Shown here piece after piece: positions 1 through 64,000 of a stretch of DNA of 64,000 bases. The stretch lies in NCBI GenBank assembly GCA_947259275.1, contig CAMYMH010000036.1:1-64000 (forward strand), given 5' to 3'. Each line of letters begins with the position of its first letter. Within the stretch, counting starts at the first letter, position 1. Origin of the DNA: an uncultured Acidimicrobiaceae bacterium (GTDB lineage: Bacteria; Actinomycetota; Acidimicrobiia; Spongiisociales; SHLN01). The notes beneath the pieces were generated by a model. It ran no database searches. It saw only the letters and a program-made list of their open reading frames with translations, and was not told where the DNA came from. The position numbers and the translations under genes were made by a program.

Positions 1-585
1 GTGATCGAAGTTCCCGGCGACTGCCACCACGGTGGCGGCAGAGTGGTAGCGACGAGCCCAGAAACCCTGGATGTCATCACGAGTCATTCCGGTGATGGAT
101 TCCTTGGTGCCGAGCACCGGCCGCTCGAGGGCGTGGCCTTTCCACAGTGCTCTCACGAACTCCTCGTACGCGACATCGGTCGGGTCGTCCTCGTTCATGT
201 TGATCTCCTCGAGCACCACATGCTTCTCAGAGTCGATCTCGTGCTGGCGGAAGGCCGGGCGGCGCACCATCTCGGCCAGGATGTCGATACCGAGCGGGAG
301 GTCGTCATCGCGCAACCGGGCCCAATAGCAAGTCTGTTCCTTCGAGGTGAAGGCATTCGAGCGGCCTCCAACGGCATCGAACGCCTCGGCTATCTGCTGG
401 GCGGATAGACGGTCGCTGCCCTTGAACAGCAGATGTTCGAGAAAGTGGGCGGCTCCGGCTTCATTGGGATGCTCGTCGCGGGTACCGGCATCGGCCCACA
501 CCCCGAGAGCCACGGAGCGAACGTCCGGCATCGAGTCGGTGATGACCCGCAGGCCATTGGATAGTTCGGAAAGTTGATAGTGCAT
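1..585 (-). CDS. M16 family zinc metallopeptidase, N-terminal part
   Basis: The reading frame starts at an ATG at 585 and runs off the left edge, so only the first 195 residues are present. The M16 (insulinase/PqqL/mitochondrial processing peptidase-like) inverted zinc motif HFLEH is at residues 47-51. The third ligand fits E127 in 'VVLEEINM', 76 residues after H51, which is the family spacing. Other family marks are 'ITDSMPDVRSVALGVWADAG' at the N-terminus and 'GGRSNAFTSKEQTCYW' just after the zinc helix. No signal peptide is seen, so it is probably cytoplasmic, like the actinobacterial processing-peptidase homologues often found near pnp and rpsO; that neighbourhood would lie outside the window. 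Confidence 0.93.
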   Translation of the reverse strand, partial: MHYQLSELSNGLRVITDSMPDVRSVALGVWADAGTRDEHPNEAGAAHFLEHLLFKGSDRLSAQQIAEAFDAVGGRSNAFTSKEQTCYWARLRDDDLPLGIDILAEMVRRPAFRQHEIDSEKHVVLEEINMNEDDPTDVAYEEFVRALWKGHALERPVLGTKESITGMTRDDIQGFWARRYHSAATVVAVAGNFDH

Positions 586-698
586 GGGTCGCAGATGTTA
601 GGAACACCGGAGCGCTTCGGTGCGTCCAAGGGAGCGTCGTCACCCTAAACCGGTGGCGGGAGCGTCACAATTGTGAGCAACAAGAAACGGTGGAACCA

Positions 699-1634
699 AT
701 GAAACGGCTCGGATTCTTACTGGTAGCACTCGCGCTGGTCGCGGCCGCGTGCGGGACCTCAAACGGCGGAACAGAACCAACCTCGACCACGACTATTCCG
801 ACCCCGACCACGACGACTCCATCCACAACGAGCTCGACCACGTCAAGCTCAACGACGAGCACCACCCAGACGTCGGTCCCGAGCGTCGAGCAGTATGTGC
901 GCGTCTACTTCCTCATCGATGAGGTGACCGACGAGGGCGGCCCGTTCGTGCGGCCGGTGAGCCGGCAGATCTCGCCGACGCTGGAGGTTGCCAGGGCGGC
1001 CGTCAATGAGCTCATCGCCGGCCCCACTCCCGATGAGCAAGCCGGGACGCCTTCAGTGAGCGGTGGCCTGCCCGAGGGCACCCAACTGCTCGGCTTGACC
1101 ATCGCCGGTGACACCGCGCGGATCGATCTCTCCGAGGAGATCGAGAACATCGGCGGAACCTTCGGCGAGATGAGCGTCCTCGCCCAGCTCGTGTTCACGC
1201 TCACCCAGTTCCCGACAGTTGACGAGGTGGTGTTGCTCATCGAGGGCGAACAAGTGGAGCTCTTCGGCGGTCATGGGATGGAAGTGGCGCCGTCATTGAA
1301 CCGCGACTGGTTCCTCGGTGGCGGTCTCGTTCCCGAGATTCTCATCGACGAGCCCGGCTGGTTCGGCCGGGCGGATAATCCGCTCCTGGTAACCGGAATC
1401 GCCCGGGCTTTCGAGGCGACCGTGCAGTGGGGCCTCTACGACAACGACGGACTCCCTCTTGACGAAGGCTTCACGATGGCCAGCGCCGGCGGCCCCGATT
1501 GGGGCACCTTCCAGTTCGCCATTCCCTACACGGTCGACTCACCCCAGCTGGGCTCGTTGATGATGTGGGAGGACTCGGCCAGAGACGGAAGCCCAATCAA
1601 TCTGGTCGAGCATCCCGTCTGGCTAACACCGTAG
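699..1634 (+). CDS. GerMN/Gmad2 domain lipoprotein
   Basis: Predicted envelope lipoprotein of about 311 aa. The N-terminus is a lipoprotein signal with a lipobox ending 'LVAAACGT'. A Thr/Ser-rich linker of about 35 residues follows, as in cell-wall-spanning tethers. A GerMN domain ('VYFLIDE...ARAAVNELIAGP...ARIDLSEE') spans roughly residues 65-185, and a C-terminal Gmad2 immunoglobulin-like domain ('NPLLVTGIARAFEATVQW') spans about 225-311. I chose the ATG at 699 because GGTGG lies a few bases upstream; an in-frame GTG at 690 is the alternative. GerMN/Gmad2 proteins are spore-germination or cell-wall associated in Firmicutes, but their role in non-sporulating actinobacteria is not known to me. 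Confidence 0.85.
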   Translation: MKRLGFLLVALALVAAACGTSNGGTEPTSTTTIPTPTTTTPSTTSSTTSSSTTSTTQTSVPSVEQYVRVYFLIDEVTDEGGPFVRPVSRQISPTLEVARAAVNELIAGPTPDEQAGTPSVSGGLPEGTQLLGLTIAGDTARIDLSEEIENIGGTFGEMSVLAQLVFTLTQFPTVDEVVLLIEGEQVELFGGHGMEVAPSLNRDWFLGGGLVPEILIDEPGWFGRADNPLLVTGIARAFEATVQWGLYDNDGLPLDEGFTMASAGGPDWGTFQFAIPYTVDSPQLGSLMMWEDSARDGSPINLVEHPVWLTP

Positions 1635-1639
1635 GGAGT

Positions 1640-1694
1640 CCCAAGACCCAAGACCCAAGACCCAAGACCCAAGACCCAAGACCCAAGACCCAAG
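1640..1694. repeat. Heptamer tandem repeat (CCCAAGA)n
   Basis: Nearly eight perfect copies of CCCAAGA lie between the convergent GerMN-lipoprotein and kbp-like genes. About 35 bp later, at 1730-1746, comes an inverted partner of the same period (CTTGGGACTTGGGTCT), so the spacer could fold into a long imperfect hairpin. A near-identical array occurs at 36871-36929. A bidirectional terminator role is possible, but no T-tract supports it. Confidence 0.9.
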
Positions 1695-1754
1695 CAAGGA
1701 GAATCACGCCCTCTTGCTCGGGACTCGCGACTTGGGACTTGGGTCTCTCCGTAG

Positions 1755-2396
1755 TTACTGAACGCCGGTCGGGGCCTTCGGCTCTACGCCTCCGGCATCG
1801 GCTCCACCGCCGGCTGCGGGGATGCGAAGCACTTGGCCCGGATAGATGAGATCGGGATCCTTCAGCATCGGCTTGTTGGCCTCGAATATCTCCGGATATC
1901 TCATCGCGTCGCCGTAAAACTCCTTGGCGATCTTCGACAGCGAGTCGCCCGATACCACGGTGTAGAACTTGGACTCAGCCTTCTGGCGGTTGATCTCCTC
2001 GGCCGCCAGCTCGACGTGGGTCTTCACCCGCAGCTGATCATCGACCTGGCCGACGCCCTCGGTGTTGCCGACGGTGAGGATCACCCGTTCGCGGGTGGCG
2101 TTGTCGTCGACCGCTCCCTTGATGGTGGCTTTGCCGTCATCGAACTGGATGTCGAGGTCGTCGACCTCGAACCCCATGCTCTTGACGTGGCGCTCGAGCT
2201 CATGGCTCTTCTTCGTCTCAGCAAGTTGCTCTTGCTTCTCGGTCGCCTCCTGACGATCCGAGGCGGCGGCCGCCGCCTGCGCCCTGGCGGTCGCGGCAGC
2301 TTGCGCCCGCGCGGCCGCTTCCTCAGCTTCCTCTGAAGTCGATTTCCCGATCCCGATTTTGGCCCCCGCGTTCTTCACAAAGTCGAACAGACCCAT
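1755..2396 (-). CDS. Kbp/YgaU-like BON-LysM protein
   Basis: 213 aa. The start 'MGLFDFVKNAGAK' matches the beginning of E. coli Kbp (YgaU), a cytoplasmic K+-binding protein. A BON domain is at about 68-125 ('DDGKATIKGAVDDN...VGNTEGVGQVDDQ') and a LysM domain at about 143-193 ('FYTVVSGDSLSKIAKEFYGD...YPGQVLRIP'). Relative to E. coli Kbp (149 aa) it carries an extra Ala/Glu/Gln-rich, probably helical segment at residues 20-65 and a Gly/Pro-rich tail. No signal peptide is present, so a cytoplasmic location is likely. The start is supported by AGGAGAAAGGA upstream. Potassium binding is inferred from the homologue only. Confidence 0.88.
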   Translation of the reverse strand: MGLFDFVKNAGAKIGIGKSTSEEAEEAAARAQAAATARAQAAAAASDRQEATEKQEQLAETKKSHELERHVKSMGFEVDDLDIQFDDGKATIKGAVDDNATRERVILTVGNTEGVGQVDDQLRVKTHVELAAEEINRQKAESKFYTVVSGDSLSKIAKEFYGDAMRYPEIFEANKPMLKDPDLIYPGQVLRIPAAGGGADAGGVEPKAPTGVQ

Positions 2397-2483
2397 TGGG
2401 ATTCCTTTCTCCTCTCAAATGGTCAGTGGCCATGGTACCGGCGAGGGATGGCCCCTGTCGGGGCCGGGTCACCGCTGGGGCTC

Positions 2484-3479
2484 TCAGGAAGGCGCCAGTG
2501 GCAGGAGGATGCGGAAGGTTGAGCCCAGCCCGAGCTCGCTCTCGACCTCAACCGTCCCCCCGTGTTGATCGGCGACATGCCGGACGATGGCGAGGCCGAG
2601 GCCGGTGCCGCCGGTTTCGCGATTCCGAGCATCGTCGACTCGATAGAACCGTTCAAAGATTCGCGACCGATCCCGTCCCGGAATCCCGATACCCGTGTCC
2701 GACACCGAGATCACAGCCATTCCCTCGTCTGCTCGGGTGGAGACGGTGATCGTCCCTCCCTCGGAGGTATATGCCAGTGCGTTCTCGAGCAGATTCCGGA
2801 CCGCCAGACGGACGTCCTTGCGGCTCGCCTTGATGTCGACCTCGTCAACCTGCACCACCAGGTCGATCCCACCTACTTCAGCCCGATCGGCCACCCGATC
2901 CGCTTCTTTGGCGACGAGGCCTGCAACGCTCACCAGCCGCAGCTCGGGAGGTTCAGATTCCACCCTCGAGAGATCGAGCAAGTCTCCTACCAGATGTGAG
3001 AGTCGCACCGACGTGGCGTGCACCTGGTGGGCGAACCGCCTGGCGGCAGCCGGGTCGTCATCAATGGCCCGGATCAGCGTCTCGGCCGCCGCCTGGATCG
3101 ATGCCACCGGCGTCTTGAGCTCATGGGACGCGTCTGCGACGAGGTCCCGACGTATCGCTTCGACTCTGCGCCGATCGGTGACATCTCTCAGCACCACCAT
3201 CACGCCGGACTCGGGCTGTGCCAGTGGGACTGCGCTGGCTTGGATCCATCGTGGTGGGCTTCCCCTCTGAAATACCTCTTCGCTTGGCCCGTCGGCGGCC
3301 CGCTCAACCAGGTCCACGAGCGCCGTCGGATTGAGCCGGGAGTGCAGCTGGGAAAGAGTCGCTCCCAGCAGGCGGGCGACCGCCGGGTTGCCGAAGACCA
3401 CGCGGCCGTCTCTCACCAGCAGCACTCCGTCTGGCAGGGCACTGAGCAACGCCTGCTCGTCCCGCCTGCCGTCAGTCAT
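2484..3479 (-). CDS. phoR: PhoR-type sensor histidine kinase
   Basis: 331 aa, last gene of the pst-pho operon. A PAS-like domain (about 10-100) is followed by the DHp helix with phospho-acceptor H119 in 'DASHELKTP' and an HATPase_c domain with N box ('NLLENALAYT'), G1 ('DTGIGIP'), F ('IFERFYRVD') and G2 ('GGTGLGLAI') motifs. No membrane segment is visible. It therefore probably senses phosphate status through the PstSCAB-PhoU complex, as PhoR proteins do, rather than by an external domain. Its start overlaps the response-regulator gene by 8 bp, implying translational coupling. The actinobacterial equivalent is often called PhoR or SenX3. Confidence 0.93.
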   Translation of the reverse strand: MTDGRRDEQALLSALPDGVLLVRDGRVVFGNPAVARLLGATLSQLHSRLNPTALVDLVERAADGPSEEVFQRGSPPRWIQASAVPLAQPESGVMVVLRDVTDRRRVEAIRRDLVADASHELKTPVASIQAAAETLIRAIDDDPAAARRFAHQVHATSVRLSHLVGDLLDLSRVESEPPELRLVSVAGLVAKEADRVADRAEVGGIDLVVQVDEVDIKASRKDVRLAVRNLLENALAYTSEGGTITVSTRADEGMAVISVSDTGIGIPGRDRSRIFERFYRVDDARNRETGGTGLGLAIVRHVADQHGGTVEVESELGLGSTFRILLPLAPS

Positions 3480-4170
3480 CGACGTATTTGTAGCCGAGCC
3501 CTCGGACGGTCACCAGGTAGCGCGGCTGCTTCGGGTCGGGCTCGATCTTCTTGCGCACGCGCTTGATGTGCACGTCAAGCGTCTTCGTGTCGCCGAAGTA
3601 ATCCATGCCCCACACCTCGGAGATGAGGCGATCGCGGGTCATGAGCATGCCCTGGTTTCGCAAGAACGCCACCAGCAGCTCGAACTCGCGTGGGCGGAGC
3701 TGCACCGGATCACCGTCGACCGTTACTTCGTGGCGGCCGACGTCGAGGCGGACCGGGCCGCCCTCGAGCAACTCCTGATCGAGATCGAAAATCCCGGATT
3801 CCATCCCGAGCCTCCGTAGGTTGGCCCGGACTCTCGCCAGCAGCTCCCGCATCGAAAACGGCTTGGTGACGTAGTCGTCTGCTCCCAACTCGAGGCCGGC
3901 CACCTTGTCGGCCTCCGAGTCGCGGGCGGTGATCATGATGATCGGAACGTCCGACTCGGCCCGCATCATGCGACACAGATCGAGACCGGATATCTCGGGG
4001 AGCATGACATCGAGCAGCACCAGTGAGGGCTCCTGCTCCTTGAACTTGCGCAGGCCGGCGTTGCCGCCGTGGGCGACCTCGACCTGATAGCCCTCGAGCT
4101 CGAGGTTGTATTTGATGGAGTCGGCCAGCGGCTCCTCGTCTTCGATGACGAGGACCCGCACCTCAGTCAT
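3472..4170 (-). CDS. phoP: PhoP/RegX3-type response regulator
   Basis: 232 aa OmpR/PhoB-family regulator. The receiver domain has acidic residues near D11, phospho-acceptor D54 ('LVLLDVMLP'), the T of 'IMITA' and the K of 'YVTKPFS'. A C-terminal winged helix ('LRPREFELLVAFLRNQG...RVRKKIEPDP...VRGLGYKY') follows. Being encoded with PhoR, PhoU and the Pst transporter makes it the phosphate-starvation activator. The PHO box in front of pstS (8750-8767) is the obvious target. It overlaps phoU by 8 bp upstream and phoR by 8 bp downstream. Confidence 0.95.
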   Translation of the reverse strand: MTEVRVLVIEDEEPLADSIKYNLELEGYQVEVAHGGNAGLRKFKEQEPSLVLLDVMLPEISGLDLCRMMRAESDVPIIMITARDSEADKVAGLELGADDYVTKPFSMRELLARVRANLRRLGMESGIFDLDQELLEGGPVRLDVGRHEVTVDGDPVQLRPREFELLVAFLRNQGMLMTRDRLISEVWGMDYFGDTKTLDVHIKRVRKKIEPDPKQPRYLVTVRGLGYKYVDD

Positions 4171-4840
4171 GGTGCGAGGCGTCCGTGAACTCGCGGAATT
4201 CCCCGGTCAACAGGAAGGCGAGCTGCTCGGCCACATCGACGGCGTTGTCTCCTGCCCGCTCCAGTGTGCGGGCCACCACCATCATCCGCACCCCCCACTC
4301 CAGCAGCTCAGGATCGCCTGCCAGCCGAGCCACCTCTCGCACCATGTTGCGGTTGAGCCGGTTCACCGGGCGATCCATCTCCGGAAGTGACAACGCCGCC
4401 GTCAAATCTCGAGCGGCAAACGCCTCCATGGCTGCCCGCACCATGGAAGCGACGATTTCTCCCATCTCCTGCAGGTGGCTCACCATGGTGGGGTCATGGG
4501 GAAGACCGTTGGATGCTTGGGTGATCTTGGCGACGGTCACCGCCAGGTCGGCGATGCGCTCGAGGTGTGAGTTGACGTGCAGGATCACCGACATCAGCCG
4601 CAAGTCGATGGCGACCGGGGTTTGGAGGGCCATGGTCTCGAGCCAGCGGCTGTGCACACCTAAGTAAAGGTCATCGACGGGATCGTCGCGTTCGATGACC
4701 TCGGCGGCGGCTGCGACATCGCCGGCGGCAAGTGCCGCCACGCTGTCTCGGATCATGGCGGTTGCTTGCTCCCCCATGAGGACGAGGTCGCCTTCCAGCT
4801 GCGCCAATTCATCGTGGAAGTGGGGCCGCAACTCGGTCAT
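4163..4840 (-). CDS. phoU: Phosphate transport system accessory protein PhoU
   Basis: 225 aa all-helical protein with the PhoU duplication. The N-terminal repeat begins '[20 protein letters not shown]' and carries '[17 protein letters not shown]'. The second carries '[20 protein letters not shown]' and ends '[20 protein letters not shown]', with the E/D-rich metal-binding signature near the end of each three-helix bundle. PhoU links PstB to PhoR and restrains phosphate uptake and signalling. A 4-bp overlap with pstB and 8-bp overlap with the regulator gene indicate one transcript. Confidence 0.95.
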
Positions 4841-5724
4841 CCGAACCGCCCCGTGATGTAGTCCTCGGTTCGAGTCTCGCCCGGATTCGTGAAGATCTTC
4901 GAGGTCTCGTCGAATTCAACGAGCACGCCGGTTCGCTGGCCGGTCTGCTCCATGTCGACGGTGAAGAAGGCAGTCCGATCGCTCACCCGGGCGGCCTGTT
5001 GCATGTTGTGGGTGACGATGACGATTGAGTAGTCCTCTTTCAGGCCCTGCATGAGATCCTCGATTCGAAGGGTCGCAATCGGGTCGAGGGCTGAGGCCGG
5101 CTCGTCCATCAGAACCACATCGGGGCTGGTTGCGATAGCTCGGGCAATGCAGAGCCGTTGCTGCTGTCCGCCGGACAAGGCGTAGGCCGAGCCGTCGAGC
5201 TTGTCCTTGACCTCGTCCCAGAGGGCCGCTTTGGTGAGGGCCTCTTCGACCAGATCATCCATGCTCCCTTCGAAGCCGGCGATCTTGGGACCAAACGCGA
5301 CGTTGTCGTAGATCGACTTGGGGAAGGGATTCGGCTTCTGAAATACCATGCCGATGTGACGACGTACCTGCACGGGATCAACCTCCGAGCCGTACAGGTC
5401 GACACCGTGATACCGAATCGATCCCGAGACGCGGGCGATCTCGATGAGATCGTTCATCCGGTTGAAACACCGCAACACTGTGCTCTTGCCACAGCCCGAG
5501 GGACCGATCAGAGCCGTGATCTCGTTTTTGCGAATCTGAAGCGAAACGTCCTTGACGGCGTGAAAGTCGCCGTAGTGGACGTTGAGGCCGTCGACGTCGA
5601 AGATCGCCGGGTGGTCGGCCGCCGGCTCGGATCGTTCACCAATCGTCACAGTCATTGGCACGGATGCTACGTCTCTTACGTCCAATCTGAGCACCGGCTT
5701 GGATTCAGCCACTCGACTCCCCAT
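4837..5724 (-). CDS. pstB: Phosphate ABC transporter ATP-binding protein PstB
   Basis: 295 aa. Walker A is 'GPSGCGKST', the ABC signature 'LSGGQQQR', Walker B '[13 protein letters not shown]', and the H-loop His lies in 'IVIVTHNM'. I kept the start at 5724 because GGAG lies 8 nt upstream. This gives an N-terminal extension of about 23 residues compared with a start at the internal ATG at 5655 ('[11 protein letters not shown]'), which lacks a clear Shine-Dalgarno. It energises phosphate import with PstC/PstA and overlaps phoU by 4 bp. Confidence 0.96.
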
Positions 5725-5738
5725 TTCTTAGTCTCCGT

Positions 5739-6716
5739 TCACCATTTACGGTCGTACCTGTTTCTGAGCACCACAGCGGCAGTGTTGGCCGCGAAGAGCA
5801 CCACGAGCAAGACGAGGATGGCTGCGGGTGCCAGGTTCTCCTTGAAGGCCGGGTCTGCCTGCCGACTCCAGGACAACACCACGACGGGCAGGGCCGTATA
5901 GGGGCCGGTGAGCCGGTCGAACAAACCCGCCGAGCCGGCGCTGAAGAACCCGGTGGCGACTCCAATCACGAGCAAGGGCGCGGTCTCGCCAAAGGCACGA
6001 GCCAGGGCAAGGACGGTGCCGGTCAGTACTCCCGGGGCCGCCGAGGGCAGAACATGGTGGCGAACAACCTCCCACCGGGTGGCACCTACCCCGAAGCCGG
6101 CCTCACGAATGGTGTCGGGCACGGCTCGCAATGCTTCCGACGCGGTGATGATCACGATGGGAAGCACCAGGACCGCCAGGGTGATCCCGGCCGCAAGGAT
6201 ATTCCGCCCCCCGGTGCTGGCGGAGCCGCCGAGGCCGATGAGGTCGACAAGCCGAACGAACACCGCCAGACCCAGCAGCCCATAGACAATGGACGGCACA
6301 CCGGCGAGATTGCGGATGTTGGTTTGGATGAACCTCGTGAGTGAGTTGTCGGGGGCGTATTCTTCCAGGTAGACGGCTGCACCAAGCCCGAGCGGAAAGG
6401 CGATCACCGCCACAATGATCGCGATGCCGACCGAGCCGACCAGCCCCGTCCACACTCCCGCGGTTGCCGAGTCGAGTGTGATGCCCGAGGTGACAAAGTC
6501 GATACCCCGATCACGGAACACCGGCAATGCCCCGCTGATGATGTCGGCCAGGAGCGTTACGAGAACCGCCAGGGAGACCAGCAGCATCACCAAGAGACTG
6601 AGCTCAAAGGCCAGGCCACCAGGACTGAACCGGCGGCCGTGCAAGGACTGGCGGACAATCGCCGCGGTGTCTATGGCTTCACTGCGAGACGCCATCAGCC
6701 ATCCACCACGCGACAC
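5739..6716 (-). CDS. pstA: Phosphate ABC transporter permease PstA
   Basis: Up to 325 aa, with six predicted membrane segments and the binding-protein-dependent permease signature around 'EALRAVPDTIREAGFGVGAT' (the EAA loop that contacts PstB). The N-terminus 'SLHGRRFSPGGLAFELSLLVM' precedes TM1. The start is a GTG at 6716 with GAAGG six bases upstream; an ATG at 6695 ('MASRSEAIDT') is an alternative. It sits 14 bp upstream of pstB in the same operon and forms the channel with PstC. Confidence 0.94.
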   Translation of the reverse strand: MSRGGWLMASRSEAIDTAAIVRQSLHGRRFSPGGLAFELSLLVMLLVSLAVLVTLLADIISGALPVFRDRGIDFVTSGITLDSATAGVWTGLVGSVGIAIIVAVIAFPLGLGAAVYLEEYAPDNSLTRFIQTNIRNLAGVPSIVYGLLGLAVFVRLVDLIGLGGSASTGGRNILAAGITLAVLVLPIVIITASEALRAVPDTIREAGFGVGATRWEVVRHHVLPSAAPGVLTGTVLALARAFGETAPLLVIGVATGFFSAGSAGLFDRLTGPYTALPVVVLSWSRQADPAFKENLAPAAILVLLVVLFAANTAAVVLRNRYDRKW

Positions 6717-6747
6717 GTGCCGCCTTCAGAGATCGCCTGATTGGCCA

Positions 6748-7671
6748 CTAGTACTTCTCCCTGACCCGGCGAACGAAACGGTCACTTACCCAGTTGAGGA
6801 GGAGCGTGATGGCGAAGAGGGTGATTCCGAGGGCAAACACGCCATCAAAGGCAAGTGCCTCTCCTGCCACTTGATCCGACCCGGTGGCTACCGACGCGAT
6901 GGCTGCGGTCAGGGTGGTACCGGAGTCGAGCGGATCCCAGGTGCGGAGCGCTCCCCCAACGGCGCCGGCCGCCATGAACGTGACCATCGTCTCGCCGATG
7001 GCCCGCGATAGCCCGAGGATGAGCGATGCCATGATCCCGCTGACCGCCGCCGGCACCACAACGGTACGCACGGTCGTTGACTTCTTGGCCCCCAGCCCGT
7101 AGGAGGCTTCTCGCAGGCCCTGCGGCACGGCCCGCAGCGCGTCTTCAGACACCGAGGCCACCAACGGTGTGACCAATATCCCTACCCCGATCGACGCCGT
7201 GAGGATGGTGGCCGGCTTGGGGGAGTTGAGCAGTTCGACGATTATGTTGGGGCCGATCCACAGCAGCGCAAAGAACCCGAGCACAACCGACGGGATCCCG
7301 GCCAGAATCTCGAGAACCGGCTTGAGGAGCCGGCGCACCCGCGGCCGGGCGTATTCGGATAGATAAATAGCCGCTCCCAAGCCGAGTGGTGCCGCCACCA
7401 GCATGGCGATTCCCGACATCACCAGAGTCCCGGCGATCGGCGTCAGCAGGTCGAAGCGGCTGCGGCGAGGAAACCAACCGACGTCCAGGAGCGACGCCTT
7501 GTCGACCTCGGTGAAGAACCTGATGGCATTTCCTGCTAGTGACGCCACGATGGCAATGCTGATGGCGATCGACACCACGGCGGCCGCCAGAAAGACACGT
7601 TTCACCCGCAGCTCGCGCCGCAGCCGACGTGGCTCACCGCGGAGATCGACGGTGCCCGTCGGCGCCGTCAT
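6748..7671 (-). CDS. pstC: Phosphate ABC transporter permease PstC
   Basis: 307 aa, six predicted membrane segments. The permease loop is 'EDALRAVPQGLREASYGLGA', and family phrases include 'PLGLGAAIYLSEYA' and 'VLEILAGIPSVVLGFFAL'. The reading frame begins one base into the end of pstS (TAATG-type junction at 7671), so it is translationally coupled. It pairs with PstA. Confidence 0.95.
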   Translation of the reverse strand: MTAPTGTVDLRGEPRRLRRELRVKRVFLAAAVVSIAISIAIVASLAGNAIRFFTEVDKASLLDVGWFPRRSRFDLLTPIAGTLVMSGIAMLVAAPLGLGAAIYLSEYARPRVRRLLKPVLEILAGIPSVVLGFFALLWIGPNIIVELLNSPKPATILTASIGVGILVTPLVASVSEDALRAVPQGLREASYGLGAKKSTTVRTVVVPAAVSGIMASLILGLSRAIGETMVTFMAAGAVGGALRTWDPLDSGTTLTAAIASVATGSDQVAGEALAFDGVFALGITLFAITLLLNWVSDRFVRRVREKY

Positions 7672-8660
7672 TACCGGTTGGCCCAGGCGCCGGTCGTTTC
7701 GGAGTAATCGGCCAGCGCCACGTACCCTGTCTCACCCACCGAGGCCAGACCATCCTCTGATAGGTAGAAGTCGACGTAGTCGACCAGCTCTTGCTTGGCT
7801 GCGGCCTTGGAAGTGTTCACGTAGATGAACAGGGGCCGCGACAGCGGGTAGGACCCATCCGCAATGGATTCCGAAGTTGGCTCGACGCAACCGGATTCGC
7901 CGTCGTCCACCGCCAGGGCGGCAACGGTGTCTTGGTTCTCAACAAAGAAGGCATATCCAACCCAGCCGAGTGACGTGTCGGACCCGGCAATGCCACTAAT
8001 GATGGTGTTGTCGTTTGGTGACGCCACATAGTCGAGGCGAGCAGCGTTCTCCTGTCCGCGCTCCTCTGCCAGATCCTCGATTACGAATTCGACGAACGTG
8101 TCATAGGTTCCCGATTCCTCACCGGGGGCTGTGATGACGAGCGGAGCATCGGGATATGGTGCGTGGGTGGCACCCAGTTCCGAGCCGAGAGCGCTGGCCT
8201 GCGACCAGTTGTCGAAACCAAGCGACTCGGGGCCGATCAACGCGTAGAGGTCTTTGAAATCGAGGCATCCCACCGCGGTGTTGTTGATAGAGGTCAGCAC
8301 CGACAGCCCGTCGATGGCGACGTTCAACTCCACGTAGTCCACGCCATTGGCGGCGCAATCCTCAGACTCGGAATCCTGGATGGCGCGGGAAGCGCCCGAA
8401 ATGTCGGTTGCTCCCGCGCAGAACTTCTTGAAGCCGTCTCCCGTCCCCGGCCCTTCGACCGAGATCGTCACATCCGGATTGAGCTCGGCGAATTTCTGGG
8501 CGTTCCGAGCCGAGATGGGCTCAACGGTCGACGAGCCCGAGATGACAATCGTGCCAGCGCCTCCGCCGCCATCTCCCTCGCCGCTCGTGTCGTCTCCCCC
8601 ACAGGCGGTCGCGATCAGTGCAAGAACCAGGACGAGCGCGGTCCATGTCTTCGTCAGCAA
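7671..8660 (-). CDS. pstS: Phosphate ABC transporter substrate-binding lipoprotein PstS
   Basis: 329 aa from a TTG at 8660, chosen because a near-perfect Shine-Dalgarno GAGGAGG lies four bases upstream (8665-8671). This start gives a clean lipoprotein signal, 'TWTALVLVLALIATACGG'. Upstream in-frame ATGs would put the signal 26 residues deep. The mature part begins with a Gly/Asp/Glu linker and then 'IVISGSSTVEPIS', the phosphate-binding loop typical of the PstS/SphX group. It is the first gene of the pst-pho operon and lies directly behind a PHO box. Confidence 0.93.
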   Translation of the reverse strand: MLTKTWTALVLVLALIATACGGDDTSGEGDGGGGAGTIVISGSSTVEPISARNAQKFAELNPDVTISVEGPGTGDGFKKFCAGATDISGASRAIQDSESEDCAANGVDYVELNVAIDGLSVLTSINNTAVGCLDFKDLYALIGPESLGFDNWSQASALGSELGATHAPYPDAPLVITAPGEESGTYDTFVEFVIEDLAEERGQENAARLDYVASPNDNTIISGIAGSDTSLGWVGYAFFVENQDTVAALAVDDGESGCVEPTSESIADGSYPLSRPLFIYVNTSKAAAKQELVDYVDFYLSEDGLASVGETGYVALADYSETTGAWANR

Positions 8661-8749
8661 GGTGCCTCCTCGGCATGTCCGGGTTGGGCATTGCTGCCCG
8701 TCTGCAGTCGAGAAGGTAGAGAACCGAAGTAACCGCATCCCCGCTCCCG

Positions 8750-8767
8750 GGTAAACGGAAGGTGAAC
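8750..8767 (-). promoter_or_regulatory. PHO box upstream of pstS
   Basis: Read on the minus strand, the site is GTTCACC-N4-GTTTACC, two direct repeats with an 11-bp period. This is the arrangement described for PhoP operators in Streptomyces and other actinobacteria. It lies about 90 bp upstream of the chosen pstS start, a sensible place for activation of the pst-pho operon by the regulator at 3472-4170. Confidence 0.85.
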
Positions 8768-8797
8768 GTTTGCGGGCTATGCGAGCGCGGGCAGCCT

Positions 8798-9241
8798 TCA
8801 GTCGGCCTGGAGCGTAGAGGGTCGTTTCCAGTCCCGGCCATCGCCGAGAAGCGATTGCACCAGGTCGAGCACTCGACGGTTGATCTCGTTACGGATTCCG
8901 CGAACCGTCTCGAGGTCCTGGCCGGCAGGGTCGTCGAGCTCCCAGTCGAGATATCGCTTGCCCGGGAAGACCGGACAGGCGTCGCCACAACCCATCGTGA
9001 TCACGACGTCCGACTCCTGCACTGCGTCATTTGACAAGAGCTTCGGCCGACGGGAAGTGATATCCACACCGAGCTCGGCCATTGCTTCGACCGCCGTCGG
9101 GTTCACCTGTTCGGCGGGCTCGCTGCCCGCCGAGCGCACATCGATCATGCCCTGGCCGTGCATCTCGGTGAGGGCGGCGGCCATTTGACTGCGGCCGGCA
9201 TTGTGCACGCAAACGAACAGAACCTGGGGATTGTCACTCAT
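8798..9241 (-). CDS. arsC: Arsenate reductase / low-molecular-weight phosphatase-like protein
   Basis: 147 aa. The LMW-PTP P-loop CX5R is C11-R17 in 'VCVHNAGRS', and 'MGCGDACPVFPGKRYLDWEL' carries the additional cysteines of thioredoxin- or mycothiol-coupled ArsC enzymes. The general-acid Asp is in 'WELDDPAG'. It would reduce arsenate to arsenite in the cytoplasm. Its position just upstream of the phosphate-uptake operon fits, because Pst also imports arsenate. No arsenite exporter or ArsR is nearby. A protein-tyrosine phosphatase role is less likely given the extra cysteines. Confidence 0.9.
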   Translation of the reverse strand: MSDNPQVLFVCVHNAGRSQMAAALTEMHGQGMIDVRSAGSEPAEQVNPTAVEAMAELGVDITSRRPKLLSNDAVQESDVVITMGCGDACPVFPGKRYLDWELDDPAGQDLETVRGIRNEINRRVLDLVQSLLGDGRDWKRPSTLQAD

Positions 9242-9277
9242 GGTCGCAGTCTGGCGCGCGGGACACCGTATCCAGGC

Positions 9278-9697
9278 TCATTCCACTTCCGGCGGTTTCC
9301 GCAGCCGCTTGTCGGCGCCCCGACGGCGCTTGTCCTTGATGCGGGCGTCGTGGGCGCGCCGCGAGGGTCGAGTGGGGACACGGCGTCGGCGCTCATGCAA
9401 CGCACCGGAGAGCAACTCGGCCAGCCGGCGGCGGGCCGTTTGCCGATTGCGCCACTGTGAACGCGACTCACCGGCCGTGGTGGTGACTACACCGTCCCGC
9501 ACTCGTGAGCCGAGGCCGGTAGCGAGGCGAGCCCGAAGATCATCGTCGACCGCAGCACTGGCTGCCAGGTCCCAGCTCAGCTCTGCCCTGGTGGCACTCC
9601 GATTTGCGTGCTGGCCGCCCGGCCCACCGGGGGTGGAGAACGACCATTCGAGCTCAACCTCAGGGATCACAAATGCGTCGGCGACTGGTAGGTCCAT
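9278..9697 (-). CDS. arfB: Alternative ribosome-rescue factor ArfB (YaeJ)
   Basis: 139 aa when started at the ATG at 9697, matching ArfB (about 140 aa). It has the catalytic GGQ at residues 27-29 ('TPGGPGGQHANRS') and an Arg/Lys-rich C-terminal tail ('HDARIKDKRRRGADKRLRKP') that enters the mRNA channel of stalled ribosomes. It lacks the codon-recognition domains of RF1/RF2. It would hydrolyse peptidyl-tRNA on stalled ribosomes. It is divergent from the membrane-protein gene at 9809 and ends 36 bp upstream of arsC. Confidence 0.93.
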   Translation of the reverse strand: MDLPVADAFVIPEVELEWSFSTPGGPGGQHANRSATRAELSWDLAASAAVDDDLRARLATGLGSRVRDGVVTTTAGESRSQWRNRQTARRRLAELLSGALHERRRRVPTRPSRRAHDARIKDKRRRGADKRLRKPPEVE

Positions 9698-9808
9698 GCC
9701 CCTCAACGTAGCCGAAAGCCCGGGCCGGGCGGTGGCGTGAGAAGGAGTGGCTAGCCGCGATTGCGCACTAGATTCCTGGCCCATCCACCACCGAGCGGAT
9801 CGATCAGC

Positions 9809-12106
9809 ATGAGCAACGGCACCAGATCTGGGCCACCCGATCCGAAGCCGCAAGCGGCGATGGCGGTGCCTCCATTCCGACACATCGCGAGCGACTGGAC
9901 GATGGGTCTTGTCTGGAGCGGGTCGGCGGCCTGGACCGTGGTGCATCAGCTCGGATTAGAGCCGACCGGACTCCTGGGTCTTTTCTTGCTGGTGACGTCG
10001 ATCACCCTCGTACTAGCCCAACCGGCGCGCTGGTTGTTCTCCCGTTCATGGCAGAAACTCCAGGGCGGACGTCGCGCCCGGTGGTTGATGGCCTGCGTCG
10101 TGATGGGTGGACTGCTGGCCCTGGCAATCCCGATCGAGGACACGCCGCTGCGCAGCGTGGAGGAAACCGTTGAGGTGATCGCCACCGGGGAGAAGAATCC
10201 GGCTTCGGTGGGCACCGAGGTATGGGTCCTGGAGGCGACCGAAGACGGCCGGCCGGTTCCTTTCGCCAACCTCGACCTCACACGATCATGGGAGCTGAGG
10301 GAGGGCGCTCTTCTCTCGGCAGGCCAGAGCATGCCCGCTCCGATCTCCTGGGATGCCGAGGTGTCCCAGGAGACGGTTCTTGTCTTGGTCGCTCACCCCT
10401 ACTCGGGAATCGCGGAGGTGACCCGAGGGGGCACCACCCAAAGGATCGATCTCTACGACGCGTCCGGGGTTGTGCGAGTGATTGAGCTCCCGCGCTCTTC
10501 TTGGCCGCGGTTGTATCACCTGAGTGTGGCGCTGGCGTCAAGTCTGTTCTTCGGGCTCATCCTGTTCGCGGCCGGTGTTTGGCTGATCCTCCGCCCACCC
10601 CACGGGACTCCAGAGTCCGAGCAGGAGAGCGAACCATCGGCCGATCCGGTCGATGGGAGGTTTGGCAAATGGGAATGGCTCGCTCTGGCAACTCCGCCCG
10701 CGGTGGTGTGGACGGTCTATCTGCTTACGTTCTGGCCCGGGGTGATGAGCCACGATTCGATCAATCAATGGGACCAGATCCTCTCGGGCAACTTCACGAA
10801 TTGGCACCCGGCTTTCCACACGCTCACCGAGTGGGCACTCACCCGGGTTCGGGAGTCACCCGCAACGGTGGCGGCTGCCCAGGTTGCCGTCCTCAGCGGG
10901 GTCGTTGGCTGGGCGCTCGCCTCGATGCGCCGCCTTGGTCTGTCGACCAGCTCCGCCTGGCTAATCAGCGGCGCGGTTGCCATCTGGCCCGCCAACGGGA
11001 TAACCGTCATAACGCTGTGGAAGGACATCCCCTATGCGATCAGCGTCCTCGCCCTTGGAGTAATCATCCTGCGAGAGGTTGATGGTCGCACTCGCCTGAT
11101 CGACAAGCGTCCGGGATGGGTATTGGTGGTCGGCGTGACCGCTCTCGTCTCCCTGTACCACCATGCCGGCCTGATGGTCGCGATCGGGTCGATGGCGATC
11201 TTGTGGGTGGCGATGAGACAGCGAGCGATAATCGGAGCCGCCCTGCTGGCACTCATCGTCGTGGTAATGGTTCAGAGTGGGCTCTATCAGGCGGTTGGCA
11301 TCTCCGGGACGGAACATCCCGGAATCACCGGGGTTGCCACCCATCACATCGCCGCGCACCTGGCAAGTGGCACCGAGCTCACCCCTCAGGAACAGTCCGA
11401 AGTAGCCGAGCTGATCCCTATCCCTGGCTCCTCCTGGTACGACTGCGAGCAGATCAACTCCATGATCTTCGATCCAAACTTCAGCATCGACTCCATGCAT
11501 GACCAGGCCGCACGCGCGCGCTCAGTATGGTGGTCTTTGTTCACCCGAGACCCGGCGGTGGATCTTGGCCAACTCGCCTGCAAATCCCACGTGGTGTGGC
11601 ACATTCGTCAGGTGCCCGGTGGCCACCGTTACGTGACTCAGTTGGGGCAGAGCGGTGACGGTGAGGTCTTCACAATCCTGGCCAATGACCTAGGGCTCGA
11701 GCTCAATCCGATCGTCGATCCGCTCACCGGCCCTTTGGCCGACGTAATCGTCAACACACAGCGACCATTCATTTCGTGGCTCTTTTGGCGGGGGCCTCTG
11801 TTCCTGTACGTTCTCCTTCTCGGTGCGGCCGTGGCCGCTCTTCGTGCCAGAGATTGGCGATACTGGGTTGTAGTAGTGCCCTCGGTCTTGGTAGCCGGCA
11901 CGCTCGTCATCGCCGCACCGGCTCAGGACTACCGGTACATGTGGCCGGTTGTCCTAACGGGCATGACCCTCGGTCCATACTTGCTCTTCGCGGTATCTCG
12001 AAGAGAGACGGCCGACCCCGACCAGGCACTTCCGTCCGGAGATTCCATCGCCCAACCGTACGGCAATCAGCCCGACGGTGGGAAAGGAGCTATGCGGCCC
12101 GGCTGA
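9809..12106 (+). CDS. Large polytopic membrane protein, DUF6020-like
   Basis: 765 aa from the ATG at 9809; a TTG at 9761 would add 16 residues but has a poorly spaced Shine-Dalgarno. There are three N-terminal membrane segments and a soluble beta-rich insert (about residues 110-240). At least eight further segments begin near 'LATPPAVVWTVYLLTFWPG'. The motif 'FWPGVMSHDSINQWDQILSG' followed by 'NWHPAFHTL' resembles the DUF6020 family and the first external loop of GT-C glycosyltransferases, where an Asp is catalytic. Glycan or lipid transfer at the membrane is a reasonable guess, not shown. It stands alone between divergent arfB and the VWA gene. Confidence 0.72.
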   Translation: MSNGTRSGPPDPKPQAAMAVPPFRHIASDWTMGLVWSGSAAWTVVHQLGLEPTGLLGLFLLVTSITLVLAQPARWLFSRSWQKLQGGRRARWLMACVVMGGLLALAIPIEDTPLRSVEETVEVIATGEKNPASVGTEVWVLEATEDGRPVPFANLDLTRSWELREGALLSAGQSMPAPISWDAEVSQETVLVLVAHPYSGIAEVTRGGTTQRIDLYDASGVVRVIELPRSSWPRLYHLSVALASSLFFGLILFAAGVWLILRPPHGTPESEQESEPSADPVDGRFGKWEWLALATPPAVVWTVYLLTFWPGVMSHDSINQWDQILSGNFTNWHPAFHTLTEWALTRVRESPATVAAAQVAVLSGVVGWALASMRRLGLSTSSAWLISGAVAIWPANGITVITLWKDIPYAISVLALGVIILREVDGRTRLIDKRPGWVLVVGVTALVSLYHHAGLMVAIGSMAILWVAMRQRAIIGAALLALIVVVMVQSGLYQAVGISGTEHPGITGVATHHIAAHLASGTELTPQEQSEVAELIPIPGSSWYDCEQINSMIFDPNFSIDSMHDQAARARSVWWSLFTRDPAVDLGQLACKSHVVWHIRQVPGGHRYVTQLGQSGDGEVFTILANDLGLELNPIVDPLTGPLADVIVNTQRPFISWLFWRGPLFLYVLLLGAAVAALRARDWRYWVVVVPSVLVAGTLVIAAPAQDYRYMWPVVLTGMTLGPYLLFAVSRRETADPDQALPSGDSIAQPYGNQPDGGKGAMRPG

Positions 12107-12395
12107 GCGGTGGTTCGAACCCGGCGCATCGGATACCACTGAAGCGGTCGATTGTTTGGTTCGATGAATCCGGCCGGTCGCAGCATTGGAGCTCCGAGAT
12201 GAGGACACCCTGCCCCAGGTCGTGATTGCAGCCCTTCGACTCGCAGAGAGCAAATGGGCGTTGTGGGTGATTTCCATACCTTGGAAACGACCACCAGCAT
12301 CCGCCCGGCGGTCTAAGCGTCGAGCATCATTCAGTCCCCAGATCCCACCAACCAGACGCAGGTAGCACCTCCCCGACCGCTATCGTCAGTTACTT
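12107..12395. other. Intergenic region without recognised feature
   Basis: 289 bp between the membrane-protein gene and the VWA gene. A GGTTCGAACCC string at 12113-12123 resembles a tRNA T-arm, but no acceptor, D-arm or anticodon arm can be placed around it. I see no open frame with coding character and no clear terminator. The promoter for the downstream VWA-AAA+ pair should lie in its right half. Confidence 0.5.
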
Positions 12396-14480
12396 ATGCG
12401 CGATCGACGTCACACGGTGTTGTCCGACATCTTGCCGCCAGAAGAGCGGGTCATCGAGGCCGTTGTGGCCCGGTATCAGCGGGTGGCCCCGGCGGTGACC
12501 CGGTTCGCTCGAACCCTCAGCAAGAACGAAGAACTACGGGTGCGCCTTGGATCGGAAGCGGCCAGCCGGCCGGGCGAGGTGGTACTCGACCCCCGCCTAT
12601 TCCAGGCCGCCTACAGTCGCAGCGCGCCGGTAACGCCCGCCGAGGTAGCACTCGCCTCCGCCCTCCACGAAGTGGTGCACCTCGCCGTCACCGATTTCGA
12701 AGAGCAGCGACCCATCCCCCCCGAGTGGCTGCCCGAGGACGCTGAGGAGATCGTCGAGGAACCGGTACCACTTCTCGACGCCCTTTCCGAAGCAGGCGGA
12801 CCGGCGGCCGAGGCGTTGTTCCTGGCGCTGGAGGATGCTCGACAGGAGATCGCCCACCTTTCGGCGTATCGAGGAGCCCAGTCGGTGCTCGAAGACATGT
12901 ATGTCGCCGCCGCGCCAGATGCTCTCGCCCACGCCCGGCCGCTCGGGCAGTTCGCCCTCGCCTGCTTTCTCATCGTGGGTGAATATGCCGAGCGCGACCG
13001 CCTCCAGAAGCAGGTCGAACCGCACGTGGCGGCCGCCCTCGACGATGCCATGGCCTTCCTCGAAGGGGTGCGCGAATCGACCGACGTATGGGAGGTAGCC
13101 GACCGGGCGTTGCAACTGCTCCAGGTGGCCCGCCTGCATGGATTACTCACCGAAGTGTCCGGCACCCAGATGATCGGCGACCAGGAGCAAGCCGCCGAAA
13201 GCGACCGCGACTCGATCGCCGAGGGGGTCGACCGGGTGCGCCTCACCAGCCCGATCCTCCAGGACGTCGAGAGCTACGACGAGACCATCGAAGCAACTGC
13301 CGGCGACTCCGAAACGGAGGGCGACTCGGAGGCCGGTGGCGACCCATCGACCGAGCAACTAATCAGAGTCTCGGAGGCCCCGCTCATCTACCCCCCAATC
13401 GGACAGGGGGGCAAACTCGTGGTCGGGCAGTTCCCGGTGCGTTTCCGCCAATTCGCAGCCGAGGGACGCCAATCTCTCGACGGCGCCGCCCGCGCCTGGG
13501 GTGTCGCTCAGCGCCATATCTCCGGCGAGTTATGGCCCCTCTTCATCGCCAACCAGCGCCGGGGCTTGCGCTCCGGCTACGACGCCGGCGACCTCTCCCC
13601 CCATTCAGCCTTGTTTCTCGGCGCCGGCCTCTACCAGCGGATGTTCGAGCGGCGCGCCATCTCCAGTCGCCGCTCGTACGCGGTCAGCCTGCTCATCGAT
13701 GGTTCCGCTTCGATGCTGCAGCCTCGCCGGCTGCCAGGTGGCGGCCGGGCCCCCTGGGGCATGGCGGCCGCCACTCTCGGGGCCTGGACCCTCGCCCGCC
13801 TTTCCGATGAGATACAGGTGGAGTTCGAGATGGCCCTCTTCAACCGTTCCTTCGCCGCGGCCCCCGCCGACACCGAAGCCACCTACGTCAAGCGCATGCA
13901 CGGGTCGGCGGCCGGCCTGCGCCGCACTCAAGGCAGTCACGCCGAGCGGCTCACCCGCACCGTCAATCACTACGTGCTCAAGAGCTTCGACCAGCGATGG
14001 CGATCCACCGAAGACGCAGTGGCCGGCCTGTTCTGGACCGCAGCCGAACCGAGAGCGGCGACCGGCCAAGCGGCGCGCAACCGCGACGAGAGCCCGCCGG
14101 TCTCGATGTTCGAAAAGGCGGCCAACGTCGACGAGTTCAACGTCTCATACGCGGCCGAGCGGTTGCTCGCCCGCCGTGCCACGGTGCGCATCCTGGTGGT
14201 GCTGGCCGATGGCATGACCCGCGGATCAGTCGAGTCGCTCGCCGAGACGGTTCGCCAGGCCGAGTTCGCAGGCACCACCGTGCTCGGCATCGGAATCGGC
14301 GACGGCACCGTGCAGTCCGCCTACAGCCGCAACCAGGTGGTGGAACGACCCGACGCCCTTACCCGAGCGATGGTGGATGGAGTACGCTCCAGCCTTCGCC
14401 GCAGCCTGGCGCTGTGGGGAGCCGACACCTGGTGGGCTCGCTCGCAGTGGCACGACCAAGACTGGAATGTGAATGCCTGA
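12396..14480 (+). CDS. VWA-domain protein with N-terminal HExxH motif
   Basis: 694 aa. The N-terminal half carries a zincin-like motif, HEVVH at 91-95 ('ASALHEVVHLAVTDFEEQ'), followed by acidic helices. The C-terminal part is a von Willebrand A domain with the MIDAS motif DGSAS at 435-439 ('LLIDGSASM') and a later 'RILVVLADGMTRG'. A putative metallopeptidase-like region plus VWA recalls DUF2201 and CobT/NorD partners of MoxR ATPases. The stop overlaps the downstream AAA+ gene by 8 bp, so the two proteins probably act together, perhaps as a metal-insertion or complex-remodelling chaperone. Cobalt chelation is not supported, since no cobN is present. Confidence 0.8.
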   Translation: MRDRRHTVLSDILPPEERVIEAVVARYQRVAPAVTRFARTLSKNEELRVRLGSEAASRPGEVVLDPRLFQAAYSRSAPVTPAEVALASALHEVVHLAVTDFEEQRPIPPEWLPEDAEEIVEEPVPLLDALSEAGGPAAEALFLALEDARQEIAHLSAYRGAQSVLEDMYVAAAPDALAHARPLGQFALACFLIVGEYAERDRLQKQVEPHVAAALDDAMAFLEGVRESTDVWEVADRALQLLQVARLHGLLTEVSGTQMIGDQEQAAESDRDSIAEGVDRVRLTSPILQDVESYDETIEATAGDSETEGDSEAGGDPSTEQLIRVSEAPLIYPPIGQGGKLVVGQFPVRFRQFAAEGRQSLDGAARAWGVAQRHISGELWPLFIANQRRGLRSGYDAGDLSPHSALFLGAGLYQRMFERRAISSRRSYAVSLLIDGSASMLQPRRLPGGGRAPWGMAAATLGAWTLARLSDEIQVEFEMALFNRSFAAAPADTEATYVKRMHGSAAGLRRTQGSHAERLTRTVNHYVLKSFDQRWRSTEDAVAGLFWTAAEPRAATGQAARNRDESPPVSMFEKAANVDEFNVSYAAERLLARRATVRILVVLADGMTRGSVESLAETVRQAEFAGTTVLGIGIGDGTVQSAYSRNQVVERPDALTRAMVDGVRSSLRRSLALWGADTWWARSQWHDQDWNVNA

Positions 14481-15465
14481 CTCCGCGATCTTCGAAGACC
14501 CTGCCGGCGAGGGAAAACCGATCGAGCTCGAAACCTTCGACGTCCCCAAGGATGTCCCCGACCGCAAGCAGCGCGTATCTAAGATTCCCGAGCCGGATCC
14601 CTTCTACCTCGACCTCGGAATGCTGTACCGGCTGGCCCGGCTCGAGAAGGTGCGTCGCGACCACGCCGCGGAGCAAGTGCCTCTGCATCTGGCTCTCCGG
14701 GGCCACATGGGTACCGGGAAGGACCACGACCTCGAGCAGTTCGCGGCCCTGCTTCGCCTCCCCTACTACCGCATTCCGCTGACCGGCGAAGTGCGCGACA
14801 TCACCTTGATCGGCTCGGTCAAGCTGCACGGCGACGGCAAGGGCGGCACCGAAAGTCGATGGGAAGACGGCGACATCACCCGGGCGCTGCGGGGCACGGC
14901 CCTGATCAACCTGTCCGAGCTGAACGCCGCCGGCGCCGAAACGCTGTTCGCCCTCCACGGGCTCCTCGACCGCTACCACGCCCTCGATCTACCCACCGGC
15001 GACAACGTGAAGTTGCGCGATGACACTCGCTTGTTCGGCACCATGAACCCGACCGATTTGCGCGACTATGCGGGCACCCAGACGCTCAACAAAGCGTTTG
15101 CCGACCGCTGGGTGATCTGGGAGAAGGACTTCCCGGTCGCCGAGCAGCTGACAGGCATGCTCACCCGCCGCTACCCGACCATGAAACCCGAGTTTGTCGA
15201 GCTCATCTCCCGGCTCGCAGTCGAAGTGAACGAGTCGTTCACGGCCAGCGACAGCCGCACCCGAGTGGAGACGCCCATGAGCCTGCGAACGGTGCTGGAC
15301 CGCATTCCGACCGGCCTCCGCATGTCGGCTGAAGCCGAAGACCCCCTGCGAACTGCCTGGGAGGACTTCGTACTCCCCCACGTCGACGCCTACGACCGCG
15401 ACCACTATGAGACCGTCTGGAGCGCAGTCGCCCGCAAGGGGCCAAAGGGGCCGCCGTTTTCCTAG
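14473..15465 (+). CDS. MoxR/CobS-type AAA+ protein with degenerate Walker motifs
   Basis: 330 aa. The fold order matches CobS/NorQ/MoxR: Walker A at 77-84, 'GEVRDITLIGSVKL' (the CobS 'IDLVGKDAI' region), Walker B around 143-149, sensor 1 'LFGTMNP' and 'LNKAFADRW'. Walker A reads GHMGTGKD, with Asp in place of the Mg-ligand Ser/Thr. Walker B reads 'ALINLSEL', with Ser in place of the Asp while Glu149 remains. Either it binds nucleotide without normal Mg-dependent hydrolysis, or it has adapted. It is coupled to the VWA gene by an 8-bp overlap. The changes are clear in the nucleotide sequence and no frameshift is needed to explain them. Confidence 0.85.
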   Translation: MPDSAIFEDPAGEGKPIELETFDVPKDVPDRKQRVSKIPEPDPFYLDLGMLYRLARLEKVRRDHAAEQVPLHLALRGHMGTGKDHDLEQFAALLRLPYYRIPLTGEVRDITLIGSVKLHGDGKGGTESRWEDGDITRALRGTALINLSELNAAGAETLFALHGLLDRYHALDLPTGDNVKLRDDTRLFGTMNPTDLRDYAGTQTLNKAFADRWVIWEKDFPVAEQLTGMLTRRYPTMKPEFVELISRLAVEVNESFTASDSRTRVETPMSLRTVLDRIPTGLRMSAEAEDPLRTAWEDFVLPHVDAYDRDHYETVWSAVARKGPKGPPFS

Positions 15466-15479
15466 GCCTTCGGCCGGCT

Positions 15480-15559
15480 AACCGCCAACCGCCAACCGCT
15501 GACTGCCAGCCGCCCGAGAGCTCTCTGCTTCGGTGGGCGGTGGGCGGTATGCGGTGGGC
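15480..15559. repeat. Heptamer-period repeat with inverted arm
   Basis: Left arm: five 7-bp units (AACCGCC, AACCGCC, AACCGCT, GACTGCC, AGCCGCC). Right arm, 17 bp later: GGTGGGC, GGTGGGC, GGTATGC, GGTGGGC. The arms are roughly complementary and could form a long GC-rich hairpin behind the AAA+ gene, acting as a possible terminator. Confidence 0.75.
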
Positions 15560-15618
15560 TCGGCGCCGACGAACCGCTACAGCTAAACCATCCCGCTGTT
15601 GTTGCCGAAACCTGCACT

Positions 15619-16257
15619 ATGGGTTCGGCACAACTCCACCTGCGACACAACGCCCGCCAGCGCGTCCTGGCCGGGTACGGGGGCGCCGTGGGTTTTGGCC
15701 TCGCCGCCACCATCATTTGGTGGGTGTTCGGCGAGGCCGTCACCGGGGCCGGACTGGCGGCGACGCCGGTACTGGCAGTCGCCCTGCTGATGGCCCAGCG
15801 TATCGGATCGGTCTCGGTGCGGACTGCTCGCCTCGCATTCGCCGATCCATCGGTATACGTCGAAGATGACCGGCTCGTCATCGAGGACGCGACCACGCTC
15901 GAGGGACCACAATCGATCCCGTGGGAGCTGGTCAGATCAGTACACATCGGGCCCGACGTTGCCGGATGGATGGTCGGGACCTACGCCACCTTCGCCCGCA
16001 GCCAGGAGACCCAGCTGGGGCGCTATCCCCAGCTGCCGAACGCCGTCATCGTCCTCAACCAACCGGTATACGTGAACCAGGCAAGACGCCGGATGCTCCG
16101 GCTGTGGCACCTTTCGTCGCCTCCCTCCCCCTCCCGGCCGACTCATCGCATTTGGCTCACCGTTGCCGACCACGACGCTGCCTTCCTGGTGTTTGCAGAT
16201 CGAGGGTTCGAACCGGCCTGGGCGACCGCCGACAACCCGCTCCCCGTCTGGGATTGA
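15619..16257 (+). CDS. Small membrane protein of unknown function
   Basis: 212 aa. Two adjacent hydrophobic segments (about 20-60, 'GFGLAATIIWWVFG' and 'AATPVLAVALLMAQ') are followed by a soluble, beta-rich part with 'WELVRSVHIGPDVAGWMVG'. This pattern resembles bacterial PH-like or YdbT-type membrane proteins, where a hairpin anchors a lipid-binding-like domain, but I cannot assign a family. It is co-directional with the genes on either side, with gaps of 150 and 41 bp. Confidence 0.7.
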   Translation: MGSAQLHLRHNARQRVLAGYGGAVGFGLAATIIWWVFGEAVTGAGLAATPVLAVALLMAQRIGSVSVRTARLAFADPSVYVEDDRLVIEDATTLEGPQSIPWELVRSVHIGPDVAGWMVGTYATFARSQETQLGRYPQLPNAVIVLNQPVYVNQARRRMLRLWHLSSPPSPSRPTHRIWLTVADHDAAFLVFADRGFEPAWATADNPLPVWD

Positions 16258-16298
16258 GCTCCCGCTGGGAGATAGTCCTCACTACCGTGTGACCCACT

Positions 16299-17324
16299 AT
16301 GCGCCCATATCAAATCGGTGATCCCGATGTCGATCGGCTGATCGACGAGCTCGTGGCCGCGGCCGGGGGCGGTACCAACGCCGACCTGGTCGGAGAAATG
16401 ATTGTGACAACGTTGAAGCTGCTGCGTGATGACGCGGATCGGGGCGACGTCAAGCTGGCCAACGCCGCCCTCAAGGAGATGCGCTATCCCTTCCGTATCT
16501 TCTCCCGCTTCAAGGATGTCCACAAAGTAAGCATCTTCGGGTCGGCCCGCACCCAACCAGATTCGCCCAACTACAAGATGGCTGCCGACTTCGCCCGCAT
16601 CATGACGGAAGACCGCAATTGGATGGTGATCACCGGTGCCGGCCCCGGCATCATGGAGGCCGGCAACGAGGGCGCCGGCCGGGAACGGTCGTTCGGTGTC
16701 AACATCCGGCTGCCGTTCGAGGCCGACGCCAACCAGCATGTCCTTCCCGACCGCCTCATCAACTTCAAGTATTTCTTCACCCGCAAACTGATCTTCGTCA
16801 AGGAGTCCCACGCGTTCGCCCTGTTTCCGGGCGGGTTCGGCACCATGGACGAGGCGTTCGAGGCCCTGACGCTCATCCAGACCGGCAAGACCCCAATGGC
16901 GCCCATCGTCTTGCTCGAATCGGAGGGAACGGGCTACTGGGAGACCTGGGAGGCGTTTGTGCGCGACGACCTGCTCGGAAACGGAATGGTCACCATCGAG
17001 GACCTCGGCCTGTTCACGCATGCCCACGATGTGGTCAAGGCCGCCGATGCCATTTGCGACTTCTACCTCAACTACCAATCGGAGCGCTACGTCGACGGCA
17101 TGCTGGTCTTGCGGATGCTGCGGGGGCCAGACGACGCCGCGCTCGAGATGTTGAATGACGAGTTCTCCGACATCGTCGTGTCGGGTGGGATCGCCCGGGT
17201 TCAAGCGAGTCCGGCGGAGCTAGCCGAGGATGATTCACCGGACCTGGCACGAATCAGTTTCGAGTTCAACCGGCGTCATTTCGGCCGTCTCCGCCAGCTC
17301 ATCAACAAGCTAAATACGCTGTAA
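16299..17324 (+). CDS. LOG-family nucleotide-binding protein
   Basis: 341 aa Rossmann-fold protein of the 'lysine decarboxylase-like' (LOG/TIGR00730-type) family. The signature PGGFGTMDEAFE is present, as are 'VSIFGSARTQPDSPNY' and 'WMVITGAGPGIMEAGNEGA'. Members are cytokinin-activating phosphoribohydrolases or nucleotide 5'-monophosphate nucleosidases (PpnN). This longer form, with an extra N-terminal helical part (about 1-75) and a C-terminal tail, is closer to the nucleosidase-like group. The catalytic Arg/Glu of the PGGxGTxxE motif are intact. True lysine decarboxylase activity is not expected. Confidence 0.88.
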   Translation: MRPYQIGDPDVDRLIDELVAAAGGGTNADLVGEMIVTTLKLLRDDADRGDVKLANAALKEMRYPFRIFSRFKDVHKVSIFGSARTQPDSPNYKMAADFARIMTEDRNWMVITGAGPGIMEAGNEGAGRERSFGVNIRLPFEADANQHVLPDRLINFKYFFTRKLIFVKESHAFALFPGGFGTMDEAFEALTLIQTGKTPMAPIVLLESEGTGYWETWEAFVRDDLLGNGMVTIEDLGLFTHAHDVVKAADAICDFYLNYQSERYVDGMLVLRMLRGPDDAALEMLNDEFSDIVVSGGIARVQASPAELAEDDSPDLARISFEFNRRHFGRLRQLINKLNTL

Positions 17325-17388
17325 CCGCCTCATCACCGAGCGTTTCTCCCCGGCTGAGCAGGGCACCGAGCGCTAGCCTGGCCAGGAA

Positions 17389-18129
17389 ATGCGCGAAATT
17401 CTGGCGGATCTTGTTGCCGAACAACAAGGCCTCGACCAATTCCTCCAGAGCATCGACTACCGCAGGTGGTCGACGGCCACCCCGGCGGCGGGATGGGACA
17501 TCCGCGACCAGGTGAGCCACCTGGCGAGCGGTGAGGAATTGGCCTTCGGCGCCATCGATGAGGGAGTGGCGGCCGTCACGGCGGTCCTGAAAGAGCACGC
17601 CACCATCGACAGCTTCACCGCCGCCGGCGTGAAACGGGGCCGGGAAATGCGGCCCGGCCAGGTCATCGAGTGGTGGCGCCATTCCCGTGCCGATGTGGTC
17701 GATGCGCTCTCTCGGATGACCGGAGCAGAGCGCATCCCCTGGCTGGCGGGAGATATGTCGGCCAAGAGCTTCGCCACGGCTCGCCTGATGGAGACGTGGG
17801 CCCACGGGCTCGATATCCACGCGGCAGTCGATTCCGACCCGGTGGACACCACCCGACTGCGTCATGTCGCCTTCCTGGGATGGGCCACGCTTCCATTTGC
17901 CTTCAAAGAATCCGGGGAGGACTACCCGGCCCCGATCCGCGTCGAGCTGCGGGCACCCGAATACCAGAAGTGGGTCTTCGGCCCGGAGGATGCCGAGCAG
18001 GTCATCCGGGGCGAAGCGGGCGAGTGGTGCCGGGTTGTGGTCCGACGGGTCGACGCCAAGGACACCGAGCTGGAAGCCACCGGGGAAGTAGCCGCTCGCG
18101 CCCTCCGAATCGCCAAAGCGTATTTGTGA
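17389..18129 (+). CDS. TIGR03084-type metal-binding protein (DinB/MDMPI-like)
   Basis: 246 aa. The N-terminal four-helix DinB/maleylpyruvate-isomerase-like domain has candidate metal-ligand histidines in 'DQVSHLASGEE' and 'METWAHGLDIH', matching the TIGR03084 family. A C-terminal domain (about 150-246) resembles sterol-carrier or MDMPI C-terminal folds. Mycothiol-dependent enzymes use this fold in actinobacteria, so a thiol-dependent transferase or isomerase role is plausible, though the substrate is unknown. It is the first gene of a five-gene run (to 21389); its stop overlaps the GTG start of the BtpA gene (GTGA). Confidence 0.82.
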   Translation: MREILADLVAEQQGLDQFLQSIDYRRWSTATPAAGWDIRDQVSHLASGEELAFGAIDEGVAAVTAVLKEHATIDSFTAAGVKRGREMRPGQVIEWWRHSRADVVDALSRMTGAERIPWLAGDMSAKSFATARLMETWAHGLDIHAAVDSDPVDTTRLRHVAFLGWATLPFAFKESGEDYPAPIRVELRAPEYQKWVFGPEDAEQVIRGEAGEWCRVVVRRVDAKDTELEATGEVAARALRIAKAYL

Positions 18130-18890
18130 ACCGGCTCGTCGGCGTCGTCCACCTTGCTCCCCTGCCGGGAGCACCCGGTTTCGGGGGCAACCTCGACCGC
18201 GACCTCCAGAGGGCGGTCACCGACGCCAGCCACCTGGCCGATGCCGGGTTCGACGCGGTGATCATCGAGAACTTCGGCGATGCACCGTTCTTCGCCGACG
18301 CGGTCCCGGCCGCGACGGTGGCGGCCATGACCCGCGCGGCTGCCGCCATCGGCCAGGCCGTGGACATCCCGTTCGGTGTCAACGTCCTCCGCAACGATGC
18401 GCTGGCGGCGCTCTCTATCGCCGCGGCCACCGGAGCCGACTTCATACGAGTGAACGTATTGACCGGCACCATGTCGACCGACCAGGGTGTCATTACCGGC
18501 CGGGCGGCCGAGGTGATGCGCCTGCGGCGAGCGCTCGGACTTGCAACCGAGGTCTATGCCGACGTCATGGTGAAGCATGCCGTCCCGCCGCCCGGCATGA
18601 CGATCGAGCTAGCCACCGCGGATACCGTTAGCCGGGGCATGGCGGACGCAGTGATTGTGAGCGGCGAGGCCACCGGCGATGAGCCCGATCGCGACCTTGT
18701 CAGACGAGCCGCCACTGCCGCAGCCGGCAAGCCGGTATTTATCGGGTCGGGGGCGACGGAGGCCAACGTCCACTCGCTGCTCGAAGTTGCGGCCGGCATC
18801 ATTGTCGGTACCGCACTGAAGATCGATGGAGTGACCACCAACCCGGTCGATCCTGCCCGGGCGGCCTCGTTTGTGAAGGCGGCCCGGTGA
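18126..18890 (+). CDS. BtpA/SgcQ family TIM-barrel protein
   Basis: 254 aa from a GTG at 18126 that overlaps the preceding stop. The opening 'VGVVHLAPLPGAPGF' and 'DAGFDAVIIENFGDAPF', then 'GVNVLRNDALAALSIA', 'FIRVNVLTG' and 'PVFIGSGATEANVHSLL', are diagnostic of BtpA. This family includes the photosystem-I biogenesis protein of cyanobacteria and SgcQ. In non-photosynthetic bacteria the function is unknown, and the barrel resembles phosphate-binding aldolase-type enzymes. It is translationally coupled to genes on both sides. Confidence 0.9.
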   Translation: MNRLVGVVHLAPLPGAPGFGGNLDRDLQRAVTDASHLADAGFDAVIIENFGDAPFFADAVPAATVAAMTRAAAAIGQAVDIPFGVNVLRNDALAALSIAAATGADFIRVNVLTGTMSTDQGVITGRAAEVMRLRRALGLATEVYADVMVKHAVPPPGMTIELATADTVSRGMADAVIVSGEATGDEPDRDLVRRAATAAAGKPVFIGSGATEANVHSLLEVAAGIIVGTALKIDGVTTNPVDPARAASFVKAAR

Positions 18891-19153
18891 GCGTTCACGT
18901 CTACCAGCCGGGCGATCTGGAGGTTCTGTCCAGCATGGGCACCGTTTCCTTGCTCGACGGCAAGCCCTTCATTCATACCCATGCGGCTTTCGCCGACGCC
19001 ACCGGCCGGCCATTCGGCGGACACGTCAACCACGGTTGCGAGGTGTGGGCGCTCGAGGTCAAGATCGAGGAGTTCGAGGGCCCGCCTCCGGTCCGTCTGT
19101 TCGACGAAGAGACGGGGCTCTCGCGGTGGCAGAGCAGCCCCACCGTAGCGTGA
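18887..19153 (+). CDS. Short PPC/DUF296 domain protein
   Basis: 88 aa. The second half of a PPC (plants and prokaryotes conserved, DUF296) domain is clear: 'GTVSLLDGKPFIHTHAAFAD...GRPFGGHVNHGCEVWALEVKI', including the conserved histidines that bind metal in solved structures. Usual family members are 130-150 aa, so about 50 N-terminal residues are missing. The GTG start overlaps the BtpA stop (GTGA) and no upstream extension is possible without reading through btpA in another frame. It may be a natural minimal form or a remnant kept by operon coupling. Confidence 0.75.
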   Translation: MSVHVYQPGDLEVLSSMGTVSLLDGKPFIHTHAAFADATGRPFGGHVNHGCEVWALEVKIEEFEGPPPVRLFDEETGLSRWQSSPTVA

Positions 19154-19209
19154 AGACGGATCGGTCGCTGCGAACGAGCCGGGTGACCGGCTTTGGTCAG
19201 AAGGCCCAT

Positions 19210-20631
19210 ATGCAACAGCTGACCGGAATCGACGCCACGTTTCTCAATATGGAGACGCCCACCCAGCAGGGTCATGTGGGCGGCGTCGTCGTGGTGGACC
19301 CGTCGACGGCGCCGGAAGGCTGGGGCTTCGACACCATCCGAAAGCTGATCGAGGAGCGCATTCATCTGCTGCCTCCGTTCCGGCGTCGACTCGTCACCGT
19401 GCCCCTGGAGCTGGACCATCCCTACTGGCTGGACGATTCCAACTTCGACCTCGATTTCCACCTCCGCCACATCGCGGTGCCGGCGCCGGGCGGGCGCACC
19501 GAGCTCGCCGAGCTGGTGGCAAGGATCCATGAGCGCCCCCTCGACCGGTCCCGACCGCTGTGGGAGATGTATGTCATTGAAGGCCTGGAGGGGGGCCGGG
19601 TCGCCACCTATACCAAACTCCATCATGCCGCCATTGACGGAGTCTCCGGTGCGGAGATCCTCACCATCCTTCTCGACCCCGACCCGGATGGGCGCGAGAT
19701 CAATCCGCCGGATGGGGATTGGGAAGGCAAGGCGGTTCCCAGCCCGATGTCGATCCTGCTCCGCAGCGCACTGCAGACGGCGTTGAACCCGGCCCGGGCG
19801 CTGCGGGTTGGCTATGAGTTGATTCGGTCGATCCCCGGCCTCAAGCCGCTCCAATCGCTACCCGCCCTCGTCGGGCTGGGAAGGGATCGCAACGAATTTC
19901 TGTCCCGGCCGACCCTGATCGCCCCTCGCTCACTCCTCAACCAGCCGATCACCGCTCACCGGCGCTGGGCTTTCGGCAAGATCTCGCTGGATACCGTCAA
20001 GGTGATCAAGAACGCGGCCGGCACCAGCGTGAACAATGTGGTGATCTCGGCCTCCGCCGGTGCGGTCCGCAACTGGATTCTGGAGCACGGCGACCTCCCC
20101 GAGCGCTCGCTGCAGGCTCTGATACCCATCTCGATTCGGACCGAGGAAGAGAGGGGCGAGATCGGAAACAAGGTGTCCGGCATGATCGCTCCCATCGGGA
20201 CCCACATTGCTGACCCGGTTGAGCGACTCGACTTCGTCCACCACACGATGGAGGTCGCCAAGGAGGCTCACTCGGCGACCCCTGCCACCCTGCTCCAGGA
20301 TTTCGCTCAGTTCGCGCCACCGGCGGTGGCAGCCCGGGCCGCCCGGCTCGCCTACCGCAATGGCCGGGGCGGCAGATGGACACCGTTCAACCTGGTCATC
20401 TCCAACGTGCCCGGTCCCAGCTTTCCGCTATACCTGGCCGGCGCTCAACTCGAGGGCCACTACCCCGTGTCCACCATCACCGACGGCGCCGCGCTCAACG
20501 TCACGCTTCACAGCTACCTCGGCCAGCTTTGCTTCGGATTGGTTGCAGACCGTGATCTCATGCCAGATCTATGGGCGGTCCTGGCTTCCATCGAGTCGGA
20601 GGTCGCCGAGCTGGAGGCGGCGCTCACGTGA
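19210..20631 (+). CDS. Wax ester synthase / diacylglycerol acyltransferase (WS/DGAT)
   Basis: 473 aa from the ATG at 19210 ('MQQLTGIDATFLNMETP'). The catalytic HHxxxDG is at 138-144 ('KLHHAAIDGVSG'). The C-terminal DUF1298 domain has 'NNVVISASAGAVR' and the conserved 'FNLVISNVPGP'. It transfers acyl groups from acyl-CoA to diacylglycerol or fatty alcohols, making storage triacylglycerol or wax esters, probably at the membrane face. The stop overlaps the GTG of the hydrolase gene, suggesting coupled lipid synthesis and turnover. Confidence 0.94.
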   Translation: MQQLTGIDATFLNMETPTQQGHVGGVVVVDPSTAPEGWGFDTIRKLIEERIHLLPPFRRRLVTVPLELDHPYWLDDSNFDLDFHLRHIAVPAPGGRTELAELVARIHERPLDRSRPLWEMYVIEGLEGGRVATYTKLHHAAIDGVSGAEILTILLDPDPDGREINPPDGDWEGKAVPSPMSILLRSALQTALNPARALRVGYELIRSIPGLKPLQSLPALVGLGRDRNEFLSRPTLIAPRSLLNQPITAHRRWAFGKISLDTVKVIKNAAGTSVNNVVISASAGAVRNWILEHGDLPERSLQALIPISIRTEEERGEIGNKVSGMIAPIGTHIADPVERLDFVHHTMEVAKEAHSATPATLLQDFAQFAPPAVAARAARLAYRNGRGGRWTPFNLVISNVPGPSFPLYLAGAQLEGHYPVSTITDGAALNVTLHSYLGQLCFGLVADRDLMPDLWAVLASIESEVAELEAALT

Positions 20632-21389
20632 GACGTCCAGCCCTCATCCAGGCGCTGGCCGAGCCGGTGCGGGCTACCGGAGAGCTGGCGACTTCGGTGA
20701 GTCTGCTCCCGTTCCTGCGGCTGCTTCCCCGCGGCGACGGCCATGCTGTCGTGGTCCTCCCCGGATTCATGGCTTCGGATGGATCGACGGGTCCCCTTCG
20801 AGGTCTGCTCGGCGCGCTCGGTTATCAGGCGCAGGGCTGGGGACTTGGCCGCAACGTTGGCCCCACCGAGCGAGTCGTCAACCAGATGCCAGCCCTGATA
20901 GATGGCATCGTCCGGGAGTTCGGGGGGGCGGTGTCGGTCGTGGGGTGGAGCCTGGGCGGCATCTACGCTCGCCACCTGGCCGCCCGAACCCCGCAGCTGA
21001 TCCGATCGGTGGTGACGCTCGGGTCGCCGGTCAGGTCTGAGGCCCGCGGCACTACCAACGCCTCTCCCCTGTTCGAAGCCCTCCGGGCGATTCACGTGCC
21101 CGGCCATCCCCTGCTGGACGAGGGACACCCGCTGCCGGTGCCGGTTACGGCGGTCCACACCCGCAGCGACGGAATAGTGCCCTGGGAAACCTGTCTGATC
21201 CAAGCGGCACCAAACGCCGAAAACCTGCGCGTGCGCGGGAGCCATCTCGGCCTCGGGTTCAACCCGGCGGCGATGTACGTCATAGCCGACCGGCTCGCCC
21301 AGCCGATCGGGGCCTGGAGCCCGTTTGAGGCACCGGCTCCGTATCGCCGGATCATCACGCGGGTTCAGGGACCGGCACGCCGCGTGTAA
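20628..21389 (+). CDS. Alpha/beta hydrolase, lipase/acyltransferase-like
   Basis: 253 aa from a GTG at 20628 overlapping the WS/DGAT stop. The oxyanion-strand region is 'GHAVVVLPGFMASDGSTGPL' and the nucleophile elbow is GWSLGG ('VVGWSLGGIYARHLA'). The acid is likely the D of 'TRSDGIVPW' and the base the H of 'GSHLGLGFNPAA'. Architecture and neighbour suggest a lipid esterase. No signal peptide is visible. It is the last gene of the 17389-21389 operon. Confidence 0.87.
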   Translation: MRRPALIQALAEPVRATGELATSVSLLPFLRLLPRGDGHAVVVLPGFMASDGSTGPLRGLLGALGYQAQGWGLGRNVGPTERVVNQMPALIDGIVREFGGAVSVVGWSLGGIYARHLAARTPQLIRSVVTLGSPVRSEARGTTNASPLFEALRAIHVPGHPLLDEGHPLPVPVTAVHTRSDGIVPWETCLIQAAPNAENLRVRGSHLGLGFNPAAMYVIADRLAQPIGAWSPFEAPAPYRRIITRVQGPARRV

Positions 21390-21432
21390 GGAGGCTTGGG
21401 CCTGACCAACATCGCCCCGCCCTCACCGACGG

Positions 21433-22065
21433 TTAGGCGTCGCCGGCCGAATCCTTCTTGATCTCGAAACCGGTCTTGACGAGGAGGCGGATGAGAGCCG
21501 CGGCCGGGTTCTTGAATTGAGCAGCCCGGAGCGCGTCGCCATATTCCTCGAATTGGCCGATCATCTTCTCGAACACATGGGTGAGGCTGATCGTGTGAAG
21601 GTCGTTCAACGGGCTGCGCCCGAAGGCGACCAGCCTGGTCCGCACCATCCGATCCGGCGGGCTGGCTTGGTAGTAGACGAGGTGTTTTTCGACGTCGCGT
21701 GCCACTTCATGAACCCCGTCCTCATACAGCCAGGCCACCCGCTGCAAGACGGTGTGGAGCGTGTGGTGATCGGTCAGCCCGACATTGAAGACGGCCTCTC
21801 CCTGCTTGACCTCACCAATGATGACGTCGACCGTGTCCGGCTCGAGCTTCAGAACAGGGTCCTCCACCAGCAAGGCAGGCGATTCGCCCTTGCCGTGTGA
21901 GTCGGCGATGTAGATCGGGCCGGGAAATCGCACGGCGATGATGTCAACATCGGTGACGGTCTGATAGTTGTCCGGGGTTGTCTCTCGCAACACCTCAAAC
22001 TCGGTGATCGTGAAGTAGCCGTTGAGCCGAAGGTACGCCTCAACCAGATCGACGCCGATGTCCAT
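21433..22065 (-). CDS. PD-(D/E)XK nuclease-like protein
   Basis: 210 aa. The segment 'TVTDVDIIAVRFPGP' (D41) followed by 'TVDVIIGEVKQGEA' (E85, K87) fits the D...ExK active-site order of restriction-endonuclease-like folds, preceded by a helix-rich N-terminus ('DLVEAYLRLNGYFTITEFEV'). I cannot name the family further. The start codon overlaps the stop of the DUF971 gene by one base, and they are probably co-transcribed. A DNA-cleaving role is possible but unsupported beyond the motif. Confidence 0.7.
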   Translation of the reverse strand: MDIGVDLVEAYLRLNGYFTITEFEVLRETTPDNYQTVTDVDIIAVRFPGPIYIADSHGKGESPALLVEDPVLKLEPDTVDVIIGEVKQGEAVFNVGLTDHHTLHTVLQRVAWLYEDGVHEVARDVEKHLVYYQASPPDRMVRTRLVAFGRSPLNDLHTISLTHVFEKMIGQFEEYGDALRAAQFKNPAAALIRLLVKTGFEIKKDSAGDA

Positions 22066-22370
22066 TACTGCCGTCCCTGGTTGAGTTTCTCACCGAGCGC
22101 CCGCAGCCGGTCGAAGGGGTAGATGCCGGTGTGGTGGTCGTCGGGGGAAAAGGTGAAGTTGAGCGCATACGCTCCCACCAGGGATGCCGCCAGGATCCGG
22201 ACCGTGGCCGCGTCTCCCATCCAGGAGGGGCTGCCGTCGGGCCCCAGGCAGGCGGCGCACTCGCAGGCGGCCCGCAGCGCCGGGGCCGCCAGGGCGGTGA
22301 CGGTGCCATCCTCCCAGGTGAGCACCAGGGTCGCTCCCTCCTCGACCTCGATCCGCCCGGGAATGTCCAT
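22065..22370 (-). CDS. DUF971 (GBBH-like N-terminal domain) protein
   Basis: 101 aa from the ATG at 22370. Family marks are 'LVLTWEDGTVTALAAPALRAACECAACLG' in two halves (basic patch replaced by LRAACECAAC), 'VGAYALNFTFSPDDHHTGIYPFDRLRAL' and the terminal helix. DUF971 proteins are small standalone versions of the N-terminal domain of gamma-butyrobetaine hydroxylase, often with a cysteine-based metal site; here 'CECAACLG' supplies three Cys. Some homologues sit near Mrp/ApbC Fe-S genes, but none is visible here. Confidence 0.85.
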   Translation of the reverse strand: MDIPGRIEVEEGATLVLTWEDGTVTALAAPALRAACECAACLGPDGSPSWMGDAATVRILAASLVGAYALNFTFSPDDHHTGIYPFDRLRALGEKLNQGRQ

Positions 22371-22437
22371 GGCCGGGAAGGCTACCGCTTGGGTGGGGTC
22401 GAACGGTCGGCCGCGCCGCGGCCTACCATCTCGGGCC

Positions 22438-23640
22438 GTGATCAAGCCAAGCCTCAACGTTCGTGCCGGCCATCCCGACTTCCTCGACCTCGATTGGGAG
22501 TCGTCGATCCGCGACTGGACCCACCCCCGCCTCATGGACCTTCCCAAGGGCATTTCCCGCCACGAAGTTCGCTTCGTTGGATACGACGAAGGCATCTACG
22601 CCATCAAGGAGCTCCCCCGGCAGCCGGCTACATCGGAGTGGGACAACCTGCGCTGGCTCGAATCGGTCGGTGGGCCGGCCGTCATCGGCACCGGCTACGT
22701 GGTGCGGGAGGGAGTCGACCCGTCCGAGGAGTGGTCGACGGCGGTGATCACCAAGTACCTTGATCATTCCTTCTCCTATCGTGAGCTTCTCCAGGGCCCC
22801 GGCTTCGGAAAACGTCGCAACCAGATGTTGGATGCCTTTGCCGCCCTCCTCACCGAGCTGCACATCCTGGGTCTCTATTGGGGTGATTGCTCACTGTCGA
22901 ACGTCCTCTACCGGTACGACGCCGACGCCATCGCCGCCACCCTCGTCGACACCGAGACCGCCGAGGTCCATGCCGATGGGCTTTCACCCGGCCAGCGGGA
23001 GATGGACCTGGAGGTCATGATCTCCAATGTGGCCGGCGGCATGGCCGACATTGCCTCGGCCGCCGGACGGGACATCGACCAAGCCGATCTCAATCTGGGC
23101 GAGGACATCGCCGATCGATACCGCGGGCTGTGGGCCGAACTGCACCGGGAAGAGTCGATCGGGCCGAATGAGCGCTATCTCATCACCGAACGGATCCGGG
23201 CTCTCAACGAGCTCGGCTTCGAAGTTGATGACCTGTCGATCGAAACCAGCGATGACGGTGACCGGCTTCGCTTCAATCTGAGAGTGGGAAGCCGCCGCTT
23301 TCACCGCAACCGTCTCCAGGAGCTGACCGGGCTCTGGACCAGCGAAAAGCAAGCGCGCTCGATTCTCGGCGACCTCCACTACTACCTGGCCCACCAGGTT
23401 GACGGTGACTCGGCGACCGGCAAGGCGGTGGGCGCAATTCGATGGCGAGTCGGCGTCTTCGAGCCGTGGCTGGAGCGGATCCGGGAAGTGAGCCCGGGCG
23501 ACGCGGATCCACTGCAGGTGTTCTGCGACTTTCTTCACCATCGGTTCGTCATGTCACGTGCCGCCGGCTTCGACGTCGGCAACAACGCCGCGTTCGACGA
23601 CTGGGCTAAGAGCGGGCGCCCCGGTTACGACCTGGAGTAG
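22438..23640 (+). CDS. DUF4032 kinase-fold protein
   Basis: 400 aa from a GTG at 22438. The N-terminal half has a lipopolysaccharide-kinase-like (protein-kinase) fold: 'YAIKELPRQPATSEWDNLRWLE' resembles the ATP-binding lysine region, and 'LHILGLYWGDCSLSNVLYR' (W148-G149-D150) resembles the catalytic loop with Asp and Asn. 'ATLVDTETAE' stands at the metal-binding position. The C-terminal DUF4032 region follows. It is probably cytoplasmic. It lies upstream of a YbhN-type flippase in the same direction and near a PAP2-kinase fusion, which hints at a role in envelope-lipid phosphorylation, but this is inference. Confidence 0.82.
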   Translation: MIKPSLNVRAGHPDFLDLDWESSIRDWTHPRLMDLPKGISRHEVRFVGYDEGIYAIKELPRQPATSEWDNLRWLESVGGPAVIGTGYVVREGVDPSEEWSTAVITKYLDHSFSYRELLQGPGFGKRRNQMLDAFAALLTELHILGLYWGDCSLSNVLYRYDADAIAATLVDTETAEVHADGLSPGQREMDLEVMISNVAGGMADIASAAGRDIDQADLNLGEDIADRYRGLWAELHREESIGPNERYLITERIRALNELGFEVDDLSIETSDDGDRLRFNLRVGSRRFHRNRLQELTGLWTSEKQARSILGDLHYYLAHQVDGDSATGKAVGAIRWRVGVFEPWLERIREVSPGDADPLQVFCDFLHHRFVMSRAAGFDVGNNAAFDDWAKSGRPGYDLE

Positions 23641-23643
23641 CGA

Positions 23644-23662
23644 GTCCCAAGTCCCAGGTCCC
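23644..23662. repeat. Short heptamer-period repeat (GTCCCAA-like)
   Basis: GTCCCAA, GTCCCAG and GTCCC in tandem between the DUF4032 and flippase genes. It is a short relative of the arrays at 1640 and 36871 and has the same 7-bp period. Confidence 0.6.
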
Positions 23663-23713
23663 GGGCCGGTCGCCCGTCGCCGGTCCCGCGTGGTGATGGT
23701 TAGCGTATGCGCG

Positions 23714-24871
23714 ATGGACGACCGCCCGAAGGCCGCCAACCCGACCAAGCGCATCCTGCAGACCGTGGCATCGCTGGCGATTGTGGTGGGGATCTTCGTC
23801 TTCGCGTTTCCCAAGTTCGCCGACTATGGGGACGTCTGGACCGAGATCACCGCCATGACCTGGTTCGAGGTGGTCACGTTGTTCGGGGTGGCCATCTGGA
23901 ACCTCGTCACCTACTGGTTCGTGCTCACCGCGGTGATGCCGGGGCTCACCTATCCGCAGGCGGCGGTATCCAATCAGGCATCGACTGCGGTGGCCAACAC
24001 CCTCCCCGGCGGCGGAGCCATTGCGGTCGGCGTCACCTACGCCATGTACCGGTCGTGGGGATTCGGCAAGAGCGCGTTCGCGCTGGCGGCGGTCGTGTCC
24101 GGCGTGTGGAACAACTTCGTCAAGCTCGGGATGCCGGTGCTGGCCCTGGCCTTGCTGGCGCTCGAAGGCAACATCACGGCCACCCGGGTGGTCGCAGCCG
24201 TGGCCGGCATCAGCGTGCTGCTCGGCTTCATCGCCCTGTGGAGTCTGTTTCTCTACAAGGAATCCCTGGCCCGCCGCATCGGCAGCCGCGTCGGCGACAT
24301 CGTCAGCCGGCTGCGGGCCCTGATCCGCAAGCCGCCGGTGTCCGACTGGGGCGACGCCGGAGTTCGATTCCGGGCTCAGGCGCTCGGCCTGCTCCGCACC
24401 AGATGGCTCCGCCTCACCGTCGCAACGCTGGTCAGCCACATATCCCTCTACCTCGTCCTGTTGATCACGCTCCGCCACGTCGGGGTTGGCAACGGCGTCC
24501 TGTCCTGGATTCAAGTGCTGGCCGTGTTCGCCTTCATTCGGCTGATCTCGGCACTGCCGATAACCCCGGGCGGGGTGGGCGTGGTGGAGCTCGGCCTCAC
24601 CGTCGGCCTGCAGGTGGCCGCCGATTTAGCCGGCGTCAGCGAGGCTCTGTTCCAGGCCAAGATCGCCGCGGCCGTGCTGGTGTTTCGGGCCATCACCTTC
24701 CTGCTGCCGGTTCCGCTCGGCGCCATCTCCTACCTCATATGGCGAGGCAACACCAGCTGGCGAGAATCAGCTCCGGCGGACGATGAGGAGGGCGACCGCA
24801 CCGGCGGCGACGCCGAGGCCGGCGCCCCCGATGCTGTCGAGCGGGAGATGGGCGCCCACGTAGACCCGTAG
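23714..24871 (+). CDS. YbhN/LPG-synthase-TM type flippase-like protein
   Basis: 385 aa from the ATG at 23714; an ATG at 23696 is possible. There are about eight membrane segments and the family motifs 'NTLPGGGAIAVGVTYAMYR' and 'ALPITPGGVGVVELGLTVGL'. This is the integral domain found in MprF, AglD and YbhN, which flips lipids or is tied to glycolipid export. The tail is charged and ends inside the convergent PAP2 gene: the two coding regions overlap by 105 bp tail to tail. With the PAP2 and kinase genes next door, a phospholipid or polyprenyl-phosphate substrate is plausible. Confidence 0.9.
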   Translation: MDDRPKAANPTKRILQTVASLAIVVGIFVFAFPKFADYGDVWTEITAMTWFEVVTLFGVAIWNLVTYWFVLTAVMPGLTYPQAAVSNQASTAVANTLPGGGAIAVGVTYAMYRSWGFGKSAFALAAVVSGVWNNFVKLGMPVLALALLALEGNITATRVVAAVAGISVLLGFIALWSLFLYKESLARRIGSRVGDIVSRLRALIRKPPVSDWGDAGVRFRAQALGLLRTRWLRLTVATLVSHISLYLVLLITLRHVGVGNGVLSWIQVLAVFAFIRLISALPITPGGVGVVELGLTVGLQVAADLAGVSEALFQAKIAAAVLVFRAITFLLPVPLGAISYLIWRGNTSWRESAPADDEEGDRTGGDAEAGAPDAVEREMGAHVDP

Positions 24872-25324
24872 GGTGGCGGCACCGGTGGCGAGCGCCCACA
24901 GGAGGGCCGACCAGCGCTTGCCGACGTACGGGGTGGCGATGACGGCGATGGCGCCTCCGTCGATGCGATAGTTGATCGCCTTCTCGAGCGTGAGCCCGCC
25001 CGGCCGTGGTCGGTCAACGATCAGCTTCACCAGCTTGGCGAACACCCACATGCCGAAACCGGTCGAGACGAGGGCGAGGGCCGGCTGGCGCCGGCGGGTG
25101 AGATACCAGGTGAGGGCGCCGGCCACGAACGGGGCGACCACCATTCCGAACTGCATGACTGGATACAACGGCCAGGCGATCCAGTCCGGCCATCCGTTGA
25201 CGAACTCGAACAAAGGCTCCTCGCCGGGTGGAATCTTGTCGTCCCACACCAGAGCGGCGCTCACCAGGAACACACCCGAGCCGGCCGCCAGGGCCACGAT
25301 CTGGTCGCGGCGGGTGTCAATCAT
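24767..25324 (-). CDS. PAP2-like membrane protein, degenerate motif 2
   Basis: 185 aa with about five membrane segments. PAP2 motif 1 is present ('KLIVDRPRPGG'), as is motif 3 ('LRVYVGAHLPLDSIGG' with Arg, His and Asp). Motif 2, normally PSGH, is replaced by 'RIDGGAIAVIATP', so the second catalytic histidine is missing. It is last in a four-gene minus-strand operon (28605 to 24767), overlapping the preceding PAP2 gene by 8 bp. It may be a regulatory or binding paralogue of its intact neighbour. Confidence 0.8.
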   Translation of the reverse strand: MIDTRRDQIVALAAGSGVFLVSAALVWDDKIPPGEEPLFEFVNGWPDWIAWPLYPVMQFGMVVAPFVAGALTWYLTRRRQPALALVSTGFGMWVFAKLVKLIVDRPRPGGLTLEKAINYRIDGGAIAVIATPYVGKRWSALLWALATGAATLRVYVGAHLPLDSIGGAGLGVAAGAVALLIVRRS

Positions 25325-26000
25325 CGGATGCGACCTCGGGCGACGCCCGGTTGCGCAGCCACCAGACGTGCACGATGGCGGCCACCCCCACTGCGGCCGC
25401 GGCGCCGAGCAGCGTTCCGGCGATGACGTCGGTCAGCCAATGGGCGCGCAGGTAGGTGCGGCTCATCGCCATGAAGAAGGCAAACCCCACTGCCACCAGC
25501 TCCCAGATACGGCGGTGGGGGCCGGCCGGGAGGAACACGATCACGAGCGCAACCGCGGTCACTGCGCCGGCAATGGCATGGCCGGAAGGGAACGACGCGC
25601 CGGTGGTGGTAACCAGCGGGTCGAGTGGACGGGGCCGGTCATAGAGAAACTTGAACAGCGTCACCGAGACCTCAGCGACCGCGATCGACGCCAGCCAGAC
25701 CGTCAGCCATTCCCACCGCTTCTGGACCCACAGCATCCCCGTCATCACCACCCGCAGGGGCGCGGTGACCCAGCTGCTCCCGAGGTAGTTGAACACCTCG
25801 GCAGAGAAGGTCAGGAAGCCGTTCTCGATGGTGACCATCGCGTCGTGGAACCAGTCGTCAAGCGGCTGCAGAGTCGAGCGGCTCAGCGCCATCCAAACCA
25901 TCACTACCGCCGCGCTCGCATAGAGCGTGACTGCACCCCCCACCGCCCAGCGGGGATCGTCGAACAGCCTGGGATGGTGGTGCTGGCGAGGAACCGTCAT
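25317..26000 (-). CDS. PAP2 family membrane lipid phosphatase
   Basis: 227 aa, six predicted membrane segments. All three catalytic motifs are intact: 'KFLYDRPRPLDP', 'SFPSGHAIAG' and 'SRTYLRAHWLTDV'. The active site should face outside, acting on a lipid or polyprenyl (pyro)phosphate such as phosphatidylglycerophosphate, phosphatidate or undecaprenyl pyrophosphate. It is coupled to the lipoprotein gene upstream (4-bp overlap) and to the degenerate PAP2 gene downstream. Confidence 0.92.
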   Translation of the reverse strand: MTVPRQHHHPRLFDDPRWAVGGAVTLYASAAVVMVWMALSRSTLQPLDDWFHDAMVTIENGFLTFSAEVFNYLGSSWVTAPLRVVMTGMLWVQKRWEWLTVWLASIAVAEVSVTLFKFLYDRPRPLDPLVTTTGASFPSGHAIAGAVTAVALVIVFLPAGPHRRIWELVAVGFAFFMAMSRTYLRAHWLTDVIAGTLLGAAAAVGVAAIVHVWWLRNRASPEVASDD

Positions 26001-26863
26001 CCCAGCAGGCCTGCCGAACGCAGCGCCTGGCGAACCTCGGCGGCGGGAAACAGACCGAGTGCGTCTTCGACATCTCCCGCCAGCCGATCGACGCCCGGCC
26101 CCGAAGCATCAAACTCATAGGTGATGCATCCACCCTCGAACACCCGGTACCACGTACCGACAAAGCTCGGCTTGGGGAGCAAGTCATCGAGCCGATCGAG
26201 CAGATCGTTGAGCTCGAGGCCCCGGACCGACTGACTCTCGCCGGGCATCTGCAAGGTGGCGGTCTTGGCGAGGGCGTCTTGCTCGTCGACGATGATCATC
26301 GGTCGATCGCGACGGGCTGCGACCGCCACCTTGTCGGCGAGCGGGTCGTCGCTGGTGTCGAAAACGACGAACACATTCCGATCGTTGATTTGTCGCGCCT
26401 CGAGCTCGCTTTCGATGCTTCGGGCATGCTCAGCCTCGGCCGGCTGGCCGGTGACGGGCACGATGACGATGGTGACGTTGGAACCAATCAGCTCGACGTC
26501 CCGAAACTCGGTAACGGCGTCGTCCATACGACCACCCGCCAACGAAGCCGAGCTCACGTCGCAGGCCGGGGTAAGGGTCACCTCGAGGAAATGCGAACCG
26601 AGGCGGTCCGAATCCAGCCAGAACCGACTCAGACCCCGTTCCGGAACCAGATCCTCGTACGACCATCCCGCGTTTAGGTCGTTCAGGCACGGAACGAACT
26701 CGGCCGTCTCCACCGCCTGCATCTCCAACATGATGGCGCCGGAGAAGGCGGATATGACCTGCGGGTCCGCCGGACAGACGGGCACCGACAACCCCAACTG
26801 GGAGTTTCCGCAGGCGGAGGCGGCCAGGGCAAGGGCCAGCACGACCAGGGCACGCCGGATCAT
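25997..26863 (-). CDS. Lipoprotein of unknown function in PAP2 operon
   Basis: 288 aa. A clear lipobox gives Cys18 ('LALAASACGNSQ'). The mature protein has paired cysteines that could form disulfides ('VPVCPADP', 'FVPCLNDL', 'PACDVSS', 'GGCITYEF'). A conserved-looking segment, 'NDLNAGWSYEDLVPERGLSR' and 'GSHFLEVTL', is followed by a Rossmann-like stretch ('NVTIVIVPVTG...NVFVVFDTSDD...RPMIIVDEQ'). I do not recognise a family. Overlaps of 4 bp with the PAP2-kinase gene upstream and the PAP2 gene downstream make it an integral part of that operon. Confidence 0.8.
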   Translation of the reverse strand: MIRRALVVLALALAASACGNSQLGLSVPVCPADPQVISAFSGAIMLEMQAVETAEFVPCLNDLNAGWSYEDLVPERGLSRFWLDSDRLGSHFLEVTLTPACDVSSASLAGGRMDDAVTEFRDVELIGSNVTIVIVPVTGQPAEAEHARSIESELEARQINDRNVFVVFDTSDDPLADKVAVAARRDRPMIIVDEQDALAKTATLQMPGESQSVRGLELNDLLDRLDDLLPKPSFVGTWYRVFEGGCITYEFDASGPGVDRLAGDVEDALGLFPAAEVRQALRSAGLLG

Positions 26864-28605
26864 ACGAAACCGGCTCCGGTGAGGTTCTCAACGACGAATC
26901 CGGCGAACCAAAGCAGACCCAGAACCGCGCCGGCGGTGAGCGCCAGCCGGCGGCGGCTCCACCGTTGCACCGAGATCGGCTCGCAGGGTGGTGCCATGTC
27001 CTTGAAGGTTTGCAGAAGGTCGGGCTCGCCGGCGGCCACGTACTGCTTGTGAGCAGAGCGGGATTGGGTGGGAATTGTTATGCCACTCGTGGCCGCAAAG
27101 GCCTCGGCAACGTCGTCGGGGGTGAAGTAGTTGAGGGCGGCCTCGTACACATGGGCGGGATCGTGTCTCAGGCCGAGGACGATCATCATGTTGGCGAGAT
27201 CGACTGCCTGCCGCCATGGGCTGGGCCGCACAGTGGCAAATGCCACGTCGATGAGCTTGACCTCACCGTCGTGCACCATCACGTTGGCCGGCTTGATGTC
27301 ACGATGGGCGAGCCCCGCATCCCACAACTTGCGAATAATGAGAAGCGCCTGGTCAATGACGGCGTCGTCGACGATGGCATCGCCCAGCTCCTCGGCGCCG
27401 AGCAGGAATTCGGTGACCAGGAGGTACTCGCGCTCGGGAGTGATCTCGACGATCCCGTAGGGCTCGGCCGACGGGAGCGCCGCCTCCTGCATTCGTAACA
27501 GGATGTAGTCCTCGTATTCCACCAGCCTCCGCACGGATGAGAACTTGACTTCATCCTCGAGGGAACCGTTCAAAATGGTCCGACCTACCTTGTACCAGCG
27601 GTCTGAGCGGAGGTGGGTTTGCGAGTACAGCTTGGCGAAAAGGTGAATCTCAGGCTGATTCGGGTCGGTACTCGCGACCGTCAGCCGCAAGGGCGTCGAC
27701 CCACCCGATCCCTCAAGTCCGAACGGTTCCAACGCCAGCAACTCGATGCCGAGCTGGTCTTGGACTGCTTGCTTGATGGCAGCTCCCCGGGCTCCGCCGA
27801 CGTCGAGGTGAGCAGTCACGCCCCGTTTGTTGACCACCGGAAACACCGATTCGGGCACGAACAGCTTGAACACGAGCACGGCGACGGCGAAGCCGGGCAA
27901 AGCTCCAAAGATGGCGTCACTCGGATGGTCGACTCCCAGGTAGAGGCGGGCGACAATGAGCAGCCCGACGATTACCTCCGCCCCGGTCATGAACCGGTTT
28001 CGTCCCTTCCCCTTGGGGAACAGCGACATACCCATCACCCCGAATGTGACCGCCAGGCCCGCTACCGGAGCGGAGGGATGGCTGTAGCCGGTCCAGGGAC
28101 CGATGACGTCGACGAAGGGCCGGGGTCGGGCGACGGCCAGCTCGAGCCCGTTGACCAGCAGCATCACGATGAACAACGCCCCCAGCAAGCCGAACAGGTG
28201 CCGCCATCGCTTGTAGAAGATGAGCACCAGGATGGTGGCCCATCGGAGGGGGCGGATGAACCATTGCGACCCGAGAGCATGGAGCGCGTCCATGACCTTG
28301 GTGACTCCATCGCTGCGGAGATCCTGCAGCCAGCGCAGCACCGTCATGTCGCGGTCGGTCCACCAGTTGGTGGTTTCGGTGAACACGAAAAGCGATATCC
28401 ACACCAGCACCATGATCAGGCCGGTGATGACCCAGAACCAGCCACTGGCCCGCAGCTCGCGAGGCAAAGGTGGCTTCTCGCCGGACGGCCGCCGGCGGCG
28501 GCCGGTCAGGCGCAGTGAACCGATTCTCAGCTCTCGCCGGGCTCCGATACCGGCCAGCTCGGATCCGAGCCTGCCGGCCGTATGAGGTGGATTGATTTCA
28601 GCCAT
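26860..28605 (-). CDS. PAP2-protein kinase fusion membrane protein
   Basis: 581 aa. After a basic cytoplasmic N-terminus (about 55 aa) there are six membrane segments with PAP2-like motifs: 'LAVARPRPFVD', 'YSHPSAPVAG' (PSGH changed to PSAP) and 'ARLYLGVDHPSDAIFG'. A kinase-like domain then spans roughly residues 290-520, with catalytic loop HRDIKPANVMV (H434-R435-D436) and 'LIDVAFA' in place of DFG. A final membrane segment ('LALTAGAVLGLLWFAGFVV') closes the chain. It appears to combine a degenerate lipid phosphatase with an intact-looking RIO/LPS-type kinase. It is first in the four-gene operon and divergent from the MMPL exporter. Confidence 0.87.
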   Translation of the reverse strand: MAEINPPHTAGRLGSELAGIGARRELRIGSLRLTGRRRRPSGEKPPLPRELRASGWFWVITGLIMVLVWISLFVFTETTNWWTDRDMTVLRWLQDLRSDGVTKVMDALHALGSQWFIRPLRWATILVLIFYKRWRHLFGLLGALFIVMLLVNGLELAVARPRPFVDVIGPWTGYSHPSAPVAGLAVTFGVMGMSLFPKGKGRNRFMTGAEVIVGLLIVARLYLGVDHPSDAIFGALPGFAVAVLVFKLFVPESVFPVVNKRGVTAHLDVGGARGAAIKQAVQDQLGIELLALEPFGLEGSGGSTPLRLTVASTDPNQPEIHLFAKLYSQTHLRSDRWYKVGRTILNGSLEDEVKFSSVRRLVEYEDYILLRMQEAALPSAEPYGIVEITPEREYLLVTEFLLGAEELGDAIVDDAVIDQALLIIRKLWDAGLAHRDIKPANVMVHDGEVKLIDVAFATVRPSPWRQAVDLANMMIVLGLRHDPAHVYEAALNYFTPDDVAEAFAATSGITIPTQSRSAHKQYVAAGEPDLLQTFKDMAPPCEPISVQRWSRRRLALTAGAVLGLLWFAGFVVENLTGAGFV

Positions 28606-28677
28606 GAACCATCGATCTTACGGCTACCAGCGGAATGCTGCACTAGCGTACTGGGAGGCCAAATACTGGGGGCACTA

Positions 28678-31539
28678 ATGACCGCGCCATCAACCAAGAG
28701 AAGGATCGGCTTCTTCGATTGGGTCAACCGCCGGATCGGACTTGTGACCGTTGTGCTCGTCGTCGGCGCGATTGGGTTCCTGTTTGTCGGTGATGCAATG
28801 AAGACCGACGAGGACGTCTCTTTCGATCCGACCGGGGAGCTGTACGACACCGCCGAACGGGCCGAAGATCGGTTGTCGCCGGCCACCTCCGTGACCGGAG
28901 CGGTGTTTCTGGTCGAGGACCCTGACGGTGGCGATGTGCTCAATCGTGCCGCCCTGCTGGAGTACAAGGAGAATTCGGACGCGTTGAGGCGTGATTCCAC
29001 TGCGCAGACGCATCTGGTTTCGGTGTTCAACAATGACGTCGGAGTCGAGATCGACGGGGTGTTCTCGATCGCCGATGCGATCGACGCGGCCCTTCCGTCG
29101 GGCTTGACCGGAGCGACCGACACCGATGTGAAGCTGGCGCTCAACGACCTGCTGGCGCTCGGCTCACCCAGCCGCGGACTGGTTTTCAATCTCTCGCAGG
29201 ATGCCACCGCCGAACCGGCGCTGGTCGACGGACAAGAGATCACGTTGTGGGAGTCGCCGGTCTTCCTCTCCGACGTGCGCTACAACCTCGATTCGTTCCC
29301 GGGAACGACCGAGGACGACCGCTTCCTCGAGGCCGAGCTGTGGCTGCGTGAGGCTCAGACGACCTTGCGGGGCGAGCAGAATAGCATGGAGGCGATCGGC
29401 GTCGCCATCGACTTCAACACCTCCTTCAACGAGTCGTTTGAGGAAGGTGGGCCCTTCATCTTCCTGGCCGTCGCCTTCATCATGCTGCTGGTGGGAGCGC
29501 TGTTGCGGTCCTACTGGGCAGCCGTCACGGTCGCGGCCGGACTCTCGCTCACCATGATGGTCTTCAACGGGTTCATCGGCGTGCTCCAGCTCGAGGTGTC
29601 CCCACTCCTGCAGCTGATCGTGCCGATCGCCATGATCAGCTTCGGTGTCGACTTCTTCATTCACGCCTCCGGACGGGCCCGGGAGGCCCAAGTGGAAGGA
29701 GCCGACCGCCAACATGCCTATCCCCTCGGGTTGAGCCTCGTCTTCAAAGCTCTCCTGATGGCAGCCCTGTCTTCGGCCGCCGCCTTCCTCTCCAACGCCG
29801 CGTCGGGCATCGAAGCCATCACCGAGTTCGGTGTGGGCGCGGCAATCGCTCTGCTGGTCGGCGCCGCCATCCTCGGACTGGTGGTCCCCAAGTGGCTGCT
29901 GGCGATCGAGGAGCGGGTGGGTCCCTCCCCCGCCGATCGCGGCCTGATGATCACCTACAAGATCGGATTCGTCTTCGTGGCTCTGATTGCCGGCGTCATG
30001 GTGGCGATGAACGTGGTGTTCCCGACGATCGGCGTCGTGATCTTCGTGATCTTCTCGCTGCTGTTCATCTATCTGCCTTATCGACTCACCCGCCGTCGCA
30101 ATGCACGCGCCGTGGCGAAGGGCCGTCCCATGACCGACGAGGTGAAGGGCGCCGGGCATGGACTCCAGGCGGCGGGCACCATCGTTCACTTTCTCGCCCG
30201 GTGGCGGGTCATCACCATCCCGGTGATCGGCCTGCTGGCTGCCGCCGGGGTATGGGCTGCCTTCCAGGTCGAGTCCGAGTTCCAGCTCAAGGACTTCCTG
30301 CCCGAGGACAGCAGCCCGATCGTCTCGCTCGACAAACTGGATGAGCATTTCCCTGGTGAATCCGGCGGACCCGGCTTCATCTTCGTCGAGGGCGATCTGA
30401 CCGAGCCTTCGACCGTCGTGGCGATGGAACGGGCGCTCCAGCGCGTCGTGGACTCGGGAGCGGATCTCACCGTCGATTTCAACGGGGACGTCAAGACCGG
30501 CGACAGCGCCGTCACCATCCTCAGGACCGTGATCGCCTCGCCGGCTGCTACTGCGGCGGTGACCGAGGCCACCGGAGTGGCAATCGTGGACGACGACGGA
30601 AACGGTCTCCCGGACACCGCGGCTCAGGTGGCCGCCGTGTATCAACATGCCTACGCGAACGGCGTGGTGAATGACGCCGGCCAAACCGTGTTCAGTGTGG
30701 AGAACGTGCAGAACGCCTTGTATGTCGGGGGGCCCAATCTGCAAGCAACCGCTTTGTCCATCGGGATTCCATCATTTACTGATGGAGCGATCGTCGATCG
30801 GGCTCACGCCGAACTGGACGCGGCGGCTGCCGAGCTCGAGACGTCGATAGGCGGGGTCACCGAGATCGTGAGCGCGTCGGGCGATGCGATCACCCAGAAG
30901 AACACGCTCGATGCCTTCATCAGTGCGATGGTGTTCAGCATCCCGATCGCGGTGGTGCTCGCCACGTTGATCGCAGCCCTCATCATGCGGTCGCTCACGT
31001 ACGCCATCACGGCCATCGTTCCGATCCTGCTGGTGGTGGCCTGGGTGTACGGCTACATGTGGGTCACCGACCTCAAGGTCAACCCGGTGACTGCCACCAT
31101 TGCTGCGATTGCGATCGGTATCGGCATCGACTTCGCCACCCACTTCACCGTTCGCTTCCGGGAGGAGTTCGCGGGTGAGCCGAGTCGATTCCCGGCGCTG
31201 CGACGGGCCGGTGAAGGGACCGGCGGCGCCCTGGCCATCTCGGCGGCCACATCGATCCTCGGCTTCTTCGCCCTCAGCCTGGCTCCGACCCCGATCTTCG
31301 CCACCTTCGGAATCTTGACCGCAGTGATGATTGCCATCGCCTTTGTCGTCTCGATTGTCGTCCTGCCGAGCCTGTTGCTGTTCGTGACTCCCAGCCGCAA
31401 GGGAGAGGAACGCGAAGAACTGATTCGTCAAGTCACGCCCTCGGGTGAGGACTACGAGCCCCACAAGCGGGAAACCGCGCTGCGGCGTACCGGCGGGAGC
31501 GAAGAAGTGCCGAGCCATACTCCGGCGTTGGAGGACTGA
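28678..31539 (+). CDS. MMPL/RND family lipid exporter
   Basis: 953 aa from the ATG at 28678 with GGGGG just upstream. It has two RND halves, each with one N-terminal membrane helix, an extracytoplasmic domain and a five-helix bundle. The first bundle has 'SFGVDFFIHASGRAREA' and the second 'AIGIGIDFATHFTVRFREE', the Asp-bearing TM4 segments used for proton coupling. The family exports lipids (mycobacterial MmpL) or hopanoids (HpnN). It is divergent from the PAP2-kinase operon across a 72-bp spacer, so a shared promoter region and related substrates are likely. Confidence 0.92.
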   Translation: MTAPSTKRRIGFFDWVNRRIGLVTVVLVVGAIGFLFVGDAMKTDEDVSFDPTGELYDTAERAEDRLSPATSVTGAVFLVEDPDGGDVLNRAALLEYKENSDALRRDSTAQTHLVSVFNNDVGVEIDGVFSIADAIDAALPSGLTGATDTDVKLALNDLLALGSPSRGLVFNLSQDATAEPALVDGQEITLWESPVFLSDVRYNLDSFPGTTEDDRFLEAELWLREAQTTLRGEQNSMEAIGVAIDFNTSFNESFEEGGPFIFLAVAFIMLLVGALLRSYWAAVTVAAGLSLTMMVFNGFIGVLQLEVSPLLQLIVPIAMISFGVDFFIHASGRAREAQVEGADRQHAYPLGLSLVFKALLMAALSSAAAFLSNAASGIEAITEFGVGAAIALLVGAAILGLVVPKWLLAIEERVGPSPADRGLMITYKIGFVFVALIAGVMVAMNVVFPTIGVVIFVIFSLLFIYLPYRLTRRRNARAVAKGRPMTDEVKGAGHGLQAAGTIVHFLARWRVITIPVIGLLAAAGVWAAFQVESEFQLKDFLPEDSSPIVSLDKLDEHFPGESGGPGFIFVEGDLTEPSTVVAMERALQRVVDSGADLTVDFNGDVKTGDSAVTILRTVIASPAATAAVTEATGVAIVDDDGNGLPDTAAQVAAVYQHAYANGVVNDAGQTVFSVENVQNALYVGGPNLQATALSIGIPSFTDGAIVDRAHAELDAAAAELETSIGGVTEIVSASGDAITQKNTLDAFISAMVFSIPIAVVLATLIAALIMRSLTYAITAIVPILLVVAWVYGYMWVTDLKVNPVTATIAAIAIGIGIDFATHFTVRFREEFAGEPSRFPALRRAGEGTGGALAISAATSILGFFALSLAPTPIFATFGILTAVMIAIAFVVSIVVLPSLLLFVTPSRKGEEREELIRQVTPSGEDYEPHKRETALRRTGGSEEVPSHTPALED

Positions 31540-31575
31540 CCAGCGAGCGGCAACTTGTTCCCCGAACTTGAGGCG

Positions 31576-31903
31576 GCCGGGCCCCGCCCGGCTTAGGAGT
31601 GCTCAAGCAACCGGAAGGGACTGCCCAACTCCACAGGTACGCGAAGCGTTACCGATTCGCCGAAGGCGGAGCCGGGGTGGGGGCAACGCCGACGGCGTTG
31701 CTAGGAAGTTACTACGTAACTCCATCGCGCGAGAGCAGTTGCGAAGTAACTGCCAAGGAACACGCCGCGTTCCCCTCCCCCCATCCAACCCTCGGAGCTT
31801 GGCCGGGCTTCGCCCGGCCTAGGAGTTGCAAAGCAACCCGAAGGGTTGCCCAACTCCATAGGAACCCGAAGGGTTCCCGTCCACCTTCCCCTCGAGGGGA
31901 AGG
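31576..31903. repeat. Array of small triloop hairpins
   Basis: About ten consecutive perfect or near-perfect hairpins, most closed by a three-base loop (stem, loop, stem). Examples: 31576-31592 loop CCC; 31639-31649 loop GAA; 31656-31670 loop GAA; 31683-31701 stem GCAACGCC loop GAC; 31707-31721 stem AGTTAC loop TAC; 31735-31753 stem GCAGTTGC loop GAA; 31801-31819 stem GGCCGGGC loop TTC; 31825-31837 loop AAA; 31833-31849 stem GCAACCC loop GAA; 31861-31877 stem GGAACCC loop GAA; 31884-31903 a 20-bp perfect palindrome. The array lies between the convergent MMPL and flavin-reductase genes. No protein-coding frame is credible here. Confidence 0.9.
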
Positions 31904-31908
31904 AAGAC

Positions 31909-32409
31909 TCAGTGCCGCTTGACGCCGCCGTATTTCATGCGGGTATGTGACATGGCGGCCACTTCGGCCTCGTCGTCGTTGACGCCGGCGGCCACCAACT
32001 CGCCGAGAAACAGCGTATGGGTTCCGACGTCGTGCGCTTCGCGTACCTCGCATTCGATGTAGGCGACTGCCTCTTCGAAGATGGGAGCGCCGGTCTCGCC
32101 TTCGCGAATCGGGCGGTCGTTGAGCGTCATCCCGTCCTTGGTGGCCGGCTTGGAGAACTTGACGAACGGGCGGGTGTCTTTGGCATCCCACAGGTTGATA
32201 GTGAATACCCGGCTTTCGTCTATCAAGCGATGGGTGACGGCGGTGCGGTCAACCGAGATGGCGATCAGCACCGGCTCCATGGAAACCTGGGTCACCCAGC
32301 TCTGGGTCATGCCGTTCCAGTCGTCTCCCGAGCGTGAGCCCACCAGGCAGAGCGCGTTCGGGATCTTCCAGGTGACCTTGTTGACGAGTTCGATTGGGAG
32401 ATCAGACAT
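31909..32409 (-). CDS. Flavin reductase family protein (FMN-binding split barrel)
   Basis: 166 aa from the ATG at 32409, preceded by GAAGGG at 8-nt spacing; an in-frame GTG at 32418 would add three residues. It belongs to the flavin-reductase-like/DIM6-NTAB fold: 'NALCLVGSRSGDDWNGMTQSW', 'VLIAISVDRTAVTHRLI', 'FTINLWDAKD' and 'GTHTLFLGELVAAGV'. It would bind FMN and reduce it with NAD(P)H or act as an FMN-dependent oxidoreductase. No partner monooxygenase is adjacent. Confidence 0.86.
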   Translation of the reverse strand: MSDLPIELVNKVTWKIPNALCLVGSRSGDDWNGMTQSWVTQVSMEPVLIAISVDRTAVTHRLIDESRVFTINLWDAKDTRPFVKFSKPATKDGMTLNDRPIREGETGAPIFEEAVAYIECEVREAHDVGTHTLFLGELVAAGVNDDEAEVAAMSHTRMKYGGVKRH

Positions 32410-32457
32410 GACGTGCACCCTTCTGCGGAGGGGTTCACTGTAGGGAATTGTGAGGGG

Positions 32458-32573
32458 CTACCAGTCGCCAGCTACCAGGGTCCCGCGGAAGGTCCCGCCG
32501 GTGAGCCGCATCCTCCAACGCAAGTGACACTTCCTCTGGCTGGCAGCTGGTAGCCGTAGCTGGCGGCCGGGAG
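32458..32573. repeat. Heptamer-period repeat with inverted arms (CTGGTAG-like)
   Basis: Between the divergent flavin-reductase and USP genes. The left arm (32458-32481) reads CTACCAG/TCGCCAG/CTACCAG-type units. The right arm (about 32536-32573) reads CTGGCAG, CTGGTAG, CCGTAG, CTGGCGG in 6-7 bp steps. The arms are complementary and about 55 bp apart. Confidence 0.65.
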
Positions 32574-32605
32574 CGTGGGGCCACATCCAGCTAGCCTCGC
32601 GTTTG

Positions 32606-33109
32606 ATGAACGTACTCATCGCCACCGCCGGAGTACTCCCTCCCGAACCCGTCGCCGCCATCGTCGAACGCCTGGTGGATGCCCGGGATACCGTCAAGGT
32701 TGTGACCGTCCTCGCCATCCCCCGCTCATTTCTCAATGAGATCCGATCCGAGGAGTGGCGTCCTCTCACCGAGAGCGCACCTGGTCGTGACGAGGAGGAG
32801 GATGCCGTGATCGCCCGGTATGTCGAGGAACGGGGGCGGCGGCTCACCGACCCCGTGATCGCCGCCCTCCACACTCGTGACATCGATGCCGAAGCCCTGC
32901 ATTTGGAAGGCGAAGACAAGGCCGATGCCATCATCCGGACTGCCGAAGACATCGACGCCGACCTCGTGGTGCTCGGCGCCACCCGGCAGATCTTCGCCGA
33001 ATCGGCCTGGGAGAGCATCTCGGCTCGGGTGATGGCCGACACCCGTCGACCGGTGCTGGTGGTGCCGGGCCACATTGCATCCGACGAGGAGCCCGAGTCC
33101 GTTGACTGA
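32606..33109 (+). CDS. Universal stress protein (UspA-like)
   Basis: 167 aa. Alpha/beta USP fold, with 'MNVLIATAG' as the first strand and 'DADLVVLGATRQIFAESAWESISARVMADTRRPVLVVPG' as the ATP-binding region. The typical G2xG9xG(S/T) glycines are only partly kept, so nucleotide binding is uncertain. It is coupled to the dehalogenase gene, whose TTG start overlaps its last codons. Confidence 0.82.
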   Translation: MNVLIATAGVLPPEPVAAIVERLVDARDTVKVVTVLAIPRSFLNEIRSEEWRPLTESAPGRDEEEDAVIARYVEERGRRLTDPVIAALHTRDIDAEALHLEGEDKADAIIRTAEDIDADLVVLGATRQIFAESAWESISARVMADTRRPVLVVPGHIASDEEPESVD

Positions 33110-33989
33110 GATCCTCCGCACATCCGATGAAGCCTTCGACGGCCTCCCCGACTACCCCTTCGAGCCAAATTTCTTCCAATGGGACGGCATTCGGATGCAC
33201 TACCTCGACGAGGGATCCGGCGAACCGGTGATTCTGTTCCACGGTGAGCCGACCTGGTCTTTTCTCTACCGGAAGGTGATCCCTCCCCTCGTCGATGCCG
33301 GGTACCGGTGCATCGCGCCCGACTACGTCGGCCTCGGCAAGTCCGACAAGCCGGTCGAGGATGCCTTCTACACATTCGATATGCACGTGGCGTCGATGAC
33401 GGCCCTCTTGGGATCACTCGACCTTTCGAATGCCACCGTCGTCGGCCAGGATTGGGGCGGCCCGATCGGCCTGCGTTTCGCGGTCGAGCACCCCGAGGTG
33501 GTGACCCGCCTGGTGATTCTCAACACCGGCCTGTTTACGGGTCGCGGCACTATGTCCGAGCCGTGGATGGCCTTTCGCGAATGGGTCAAGAAGACACCCG
33601 ATCTCCCGGTCGACTTCCTCATGTCACGCAGCGAAGCCCACCCATGGGGCGCCGAGGTCCTCGCCGCCTACTCTGCCCCCTTCCCGACCGTTGAACACAA
33701 GGCCGGTATCCGCCGCTTCCCGATGATGGTGCCGCTCGATGCCGATGATCCGGGAGCCGCCGAGATGCTGGCCATACAAGCGAAGCTGTCGACGTGGACC
33801 AACCCCGCCTACGTGCTGTTCTCGACCGGAGACCCCATCTTCTCGACTCGCACCGGTGAGCGCCTGGCCGAACTCATCCCGGGGGCCGGCCCGCTCGACA
33901 CCATCGAAGACGCCGCCCACTTCCTGCAGGAAGACCAGGGAGAAGAGGTCGGCCGCCGGATCGCATCCTGGCTCACCTCATTGGAGTAG
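33102..33989 (+). CDS. Haloalkane dehalogenase, DhlA-type (HLD-I)
   Basis: 295 aa from a TTG at 33102 with GAGGAG upstream. The oxyanion/halide motif is HGEPTWSFLYRKV (residues 47 on), identical in layout to Xanthobacter DhlA. The nucleophile is D117 in 'VGQDWGG', the catalytic acid probably the D of 'FSTGDPIFS', and the base the H of 'EDAAHFLQED'. A Trp next to the nucleophile serves as halide ligand. Nucleophile Asp rather than Ser excludes a simple esterase. Substrates cannot be predicted; an epoxide hydrolase is less likely because of the HGEPTW and halide tryptophans. Confidence 0.9.
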   Translation: MTEILRTSDEAFDGLPDYPFEPNFFQWDGIRMHYLDEGSGEPVILFHGEPTWSFLYRKVIPPLVDAGYRCIAPDYVGLGKSDKPVEDAFYTFDMHVASMTALLGSLDLSNATVVGQDWGGPIGLRFAVEHPEVVTRLVILNTGLFTGRGTMSEPWMAFREWVKKTPDLPVDFLMSRSEAHPWGAEVLAAYSAPFPTVEHKAGIRRFPMMVPLDADDPGAAEMLAIQAKLSTWTNPAYVLFSTGDPIFSTRTGERLAELIPGAGPLDTIEDAAHFLQEDQGEEVGRRIASWLTSLE

Positions 33990-33991
33990 CG

Positions 33992-34543
33992 ATGCGTCGT
34001 ACTACGCTCGCGCTGGCGGTCGTAATCCTGGCAGTTTCGTGCAACCGCGAGCTATCGCTCACCGAGTTTGCCGCCGAGGTGGAAGCACTGGTGACGACCC
34101 ATACCGCCGGCATGGACGAGAACGATCAGTTCCTCAACGCCGAACCACCCACGGTGGAGCGAATCCGCGCCTACGCGACCAGGCGCATGGAGCTGCGCAA
34201 CGCTTTCTTGACCGGATTCGAGGAGCTCGAGCCCCCACGCCAGGCGGAAGACATTACTGCGGCGGCCCTCGAGACGATCCGCAGCCTGGTCGAAGCCGAG
34301 CAAGTGCTCTTCGAGCGCGCCTCCAGCACGGACGACGTCAACGAGCTGTCCGGGATATGGGAAACGCCGGAAGGTCAGGCCGCCCGCGCCGCCGACGCCC
34401 AGGCGGTTGCTATCTGCCAGGCCGCCGAAGCAGCCCTCAACTCAACCGAGGACCGGCAAGCACTCATCGGCATGCCGTGGGTACCCAGCGAGCTACAAGA
34501 AGTGGTCAACGTCGCCTTCGGCTGCACCGCAGCCGACCGCTAG
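33992..34543 (+). CDS. Small lipoprotein, paralogue of 49716-50357
   Basis: 183 aa starting 2 bp after the dehalogenase stop. Signal with lipobox 'VVILAVSCNREL'. The mature protein is helical and begins 'ELSLTEFAAEVEALV'; the C-terminus reads 'PWVPSELQEVVNVAFGC'. Both ends match the lipoprotein at 49716-50357 ('ELSLNEYVERIQAIF', 'PWMPSRLTEIVDFALGC'), defining a small family of at least two copies here. The final Cys could pair with the internal 'AICQAAE' cysteine. Function unknown. Confidence 0.8.
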   Translation: MRRTTLALAVVILAVSCNRELSLTEFAAEVEALVTTHTAGMDENDQFLNAEPPTVERIRAYATRRMELRNAFLTGFEELEPPRQAEDITAAALETIRSLVEAEQVLFERASSTDDVNELSGIWETPEGQAARAADAQAVAICQAAEAALNSTEDRQALIGMPWVPSELQEVVNVAFGCTAADR

Positions 34544-34598
34544 ACCGGACGAGGCTGGTAACGGCCTCCCCCACCCCGACCTCGGCAGCCCTGCGGGA

Positions 34599-34961
34599 TC
34601 AAGCACCCCGGGTGAGGTTATCGAGATGGATGGGTTTGGCGGGCGCCAGCAACAAGTGCTCTTGGTCGTGACTCAGCCAGAGGTCGGGCGCCGCCTCCAG
34701 CCATATGCGCTTGGGGAAGGCGTCGAGGTGGGCACGCCACCTGCGGTTCGGGGGCCGGTAGAGCAGCACCTCGGGAGCCGGGGCCGACAGCGAATCGAGC
34801 CGGGCAACCAGGTCGTATTGCCCGAACAGCTCGGCCATCCCCTCGGCGGGGTCGAGCAGGTCGCCATCCCGGTACCAGGCCACCTCGCCGCAAGTATCGC
34901 AACTGGCAACCTCCAGGTCCGCCATGGCTATTGGTGTATGTCGGCAGGTGTCTGTCTTCAT
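34599..34961 (-). CDS. Small cysteine-containing conserved protein
   Basis: 120 aa from the ATG at 34961. The N-terminus has Cys6 plus a CxxC ('SCDTCGEVAWYRDGD'), which could bind zinc. The rest reads 'LFGQYDLVARLDSL', 'LLYRPPNRRWRAHLDAFPKR' and 'LWLSHDQEHLLLAPAKP'. A longer frame upstream crosses the repeat region and has no coding look. I do not recognise a family and give no function. Confidence 0.6.
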   Translation of the reverse strand: MKTDTCRHTPIAMADLEVASCDTCGEVAWYRDGDLLDPAEGMAELFGQYDLVARLDSLSAPAPEVLLYRPPNRRWRAHLDAFPKRIWLEAAPDLWLSHDQEHLLLAPAKPIHLDNLTRGA

Positions 34962-35083
34962 GGTTCCCAGTGTGGCAAGCGGGTGTGACAGAATTTCCTT
35001 TCGATTTCTCCGCCGCGTCATGGCTGGCGCGTGACAGGGGCGAAGAAATGCGAGTGCTGCCGCCGAACCTGAGGTCTCGAACG

Positions 35084-35352
35084 GCCGGCGCCGCCGGCGC
35101 CAGGCCCAGAGAAACCCCAAAGACACGTCAGACCCCGGCCGGACTCCGCAGCGGCCTAAGGGGGGTTCTTCGCCGCTGATGTTCGCTTCGAGGCAGCAGT
35201 TGCGAAGCAACTGCCAAGTTGCCCGGAGGGCAGCCGCCGCCGGCGCCAGGCCCAGCGAAACCCCGACACACGTCAGTTCCACGTCAGTCCCCCCGGCTTG
35301 TCCGGGGGGAAGGTACCGCAGCGGCGTAGCCGCCGCGGTAGGGGGGTTCTTG
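35084..35352. repeat. Two copies of a palindrome-rich intergenic repeat
   Basis: Copy 1 (about 35087-35172) and copy 2 (about 35230-35352) share, in the same order, GCCGCCGGCGCCAGGCCCAG, GAAACCCC, ACACGTCAG, CCGCAGCGGC and GGGGGGTTCTT. Each holds internal hairpins: GGCGCC loop GCC; TCCCCCCGG loop CTTGT (35288-35310); an 11-pair stem with loop GTA and one mismatch (35315-35339). Between the copies, 35195-35213 is a perfect stem GCAGTTGC with loop GAA, differing by one base from 31735-31753. The stretch 34962-35414 has no credible gene. Confidence 0.8.
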
Positions 35353-35414
35353 GTGCTCTTCGCGGGGGAGCACCTCAGGCACAGGCATCTTCTGAGCTGC
35401 GATATGGTGGGCAG

Positions 35415-35726
35415 GTGAGCTCATCGGCTGGTGTAGGCCGGAAGACAAGTCTGGGAGCGGTGTTCCTAGCCGCTGCCGCGTTGAGTGCTGGAGTGACGGT
35501 CGCACTCGTCCGCTGGAGCCTTCAGTGGCCCCATCGTGATATCAAGCAGTACTGGGCGAACTTCGCCACTGTCCTCGCCGGGGTCTTCGCCATCACGGCG
35601 TTGATCCTCGGACTAGCTCTGCTGCAGCAGAGACGGATCCGTTTGAGCGCGCTGGCAAGTGGCTTCGCAATCGCGGTGGCAGTCGGGTTCCTGGCCTTCG
35701 CTCCACTCCATGCGGCCACGTACTGA
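35415..35726 (+). CDS. Small three-helix membrane protein
   Basis: 103 aa from a GTG at 35415 with GGTGG upstream. Three hydrophobic segments: 'LGAVFLAAAALSAGVTVAL', 'FATVLAGVFAITALILGLAL' and 'LASGFAIAVAVGFLAFAPL'. There is a short soluble loop 'WPHRDIKQYWAN'. No family recognised. The longer upstream frame runs through the hairpin repeats and was rejected. Confidence 0.6.
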   Translation: MSSSAGVGRKTSLGAVFLAAAALSAGVTVALVRWSLQWPHRDIKQYWANFATVLAGVFAITALILGLALLQQRRIRLSALASGFAIAVAVGFLAFAPLHAATY

Positions 35727-35741
35727 GCAAGCGCCGACCCG

Positions 35742-35769
35742 GGTTGACGGTTCGCGGTTGGCGGTTCGC
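35742..35769. repeat. Heptamer-period repeat GGTTNRC x4
   Basis: Four tandem 7-bp units (GGTTGAC, GGTTCGC, GGTTGGC, GGTTCGC) immediately before the 16-bp-stem hairpin. Confidence 0.7.
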
Positions 35770-35771
35770 GC

Positions 35772-35806
35772 ACAGAGAAGCCGACCCGAAGGGTCGGCTT
35801 CTCTGT
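35772..35806. terminator. Probable bidirectional terminator hairpin
   Basis: A perfect 16-bp stem (ACAGAGAAGCCGACCC and its complement) closed by the triloop GAA, sitting between convergent genes ending at 35726 and 35866. There is no long T-tract, as is common in actinobacterial terminators. The triloop matches the hairpins at 31576-31903. Confidence 0.75.
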
Positions 35807-35865
35807 TGCAAGGAGGTGCTGGCTGCGAGGTGGGAGGAAACCGTCGGCCAGGTACTCCTGGATTG

Positions 35866-36774
35866 TTAGGCGCTGAAGCTCACCTCGGCGTTGTCAAACG
35901 CCGGAGGGCCGAAGCCGCCGCCGAAACCGCCGGGCCCACCGCGGCCCGGGCCGCGTCGCCCGCCGCGGTCGCCGCGTTCGGGACAATCACCCCGAACGGA
36001 CTGCACCTTCTCGGTGATCCGCTCGGTGATACCGGCCAGACGCTCGTCGGCTTCTTCCTGGGTCAGGGTGCCGTCGGCAACCTTGTCCGCCAGGTCGGCG
36101 GCCGCCGGAGCGACCAGCCCATCTACCAGGGTGTCGAGGTCGACGCCCTGCTCGGCCGCGAACTCGGCGAGAGTGGTCTCACCGTCCGCCAGCGCCGCCT
36201 GGATGTCCTCGAAGGGGACTCCGACCACGCTCGAGAGCGTCTCCTGCCGCTCGGCCCGACGGGCTTCCCGTTCGGCCTGGCGCTCGGCGCGCTCGGCTTC
36301 GCGAATCGCCTGGATCTCCTCTTGGGTAGAGTTGACCATGGTGGTGATCCTCTCGGTCGCCTCGGCGAGGATCTCGTCTGCCTTTGCCTGATCGATCCGC
36401 TCGTCGGCGACTGCGCCGTCCAGCTTCTCGGTCAAGTCGGCCACCAGTTCGTCGACCAGCGCGGTCCCAGAGGATCCGTTGGCTGCCGCGACGTCGGCGA
36501 GAGTGTCGCCGGCTTCGAGAGCGTCCACGATGACCTGCGGGTCATCGATGCCGAGGATGTCGGCGACGTGGCCGAGGTGGCCGGGGCCGCCCCGCATGCC
36601 GTGGCGGCCGCCCCACCCCCTGAACCCACGCTCGGGAGCGAACTCCTCCGCCTGGGTGTCCCCGACAGGAGGGACCGTGTCGTCGGTCCCGTCACTCTGG
36701 GCGAATGCCATGCCGCTGGCGGCGATGGCAGCCACAATCAGGGCGACGAATCCGATCTTCAGACTCTGCTTCAT
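35866..36774 (-). CDS. Secreted helical protein with duplicated module
   Basis: 302 aa from the ATG at 36774, preceded by AAAGGAG. A Sec signal peptide ('LIVAAIAASGMAFAQSD') leads to a Gly/His/Arg-rich stretch ('GFRGWGGRHGMRGGPGH'). Two related modules of about 72 aa follow, one beginning 'DDPQVIVDALEAGDTLADVA', the other 'VPFEDIQAALADGETTLAEF'. Each ends in a 'lteeqAderlaeiteritekV'-type helix, separated by a charged Arg/Glu helix. The C-terminus is Gly/Arg/Pro-rich. The modules recall DUF2680/YckD-like secreted helical proteins, but the match is from memory. The His/Arg/Gly regions could bind metals or wall polymers. Confidence 0.75.
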   Translation of the reverse strand: MKQSLKIGFVALIVAAIAASGMAFAQSDGTDDTVPPVGDTQAEEFAPERGFRGWGGRHGMRGGPGHLGHVADILGIDDPQVIVDALEAGDTLADVAAANGSSGTALVDELVADLTEKLDGAVADERIDQAKADEILAEATERITTMVNSTQEEIQAIREAERAERQAEREARRAERQETLSSVVGVPFEDIQAALADGETTLAEFAAEQGVDLDTLVDGLVAPAAADLADKVADGTLTQEEADERLAGITERITEKVQSVRGDCPERGDRGGRRGPGRGGPGGFGGGFGPPAFDNAEVSFSA

Positions 36775-36870
36775 CTCTGTTCTCCTTTCCAAGAACCGTT
36801 GCGTCGATTCCAGGATGGGACCGCCAGGTATGGAGAGTGTTAGGCGGACCTGAGAGTGAGCTAAGGATTA

Positions 36871-36929
36871 GACCCAAGACCCAAGACCCAAGACCCAAGA
36901 CCCAAGACCCAAGACCCAAGACCCAAGAC
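36871..36929. repeat. Heptamer tandem repeat (GACCCAA)n
   Basis: More than eight perfect 7-bp units, the same unit as at 1640-1694, between two minus-strand genes. About 20 bp later comes an inverted partner arm (GGGACTTGGGACCAGGGACT, 36951-36970), repeating the arrangement seen at the first site. Confidence 0.9.
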
Positions 36930-36978
36930 GAAGATCGCGTGCTCTGACTAGGGACTTGGGACCAGGGACTAGGGACTT

Positions 36979-38880
36979 CTAGACCGGCGCCCTAGCCCGG
37001 AATTGGGTTTCGTAGAGACGGGCGTAGAGGCCGCCGGCGGCCAGCAGCTGGTCGTGAGTGCCGGTCTCGACGATCCGGCCCTCGTCGAGGACCAGGATGC
37101 GGTCGGCGGCGAGGATGGTGGACAGGCGGTGGGCAATCACCAGCGAGGTGCGGCCTCGCATGATGCCGTCGAGTGCCTCCTGGATAAGTGACTCGGAACG
37201 GGCATCGAGGTGGGAGGTGGCCTCGTCGAGAATGAGGATGCGGGGATCCTTGAGGATGACCCGGGCAATCGCCACCCGCTGCTTCTCCCCTCCGGAGAGC
37301 CGGTATCCGCGCTCCCCCACCCGGGTCTCGTACCCACGGGGTAGCGACGCAATGTAGTCGTGGATATTGGCAGCTCTGGCGGCGGCCTCCAGCTCATCGC
37401 GAGTGGCGTCGGGCTTGGCGTATCGAAGATTGGCAGCGATCGAGTCGTGAAACAGGTAGCTCTCTTGGGTAACTACCCCGATATGACCGGCCAGCGAGTC
37501 GAACTCGATGTCGCGCACGTCGTGCCCATCAATCCGAACGACGCCGGTGGTTGCGTCATACAAGCGGGGCACGAGGTAGGTCACCGTCGTCTTCCCGGCC
37601 CCGCTTGGCCCGACCAACGCCACCAGCTCACCGGGCTCAACCTCGAATGAGACACCGTCGAGCGCGGTCCGCCTCGTCGACACCTGAGCAAATCCGTCGT
37701 CCTCGACCTTCTCGGTCGGCCTCCACATCGACATCCGCTTGACCGTTTGGAGCCCAACCTCCTCGCCGGCCGAGTAGTCGAAGGTGACGTTGTCGAAGGT
37801 GATGGACCCCTGCATATCGGCCAGCTCAACGGCATCGTCGTGCTGACTGATCTCCTGGCGTATGTCGACCACCTCGAAAACCCGCTCAAACGACACCAGG
37901 CTGGTGGCGAGCTCGACCCGGGCGTTGGACAGGCCCGCCAGCGGCCCATACAACTCCCGCAGATAGAGCGCCAGTGCCACCACATCGCCCTCGTCGAGCT
38001 CGCCGTTGATGACAAAGACGGCGCCGACCCAGAAGACGGCGGCGGTGCCGAGCGCGCTAACCAGCCCAAGCGCCATGAAGAACCAGCGCCCGATGAGGGC
38101 CCTCCGCACGCCGAGGTCCCGCACGTCGGCGGCCTCGCCCTCGAACTTGGCGTCTTCATCTTTTGCACGCCCAAATAGCTTCACGAGCAAGGCGCCCGAG
38201 ACATTGAGGGCCTCGTTCATGGTGGCGTTCATGTCGGCATTGCGGTCCATCTGCTCCCGCGCCACCCGCCGCAGCGCCTTGCCGACCCGCCGTGAAGGGA
38301 TCACGAACAACGGCAGGACTGCAACCGCCAGCAGGGTCAGGCGCCATTCGATTTGCAGCATGATGGCGAGGGCGAGAACCACCATGAAGACATTCGAGAC
38401 GATGGTGACCAGCGTTCCGGTGATGGCCTGCTGGGCACCCACCACGTCGTTGTTGAGGCGCGACATGAGCTCACCGGTGCGGGTGTTGGTGAAGAATCGC
38501 ATCGACATGCCCTGGAGGTGGGAGAAGAGCTGACGGCGCAGGTCGAAGATGATTCCCTCCCCCGCCCGCGACGACGCCCAGCGTTGTAGGACTCCCAGCA
38601 CGCCGTTCACCAGCGGGACCGCCACCATGAGCAGACCGAGCACCGTCACCCGCCCGAGGTTCTCCTCGGGGATGGCCCGGTCGATCAGATCTCGGATCAG
38701 CAAGGGTGGCAGCAGGGTGAAGCCGGTGATAAGGATGATGGTGATAAAAACGAGTGCAAGCTCCACCCGGTAGGGGTTGGCATAGGTGAGGACGCGTTTG
38801 AGGAGTGCGCGATCGAGCTTGGGCTTGTCCTGCTCTTCGTCGTACTTGAGATACGACCACCAGCCGCCCGAGTGAAACAT
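36979..38880 (-). CDS. ABC exporter, fused permease and ATPase
   Basis: 633 aa from the ATG at 38880, chosen for the AGGAGG six bases upstream. The type IV exporter membrane domain (six segments, 'LFSHLQGMSMRFFTNTRTGE') is followed by an ATPase with Walker A 'GPSGAGKTT', signature 'LSGGEKQR', Walker B 'ILILDEATSHLD' and the H-loop 'VIAHRLST'. An insertion of about 35 residues sits between the first ATPase strands ('GLQTVKRMSMWRPTEKVEDD'), which is unusual. It probably works as a homodimer exporting lipid or drug-like molecules (MdlB/MsbA-like). The substrate is not predictable. Confidence 0.92.
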   Translation of the reverse strand: MFHSGGWWSYLKYDEEQDKPKLDRALLKRVLTYANPYRVELALVFITIILITGFTLLPPLLIRDLIDRAIPEENLGRVTVLGLLMVAVPLVNGVLGVLQRWASSRAGEGIIFDLRRQLFSHLQGMSMRFFTNTRTGELMSRLNNDVVGAQQAITGTLVTIVSNVFMVVLALAIMLQIEWRLTLLAVAVLPLFVIPSRRVGKALRRVAREQMDRNADMNATMNEALNVSGALLVKLFGRAKDEDAKFEGEAADVRDLGVRRALIGRWFFMALGLVSALGTAAVFWVGAVFVINGELDEGDVVALALYLRELYGPLAGLSNARVELATSLVSFERVFEVVDIRQEISQHDDAVELADMQGSITFDNVTFDYSAGEEVGLQTVKRMSMWRPTEKVEDDGFAQVSTRRTALDGVSFEVEPGELVALVGPSGAGKTTVTYLVPRLYDATTGVVRIDGHDVRDIEFDSLAGHIGVVTQESYLFHDSIAANLRYAKPDATRDELEAAARAANIHDYIASLPRGYETRVGERGYRLSGGEKQRVAIARVILKDPRILILDEATSHLDARSESLIQEALDGIMRGRTSLVIAHRLSTILAADRILVLDEGRIVETGTHDQLLAAGGLYARLYETQFRARAPV

Positions 38881-38982
38881 GGATCCTCCTGGTCGGACAA
38901 GGGTAGGACGCCACAACCGCCAACCGATCGGACTAATTCCCCCAATGAGTTGCGGTGACCGCTGAGCGGGTACGATGCGAGG

Positions 38983-39738
38983 GTGCTGCGGACCATCACA
39001 CTCATCCGGCGCAGCTTCCCTCATCAGCCGGTGTTCGACACGGCGGTATCCCATGCGCTGTTGCGTCGCGCCGGCCGCGGCGAGATCGGTGAAACCCTCC
39101 GGGTGAGCACCCCGGCCCGAATGGTGGCATTCGGCCGTCAGGACATTGCCAGCGACGGGTACAAGGCGGCGACGGTAGAGGCCCGCCAACGTGGCTTCGC
39201 CGCCGTCGAGCGCTTAGCAGGAGGCCGGGCGGCCGTGTTCCACCCCGGCACCATCGCCTTCGCATGGACCGTGCCCGACCTGGAAGCTCGCGCCGGGATC
39301 ACCACCCGATTCAAAGAAATCGCCGACATCGTGGCCGGGACCCTCGACCGCCTCGGGGTCGACGCCCATGTCGGCGAAATCCCCGGCGAATATTGCCCCG
39401 GTGCCTACAGCGTCAGCGCCCGCCGCCGCCGCAAGATCATGGGAGTCGGACAGCGGGTCGTTCGCGGTGCCGCCCACGTCGGCGGGGTCATCGTCGTCAA
39501 TGATTCTGCGGCGGTGCGAGACGTCCTGGTCCCCGTGTACCGGGCGCTCGACATGCCATGGGATCCCGAGACGGTCGGGAGCATCGAAGACGAGCTGGGG
39601 GCGCCGCGGGACATGGAACGCATCGCCGATACCCTGGTCGAGGAGTTCGCCGATCGCTTCTCGCTCCGCGAGAGCCTGCTCGAGGCCGAGACGCTCGCCG
39701 AAGCCGAAACCCTCGCCACCGGCCACGCCTCACCCTGA
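38983..39738 (+). CDS. Lipoate-protein ligase A / octanoyltransferase family protein
   Basis: 251 aa from a GTG at 38983. BPL/LplA fold: 'ERLAGGRAAVFHPGTIAF' (residues 77-94, variant of RRxxGGGAVYHD), 'GEYCPGAYSVSA' with Cys138, and Lys151 in 'RRRKIMGVGQRV'. The Cys followed by the invariant Lys resembles LipM/LipL-type octanoyl or amidotransferases as well as LplA. It would attach or transfer octanoyl/lipoyl groups to lipoyl domains. It is immediately followed, with a TGATG overlap, by aroQ. Confidence 0.85.
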   Translation: MLRTITLIRRSFPHQPVFDTAVSHALLRRAGRGEIGETLRVSTPARMVAFGRQDIASDGYKAATVEARQRGFAAVERLAGGRAAVFHPGTIAFAWTVPDLEARAGITTRFKEIADIVAGTLDRLGVDAHVGEIPGEYCPGAYSVSARRRRKIMGVGQRVVRGAAHVGGVIVVNDSAAVRDVLVPVYRALDMPWDPETVGSIEDELGAPRDMERIADTLVEEFADRFSLRESLLEAETLAEAETLATGHASP

Positions 39739-40172
39739 TGGCGAACGTCCTCATCGTCAACGGGCCGAACCTCAACCTGCTCGGTACCCGTGAGCCAGAG
39801 ATCTATGGGACCATCACCCTTGCGGAGCTCGACGCAATGTGCATCGCATGGGGTACCGGGCTCGGATTGGCGGTCGACACCTTCCAGTCGAACCACGAGG
39901 GAGCAATCATCGACCGGATCCAAGCAAGCGCAGGAGAGGTCGACGGGTTGGTCATCAACGCCGGGGCGCTCACCCACTACTCCTATGCCGTCTACGACGC
40001 GCTGGTGGCCGTGGCCATACCAACGGTCGAGGTGCACATCTCGGACATCCACAGCCGCGAAGACTGGCGGCGCCACTCGGTGATCCAGCCCGCCTGCCTG
40101 ACCCAGATCAGTGGTGAGGGATTGGACGGGTACCGGCGCGCGCTGCAGATTCTGGCCGAAGCGGGCGGTTAG
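39738..40172 (+). CDS. aroQ: Type II 3-dehydroquinate dehydratase
   Basis: 144 aa from the ATG at 39738 overlapping the preceding stop. Active-site motifs are intact: 'IVNGPNLNLLGTREPEIYG' (catalytic Tyr), 'FQSNHEGAIIDRI', 'INAGALTHYSYA' and 'EVHISDIHSRE', with the catalytic His in 'INAGALTHYS' and the substrate-binding His in 'VHISD'. It dehydrates 3-dehydroquinate in the shikimate pathway. No other aro gene is adjacent. Confidence 0.96.
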   Translation: MANVLIVNGPNLNLLGTREPEIYGTITLAELDAMCIAWGTGLGLAVDTFQSNHEGAIIDRIQASAGEVDGLVINAGALTHYSYAVYDALVAVAIPTVEVHISDIHSREDWRRHSVIQPACLTQISGEGLDGYRRALQILAEAGG

Positions 40173-40242
40173 GTTCCGACAGGGTTGCCCACCCCACCTC
40201 CCATAACCAGAGCACGGGAACGCGCTCTCACCCCACCCCCAG

Positions 40243-40261
40243 CCCCTCCCAAAGGGAGGGG
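40243..40261. terminator. Possible bidirectional terminator hairpin
   Basis: Perfect stem CCCCTCCC closed by an AAA triloop, in the 200-bp spacer between convergent aroQ and the aminotransferase gene. A short CTGGTAG-type heptamer repeat lies at about 40352-40370. No gene is seen in the spacer. Confidence 0.55.
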
Positions 40262-40372
40262 TGCCGGAGGCGATCTCTCTCGCTCCACCGCCCGTCCTGA
40301 GGTTCGCAGCAGGTTCAACGTGGACCGGCTGATTCACCTCGCGTGGCGCTCACTGTTGGCTGGTAGCTGGAT

Positions 40373-41536
40373 CTAGCCGGCCCACTCCTGGAGGCGGGTG
40401 AGACCCTCCTCGAGGTTCTCGTCCGAGAGGGCGAAGGAGAAGCGAAGAAACCCGGGAGCGCCAAAGGCGTCACCCGGGACCGCCGCGATCTCGATCTCAT
40501 CCAACAGAATGGTGGCCAGGTCGACGCTGGAGGCGATGCCCTTCTTCTCCATGAGCTCCGAAACATCCGGGAAGGCATAGAACGCGCCTCGTGGCTCAAC
40601 CAGCTCAATGCCCGGCGTGGCCCGCAGTAACGAGACCATGCGCAGCCGGCGCCGGTCGAAGGCCTCTCGCATGACATGGGCCGGCTCGAGCCCACCCTCC
40701 AACGCGGCCAGAGCGGCCATCTGCGAGACATTGGAAACGTTCGAACTGAGGTGCGACTGCAGCGAAGCCGCCGCCTTGGCGACCGCCGACGGGGCAATGA
40801 GCCAGCCGACTCGCCAGCCGGTCATGGCGTAGGTCTTGGACACGCCGTTGACATGCACGTAATAGTCCATGACGTCGGGGGCAGCCGCCGCCATGGAAAC
40901 CGCCTCGGCACCGCCGTAGGTGAGATGCTCATAGATCTCGTCGCTCAACACCCACACGCCATGCTCGGCAGCCCAGCGGCCGATGGCTGCGATTTCGGGT
41001 GCCTCATACACAACGCCCGTCGGATTGGACGGGGACACGAAGATGAGCATCTTCGTCTTGTCGGTTCGCAAGGACTCGAGACTGTCGGGGGTGACTTTCA
41101 GATCCGCTCCGTGGGGCACTGCAACCGGAGTTGCGCCCGCCAGTTTGACGGCCTCGGGATAAGTGACCCAATACGGGGCCGGGATCAGTGCCTCGTCCCC
41201 CGGGTCGAGCAACACCGAGCACGTCTGGTACACCGCCTGCTTGGCCCCATTGGTAACCACGACCTGGCCCGCCTCGGCGTTCATGGCCGGAGCGGTGCCC
41301 GTAATGGCTGATCGCAGGGCCGGCATTCCGGCTGCCGGGCCGTAGTGATGGGCCTTCGGGTCCCGACACGCAGCCTCCGCCGCCGCCACGATGTGACCCG
41401 GAGTTGCGAAGTCGGGCTCACCAGCCCCGAACCCGATGACCTCCTTGCCGGCTGCCCTCAATTCGGCGGCCTTGGCGGTCACCGCCATCGTCACCGACTC
41501 GGCCATGGCGTCGGCCCGTCGGGAAAGGCCGCTCAT
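40373..41536 (-). CDS. Aspartate aminotransferase-like, class I PLP enzyme
   Basis: 387 aa. PLP-lysine K234 in 'NGVSKTYAMTGWRVGW', the Asn/Pro 'SPSNPTGVVY', the Asp/Tyr 'LSDEIYEHLTY' and the N-terminal 'FGAGEPDFATPGHI' are typical of the AspC/AatA subgroup Ib. It would transfer amino groups between aspartate and 2-oxoglutarate, possibly also prephenate. Its start overlaps the ferritin stop by 4 bp, so the two are co-transcribed. Confidence 0.93.
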   Translation of the reverse strand: MSGLSRRADAMAESVTMAVTAKAAELRAAGKEVIGFGAGEPDFATPGHIVAAAEAACRDPKAHHYGPAAGMPALRSAITGTAPAMNAEAGQVVVTNGAKQAVYQTCSVLLDPGDEALIPAPYWVTYPEAVKLAGATPVAVPHGADLKVTPDSLESLRTDKTKMLIFVSPSNPTGVVYEAPEIAAIGRWAAEHGVWVLSDEIYEHLTYGGAEAVSMAAAAPDVMDYYVHVNGVSKTYAMTGWRVGWLIAPSAVAKAAASLQSHLSSNVSNVSQMAALAALEGGLEPAHVMREAFDRRRLRMVSLLRATPGIELVEPRGAFYAFPDVSELMEKKGIASSVDLATILLDEIEIAAVPGDAFGAPGFLRFSFALSDENLEEGLTRLQEWAG

Positions 41537-42033
41537 TCCTCCACCGGGCGGGCACCGAGCTCCCGATCGAGCATGAGCAGCGCCTGCGGGTCGTCCCCGG
41601 CCCGGCGTAGGTCCTCGACCACCTGGTCGACCGAGGCTTCCTCCTCCACTTGCTCGTTGATGAACCAGGTGAGCAGCGGGACGGCTTCGAGCTCGCCTTC
41701 AGAGCTGGCAAGCGTGTAAAGGCTGTTGATGGACGCGGTGACGCTTTTCTCCTGGGCGAGTGCCCGCTCGAAAACCTCGAGCACCGACCCGAATACGCCC
41801 TGAGGCGCCTCAATCGCCCCCAGCACGACATCCTCGCCCCGGTCGACCACGAAATCGAAGAACTTGAGCGCGTGCGCTCGCTCTTCGGCAGATTGGATCT
41901 GCATCCAGGTGGCCATGCCGGGCAGGTTCTGGGACTCGAACCACCCGGCCATGGCGAGATACGAGTGGGATGCCGCTAGCTCCATCGTGATCTGATCATT
42001 GAGCGCACCCAGCATCTTCTTGCTCACCGGCAT
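41533..42033 (-). CDS. ftn: Bacterial non-haem ferritin
   Basis: 166 aa from the ATG at 42033 with GAAGGAG six bases upstream. Four-helix bundle with ferroxidase ligands: E18 in 'NDQITMELAASHSY', 'SAEERAHALKFFDFV', 'ALAQEKSVTASINSLY' and 'FINEQVEEEASVDQVV'. It stores iron as a 24-mer. No haem-binding Met typical of bacterioferritin is evident at the usual place. The 240 bp upstream (42034-42273) show no recognisable iron-regulator operator or gene. Confidence 0.95.
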   Translation of the reverse strand: MPVSKKMLGALNDQITMELAASHSYLAMAGWFESQNLPGMATWMQIQSAEERAHALKFFDFVVDRGEDVVLGAIEAPQGVFGSVLEVFERALAQEKSVTASINSLYTLASSEGELEAVPLLTWFINEQVEEEASVDQVVEDLRRAGDDPQALLMLDRELGARPVEE

Positions 42034-42273
42034 GAGATCTCCTTCGCTCCGGTACCCGCAGTCTATGGCTGCGAAACCAGCCCAGCCTCGGGGCAGGTCT
42101 CTCACCTTCGAGGCGCGCCGCTCACGAGCCCGCTTCCTTACCCTGAGAGGAAGGTGGGATCGGAGCGGAACTCCGAGGACGAAGGGGGGAGACGAGCGAC
42201 CGAACCGCCGGTGAAACTCACGCCTCCCCTCAGCCACCCGAACGGAGGCCCACTCCCAAAAGGAGGGTGACTG

Positions 42274-44406
42274 TCAAGCGACAATCCAGGGGTCGCGTTG
42301 TCCGATCATCTGCATCTGGCTATCGATGGGCGCCTCGCCATCCGCCGGTCTGAGCCGCTTGTAGGTTCCGTCGGCGCGCAAGCGACGGGCCTGGACGGAG
42401 TCTGCCAGGTGAACCTTGAAGATCTTCTCCAACACAATCCGACGAATGTCCGGGTCCTCGATCGGATACAGCACTTCGACGCGCCGATTGAGGTTGCGCG
42501 GCATGAGATCGGCTGAGCCGACAAAGACCTCCGGCTCGTCGCCGTTGCCGAAGTAGTACACCCGGGCGTGCTCGAGATACCGGCCGACGATCGAAGTAAC
42601 CGTGATGTTGTCCGAAACGCCGGGGACGTCCGGCCGCAGAGCACAGATGCCCCGGACCTGGAGATCGATCTTCACCCCGGCCCGGGAGGCCGCGTAGAGC
42701 TGAGCGATGATGTCCCGGTCGATGAGGGCGTTCACTTTGAAGGCGAGGTAACCGTTGCCGAGAGTCTGGTGAATGGCTACCTCGCGCTCGATGCGCCATT
42801 CGAGCTCGCTGCGCAATGAGTTGGGGGCCACCAGCAGCTTCCGATACTCGTCCTGACGTGAGTACCCGGTGAGAGAATTGAACACATCGGACACATCGGC
42901 CCCGATTTCGGAATCGGTGGTGAACAGCCCGATGTCGGTGTAGACCCGGGAGGTTCCCACGTTGTAGTTGCCCGACGACATGTGCACGTACCGGCGCAGA
43001 CCATCGGGATCGCGCCGCACCACCATCGATAGCTTGGCATGGGTCTTCAACCCCATGACCCCATAAACCACGTGCACGCCGGCCTCTTCCAGGGCCCGGG
43101 CCCATTCGATGTTGGTCGTCTCGTCAAACCGGGCCTTGAGCTCCACCAGCACGGCCACCTGCTTGTGCTTCTCCCGGGCCTCCAGCAGCGCATCGACGAT
43201 CGGCGAGTTGGCACCGATCCGATAAAGCGTCTGCTTGATGGTCAGAACCTGGGGGTCGCGGGCCGCCTCGCGGATGAAGTCCACCACGGGGCCGAAGCTG
43301 TCATAGGGGTGGTAGAGCACGATGTCGCGTCGCTGCAGGATGGAGAAGATGCTCTCGTCGGTCTGAAGCACCGGCGGAAGCTTCGGCTGGATAGGAGGCT
43401 CTTTCAGATCCGGGCGGTCGACCACCATCAGGTCCATGAGGTCAGACATGCCAAGCGGCCCTTCGGTGGCAAACACCTGATAGGGGGCGAGGTCGAGGTT
43501 GGCGATGAGGATGTCACGAATGTGGTCGGGAGTGCCTGCGTCGATCTCGAGCCGGACCGCCGACCCGAACTGGCGCATCTCGAGGCCTTGGCTGACGGCG
43601 GTCAGCAAGTCGGCCGCTTCGTCCTCTTCGATTTCGACGTCGGCGTCGCGCGTTACCCGGAATGGGTAGGCGTCGACCACGTCCACCCCCGGGAACAGCA
43701 GATCGAGGTTGGCGTGGATGACCTCCTCGATCCACACGAAATTGTTGGCCGCCACCTCGGCCAGGCCCAGCGTCTCGAAGGCCTCGGCGCGTTCCTCCGA
43801 GGGGATGCGAAGCAGCCGGGGGAGCATGTGGGGGACCTTGACGCGGGCGAAGCGCTCACCCAGCCGCGGGTCGCGCAAGACCACCGCCAGGTTGACCGAC
43901 AGGTTGGAGATGTGCGGGAACGGATGGCTCGGGTCGAAGGCGAGCGGGGTGAGGGCCGGGAAGATCTCGGATTCAAAATACTTGCGGAGGAGTTTGCGTT
44001 GTTTCTTCTTCAGATCCTCGAGCAGGAGAATCTGCACGCCCTCTTCGGCAAGTTCGTCGGTGATCCGACTCCATGCCTCGTCGTATCGCTCCAGCTGCGG
44101 CTGGAGACGAAGCCGGATCGCGGCCAGCTGTTCGGCCGGCGTCATACCGTCGGCGGGTGCCTCCAGGGCGCCTCCCAGCAGCTGGTTGCGGAGTCCCGAT
44201 ACCCGGATCATGAAGAACTCGTCGAGGTTGGAGGCGAAGATCGACAGGAACTTGATCCGCTCGAACAGCGGACGGGCGGCATCGGTGGCCTCCTCCAGGA
44301 CGCGCAAGTTGAACTGCAACCAGCTGAGCTCACGGTTGATGTACAGCTCAGGACTGTGCAGCTCGGGGAAAGTGCTGTCAGAGTCGAGCGGGCTCTCGAT
44401 TGCCAT
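42274..44406 (-). CDS. ppk1: Polyphosphate kinase 1
   Basis: 710 aa from the ATG at 44406 (AGGAG just upstream; another ATG at 44418). The N-terminal domain is 'YINRELSWLQFNLRVLEEA' and the phospho-acceptor His lies in 'MGLKTHAKLSMVVRRD'. Other core motifs are 'YVHMSSGNYNVGTSRVY' and 'YLEHARVYYFGNG'. It builds inorganic polyphosphate from ATP. Divergent next to it is a SixA-type phosphatase, a pairing seen in several bacteria. No PHO box is visible in the shared 110-bp spacer. Confidence 0.97.
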   Translation of the reverse strand: MAIESPLDSDSTFPELHSPELYINRELSWLQFNLRVLEEATDAARPLFERIKFLSIFASNLDEFFMIRVSGLRNQLLGGALEAPADGMTPAEQLAAIRLRLQPQLERYDEAWSRITDELAEEGVQILLLEDLKKKQRKLLRKYFESEIFPALTPLAFDPSHPFPHISNLSVNLAVVLRDPRLGERFARVKVPHMLPRLLRIPSEERAEAFETLGLAEVAANNFVWIEEVIHANLDLLFPGVDVVDAYPFRVTRDADVEIEEDEAADLLTAVSQGLEMRQFGSAVRLEIDAGTPDHIRDILIANLDLAPYQVFATEGPLGMSDLMDLMVVDRPDLKEPPIQPKLPPVLQTDESIFSILQRRDIVLYHPYDSFGPVVDFIREAARDPQVLTIKQTLYRIGANSPIVDALLEAREKHKQVAVLVELKARFDETTNIEWARALEEAGVHVVYGVMGLKTHAKLSMVVRRDPDGLRRYVHMSSGNYNVGTSRVYTDIGLFTTDSEIGADVSDVFNSLTGYSRQDEYRKLLVAPNSLRSELEWRIEREVAIHQTLGNGYLAFKVNALIDRDIIAQLYAASRAGVKIDLQVRGICALRPDVPGVSDNITVTSIVGRYLEHARVYYFGNGDEPEVFVGSADLMPRNLNRRVEVLYPIEDPDIRRIVLEKIFKVHLADSVQARRLRADGTYKRLRPADGEAPIDSQMQMIGQRDPWIVA

Positions 44407-44516
44407 TCGTCTCCTCATCCCCTCAGCAGGGCGCGAATTCTAAGTATGAATGGCCTCCCTCACCAGACCCCACTAGTTTTCGGCACCACCAGCCTCCATC
44501 TGAAAGACTGCGTGGC

Positions 44517-45026
44517 ATGAAACGACTCCTGCTCCTCCGACACGCAAAATCCGACTGGGAATCGGGCGCCGCCAGCGACCATGACCGGCCGCTCGCCTCC
44601 CGGGGCCGAAAAGCCGCCAAGGCGATGGGCCGGTTCATGGCGGCAACCAATCTGGTTCCCGACCACGCAGTCACCTCGACCGCAACTCGCGCCCGGACCA
44701 CCCTCGAGCTGGCGATGCAGGCAGGAAAGTGGACCTGTCCAGTCATTGAGGCCCGCTCGCTCTATCACGCCGGCGTTGACGATGTACTGGCGGTGGTAGC
44801 TGAGAGCGCCGATGCCGACGCTTCGGTCCTCATAGTTGGCCATCAGCCGACCTGGGGTGGGGTGGTGGAGCGCCTGACCGGTGCCTCCACCCGGATGGCA
44901 ACCGGCACGTTGGTCGGCATCGACCTGCAAACGGACTCGTGGAATTGGATCCGGCCGGGCCTGGGCAAGCTTGCCTTCGTCATTCCCCCCCGCCTGCTCA
45001 CCGACGGCGCCATCGACCTTGGCTGA
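44517..45026 (+). CDS. SixA-type histidine phosphatase
   Basis: 169 aa from the ATG at 44517. Histidine-phosphatase fold: 'LLLLRHAKSDWESG' (R8-H9, the phospho-accepting RH motif), 'STATRARTTLELA' and 'VLIVGHQPTWGG' (second catalytic His). In E. coli SixA acts on phosphohistidine in phosphotransfer proteins. Here the divergent ppk1 suggests a link to polyphosphate or phosphohistidine metabolism. It overlaps the metallophosphatase gene by 8 bp. Confidence 0.9.
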   Translation: MKRLLLLRHAKSDWESGAASDHDRPLASRGRKAAKAMGRFMAATNLVPDHAVTSTATRARTTLELAMQAGKWTCPVIEARSLYHAGVDDVLAVVAESADADASVLIVGHQPTWGGVVERLTGASTRMATGTLVGIDLQTDSWNWIRPGLGKLAFVIPPRLLTDGAIDLG

Positions 45027-45684
45027 TTACGACGTCGTCGGCGACGTTCACGGGTGCCTGCACACCCTGCGGCGGCTATTGGCCGAGCTCGGCTACCACC
45101 AGGATGGAAGCCACCCGGACGGCCGGCGGCTGGCCTTGGTTGGCGACCTGGTGAACCGGGGCGCCCACTCCGAAGAGACCTTCATCTTTGTGATGCGCCT
45201 GGTGGGATCCGGCCGGGCCTCAGTAGCGCGCGGCAACCAGGACCTGGAGTGGGCAGGGACCCACCCCGACCTCGGGCGCTGGATCACCTCGATGCCGCTG
45301 CAACTGCTGGTCGACGAGGGACGCCTGCTCATCGTCCACGCCGCCGCCACCGCGTCGATCATCGGCCGCACCGACGCTGAGGCCGAACGTTGGTGCCTGC
45401 ACGGCAACCCGACGGCCGGACCGGATGGCAGCGAGCACCGTCCCGACTGGCAGGCCACCTACGACGGAGCGCCGTTCGTGGTCGCCGGCCACTCCGTGGT
45501 TCGCCATCCTCGCTTTCGTGAAGCCGGGGGTGGCTCGGTCATCATCGACACCGGCGCCTCCCACGGCGCCAACGCCCGTGACCGGTTCACCGGGGAGCCC
45601 TTCGAGGGCTACCTGTCCGCCTTCCGCTGGCCGGAGCGAACGACGCTGAGCGTGCCGACCGATCGACGAGATCTGGCAAGCTAG
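45019..45684 (+). CDS. Calcineurin-like metallophosphatase (PrpE/ApaH-like)
   Basis: 221 aa from a TTG at 45019, the only suitable start near the first motif. Metal-binding motifs are GDVHG ('DYDVVGDVHGCLHTL'), GDLVNRG, GNQD and the later His residues ('LIVHAAAT', 'FVVAGHSVV'). The form resembles PrpE and symmetric Ap4A hydrolases, which cleave diadenosine tetraphosphate, or bacterial protein phosphatases. Translational coupling to sixA suggests a shared phosphate-removal role. Confidence 0.88.
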   Translation: MADYDVVGDVHGCLHTLRRLLAELGYHQDGSHPDGRRLALVGDLVNRGAHSEETFIFVMRLVGSGRASVARGNQDLEWAGTHPDLGRWITSMPLQLLVDEGRLLIVHAAATASIIGRTDAEAERWCLHGNPTAGPDGSEHRPDWQATYDGAPFVVAGHSVVRHPRFREAGGGSVIIDTGASHGANARDRFTGEPFEGYLSAFRWPERTTLSVPTDRRDLAS

Positions 45685-45807
45685 CTCGGCTGCTCAAGTG
45701 GCCGCTCTCCTGCACGCGATCCGGCCGGCGAGTAGCTCATCGCGCCTCTGGCCGTCATGCGGAGCGGCCGGCAACTGAGGCCGAGCCCGCCCAGTTCGAA
45801 CCCTGGT

Positions 45808-46284
45808 CTACGGATTTCGATCCTCGAGCGTACGCATGAACACTTGCATGCCGTAATGCACTGCGATCATGCCGCCTGAATCGACCTGCTCGGGGTGGCG
45901 GTACATGAGGTGGGCGTAGCGCAGGGCCCACCTCTCTGCGGGCGTGAATTCGGGGGCATCCTTGCCGCCCCTCGATCCAGCATCGATCTGCTCTTCGGTG
46001 AGCCCGGCTGCAGTCGCCTTGGTTGACCTCAGGCCGGCGAAGTACGGATCTTGGGCCGTACGGGCAAGCTGGATGCGCACGATCTCTTTCAATCTGTGAT
46101 CAACGTTCCCGTCTAGGAAGGAGGTCGCCAGGGCGTCGCCAAGGGCTTGTGCGTATTTCGGGGCATGGGCAAGGATCCGCGGAAAGATCCCGTCTGGATC
46201 CCCCATGTCTGCGAAGGCTTCCAACACTCCGCCGAGGCCTTGGGCCTGGGCGGTCTGCCGATCTATCGGATCGATCATGGGCAC
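45808..46284 (-). CDS. Carboxymuconolactone decarboxylase-like protein lacking CxxC
   Basis: 158 aa from a GTG at 46284 (GGAAGGAA six bases upstream); an ATG at 46278 is also possible. The CMD/AhpD-like fold is shown by 'VDHRLKEIVRIQLARTA', 'GLTEEQIDAG', 'EFTPAERWALRYAHLMYRHP' and 'VHYGMQVFMRTLE'. In relatives the redox motif reads 'CPYCAGLRS'; here it is 'DPYFAGLRS', with both cysteines lost, so peroxidase-type redox chemistry is not expected. It lies 13 bp behind the paralogue that carries a Cys plus an in-frame TGA, so a non-catalytic partner subunit is a plausible idea. Confidence 0.85.
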   Translation of the reverse strand: MPMIDPIDRQTAQAQGLGGVLEAFADMGDPDGIFPRILAHAPKYAQALGDALATSFLDGNVDHRLKEIVRIQLARTAQDPYFAGLRSTKATAAGLTEEQIDAGSRGGKDAPEFTPAERWALRYAHLMYRHPEQVDSGGMIAVHYGMQVFMRTLEDRNP

Positions 46285-46297
46285 GGAGAGTTCCTTC

Positions 46298-46948
46298 CTA
46301 GCTGGTGACTTGGTCATCTTCGCGAGCTCGTGCCCGCGCGCCGTCAAGGTGGGAAACGGGGGTGTCGCCGTAGATCCGACGAGATTCCTCCTGGCTCACG
46401 AGGCGGCCGTCCGGCGTAAACATCGGGTAGAAGTCGAGCGTCCGGAAGAACGTGTGGTAGCCGACGTTGAAGCCGATGAAGGCCCCGAGCTCAACTACCT
46501 CGGCCTCGGTGTAGTGCTCACGCAACCGATCGTAGAAAGCCGCGTCGATCTTCTCGGGTGCGAACTGCATGAGCTCGCTGTACTCGAGGGCGATCTTCTC
46601 TGCCTCGGTGAATTGCGGGCTATCCCGCCAATTGTCGACGCCCTCGTCGATGCGCTCTTCGGTTAGGCCATTCCGCTTCGCCGAAGCAGATCGGACATTT
46701 CCTCAATAGTTACAGAAGGCGGCTCGGGACAGTTGGACCCGGATGATCTCCTTGAGCGAGTGGTCAACACTCCCGGTGTTGAACACTGTCCCCCAAGCAA
46801 TGTATAGCGCCTTCGAGAGCTCGGGATTGTGGCCCTGGATGGCATGGAACGCCGGGTCCGGAGCCTTGTGTTTCAGGCATTTCCTGACGAACGGCGCCAG
46901 CTCGGACTCCATCAAGTCGTCGATCTCGAGCATCGAGATGTTTGGCAT
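46298..46948 (-). CDS. Candidate AhpD/CMD-like selenoprotein with in-frame TGA
   Basis: 216 aa if the TGA at 46705-46703 is decoded as selenocysteine; started at the ATG at 46948 (GGGAG upstream; another ATG at 46966). Before the TGA: 'NTGSVDHSLKEIIRVQLSRA' then 'AFCNY'. After it, in the same frame: 'GNVRSASAKRNGLTEERIDE', continuing to a normal stop. The TGA is residue 82, giving C79-N-Y-U82 where the family has CxxC. All other codons are open and family-like. A stem-loop lies 8 nt downstream (46668-46694). The alternative is a pseudogene with a single Cys-to-stop change. Selenocysteine genes were not seen in the window. It follows the phosphotransferase gene by 37 bp. Confidence 0.7.
46668..46694 (-). 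promoter_or_regulatory. Candidate bacterial SECIS element
   Basis: Minus-strand stem CCGATCTGCTTC / GAAGCGGAATGG, with one A-A mismatch and two G-T wobbles, closed by loop GGC. The stem begins 8 nt and the loop 21 nt after the in-frame TGA. Published bacterial SECIS models place the apical loop about 16-37 nt downstream and need a G in the first two loop positions; both hold here. Confidence 0.6.
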
Positions 46949-46985
46949 CGCAGCTCCCACTTCCATCCGAGGGCTCGAAGTGATG

Positions 46986-48044
46986 CTACCGGCTCAGATC
47001 TGCTGCGTGGTTGGCGATCAATGTCACCAGCTCGCCGAGGCCGGCGAATCGCTCGTCTCGGGTTTGGCCTCGCACCCACCGGATGTGGATCTGGGCGAGG
47101 ATGACGGCCACCCGGTACAACCCGAGGACGTGGTAGAAGCCGATGCCGGCTACATCTCGTCCGCTCGCCAGCGCGTACAGCTCGATCACGTCGGCACGGC
47201 TGGGGAAACCGCTCGCATCGTGTGGCATAGGGGAAAAGGCTCGGACCTCGGACGGATCGTCGTCTTCGATCCAGTAAGTGAGGAGCGTCCCCAGGTCCGA
47301 TAGCGGGTCACCGAGGGTGGTCATGTCCCAATCGAATACCGCCACCAGCCGGCCGGGATCCTCGGCGGAGAACATCGTGTTGTCGAGCTTGTAGTCGTTG
47401 TGGATGAGGGCGGGCGGCGAGTCCGGCGGCAGGTTGTCGGTCAGCCACCGGTGGGTAGCATCCATCGCCGGGACCTCCTCGTGCTTGGCCTTTTCCCAGC
47501 GCCCGAACCATCCCTGCACCTGCCGCTCGATGAAGCCGGCCGGCTTGCCGAGATCTTCGAGCCCGAGCGATGGGTAGTCAATCGAGTGGAGCTGCGCCAG
47601 GCCGTCGACCAGGGCTTCACCGAGCCGCCGGGTGGCGTCGGGAAAGGCGAGATACGCCTCCGGGAGGCGCCTCCGCACCACCAATCCGTAGCGCCGTTCC
47701 ATGACGAAGAAGGGCGCCCCGATGACCGACTCGTCCTCGCATAGCAGGAAGGACCGGGGAGCAGGCTCGTATGCCGCGTGAAGCACGGAAAGCACCGCAT
47801 GCTCCCGGGTCATATCGTGCGACTTGGGAGCGATCGGGCCAAGCGGCGGGCGCCGCAGCACATACACGTGCTCTCCGTAGTCCAACTCGTAGGTGAGGTT
47901 GGCCGCTCCCCCGCCGAACTGGCGGACCACCAACGGCTGGTCCGAGCCGGCCAGCCGCCCCCGCAAGTAGGAGGCAACGGCTTGCTCATCGAAGCGCTCA
48001 TCGGCCCGTACCTCGATGGTCTCGTGCTCCGGCTCCGAGATCAT
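46986..48044 (-). CDS. Aminoglycoside-phosphotransferase family kinase (ACAD10-type)
   Basis: 352 aa from the ATG at 48044. Kinase-fold APH family: N-lobe 'RQFGGGAANLTYELDYGEHV...YVLRRPPLGP', catalytic loop 'ALIHNDYKLDNTMF' (H-N-D and N), and metal Asp in 'VFDWDMTTLGDPLSDLG'. The 'RRPPLG...SHDMTREH' stretch is typical of the group related to the kinase domain of ACAD10, which phosphorylates hydroxyacyl-CoA intermediates. Antibiotic resistance is unlikely. It is first in a minus-strand operon with the two CMD-like genes and divergent from the VOC gene. Confidence 0.88.
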   Translation of the reverse strand: MISEPEHETIEVRADERFDEQAVASYLRGRLAGSDQPLVVRQFGGGAANLTYELDYGEHVYVLRRPPLGPIAPKSHDMTREHAVLSVLHAAYEPAPRSFLLCEDESVIGAPFFVMERRYGLVVRRRLPEAYLAFPDATRRLGEALVDGLAQLHSIDYPSLGLEDLGKPAGFIERQVQGWFGRWEKAKHEEVPAMDATHRWLTDNLPPDSPPALIHNDYKLDNTMFSAEDPGRLVAVFDWDMTTLGDPLSDLGTLLTYWIEDDDPSEVRAFSPMPHDASGFPSRADVIELYALASGRDVAGIGFYHVLGLYRVAVILAQIHIRWVRGQTRDERFAGLGELVTLIANHAADLSR

Positions 48045-48109
48045 GGCGTCGCCCGGTTTCTTGTCATGGCCGAAGAGTAGATTCGAATCACGAAAGGAGG
48101 CATACATCT

Positions 48110-48913
48110 ATGCCAGAACGCACCTTATACGAGCCCGGGACCTTCTCGTGGATCGACCTCTCCACCAGCGACCTCGAAGCCGCCAAGGCCTTCTACGCCG
48201 GTCTTCTCGGCTGGGAGTACCAGGTCGAAGAGACACCCATGGGACCATATGTGATGTGTCTCAAGGACGGAAAGCCGGTCGCCGGCATGGGGAACCAATC
48301 CGACGAGCAGAAAGAGATGGGTATCCCCTCATTCTGGAACTCGTACGTTTCGGTGGCATCCGCCGACGAGAGCGCGGCCAAGGCTGTTGAGCTCGGTGGG
48401 AATGTGGTCGTGCCACCGATGGACGCCATGGATGCCGGCCGGATGGCTTTCATCGCCGCGCCCGGCGGCGAGGCATTCGGCCTATGGGAGCCGAAGAACC
48501 ACGTCGGGGCCGGCCTCGTGAACGAGCCGGGCACGCTGACGTGGAACGAGCTCCTCACGCGCGATCTCGACGCGGCCAAGACGTTCTATGCCGGCCTGTT
48601 CGGTTGGAACATCCACACCGGGCCCATGCCGAGCGGGGCCGGTGAATACACCACCGTCTCGGTCGGCGAGAACATGAACGGCGGCATGTTTGTGATGGAC
48701 GACACCTTCCCGGAGCACGTGCCGAGTTATTGGAGCGTCTATTTGAGCGTCGCCGATGCAGATGAAACGACCTCTAAGGCCAAGGATCTCGGCGCTGAAG
48801 TGGTGATGCCGGCCATGACGGTCGACGAGGTTGGCACGATCGTGGTGTTGCGGGACCCGACCGGAGCCGTCTTCTCCGCCATGCAGGCGGCACCACAGCT
48901 CGACGAGTCCTAG
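48110..48913 (+). CDS. Double-domain VOC/glyoxalase family protein
   Basis: 267 aa from the ATG at 48110 with AAAGGAGG upstream. Two tandem VOC domains, beginning 'GTFSWIDLSTSDLEAAKAFY' and 'GTLTWNELLTRDLDAAKTFY', each closing with a 'GGEAFGLWEP' or 'TGAVFSAMQ' strand. It resembles the mycobacterial CFP30B-like group. Members may bind a metal between domains; His/Glu ligands here are sparse ('IDLS', 'GLWEP'), so glyoxalase I activity is uncertain. Confidence 0.88.
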   Translation: MPERTLYEPGTFSWIDLSTSDLEAAKAFYAGLLGWEYQVEETPMGPYVMCLKDGKPVAGMGNQSDEQKEMGIPSFWNSYVSVASADESAAKAVELGGNVVVPPMDAMDAGRMAFIAAPGGEAFGLWEPKNHVGAGLVNEPGTLTWNELLTRDLDAAKTFYAGLFGWNIHTGPMPSGAGEYTTVSVGENMNGGMFVMDDTFPEHVPSYWSVYLSVADADETTSKAKDLGAEVVMPAMTVDEVGTIVVLRDPTGAVFSAMQAAPQLDES

Positions 48914-48997
48914 GACCAACCCGGGGCACCGGTTGCGGGCGAGGGAGGCCGGGCGGCCTCCCTCGTTCGCGCCCGGAGCGAGGTTACCCTGAAGTCG

Positions 48998-49642
48998 ATG
49001 GAGCCGACCAAACGCACCGAGGTTCACCGCTTGCCCGAACGCGGCGTATACGGAATTGACGCCATCAACGCGGTTCTCGACGAAGCACTCATCTGCCACG
49101 TCGGGTTTGTGGCCGAAGCCGGCTACCCGGTGGTGATCCCCACCATTCATGCCCGGAGCGGCACAACGCTATATCTACACGGCTCGCCGGCAAGTCGCAT
49201 GCTCCGCTCCATCAAAGCCGGGGCGGACGTGTGTGTCACCGTCACGCTGATCGATGGCCTGGTACTGGCGCGGGCGGTGTTCCATCACTCCATGAACTAC
49301 CGGTCGGTCATGGTGTTCGGCAACCCCCGCGAGGTCACCGACCCCGACGAGAAGATGCGGGCGCTCGAAGCCATCACCGAGCACGTCGCCCATGGCCGTT
49401 GGGCCGACGCCCGCCATCCGAACGAAATCGAGCTCAAAGGCACCACGGTGCTGGCGCTCAACATCGATGAATCATCAGCCAAGGTGCGCACCGGCCCACC
49501 CGCCGACGAAAACGAGGATTACGACCTGCCGATCTGGGCCGGCGTGGTGCCGGTGGCAACCGCGTTCGGGTCCCCGGTCGACGACCCGGTATTGCCAGAC
49601 GGCCTCGAGCCACCCGGGTACGTGACCGACTACCGCCGCTAA
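48998..49642 (+). CDS. FMN-binding pyridoxamine-phosphate-oxidase-like protein (NimA-like)
   Basis: 214 aa. Split-barrel flavin-binding fold: 'LPERGVYGIDAINAVLDEAL', 'ICHVGFVAEAGYPVVIPTIH', 'LYLHGSPASRMLRSI', 'CVTVTLIDGLVLARAVFHHS' and 'YRSVMVFGNPREV'. These match the nitroimidazole-reductase-like/FMN-dependent group. It probably binds FMN or F420 and acts as an oxidoreductase. It is transcribed alone. Confidence 0.88.
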   Translation: MEPTKRTEVHRLPERGVYGIDAINAVLDEALICHVGFVAEAGYPVVIPTIHARSGTTLYLHGSPASRMLRSIKAGADVCVTVTLIDGLVLARAVFHHSMNYRSVMVFGNPREVTDPDEKMRALEAITEHVAHGRWADARHPNEIELKGTTVLALNIDESSAKVRTGPPADENEDYDLPIWAGVVPVATAFGSPVDDPVLPDGLEPPGYVTDYRR

Positions 49643-49715
49643 ACACCGGCAGCGTGTGACGACCGGCCCTAGCCGGTCGTGTAACCCCGGTGGGACGATG
49701 CCATGGTGAGGTTTC

Positions 49716-50357
49716 ATGACCGATAGACGTTTCAGATACTGGGCGCTCGTCGCAAGCATCGTGCTCTCTGCTTGCGGTGGCGGTGAACTATCGCTCAACG
49801 AATACGTCGAGCGCATCCAGGCCATCTTTGACCAGGGCATCGACCGATACGAGGAGCTGGTCGCCAGCCCGGAAGGCCAGGTGCTCATCGTCGGGCAGGG
49901 CCCGCACCTCGGCTTCGACGATCAAGGGGCCCAGCTAACCGACTTCACGCCCCGGGACCTGCACGTCGTGCTCGAACAACTCGCCGAAATCCAGGACGAA
50001 GCGCTCGAGTCCGCCGCCGCCATCGACCCGCCGGATGAAATCGCCGAGCTTCACGAGCTCTACTTCCGGGCGCTCCCGATCGCCGAGTTGGCGGCTCGGG
50101 CCGGCACGGCAGAGGATTGGTACGAATTGTCCGAGAGCCGGGAGATGAACGCGTATCGCACTGCACTGGCGGCCGACAACGGAGTATGCGCCGAGTTCCA
50201 GGCCACCCTCGACGCCACGGCGGCACGAGGCGTATTCGCCGATGTCCCCTGGATGCCAAGCCGGCTGACCGAGATTGTCGACTTTGCCCTCGGCTGTGCC
50301 GACCTCCCGGCCAATCCGCAGGATGCGTACCGCCCGCCCCCTACGACCGTTCCGTAG
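49716..50357 (+). CDS. Lipoprotein, paralogue of 33992-34543
   Basis: 213 aa. Signal with lipobox 'SIVLSACGGGEL'. The mature start 'ELSLNEYVERIQAIF' and the near-terminal 'VPWMPSRLTEIVDFALGC' match the lipoprotein at 33992-34543. The middle is helical and acidic. Two late cysteines ('NGVCAEFQ', 'FALGCADL') may form a disulfide, as in the paralogue. Function unknown. Confidence 0.82.
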   Translation: MTDRRFRYWALVASIVLSACGGGELSLNEYVERIQAIFDQGIDRYEELVASPEGQVLIVGQGPHLGFDDQGAQLTDFTPRDLHVVLEQLAEIQDEALESAAAIDPPDEIAELHELYFRALPIAELAARAGTAEDWYELSESREMNAYRTALAADNGVCAEFQATLDATAARGVFADVPWMPSRLTEIVDFALGCADLPANPQDAYRPPPTTVP

Positions 50358-50387
50358 CCCGGCCCCCCTTCGCTCTACGATTGCCGC

Positions 50388-51575
50388 ATGCCACCTACTC
50401 CTTTCACCCATGCCGCCGTGACGGCCAAGTCGCTCGCTGCCAACCCCGAACGGCTCGCTCAGCACTTCGGTGACGAGGAGTACCTGCTGCCACTGTGGAT
50501 CGCCGAGCCGTACCTGCCGCTGGCGCCCGGGGTGGTCGACGCCATCCAGGCCCGAGCCGCGGCCGCCTGGTATGGCTATGAGGCGCGACCTCCCGAGGTG
50601 GTGAGCGCCTTCTGGGAATGGATGGCCACACGGCACGGATGGCAGGACGCGGCCCTGGAATCGCTCATCAGTCCGAGTGTGGGGACCTCCATCGGCGTGC
50701 TGATCGAGGAACTAACCAAGCCGGGGGAGGGTGTCATCCTCCAGCCGCCGGTGTTCACCGACTTCAAACCGCTCATCAATCGGGCGGGCCGAACCGTCGT
50801 CCGCAATCCACTCGTGCTCACCGACGACGGCTACTCCATGGACCTGTCGGGCCTGGAGGCGGCGGCCGCCGAACCGACCACCCGGGCACTCATATTGTGC
50901 AACCCACACAATCCGGTTGGCCGGGTGTGGACGGCCGCCGAACTGGCCCAGGTAGCCGAGATTTGCGCCCGTCATGACGTCTTCGTCATCGCCGACGAGA
51001 TCCATGCCGACCTGGCGTTGTCGCCCTTTCGGTTCACTCCATTCGCCGTCGCCGCGGCGGGGTCGGGAGTGGCGTGGGCGGCCACCCACGGGCCGATCAA
51101 GACGTTCGGCCTGGCCGGCGTGTGCGACACCCTCCTAATCACCGACCACGACGCCGCCGCCGATCGGTTCCGTCACCGGAGCTCGCAACTCCACCTCACC
51201 CGCAACAACGTGTTCGGGGTCGCCGCCTTCGCCGCCGCCTACGAAAAAGGCGGACCGTGGCTCGACGAGCTCTTGGCGCAGATCATCGACAACGTCGGCC
51301 TCCTCCGCGCCGGGCTCCCACCCGAGATCGAGCTGGTGGCACCACAGGCCACGTACCTCGGCTGGCTCGACTTCCGGGCGCTCGGCATGGATGTGCCGAC
51401 ACTGGCGGACTGGCTGGCCGCATCCCACCTCGCGCTCAGCCCGGGCCACTGGTTCGGACGGGAGGGAGCCGGATTTGCCCGCATGACGCTGGCCGTGCCT
51501 GCCGAGCAGATTGCGGATGCCATCGACCGCCTCACCCGGGCCGTGCAGGCTGGCCCCGGTACCGCACCGGCCTAG
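50388..51575 (+). CDS. MalY/PatB-type aminotransferase or C-S lyase
   Basis: 395 aa fold-type I PLP enzyme of the MalY/PatB (cystathionine beta-lyase-like) group: 'LPLWIAEPYLPLAPGVVDAI' (variant of the MalY 'PMWVADMDF'), 'SVGTSIGVLIEELTKPGEGV', 'LCNPHNPVGRVW', 'VIADEIHADLAL' and a PLP lysine in 'THGPIKTFGLAGVCDTLL'. It would cleave cystathionine or cysteine S-conjugates, or act as an aminotransferase. It ends 4 bp inside the convergent PQQ-dehydrogenase gene. Confidence 0.88.
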   Translation: MPPTPFTHAAVTAKSLAANPERLAQHFGDEEYLLPLWIAEPYLPLAPGVVDAIQARAAAAWYGYEARPPEVVSAFWEWMATRHGWQDAALESLISPSVGTSIGVLIEELTKPGEGVILQPPVFTDFKPLINRAGRTVVRNPLVLTDDGYSMDLSGLEAAAAEPTTRALILCNPHNPVGRVWTAAELAQVAEICARHDVFVIADEIHADLALSPFRFTPFAVAAAGSGVAWAATHGPIKTFGLAGVCDTLLITDHDAAADRFRHRSSQLHLTRNNVFGVAAFAAAYEKGGPWLDELLAQIIDNVGLLRAGLPPEIELVAPQATYLGWLDFRALGMDVPTLADWLAASHLALSPGHWFGREGAGFARMTLAVPAEQIADAIDRLTRAVQAGPGTAPA

Positions 51576-53377
51576 CCGGCGGCGACGATTTTGCTGACCT
51601 TCCCGTCGAAGGTAGTGATGTACAGCTCACCAAATCCATCCTCCCCAAAGGAGGACACGGTCCCGGCGATGCCGACCTCCCACTCCCGCGAGGCCAGTAT
51701 GTCCGATCCGTCGTAGACGAAGCCGCGCAGGAATTTGGTACAGAAATCGCTGTACAGATAGGTGCCGTGCAGCCCATCGATCCCCCACCCCCGGTATACG
51801 AACCCGCCGGTTACCGAGCATCCTTCAGCCGGGTTGGCGTAAGCCACCAGTGGTTGAACGAAATCGCTCGTGTCACAGCCGGTGGTTCCGTCCGGGTAGC
51901 AGGCGAAACCCTCCTGCACGTTCCACCCCAAGTTCCGGCCGGCGGTGAATCGCGAGACGGCGCTCACCTCTTCCCAGTTGTTTTGTCCGACATCGCCGAT
52001 GTAGATGAGGTCGCCGTCCCAGTCGAAGCGCCACGGGTTGCGCAAACCGATCGCCCACACCTCATCTGGTCCGGTGCCGTCGACGTCGAGGGCCACGATG
52101 GCACCGAGTGGCGTTGAGGCGTTCTGTCCGTTGCCGAAGGAGTCACCGCCTCCCCCGCCGTCGCCCAGGCCGACATACAGCCTCCCATCGGGACCGAACT
52201 GGATCATGCCGCCGTTGTGATTGCTCGCCGGCTGGTCAGCCGAAAGGATTGTTCGCACCGCCTTTGGACCGCCGACGCCGTCGCGGTACTCGACCACCCG
52301 GGAATCACCTGCGAGGTTGGTGTAATGCAGGTAGAACAGCCGGTTGCCGGCATAGCCAGGATGAAAGGCCATCCCGAGCAGGCCTTGCTCGGGGAAAGTA
52401 TCGCCGACGCTCGCAGAAACATCGAGGAATGGGGTGGGCGAGACGGCTCCATCTTCAAACACCAGCACCCGACCGCGTTGCTCGACAACGAACAGCCGGT
52501 CGTCACCCACCGGCGCGGTCGCCAAGAGGGGACGCGTGAACCCCGACGCGATCGTCTGGAGTGAGAGCTCGGGAAGCGGGGGCGGAGCTCCCAGGTTGCC
52601 GGTAACCGGCAGCCAGTCCGACTCACCGAATTCGTAGACCTCATCGGCTTGCGGCTGCCCGTTCGTGTTCTCGAGAAGGAAAGCGCTGAACTGTTGCCTA
52701 AACGCTCCCCGGGTGTCGTCGCCGTCTCCATCCCAGTCCCCGGCCACTACCACCGCATCGCTGCCGACCGTCCAGAAGGTGCCGTCGGTGGTGGCAACAC
52801 CGCCGCCGATTGGCAGCCCGGAGAGATCCTCGGTGATGAAGCTCCAGCGCTCAGCCGCCCGGTACACCCCGACGGTGTCCTTGCCATCGCCGTTGAAGTC
52901 ACCGGCGAAGGGCTGATCACCCGCCGCTCCGAAGTAGAAGTCGAGATCGGCGAAGGAGGTGTCGAGCTGGTTGTTGAGGAAGAACCGGCCCTGCCGGTAG
53001 ATGCCGAGCGTATCGCAGCCATCGCCGTCCCAATCCCCGGCTATCGGCACGTCGCCGGGAATGCCGAAGAAGAATTGGCGCTCTCCGACCCCGAAGTCGT
53101 TGCTGTTGCGGAGGTACGCGAAGCCCGACGATTGGCGGTAGAGGGCGACGGTGTCGACACCGTCGCAGTCCCAATCTCCCAGCAGAGGAGTATCCCCGGG
53201 AATTCCGAAGAAAAAGGAGCTGAGGCGGCCGTCCGGATAGCGAAGGTGCCACCGGCCGCTGGCCGGGTCGAAGAGGCCCACCTCGTCGACTACGCCTTCG
53301 GCGGCCGGAGCGGGTGGCGCGGCAACCAGTGCCGCGCTGGCGGCCAGTACCAGGAACAGGGCGAGGCGTTTTCGCAC
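51572..53377 (-). CDS. PQQ-dependent sugar dehydrogenase with N-terminal FG-GAP-like repeats
   Basis: 601 aa, Sec signal at the N-terminus ('LFLVLAASAALVAAPPAPAA'). Residues about 30-260 are four or five repeats of the form 'FFFGIPGDxPxxGDWDxDGxDT', a calcium-binding D-x-D-x-D pattern like VCBS/FG-GAP blades. The C-terminal domain (about 270-601) is a soluble glucose/sorbosone dehydrogenase-like beta-propeller ('PLLATAPVGDDRLFVVEQRG', 'NHNGGMIQFGPDGRLYVGLG', 'GLRNPWRFDWDGDLIYIGDV'). It is probably exported and oxidises sugars at the cell surface. PQQ binding is inferred. Confidence 0.88.
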   Translation of the reverse strand: MRKRLALFLVLAASAALVAAPPAPAAEGVVDEVGLFDPASGRWHLRYPDGRLSSFFFGIPGDTPLLGDWDCDGVDTVALYRQSSGFAYLRNSNDFGVGERQFFFGIPGDVPIAGDWDGDGCDTLGIYRQGRFFLNNQLDTSFADLDFYFGAAGDQPFAGDFNGDGKDTVGVYRAAERWSFITEDLSGLPIGGGVATTDGTFWTVGSDAVVVAGDWDGDGDDTRGAFRQQFSAFLLENTNGQPQADEVYEFGESDWLPVTGNLGAPPPLPELSLQTIASGFTRPLLATAPVGDDRLFVVEQRGRVLVFEDGAVSPTPFLDVSASVGDTFPEQGLLGMAFHPGYAGNRLFYLHYTNLAGDSRVVEYRDGVGGPKAVRTILSADQPASNHNGGMIQFGPDGRLYVGLGDGGGGGDSFGNGQNASTPLGAIVALDVDGTGPDEVWAIGLRNPWRFDWDGDLIYIGDVGQNNWEEVSAVSRFTAGRNLGWNVQEGFACYPDGTTGCDTSDFVQPLVAYANPAEGCSVTGGFVYRGWGIDGLHGTYLYSDFCTKFLRGFVYDGSDILASREWEVGIAGTVSSFGEDGFGELYITTFDGKVSKIVAAG

Positions 53378-53421
53378 GGCACCGAGCGTAGCCCCGTCGG
53401 TGGGGGACGGGGTGGCGGTGC

Positions 53422-53598
53422 CTAGTCGGCCGTGATGGACGCCTTCACCTTCTCGACAGTCTCGGCGTCGAGCTCGTTGAGATCGTGAACCGAGGCCGCA
53501 TGTTCGGCAGCCGCCTGCAGCGTCTCCGCCTCGGTCTCGCCGTGGACCTCGCCCTCACATCCGGGGATGACATTCTCGCAACGGAACGAGTAGCTCAT
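53422..53598 (-). CDS. DUF1059 small protein
   Basis: 58 aa from the ATG at 53598, with AAAGGAAGGG upstream. 'SYSFRCENVIPGCEGEVHGE', 'ETLQAAAEHAASVHDLNELD' and the ending 'VEKVKASITAD' are diagnostic of DUF1059, with two cysteines and histidines that could bind metal. The function is unknown. The 268 bp upstream, to 53866, show nothing I can name. Confidence 0.88.
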   Translation of the reverse strand: MSYSFRCENVIPGCEGEVHGETEAETLQAAAEHAASVHDLNELDAETVEKVKASITAD

Positions 53599-53866
53599 AG
53601 AAATCCCTTCTTTCCTCTCGTCCATCCGATGTTACCCAAGCGGTGAGCGGCCGGCGCCGTTACAGCTGAGAGCAAGGCTCCGTCGACGGTCCCCTGGAAC
53701 GCGGAGATCAGGTCCGTCCTCAGCCAGGGAATACGAGCGGCCACCGGCCATCGGCCACAGCCGCTGGCTGCTCGAGCTCGGGATCGTCCGGGTAGAGGAT
53801 CGCCATGCGCCATCAGGCTAGCTGGTCCGCCCTCAAGGAACTCCGTGGTGCGTCGACCAATGACCC

Positions 53867-54610
53867 GTGAACCGATCAATCCTGCTTGCCATCAGCGTCG
53901 CCGTCTCGGTTGCCATGGTGGCCCTGGCATTGCTGTGGGCCAAGCCGCTGCTCGAGAGCGACGTCGCGGCCAGCTACGAAGTCCGGGGCAACAACATCGT
54001 GCTGCTCGAAGGCGACCCTGAGCCCTGGCACGCCGAGGCCTGGGACCGCTGGGTGGAGCTGGTGCCGACCTCCGCTCGCTGGCGAGTCGGGCGTTTCGAA
54101 GCCATCACCGGCACTGCAGATGGACAGGTGGAGCCGACCTCGGACAGCCTGCAGGTATGGAGCCTGCGGATTGCCGAACTCGACGAACCGCTCCGGGACG
54201 CCGCTCTCATCCATGAGCTCGGCCATCTAGTGTCCCTCGGCCCGACTGAGGTGGTACCGGCCACCGATCCCACCGTCGAAGACGAGTGCGTCACCTACTT
54301 GTCGGTGGAAGGCTGCGCCATCCCCGGTCGGGTGTTCGAGCGGTTCGTGAGCACCTTCTGGGATGGTGACGGAGGCTGGCAAACCGGCGAGGCGGCGACC
54401 CTGGAACGGTTTCGGCTCAACTCGCGGTCGTACGTGAGTGGATATGCAGCCACCAACCCCGGTGAGGACATCGCCGAAACCTTTGTCTTCTTCGTTTACG
54501 GGCTCCGCCCGACCGGTGACACCGTGGCCGAAGAGAAGATTGCTCTGTTGTGGGAGTTCCCCGAGTTGGTCGAGCTCCGCGAGCGGTTACGCCGTGTCCT
54601 CAGCGAGTGA
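53867..54610 (+). CDS. Membrane-anchored zincin (HELGH) metallopeptidase-like protein
   Basis: 247 aa from a GTG at 53867. An uncleaved-looking N-terminal membrane anchor ('ILLAISVAVSVAMVALALLW') is followed by an extracytoplasmic domain. HELGH at 116-120 ('ALIHELGHLVSLG') is the zinc site, and 'NPGEDIAETFVFFVYG' supplies a glutamate about 80 residues on, an arrangement like gluzincins. Two cysteines ('DECVTYLSVEGCAIPG') may form a disulfide. I cannot assign a known peptidase family. It is transcribed alone and convergent with dnaE2. Confidence 0.75.
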   Translation: MNRSILLAISVAVSVAMVALALLWAKPLLESDVAASYEVRGNNIVLLEGDPEPWHAEAWDRWVELVPTSARWRVGRFEAITGTADGQVEPTSDSLQVWSLRIAELDEPLRDAALIHELGHLVSLGPTEVVPATDPTVEDECVTYLSVEGCAIPGRVFERFVSTFWDGDGGWQTGEAATLERFRLNSRSYVSGYAATNPGEDIAETFVFFVYGLRPTGDTVAEEKIALLWEFPELVELRERLRRVLSE

Positions 54611-54631
54611 GGTATGCACGAAGAGTGGCGA

Positions 54632-57600
54632 TTACCGGAAGTCGCGGCTCTTCACTTTCTCCACTATGAGTGGGTGAAAGCGACGGGCGACCAGGTTGGT
54701 GACTCCATCGCGGAACTCGAGGATTCCTTCGATGATCAAGCCGACCTCTTTGCGAGCGATGTCTCGCTGAGCGTCCCACACCGCCGGCAGCACCACCACG
54801 TTCAGCAGGCCGGTTTCGTCCTCGAGATTGAAGAACATCACTCCATTTGCGGTGCTGGGACGCTGCCGATGGGTGACGATGCCCCCCACCCTGGCCCGCT
54901 GGCCGTGGCGCTTGCGCCCCAGCGCCTCGGCCACACTCAGGCATCCTGCCGCCTCGAGCTGAGCTCGGACGAACTCAACCGGATGACGACCAGAAACTCC
55001 CGTCGCCCGTAAATCGGCCTGCATCTCTTCAAACTCGGTCATGCCCGGCAGCGATGGTGCCTCGACGCCGCTCGCCAGGGCCAGTCGATCCGGCCCGAGC
55101 CCGGCGGCGGCACCGGCCGCCCACATCCCGTCGCGCCGCCCGACTCCCAGCGACTCGAGGGCACCGGCGGCCGCCAGGCTCTCGAGCGCATCGAGGGGAA
55201 GCCCGGTCCGCTGCGCCAGATCCTCCACCGACGTAAACACCTCGCCAAATTGGCGGGCGGCTTCGATGCGGGTGATCTCGGCATCGCCGAGGTTGTGGAC
55301 GTAGCGAAGACCCATCCGCAGTGCCACGGCCAGCCGGAGCGGATCACCCTCGGGACCGCGGCCTCGCCGGTAGCGCATGCCGTAGTACGTGACGATGTCG
55401 GCGGGGTCGGCCTCAGCCGGCTCAACCGTGCAGTCGTACTCAGAGCGATTGATATCGGGGCCCTCCACTATCACGCCGTGGCGCAGCGAGTCCTGCACGA
55501 GGGAGTTCGGGGTGTAGAAGCCCATCGGCTGGGCATTGAGCAGCCCGCACAGGAACTCGGTTGGCCAGTGGTACTTGAGCCACGCGGAGGCATAAACGAT
55601 GTAAGCGAAGCTCACCGAGTGGCTCTCCGGGAATCCGAAGGCGGCAAACCCCTGCAACTTCTCCCAGATTTCATCGGCGGCGGCCCCGGTGATGCCGTTG
55701 CCTGCCATTCCCTCGTACAGCTCGTCGGCCAGTTTGTCCATTGCTTCGGCGCTGCGCTTGGAAGACATCGCCATCCGCAGCCGATCGGTCTGTCCCCCGC
55801 TGAACCCGGCACACACCCGGGCCAGCTCCATGAGCTGTTCCTGGAACACCGGCACCCCCAGCGTCTTCTCCAGGATGGGCTCGGCGAGCGGGTGGGGATA
55901 GGTGACGGGTGCCTCGCCGTTGCGGCGTTGGAGAAAAGGATGCACCGAGTGCCCCTGGATGGGTCCGGGGCGAATCAGGGCCACTTCGATGGCCAGGTCG
56001 TAGAACGTCTTGGGCTTCATCCGAGGGAGCGTGGCCATCTGGGCCCGTGATTCCACCTGGAACACTCCGACGGTGTCAGCCTTGGTGAGCATCTCGTAGA
56101 TCACCGGCTCCTGGGCGATGGTGGCGAGGTCAACCTCGACGCGATGCGTCGCTTGGATGACGTCGACCGCCAGATGGAGGGCATTGAGCATGCCGAGGCC
56201 CAGCAGGTCGAACTTGACGATCCCGATGGCGGCGCACGAGTCCTTGTCCCATTGCAGAACCGAGCGGTCCTCCATGCGACCCCACTCGAGCGGCACCACC
56301 TCGTGCAGCGGCCGATCGGCGATCACCACCCCTCCCGAGTGGATTCCGAGATGGCGAGGAAACCCGTCGAGCCGGTGACAGGTCTCGTAGATGAGGTCGG
56401 CGGTTAGCCCAGCGGGCAGCTCGACGTGGGCGGCGATGGATTTGGGATCGCGAGTGTCGAGATATTTGGTGAGCCCATTCACCTGGGCCTGGGTGAGCCC
56501 GAAGGCCTTGCCGACGTCCTGGAGCACCGAGCGCGCCCGGTAGGTGATGACGTTGGCCACCATGGCGGCCCGCTCCCGCCCGTAGCGCTGGTAGCAGTAC
56601 TGGATGACCTCCTCCCGGCGCTCGGCTTCGAAGTCGACGTCGATGTCGGGAGGCCGGCCGCGTTCCTCGGAGAGAAAACGCTCAAACGGCAGATGCAGGC
56701 GGATGGGGTCGACCCGGGTGAGACCGATGCACCGGCACACCGCCGAATCGGCACCCGAACCCCGGATCTGACAGTAGATGCCGCGGGAGCGAGCGAACTC
56801 CACGAGATCCCACACCACGAGGAAGTAGCCGGGAAACCCGAGCTCCTCGATGATCTTCAGCTCGTGCTCGAGACGGGAGGCCGCCCGCGGCTCAACTCCC
56901 CCGGCCCCATCCGGGTAGACGTCGCGGGCACCCTCGAACACCAGATGACGAAGAAACTCCATTTCGCTCCGGAAATGGCCCGGCATCGGGAAATCAGGGA
57001 GACGGGGAGCCACCAGGCGCAAATCGAACGCCAGGCTTTCCCCCAGTTCGGCCGCGGTAGCGACCGCCCCCGGGAAAGGGGCAAAACGGCGAGCCATCTC
57101 GGCCGGCGACCGAAGAAACCGCTCGTCGGTTGCAGGACGGAAACCGTCGGCGGTGTCGAGATCCCTCCGGCCGCCGATGGCAGCCAGCACCTCGGAGAGG
57201 TCGACCCGGTCGCGGGTGTGATAGTGGACATTGTTGGTGGCGACCACCGGGATGCGCAGCTGACCGGCCACTTCGGCCAGCAGCTCGTTGCGGGGGTCGT
57301 CCTCGGGCATGGCGTGGTCCCACAATTCGGCGTAGAGACGATCGCCGAACACATCCCGCAGCCGGTTCAGTTGGCGCCGCACACCGACCGCATCCCCGAT
57401 TCCCGCTGCCCGGGGAACCGCGCCCTGATGACACCCGGTGAGCGCAACCAGCTCGCCCCGGCGAGCAGCTGCCGCCAGGTCATCCCAGACATACACCGGG
57501 CGATCCTTCTCCCCGCGAAATTGGGCACGAGTGATGAGCTCGCCGAGGGCGGCGTACCCCGCCGGCGATCCGGCCAGCAGCACCAGGTGGTCGGTCGGGT

Positions 57601-57946
57601 CCGGCCCGGTCGGCTTTGACCCGTGCATCTGGCGGATCCGCCCCCGTTGTTTCGTATTCGGGCTCTGCGCCAGCTCGGGGCTTGCGCCCGGCCCGGGAAT
57701 CGGGTCGAGGTCGACGGGATCAACTCCGACGGGACCGACGCCGATCTCGGCTCCATAAACCGACGGCAGCCCGGCATCCCGGGCAGCTTCGTTGAACTGG
57801 ACTGCGCCGTAGAAGCCGTCGTGGTCGGTAACTGCCAGCGCCGTGTAGCCGAGCTCGACCGCTCGATCCACCAGCTCCGCAGGCCATGAGGCACCATCGA
57901 GGAAGGAGAAGTTACTATGACAATGGAGCTCGGCGTACGCGGACAT
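54632..57946 (-). CDS. dnaE2: Error-prone DNA polymerase III alpha subunit DnaE2
   Basis: 1104 aa from the ATG at 57946. PHP domain at the N-terminus ('AELHCHSNFSFLDGASWPAE'), then the C-family polymerase core with catalytic aspartates in 'RGRPPDIDVDFEAERREEVI', 'GSGADSAVCRCIGLTRVDPI' and 'VGVFQVESRAQMATLPRM', followed by helix-hairpin-helix and OB-fold regions ('RARVGGIVTHRQRPSTANGV'). The total length and lack of a tau-binding tail fit DnaE2 rather than replicative DnaE1. It performs translesion synthesis in the SOS response, usually with ImuA'/ImuB. Those genes are not adjacent here. A LexA box lies 12 bp upstream. Confidence 0.95.
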   Translation of the reverse strand: MSAYAELHCHSNFSFLDGASWPAELVDRAVELGYTALAVTDHDGFYGAVQFNEAARDAGLPSVYGAEIGVGPVGVDPVDLDPIPGPGASPELAQSPNTKQRGRIRQMHGSKPTGPDPTDHLVLLAGSPAGYAALGELITRAQFRGEKDRPVYVWDDLAAAARRGELVALTGCHQGAVPRAAGIGDAVGVRRQLNRLRDVFGDRLYAELWDHAMPEDDPRNELLAEVAGQLRIPVVATNNVHYHTRDRVDLSEVLAAIGGRRDLDTADGFRPATDERFLRSPAEMARRFAPFPGAVATAAELGESLAFDLRLVAPRLPDFPMPGHFRSEMEFLRHLVFEGARDVYPDGAGGVEPRAASRLEHELKIIEELGFPGYFLVVWDLVEFARSRGIYCQIRGSGADSAVCRCIGLTRVDPIRLHLPFERFLSEERGRPPDIDVDFEAERREEVIQYCYQRYGRERAAMVANVITYRARSVLQDVGKAFGLTQAQVNGLTKYLDTRDPKSIAAHVELPAGLTADLIYETCHRLDGFPRHLGIHSGGVVIADRPLHEVVPLEWGRMEDRSVLQWDKDSCAAIGIVKFDLLGLGMLNALHLAVDVIQATHRVEVDLATIAQEPVIYEMLTKADTVGVFQVESRAQMATLPRMKPKTFYDLAIEVALIRPGPIQGHSVHPFLQRRNGEAPVTYPHPLAEPILEKTLGVPVFQEQLMELARVCAGFSGGQTDRLRMAMSSKRSAEAMDKLADELYEGMAGNGITGAAADEIWEKLQGFAAFGFPESHSVSFAYIVYASAWLKYHWPTEFLCGLLNAQPMGFYTPNSLVQDSLRHGVIVEGPDINRSEYDCTVEPAEADPADIVTYYGMRYRRGRGPEGDPLRLAVALRMGLRYVHNLGDAEITRIEAARQFGEVFTSVEDLAQRTGLPLDALESLAAAGALESLGVGRRDGMWAAGAAAGLGPDRLALASGVEAPSLPGMTEFEEMQADLRATGVSGRHPVEFVRAQLEAAGCLSVAEALGRKRHGQRARVGGIVTHRQRPSTANGVMFFNLEDETGLLNVVVLPAVWDAQRDIARKEVGLIIEGILEFRDGVTNLVARRFHPLIVEKVKSRDFR

Positions 57947-57958
57947 CTGTCCCAATTA

Positions 57959-57974
57959 TCGAACATATGTTCGA
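57959..57974. promoter_or_regulatory. LexA (SOS) box
   Basis: TCGAACATATGTTCGA, a perfect 16-bp palindrome matching the Gram-positive/actinobacterial LexA operator CGAAC-N4-GTTCG. It sits 12 bp upstream of dnaE2 and 19 bp upstream of the divergent gene at 57994, so it may control both. Confidence 0.93.
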
Positions 57975-57993
57975 TGATTGTCAAACGGAGGAA

Positions 57994-58488
57994 ATGCTCG
58001 AGCCGAACATCGAGGTCTCAGCACCCATGCGCACATCTTTCCCCATCCGGGCCGTTCTTCTCAGTGTGTCGGGCGCCCTCATCGGGAGCCTGCTATGGCT
58101 ACTGATCGCCGGAGCCGCCAACCTGGAACGGGCCATTCCGGCGATCCTGGTCGGGGTGTTCGCGGGAGCTGCCGCCCGCCTGGAACCTCACCGCGGCATG
58201 CCAACCCAGTTGGTTTCCTTCGTGATCACGCTCATCGGGCTGACCGTCGTGCAATACCTGGTTGTGCGCCAGGCCGTCGTGAACGACCTGGCCGATGCCG
58301 GCCTCGACCAATCGATCCCGATGCTCCTCTCCCCCGGCTCAATGTGGTCGGTGACCTTCGGCTGGCTCCGGGTCTACCCGGTTGACATCCTGTTCTGGGC
58401 CCTGTCGGGAGCTACCGCCTTCCTGCTGCCGCGGGATGAATCCGACCTCGCCGACCCTTCGGACCCGGTGGTCGTACCGGCCGGGTAA
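57994..58488 (+). CDS. Small membrane protein, possibly SOS-controlled
   Basis: 164 aa from the ATG at 57994 (GGAGGA immediately upstream; ATG at 58027 is an alternative). Four hydrophobic segments: 'AVLLSVSGALIGSLLWLLIA', 'AIPAILVGVFAGAAARLE', 'LVSFVITLIGLTVVQYLVV' and 'DILFWALSGATAFLLP'. No family recognised. Placement head-to-head with dnaE2 around one LexA box suggests damage-inducible expression. Stop and next start overlap (TAATG). Confidence 0.68.
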   Translation: MLEPNIEVSAPMRTSFPIRAVLLSVSGALIGSLLWLLIAGAANLERAIPAILVGVFAGAAARLEPHRGMPTQLVSFVITLIGLTVVQYLVVRQAVVNDLADAGLDQSIPMLLSPGSMWSVTFGWLRVYPVDILFWALSGATAFLLPRDESDLADPSDPVVVPAG

Positions 58489-59591
58489 TGCCGTACCATC
58501 GGGGTGTGAAGATTCCCCCATCCGACCTCGATGAGGCCCGCCGCCGGATCGCGGCGGGCGAGTTGGTCGGCGTAGCCAGCAATCACCTCACCGCCGACCT
58601 GTATTCCAATCTCGAATTCTCCGACCTCGTGGCCGTCAAGAACCTCCTCAAGAAGTTCTTCTCGGCCCAGCCCTGGAGCCGCGAGGACGCCGACCGTCTC
58701 GATGTCTTCCTGCGGCGCAACGTCGAGGAGCCGGCCGGATGGTTCGAGCACGACCTCGGTGGAGGGCTGCACCTCCTCCACGGTTTCGACGAGGGGACCT
58801 ACCGCCTGTGGGCCACCGGTGGCGATGGCGACGAAGCCTCGATATTCGACCGGGTGTTCTCGGGGCCCGTACAACCGGAAGCCACCCCCAATCCGCGCCA
58901 TGTCCGCTTCGTCATCGGAGGCCGGCCTGCGCCCGGCGTGTGGTACCGGCGGGGAGACGACGACACCGACGAGGACGCGGCCGCGCTGCTGGAGGACCCC
59001 GACGTGACCGACGTGCTGATCGCCGGTGACTTCGTTGCCATCGGGCTGCGCCGAGCATCGATGTGGAAGGACCGGCTCGACGACATGGTCGAGACCGTGA
59101 CCAAGCGATTCTGGACGCCGGAACGCCTGGTGGCGGACGTGGACGGGCCGACTCGCGACGAGCTGGTCTCAGGGCAAGCCACCGGTGAGCTTCATCTGCT
59201 CGATCCAGACGACCCGCACAGCCGGGCAACGCTTCAGGGGGCAATGACCAGCCAAGATGCCCGGCATCGTCGAATGGCAGTCGCCACCCTCGCCCAATCG
59301 GTGGATCGGAAGTTCGCGGTCGCCACCCTGTTGAAGGCGTACGCCGACCCTTCCCGCATCGTGCGCCGAACCGCAGTCGACGTTGCCGTCGATCTCGAGG
59401 ACGATGCAGTTCGCAGCCTGCTGGAACAGGCTCTCGGGGACGCAGATGACTGGATTCGCTGGAAGGCTGTGAAGGGGATCTCCGAACTCGGGCTGGCAGA
59501 CAGCGCCGACCTGGTTGGAGCATTGGCCGAGGACCCCGACTTCCAAGTGCGCTTCGAAGTGGCGGCGGCCGTCCGCCGGGAAGTCCCCTAG
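58488..59591 (+). CDS. HEAT-repeat protein with Nfu_N domain
   Basis: 367 aa from the ATG at 58488; a GTG at 58506 is also possible. The N-terminal alpha-helical region (about 1-125) is unassigned. An Nfu_N-like domain spans roughly residues 128-190 ('EATPNPRHVRFVIGGR...DPDVTDVLIAGDFVAIGLR'), the scaffold domain that precedes NifU-type Fe-S domains. HEAT repeats fill about 250-367 ('KFAVATLLKAYADPSRIVRR', 'SLLEQALGDADDWIRWKAVK'). This order resembles staphylococcal CvfC (conserved virulence factor C). No Fe-S cysteines are present, so a protein-binding role is likelier than cluster transfer. Confidence 0.75.
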   Translation: MPYHRGVKIPPSDLDEARRRIAAGELVGVASNHLTADLYSNLEFSDLVAVKNLLKKFFSAQPWSREDADRLDVFLRRNVEEPAGWFEHDLGGGLHLLHGFDEGTYRLWATGGDGDEASIFDRVFSGPVQPEATPNPRHVRFVIGGRPAPGVWYRRGDDDTDEDAAALLEDPDVTDVLIAGDFVAIGLRRASMWKDRLDDMVETVTKRFWTPERLVADVDGPTRDELVSGQATGELHLLDPDDPHSRATLQGAMTSQDARHRRMAVATLAQSVDRKFAVATLLKAYADPSRIVRRTAVDVAVDLEDDAVRSLLEQALGDADDWIRWKAVKGISELGLADSADLVGALAEDPDFQVRFEVAAAVRREVP

Positions 59592-59995
59592 ACCGCAGCC
59601 TGTTCCAGGTGCTTGGTCGGCCGGGAAACGATGTACCAGCAGATCCCAACTGCGAGGAGACCGAGGCCGACACCCAGATAGACGTTGCGGACCGCCAGCC
59701 CGATTGTGAGCGCAAAACTGGCAGCAACCGCCACTACGCCGGTGATCTTCATCCGGCGGGTGAACCCCTTGCCGTCCCGGTAATCACGAATCATGGGACC
59801 AAACAGCCGGTGGTTGAGAATCCATGCGTGCAGCCGCTCGTTGCCGAGAGCAAAGAAGAACGCCGCCAGCAGGATGAAGTCGAAGGTAGGGATGCCGAGC
59901 ACACCTACCCCGACGAAGCCGAGCACGAGGAAAACGAGACCAAGGATCGTATAGATCACCCGCAATAGGCGGCTCCTTGACAACCTGTCCGACAT
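59588..59995 (-). CDS. DUF454/YbaN family membrane protein
   Basis: 135 aa from the ATG at 59995. Two to four membrane segments with family phrases 'VIYTILGLVFLVLGFVGVGV', 'LGIPTFDFILLAAFFFALGN' and 'RLHAWILNHRLFGPMIRDYR', matching YbaN/DUF454 (about 125 aa). Function unknown. It is convergent with the HEAT-protein gene, ending 4 bp inside it. Confidence 0.92.
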   Translation of the reverse strand: MSDRLSRSRLLRVIYTILGLVFLVLGFVGVGVLGIPTFDFILLAAFFFALGNERLHAWILNHRLFGPMIRDYRDGKGFTRRMKITGVVAVAASFALTIGLAVRNVYLGVGLGLLAVGICWYIVSRPTKHLEQAAV

Positions 59996-60111
59996 CGGCC
60001 GAGAGGATACCCGTCCCAACGCTCTACGGGGGTCCGGACGAGCCCACCGCGCACCGAACCCGACCCACACTGTGGGCGGTGGGGGTCGGTGCTCGTGTAG
60101 AGGCGAAGCCG

Positions 60112-61197
60112 CTACAGGGCCAAAACCCCCTCTATTGCCTCGGTCATCTTGACCCGGCGCTGGGTGACGGGGCTGGAGCCGTCGAGAAGGGCTTCGGTGT
60201 CGGCCAGGACGTGGGCGAGCGGGAAGCGCTGCACCGAGGGATCCCGGGTCGGTATTCCTCCCTCGATCGCTGGCTCCCAGGCAATCATCTCGTCCGAGGC
60301 TCCTTCGACCAGCGCCGACACCGCGGCCAGGCCGAGCCGGCCGGCGATCATCCGATCTCGGAACGTCGGGCTTCCGCCTCGCACCAGGTGGCCGAGCACG
60401 GTGGCTCTCACTTCGACGTCGGGAAGATCCTCTGCCACCCTGGCTGCCACATCGCGGGTGAGCCGGGTGGTCGGATAGGGAACTCCTTCCGCCTTGATGA
60501 TCAGGACCCGCCGCTTATCGCGGTCCCGCTCGAACGAGGTTCGGACGACTCCCTCAACGCTGTCGAGCAGCTCGGATTCGGTGCGGTGTCGCTCGGGGAT
60601 CAGCATGGCGTCGGCCGCAGCTGCGACGGCCGACGACATCGCCAGATAGCCAGACTGGCGGCCCATGACCTCGACGATGAAGACTCGCTTGTGGGCGCGG
60701 GCGGTGTCTGAGATGCGATCACATGCATCGACGATGGTGTTGAGGGCAGTGTCGACTCCAAGGGCGTATCGGGTGCAGCCGATGTCGTTGTCGATGGAAG
60801 CGGGGACTACCACCACCGGAAACAGCTCGGCAAACACACTGGCCCCCGCCGCCGAACCGTTCCCCCCGACCACGACGAGCCCGTCAACACCGGCGGCCCT
60901 CAGGCCCTCGGCCGCCGACCGCCTGTGCTCAGCGTGCAGAAACCGCTCGCTCCGGCTCGATCCCAGGATCGTTCCGCCCAGCCCGCCGGCAGCATCCACC
61001 TGGCGAGTGGACCGCACCCGATCTGGCCCGGCCCGGACGGTGAGATCCACGAATCGCCCGTCCACTAAACCCTCGTACCCCTGTTCAACCCCGATCACAT
61101 CGATGTTGCCGGCCGCGGCCACCTTGGCCACCGCCCGGAGCGCCGCGTTCATGCCCGGGGCATCCCCGCCGGAAGTGAGGGCCGCAATGCGTTGCAC
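60112..61197 (-). CDS. pfkA: 6-phosphofructokinase, variant metal-binding residue
   Basis: 361 aa. Glycine-rich ATP site 'LTSGGDAPGMNAALRAV', catalytic 'PASIDNDIGCTRYALGVDTA' and substrate loops 'EVMGRQSGYLA' and 'VLGHLVRGGSPTFRDR' identify PfkA. The motif that is GGDGS in E. coli (GGEGT in many actinobacteria) reads GGNGS here, with Asn113 in place of the Mg-ligand acid. 'TIDND' starts SIDND. The enzyme phosphorylates fructose 6-phosphate using ATP (or possibly PPi in some relatives). Whether the Asn affects donor choice is unknown. Confidence 0.92.
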   Translation of the reverse strand: MQRIAALTSGGDAPGMNAALRAVAKVAAAGNIDVIGVEQGYEGLVDGRFVDLTVRAGPDRVRSTRQVDAAGGLGGTILGSSRSERFLHAEHRRSAAEGLRAAGVDGLVVVGGNGSAAGASVFAELFPVVVVPASIDNDIGCTRYALGVDTALNTIVDACDRISDTARAHKRVFIVEVMGRQSGYLAMSSAVAAAADAMLIPERHRTESELLDSVEGVVRTSFERDRDKRRVLIIKAEGVPYPTTRLTRDVAARVAEDLPDVEVRATVLGHLVRGGSPTFRDRMIAGRLGLAAVSALVEGASDEMIAWEPAIEGGIPTRDPSVQRFPLAHVLADTEALLDGSSPVTQRRVKMTEAIEGVLAL

Positions 61198-61220
61198 GGC
61201 AGGAGCTTAGAGGCAGAGAA

Positions 61221-61475
61221 TCAGGTGAGCCCGTCGACGCCGACCACCCGCACGCTGAGGGCATCGGGCGAAAGCGGGTCGGCCTCAACATGAAACACCA
61301 GCTCGGCGCCATCCAGGCGAGAGCCGGCTACGGCCTTGGTGAAGTGTCGCCGAAGTGAGGTCGGCGAGATGTTGGAGAGCGCTCCCACCCGAATGTAGAC
61401 CCGGGCGGCCGAAGCAGTGCCCAAGTGACCTTCCGCCTGAGCCAGCAGCGTCTGCACCAGCGTGGGACTTTCCAT
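61221..61475 (-). CDS. HypA-like protein lacking zinc domain
   Basis: 84 aa. The sequence 'TLVQTLLAQAEGHLG', 'ARVYIRVGALSNISPTSLRR' and 'HFTKAVAGSRLDGAELVFHV' follows the N-terminal alpha/beta domain of HypA, the nickel-chaperone of NiFe hydrogenase maturation. The typical MHE N-terminus (Ni ligands) is 'MESP' here, and the C-terminal zinc ribbon with its four cysteines is absent. It cannot work as an ordinary HypA. It is 23 bp upstream of pfkA in the same direction. The spacer on its right (61476-61856) shows nothing recognisable apart from small inverted repeats. Confidence 0.72.
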   Translation of the reverse strand: MESPTLVQTLLAQAEGHLGTASAARVYIRVGALSNISPTSLRRHFTKAVAGSRLDGAELVFHVEADPLSPDALSVRVVGVDGLT

Positions 61476-61856
61476 ACCTAGGCATCGGCATTCCAGCAGA
61501 ATCCTGGATTGAGATGGTTGCCGCTGGCCACCAAGGGCGCCAAACCCGGCGCTCGATAATGCCTGCGGTTACTGAGTGCTGATGGGTGCGCGATATCGAG
61601 ACGGGTGATGAGTGGCATGGGCGCTGAGTTCCCCGGCATTGCGCCATCAACCAGCTCGGGTTCGAGTTATACCGGGCCCACTGTGAATCAGCCGTCTTCG
61701 CTGGGTTGGTCAGTCTTGGACCAAGCCCTCCTGGAAGACCAAACATGCTCAACCCACACCAACCACAGGACGGTGCCGTAGCTGCCGGTAGCGGTCAGAT
61801 CCGAGAGTCGCTTGATTCGGAGTGGCGTAGTGGTCGTTGTGCGGTATAACGAGTGC

Positions 61857-62684
61857 ATGCGAATGGCGACCCTTCTTCTAGCACTCGGCCTCGTTCTGGT
61901 CGCGTGTGCCGGAGATGATGCATCCGAGGCGGGCGGCAGCCAAGTACGACCCTTTTCCGAGATTCAAGACAGTGACCTGAGCTTTGAGATCGACCCGTTC
62001 GACCCCAATCGCGGCATCTTCCGCGTGGCCACTACCGAGCCGGCGATCTGCAGTATTGCCTGGGGGGAAACCGAGGCATTGGGCAATCAGAACAACTCGC
62101 TGAGCATGAACGGCACGGGCATCATCCAGCACGACGTGGTCCTTCCAGGAGCCCTGCCCGGCGAGACGTACTACTTTCGACTTCAGGGCTCCACCGCCGA
62201 CGGCCAGCTCTTCCAGAGCGAGCTCAGCACGTTCACACTTCCAGTATTCGAGGAACCCGTCGGAGCGGATGCCGTGGATCGTGGAGAGAACCTCGCGCTG
62301 AGTGGATCCATCGTGGAGGTGAGCTCTGAGTTCAACGCCTCGTTCAGTGCGAGCCGGGCCCTGGATGGGGACCTGTCAACTGAATGGTCCTCCCGCGGCG
62401 ATGGCGACGACGGATTCGTTGTGATCGACCTGGGAAGCGTGGCGGAGATTGGCGGCTTTGCGTTTGTCACTCGCTCCATGGCGGATGGCAGCGCAATCAC
62501 CGATCAGTTCACCGTGACGGTTGACGGCGGCCCGCCGCTCGGGCCATTCGCGGCCGGCACCCCTGCCGACCCGGGCTTCCAGGCAGTGTCGGCGAGCGGC
62601 CGGGTGTTGCGGTTTGACATCGAATCCTCCACCGGCGGCAACACTGGGGCTGTCGAGATCCAGGTGTTCGGTCCGCAGAGCTGA
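61857..62684 (+). CDS. Lipoprotein with discoidin (F5/8 type C)-like domain
   Basis: 275 aa from the ATG at 61857; another ATG six bases on. Lipobox 'LGLVLVACAGDD'. After a linker, a fibronectin-III-like strand set ('GIFRVATTEPAICSIAWGET...LPGETYYFRLQG') precedes a C-terminal discoidin-like jelly-roll ('NLALSGSIVEVSSEFNASFS', 'ALDGDLSTEWSSRGDGDDGF', 'VVIDLGSVAEIGGFAFVTRS'). Such domains bind carbohydrates or surface polymers. An extracellular adhesion or glycan-binding role is a reasonable inference. Confidence 0.8.
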   Translation: MRMATLLLALGLVLVACAGDDASEAGGSQVRPFSEIQDSDLSFEIDPFDPNRGIFRVATTEPAICSIAWGETEALGNQNNSLSMNGTGIIQHDVVLPGALPGETYYFRLQGSTADGQLFQSELSTFTLPVFEEPVGADAVDRGENLALSGSIVEVSSEFNASFSASRALDGDLSTEWSSRGDGDDGFVVIDLGSVAEIGGFAFVTRSMADGSAITDQFTVTVDGGPPLGPFAAGTPADPGFQAVSASGRVLRFDIESSTGGNTGAVEIQVFGPQS

Positions 62685-62726
62685 GCCCTCGGCTGCGGTG
62701 GGTTCCGGGATCGGCGGTAGCGGTTG

Positions 62727-63365
62727 GTGCCGGCCCGCCGTCCGGGCCAGCCGGCTGCGGTCGCTCCGTCCGAAGCCGAAACTGGTGAGCCATATCTTCA
62801 TTCCGGAGATCGAGCGTGGCGCGTCGATGGTCAGCTCGCCCCCGTCGCCGTCGGTGTGGTTGCAACTCTCCTGTCCTTCGCGTTTGACGGGCACACGGGT
62901 ACTGAAGGCACGCGGCTGGTGACGGCGTTCGTGGCGGTTTTTCATGTGGGAGCTGCCGCGGTGTGGGGCGGCGGATTACTGATGCTCGTTCAGGTGTTAT
63001 GGCGCCGTCACCGGATGGGGGTCCCGGTCCGCGCGCTTCAATTGGCCGTCCGGTTCAGCGTGATGGCTGCCGTAGCGTTCGTTGTAGCCGGCGCGGCCGG
63101 GCTGGTCCTGTCCGTCATCATCATGGACAGCGTGTCGGATCTGTGGTCGACGCCTTGGGGTCGCCTGTTGCTGGCCAAGGTGGGTGTGGTTGCGGCTGCC
63201 GGCGCGGCTGGTGCTTACAACCACAGTGTGCTCATCCCGCAGATGCTGGCTGCTCCCGAGGATGCCGACCTGACGTTCGCCTTTCGACGGGCCGTGACCA
63301 TAGAGGGTGCGGCAATGGGCGCCATCGTCATCATCACTGCGCTCCTGGTGGGGTCCGCTTCCTGA
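62727..63365 (+). CDS. CopD-like copper-resistance membrane protein, short form
   Basis: 212 aa from a GTG at 62727 (TTG at 62724 equally possible; neither has a clear Shine-Dalgarno). The four or five membrane segments include the CopD-domain signature 'VFHVGAAAVWGGGLLMLVQV', 'FSVMAAVAFVVAGAAGLVLS' and 'WGRLLLAKVGVVAAAGAAGAYNH'. Full CopD/YcnJ proteins have eight segments and often a CopC domain. This one matches only the last part, so it is either a naturally short form or a 5'-truncated remnant. Its first 30 residues look random ('VPARRPGQPAAVAPSEAE'), supporting decay. Confidence 0.7.
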   Translation: MPARRPGQPAAVAPSEAETGEPYLHSGDRAWRVDGQLAPVAVGVVATLLSFAFDGHTGTEGTRLVTAFVAVFHVGAAAVWGGGLLMLVQVLWRRHRMGVPVRALQLAVRFSVMAAVAFVVAGAAGLVLSVIIMDSVSDLWSTPWGRLLLAKVGVVAAAGAAGAYNHSVLIPQMLAAPEDADLTFAFRRAVTIEGAAMGAIVIITALLVGSAS

Positions 63366-63438
63366 GCCTTCGCGCTCGACTTCGCGTCTGATCTTCGCTG
63401 CCGGGAGGGCGCCCGTTCAGGCTGCCGATTGTCTGCTG

Positions 63439-64000
63439 CTATCGGCCCTGGTTTCGTTGGTGGAGGAGCTGACGGAGCCGCTGGTCGAGTTCGGGTGGTA
63501 TGACTGAGTCGGGGTCTCTGAGTTCGTGGATGTTTCGGTGGGTGTCGACGAGGGCGGCGTAGAGGGGTGGGCAGGTGGGGCAGGTTTCGAGGTGGGCTTC
63601 AATGGTTTGGGCGATTGTGGTGTCGAGGGTGCCGTCGAGGTAGTCGGAGATGTGTTGGCGGGCGTCCCAACAGTGCATGGGGACTCCTTTCAGGAGGTGG
63701 CGTCTTTCTGCGCCTTCGGCCAGGGCGGTTACCAGCGCCATGCGCCCTCGTCGGAGTCGTTGCTTGGCTGCGGGTAAGCCGATGTCCTGTAGCTCAGCAA
63801 CCTGGCGGACCGTCCATCCTTCGACGTCGTGGAGAAGGACTGTGATTCGGTAGATGAACGGCAGTCTGGCGAGTGCGTCTTCCAGCTCGCGTGTGTTCTG
63901 GGCTTTGAGGGCAAATGCTTCCGGGTTGACGGTGTAGTCGTCGTCTTTCCACCGGTGTTCGACTTCGTCGACCAGGAGTTCACGGGCTGATCGGCGGGCG
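63439..64000 (-). CDS. ECF sigma factor region 4 fused in frame to zinc-finger anti-sigma domain, partial
   Basis: A frame open from the right edge reads without a stop through sigma-70 region 4 ('ELEDALARLPFIYRITVLLH', 'WTVRQVAELQDIGLPAAKQR', 'LRRGRMALVTALAE') into an anti-sigma domain ('MHCWDARQHISDYLDGTLDT', then the zinc motif HLETCPTC, Hx3Cx2C). The ATG at 63678 has AAAGGAG at ideal spacing, so a free 79-aa anti-sigma factor could also be made from an internal start. Normally these are separate overlapping genes. A sequencing frameshift cannot be excluded, but both halves share one clean frame. The N-terminal sigma part lies outside the window. Confidence 0.8.
   Translation of the reverse strand, partial: ARRSARELLVDEVEHRWKDDDYTVNPEAFALKAQNTRELEDALARLPFIYRITVLLHDVEGWTVRQVAELQDIGLPAAKQRLRRGRMALVTALAEGAERRHLLKGVPMHCWDARQHISDYLDGTLDTTIAQTIEAHLETCPTCPPLYAALVDTHRNIHELRDPDSVIPPELDQRLRQLLHQRNQGR

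Follow-up and report, generated by a model that had tools for sequence, protein, structure and literature searches.

The peroxidase active site of AhpD is made up of a glutamate, a Cys-x-x-Cys pair and a histidine, and ordinary AhpD/CMD proteins are homo-oligomers. Selenoproteins of the AhpD/CMD type carrying CxxU have been known since 2005 (PMC1088965). The earlier note on the present locus rightly mentioned such proteins from metagenomic surveys, which, in the sections available, name the groups AhpD-like 1 (COG2128), AhpD-like 2 and CMD (Pfam02627) (PMC1088965, PMC2398784, PMC13188914). Two AhpD-like domains are joined in Sestrin, a stress protein of animals. In human Sestrin2 the Sesn-A half keeps Cys125 and Tyr127, has Leu128 for the second Cys and reduces alkylhydroperoxides (cumene hydroperoxide), and the Sesn-C half has no catalytic Cys (PMC4674687). 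A review seeking bacterial precursors of the Sestrins lists fused bacterial dimers of the AhpD-like type whose N-terminal half is dead; its accessible text makes no mention of the selenocysteine (Sec) pair described here (PMC11429811).

The locus lies in a window of 64,000 nucleotides, by which we mean the whole stretch of DNA analysed, from a genome of the class Acidimicrobiia (3.85 Mb, 97 contigs, about 95% complete). Its features are as follows.

46298..46948, minus strand: predicted Sec-containing CMD/AhpD-like protein of 216 aa, with U82 in C79-N-Y-U82, from Pfam and the orthologue alignment.
46703..46705, minus strand: TGA predicted to be read as Sec, codon 82 (codon 88 from the ATG at 46966), TGA in 44/44 close orthologues.
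46712..46714, minus strand: Cys79 codon, the putative resolving or partner Cys of CxxU, invariant in the orthologue alignment.
46673..46689, minus strand: predicted SECIS core hairpin of 7 bp, with a GGC apical loop at 46680-46682, the loop 20 nt after the UGA.
45808..46284, minus strand: partner gene for a paralogous CMD protein, with D-P-Y-F for C-N-Y-U, GTG start 13 nt past the stop of the Sec gene.

The gene limits given earlier, 46298-46948, were exact; the strand, then unstated, is the minus strand, with the ATG at 46948-46946 and a terminal TAG at 46300-46298. A second in-frame ATG upstream, at 46966, gives a reading of 222 aa, and the start was set at 46948 because the orthologues begin M(P/S)NI. 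The TGA was said to take the second redox position of a CxxC motif. It does follow C-x-x, and the Pfam CMD domain PF02627 runs through it (residues 53-127 of the 222-aa reading, E 3.8e-8), the Sec protein scoring 33.6 bits, above the gathering cut-off of 23. A frame that is open across a TGA is weak evidence by itself, because the window, at 65% GC, contains 92 TGAs flanked by at least 70 open codons on either side. With open-frame pairs so frequent by chance, and since a lone TGA can arise by nonsense mutation or sequencing error, an ordinary CxxC protein damaged in one of these ways had to be considered. For this putative selenoprotein, the conclusive part of the case is the comparative evidence. 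Two long plus-strand ORFs that overlap the Sec gene in antisense, 46205-46666 and 46743-47303, seem to be incidental to the GC-rich coding sequence.

Close orthologues (at least 64% identity, distinct genomes, n=44) were collected by a scan of genome contigs and by searches of genome groups. Their hosts are Acidimicrobiia, records labelled Nitrospinota, Rhodospirillales/Defluviicoccus and other Alphaproteobacteria, and SAR324. In these independent assemblies TGA stood at the codon 82 position every time and Cys in 0/44; in the alignment of relatives proposed earlier, Cys (TGC) at this codon was confined to CMD clades with an identity of about 36% at most. Selection was comparable before and after the TGA (dN/dS 0-0.20 and 0.02-0.24, respectively), so that nothing points to the decay of a pseudogene. 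The invariant TGA, the purifying selection on both sides and the conserved SECIS described below refute a nonsense mutation or sequencing error, which we regard as having a negligible probability.

The earlier note had also described a stem with a GGC loop 8 nt downstream of the TGA. The hairpin is present (CUGCUUC-GGC-GAAGCGG in the window); its core loop is 20 nt after the UGA, and the stem can be followed from 8 nt if mismatched outer pairs are included. The bacterial SECIS model calls for a loop of 3-9 nt with G in the first two positions, a stem of 4-16 bp and a loop 16-37 nt after the UGA (PMC13188914), and the GGC loop, 7 bp and 20 nt found here fit it. Thermodynamics alone is weak evidence: a 66-nt stretch folded by RNAfold did no better than shuffles, the isolated 23-mer did better (-9.6 kcal/mol, z -3.15), and Rfam at gathering thresholds gave no match in the window. 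Conservation is what backs the hairpin. Among 26 orthologues, in rows carrying the majority residue, codons +6 to +10 after the TGA (GCT TCG GCG AAG CAG) had zero synonymous variation, compared with a mean normalised entropy of 0.71 outside them and about 0.48-0.52 in the lowest windows off the hairpin. The orthologue hairpin, CUGCUUC-GGC-GAAGCAG, was paired in 98.6% of cells. Distant CxYU homologues have a hairpin at the same position and of the same length made of other bases (e.g., CUGUCCA-GGC-UGGACAG), and their loop is GGC, apart from GGG in two cases and one sequence that is shifted. With close and distant sets combined, 97.6% of cells were paired and five of the seven pairs covaried on both sides. 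Changes on both sides occurred in 40 cells, as against 14 +/- 3.5 in shuffles, a test inflated by related rows, and at most 9 in slid controls, which keep the relatedness. Judged from the aligned sequences, the hairpin at 46689-46673 is a bacterial SECIS.

Further CMD homologues with a TGA were seen. A second selenoprotein clade, CxYU-GVQRS, occurs in L019, L021, L024 and L026-L029, of the same order, and in L067, of the same phylum; homology searches of the loci fetched found no such partner beside it, its tree neighbours are CxxC, and in most members a SECIS hairpin keeps the geometry but is built of different bases. A divergent homologue of 33% identity (L039:1630-1677) has a TGA as well, followed in the same register by a perfect 7-bp hairpin with a GGC loop.

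The search for selA, selB, selC and selD that had been proposed found the complete machinery in the same genome: tRNA-Sec (72 bits, above the Rfam cut-off, with a UCA anticodon, ARAGORN agreeing), selA (421 bits) with selB directly behind it, and selD (389 bits). This selD (contig C3:2458-3387, L010) has one in-frame TGA itself, so that SelD is probably a selenoprotein, as it is in many bacteria. Readthrough of the UGA might also occur outside a Sec system, by reassignment to Trp or by leakiness, and the frame would be open either way; but several orthologues use TGA as the terminal stop of the Sec gene or its partner, the alignment puts Cys and not Trp opposite the residue, and the tRNA-Sec, selA/B/D and the SECIS are all present, so this is extremely improbable. 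Carriage of the Sec gene was also associated with selA. In a sample of 297 genomes from an alphaproteobacterial order with few selA genes, selA was found in 16/23 carriers versus 23/274 non-carriers (Fisher p 4.5e-11), and four of the seven carriers lacking a selA match have tRNA-Sec. The same comparison is uninformative in the host's own order because 110/138 genomes there have selA above cut-off. In genome L051 (1504-6282) the Sec gene and its partner adjoin divergent selA and selB, which suggests joint transfer or co-regulation. Given the Sec machinery, the invariant TGA and the frozen and covarying SECIS, the earlier proposal that the UGA encodes selenocysteine is well backed, and 46948-46298 on the minus strand is almost certainly a true selenoprotein gene.

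The earlier note had not mentioned the partner, the fusion or the resemblance to Sestrin. The partner also belongs to PF02627 (28 bits, gathering cut-off 23) and was present in 41/41 orthologue loci where the contig continues, mostly at a spacing of -4 to +27 nt. It has Asp for Cys in 40/41 and Phe for Sec in 40/41, whereas Glu, Tyr and Arg near the active site are retained. The partners form one clade (support 100/99), which the tree as drawn places beside that of the Sec proteins (join 81/88), with the groups broadly mirrored between the two. In one SAR324 genome (L055) a single open frame of 426 residues, linker included, covers both proteins, and no further fusion was found among 52 SAR324-phylum genomes. 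The AlphaFold model of this fusion had a pLDDT of 86.1 and a pTM of 0.86 over its 426 residues, from an alignment of 18 rows, 8 of them joined by reading TAG as Gln. The Sec protein might instead act by itself, as a homo-oligomeric AhpD-like enzyme, with the DPYF paralogue a separate protein merely co-transcribed. Homo-oligomers are the rule in the family, and the partner evolves faster than the Sec protein and in this genome has an internal deletion. However, the pair is the sole neighbourhood conserved across phyla in the orthologue loci compared, and the constant linkage, mirrored clades, natural fusion and confident two-domain model all speak for association, so that a solitary enzyme seems rather improbable. 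A pseudo-symmetric heterodimer or higher heteromer of Sec protein and partner is likely. The deletion, seen against an acidimicrobial orthologue (L041), removes about 18 in-frame residues, NSFYEEGKRHFTEAQIMEI being replaced by S near 45877-45884, and is either real or an assembly error. The other neighbours (FAA hydrolase, CoA-transferase, M24 peptidase and xanthine-dehydrogenase-type genes) differ by locus and indicate no clear pathway, and a plasmid search returned CMD proteins that were all distant (<60% identity).

In the orthologue alignment E67, C79 and U82 are invariant, i.e., the CxxC/CxxU of AhpD with its upstream Glu is present. The AhpD His, four residues past the second redox residue, is an invariant Arg86 here. 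Because of this replacement AhpD peroxidase chemistry is not to be assumed, and the chemistry of the Sec protein may differ from that of AhpD. We infer the following scheme. Under the direction of the hairpin at 46689-46673, SelB with Sec-tRNA would insert Sec at the UGA (46705-46703). The resulting subunit would have the AhpD/CMD fold and Cys79-x-x-Sec82 as its redox centre, and would associate with the partner as the active and dead halves of Sestrin2 are arranged. Sec would be the attacking residue, most likely reducing a hydroperoxide or another oxidised or halogenated substrate; the selenenic acid would be resolved by Cys79 to a selenenyl-sulfide, and this would be reduced by a thiol donor. 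The dead subunit would provide dimer contacts and active-site stability, perhaps along with a binding role for a ligand or docking partner. Taken as a whole, SECIS-directed Sec insertion into a Cys79-x-x-Sec82 subunit that forms a Sestrin2-like heteromer with a dead partner is the best explanation, and we hold it to be very probable. The activity is most likely that of a Sec-dependent (alkyl)hydroperoxide or disulfide reductase in a heteromer with a non-catalytic subunit; that the substrate is of the peroxidase type is a guess, with somewhat less than an even chance of being right.

The model of the Sec protein alone (pLDDT 76.5) matched PA0269, Bmp8 and other AhpD-like structures. Of the solved structures, those of the CMD-fold debrominase Bmp8 (6ohi) and of PA0269 (2ijc/2o4d) come closest to the Sec subunit; they differ from it in having no Sec and are about 20-25% identical. 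That Bmp8 ranks so near, both by profile (1.2e-10) and by fold, raises the question of a reductive dehalogenase or another non-peroxide reductase. Bmp8 itself is only about 20% identical and the neighbourhood has no conserved genes for halogenation or dehalogenation, and we consider such an enzyme unlikely.

Among curated families, NF053654 (YciW-related (seleno)protein), TIGR01926 and NF041047 (GSU3128) belong to the same superfamily, the first and last being named as (seleno)protein families. The Sec protein scored far below their cut-offs (71.6 vs 310, 34.2 vs 81.8 and 16.8 vs 110, respectively). No curated NCBIfam model covers the subfamily, and the gene can therefore be expected to appear as two fragments in standard annotation. 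The proteins of the surveys, found in reads or short contigs, share with ours the CMD/AhpD fold, CxxU and a downstream bacterial SECIS. As far as the available descriptions go, and only by these are they set apart, no Cys-less partner is described for them, and they list Cys homologues, whereas none was found in the present subfamily. Nearly all selenoproteins have Cys forms, according to the portion of PMC13188914 available, so a subfamily that is Sec-only in the genomes sampled is unusual. The literature searched, some of it in excerpt, held no mention of a Cys-less AhpD partner of a selenoprotein. Because of this, and of the distance from every NCBIfam model, the selenoprotein subfamily with its obligate dead partner appears, in comparison with published descriptions, to be new; the CxxU AhpD/CMD type was already known.

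The best PDB match of the fusion model was human Sestrin2 (E 3.3e-5, TMq 0.50, rmsd 7-15 A), a top rank partly forced because the PDB may contain no single chains with two CMD domains other than Sestrins. Neither a profile search (E<=1) nor Pfam (E<=10) detected kinship with Sestrin at the sequence level, and the claim is therefore that the pair works like a Sestrin, not that it is a member of the family. As modelled in the fusion, the pair and Sestrin would resemble each other in having two AhpD-like halves, redox-active first and dead second, with C-x-Y in the active half. From the common C-x-Y spacing, Sec82 would occupy the Leu128 position. The differences are that here two genes are found in nearly all genomes, that Sec replaces Leu128 and that the partner has D-x-Y-F. 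The active half also comes first in the fusion, whereas in the bacterial fused dimers, as PMC11429811 presents them in its accessible text, the dead half does. We propose, tentatively and at rather less than even confidence, that the obligate Sec AhpD and its dead paralogue, found in several phyla, are a bacterial, selenium-dependent, two-subunit counterpart of Sestrin, one that would show how the active-plus-dead architecture can arise ahead of fusion. The dead partner and the natural fusion provide a testable bacterial model for the Sestrin-like combination of active and inactive AhpD units.
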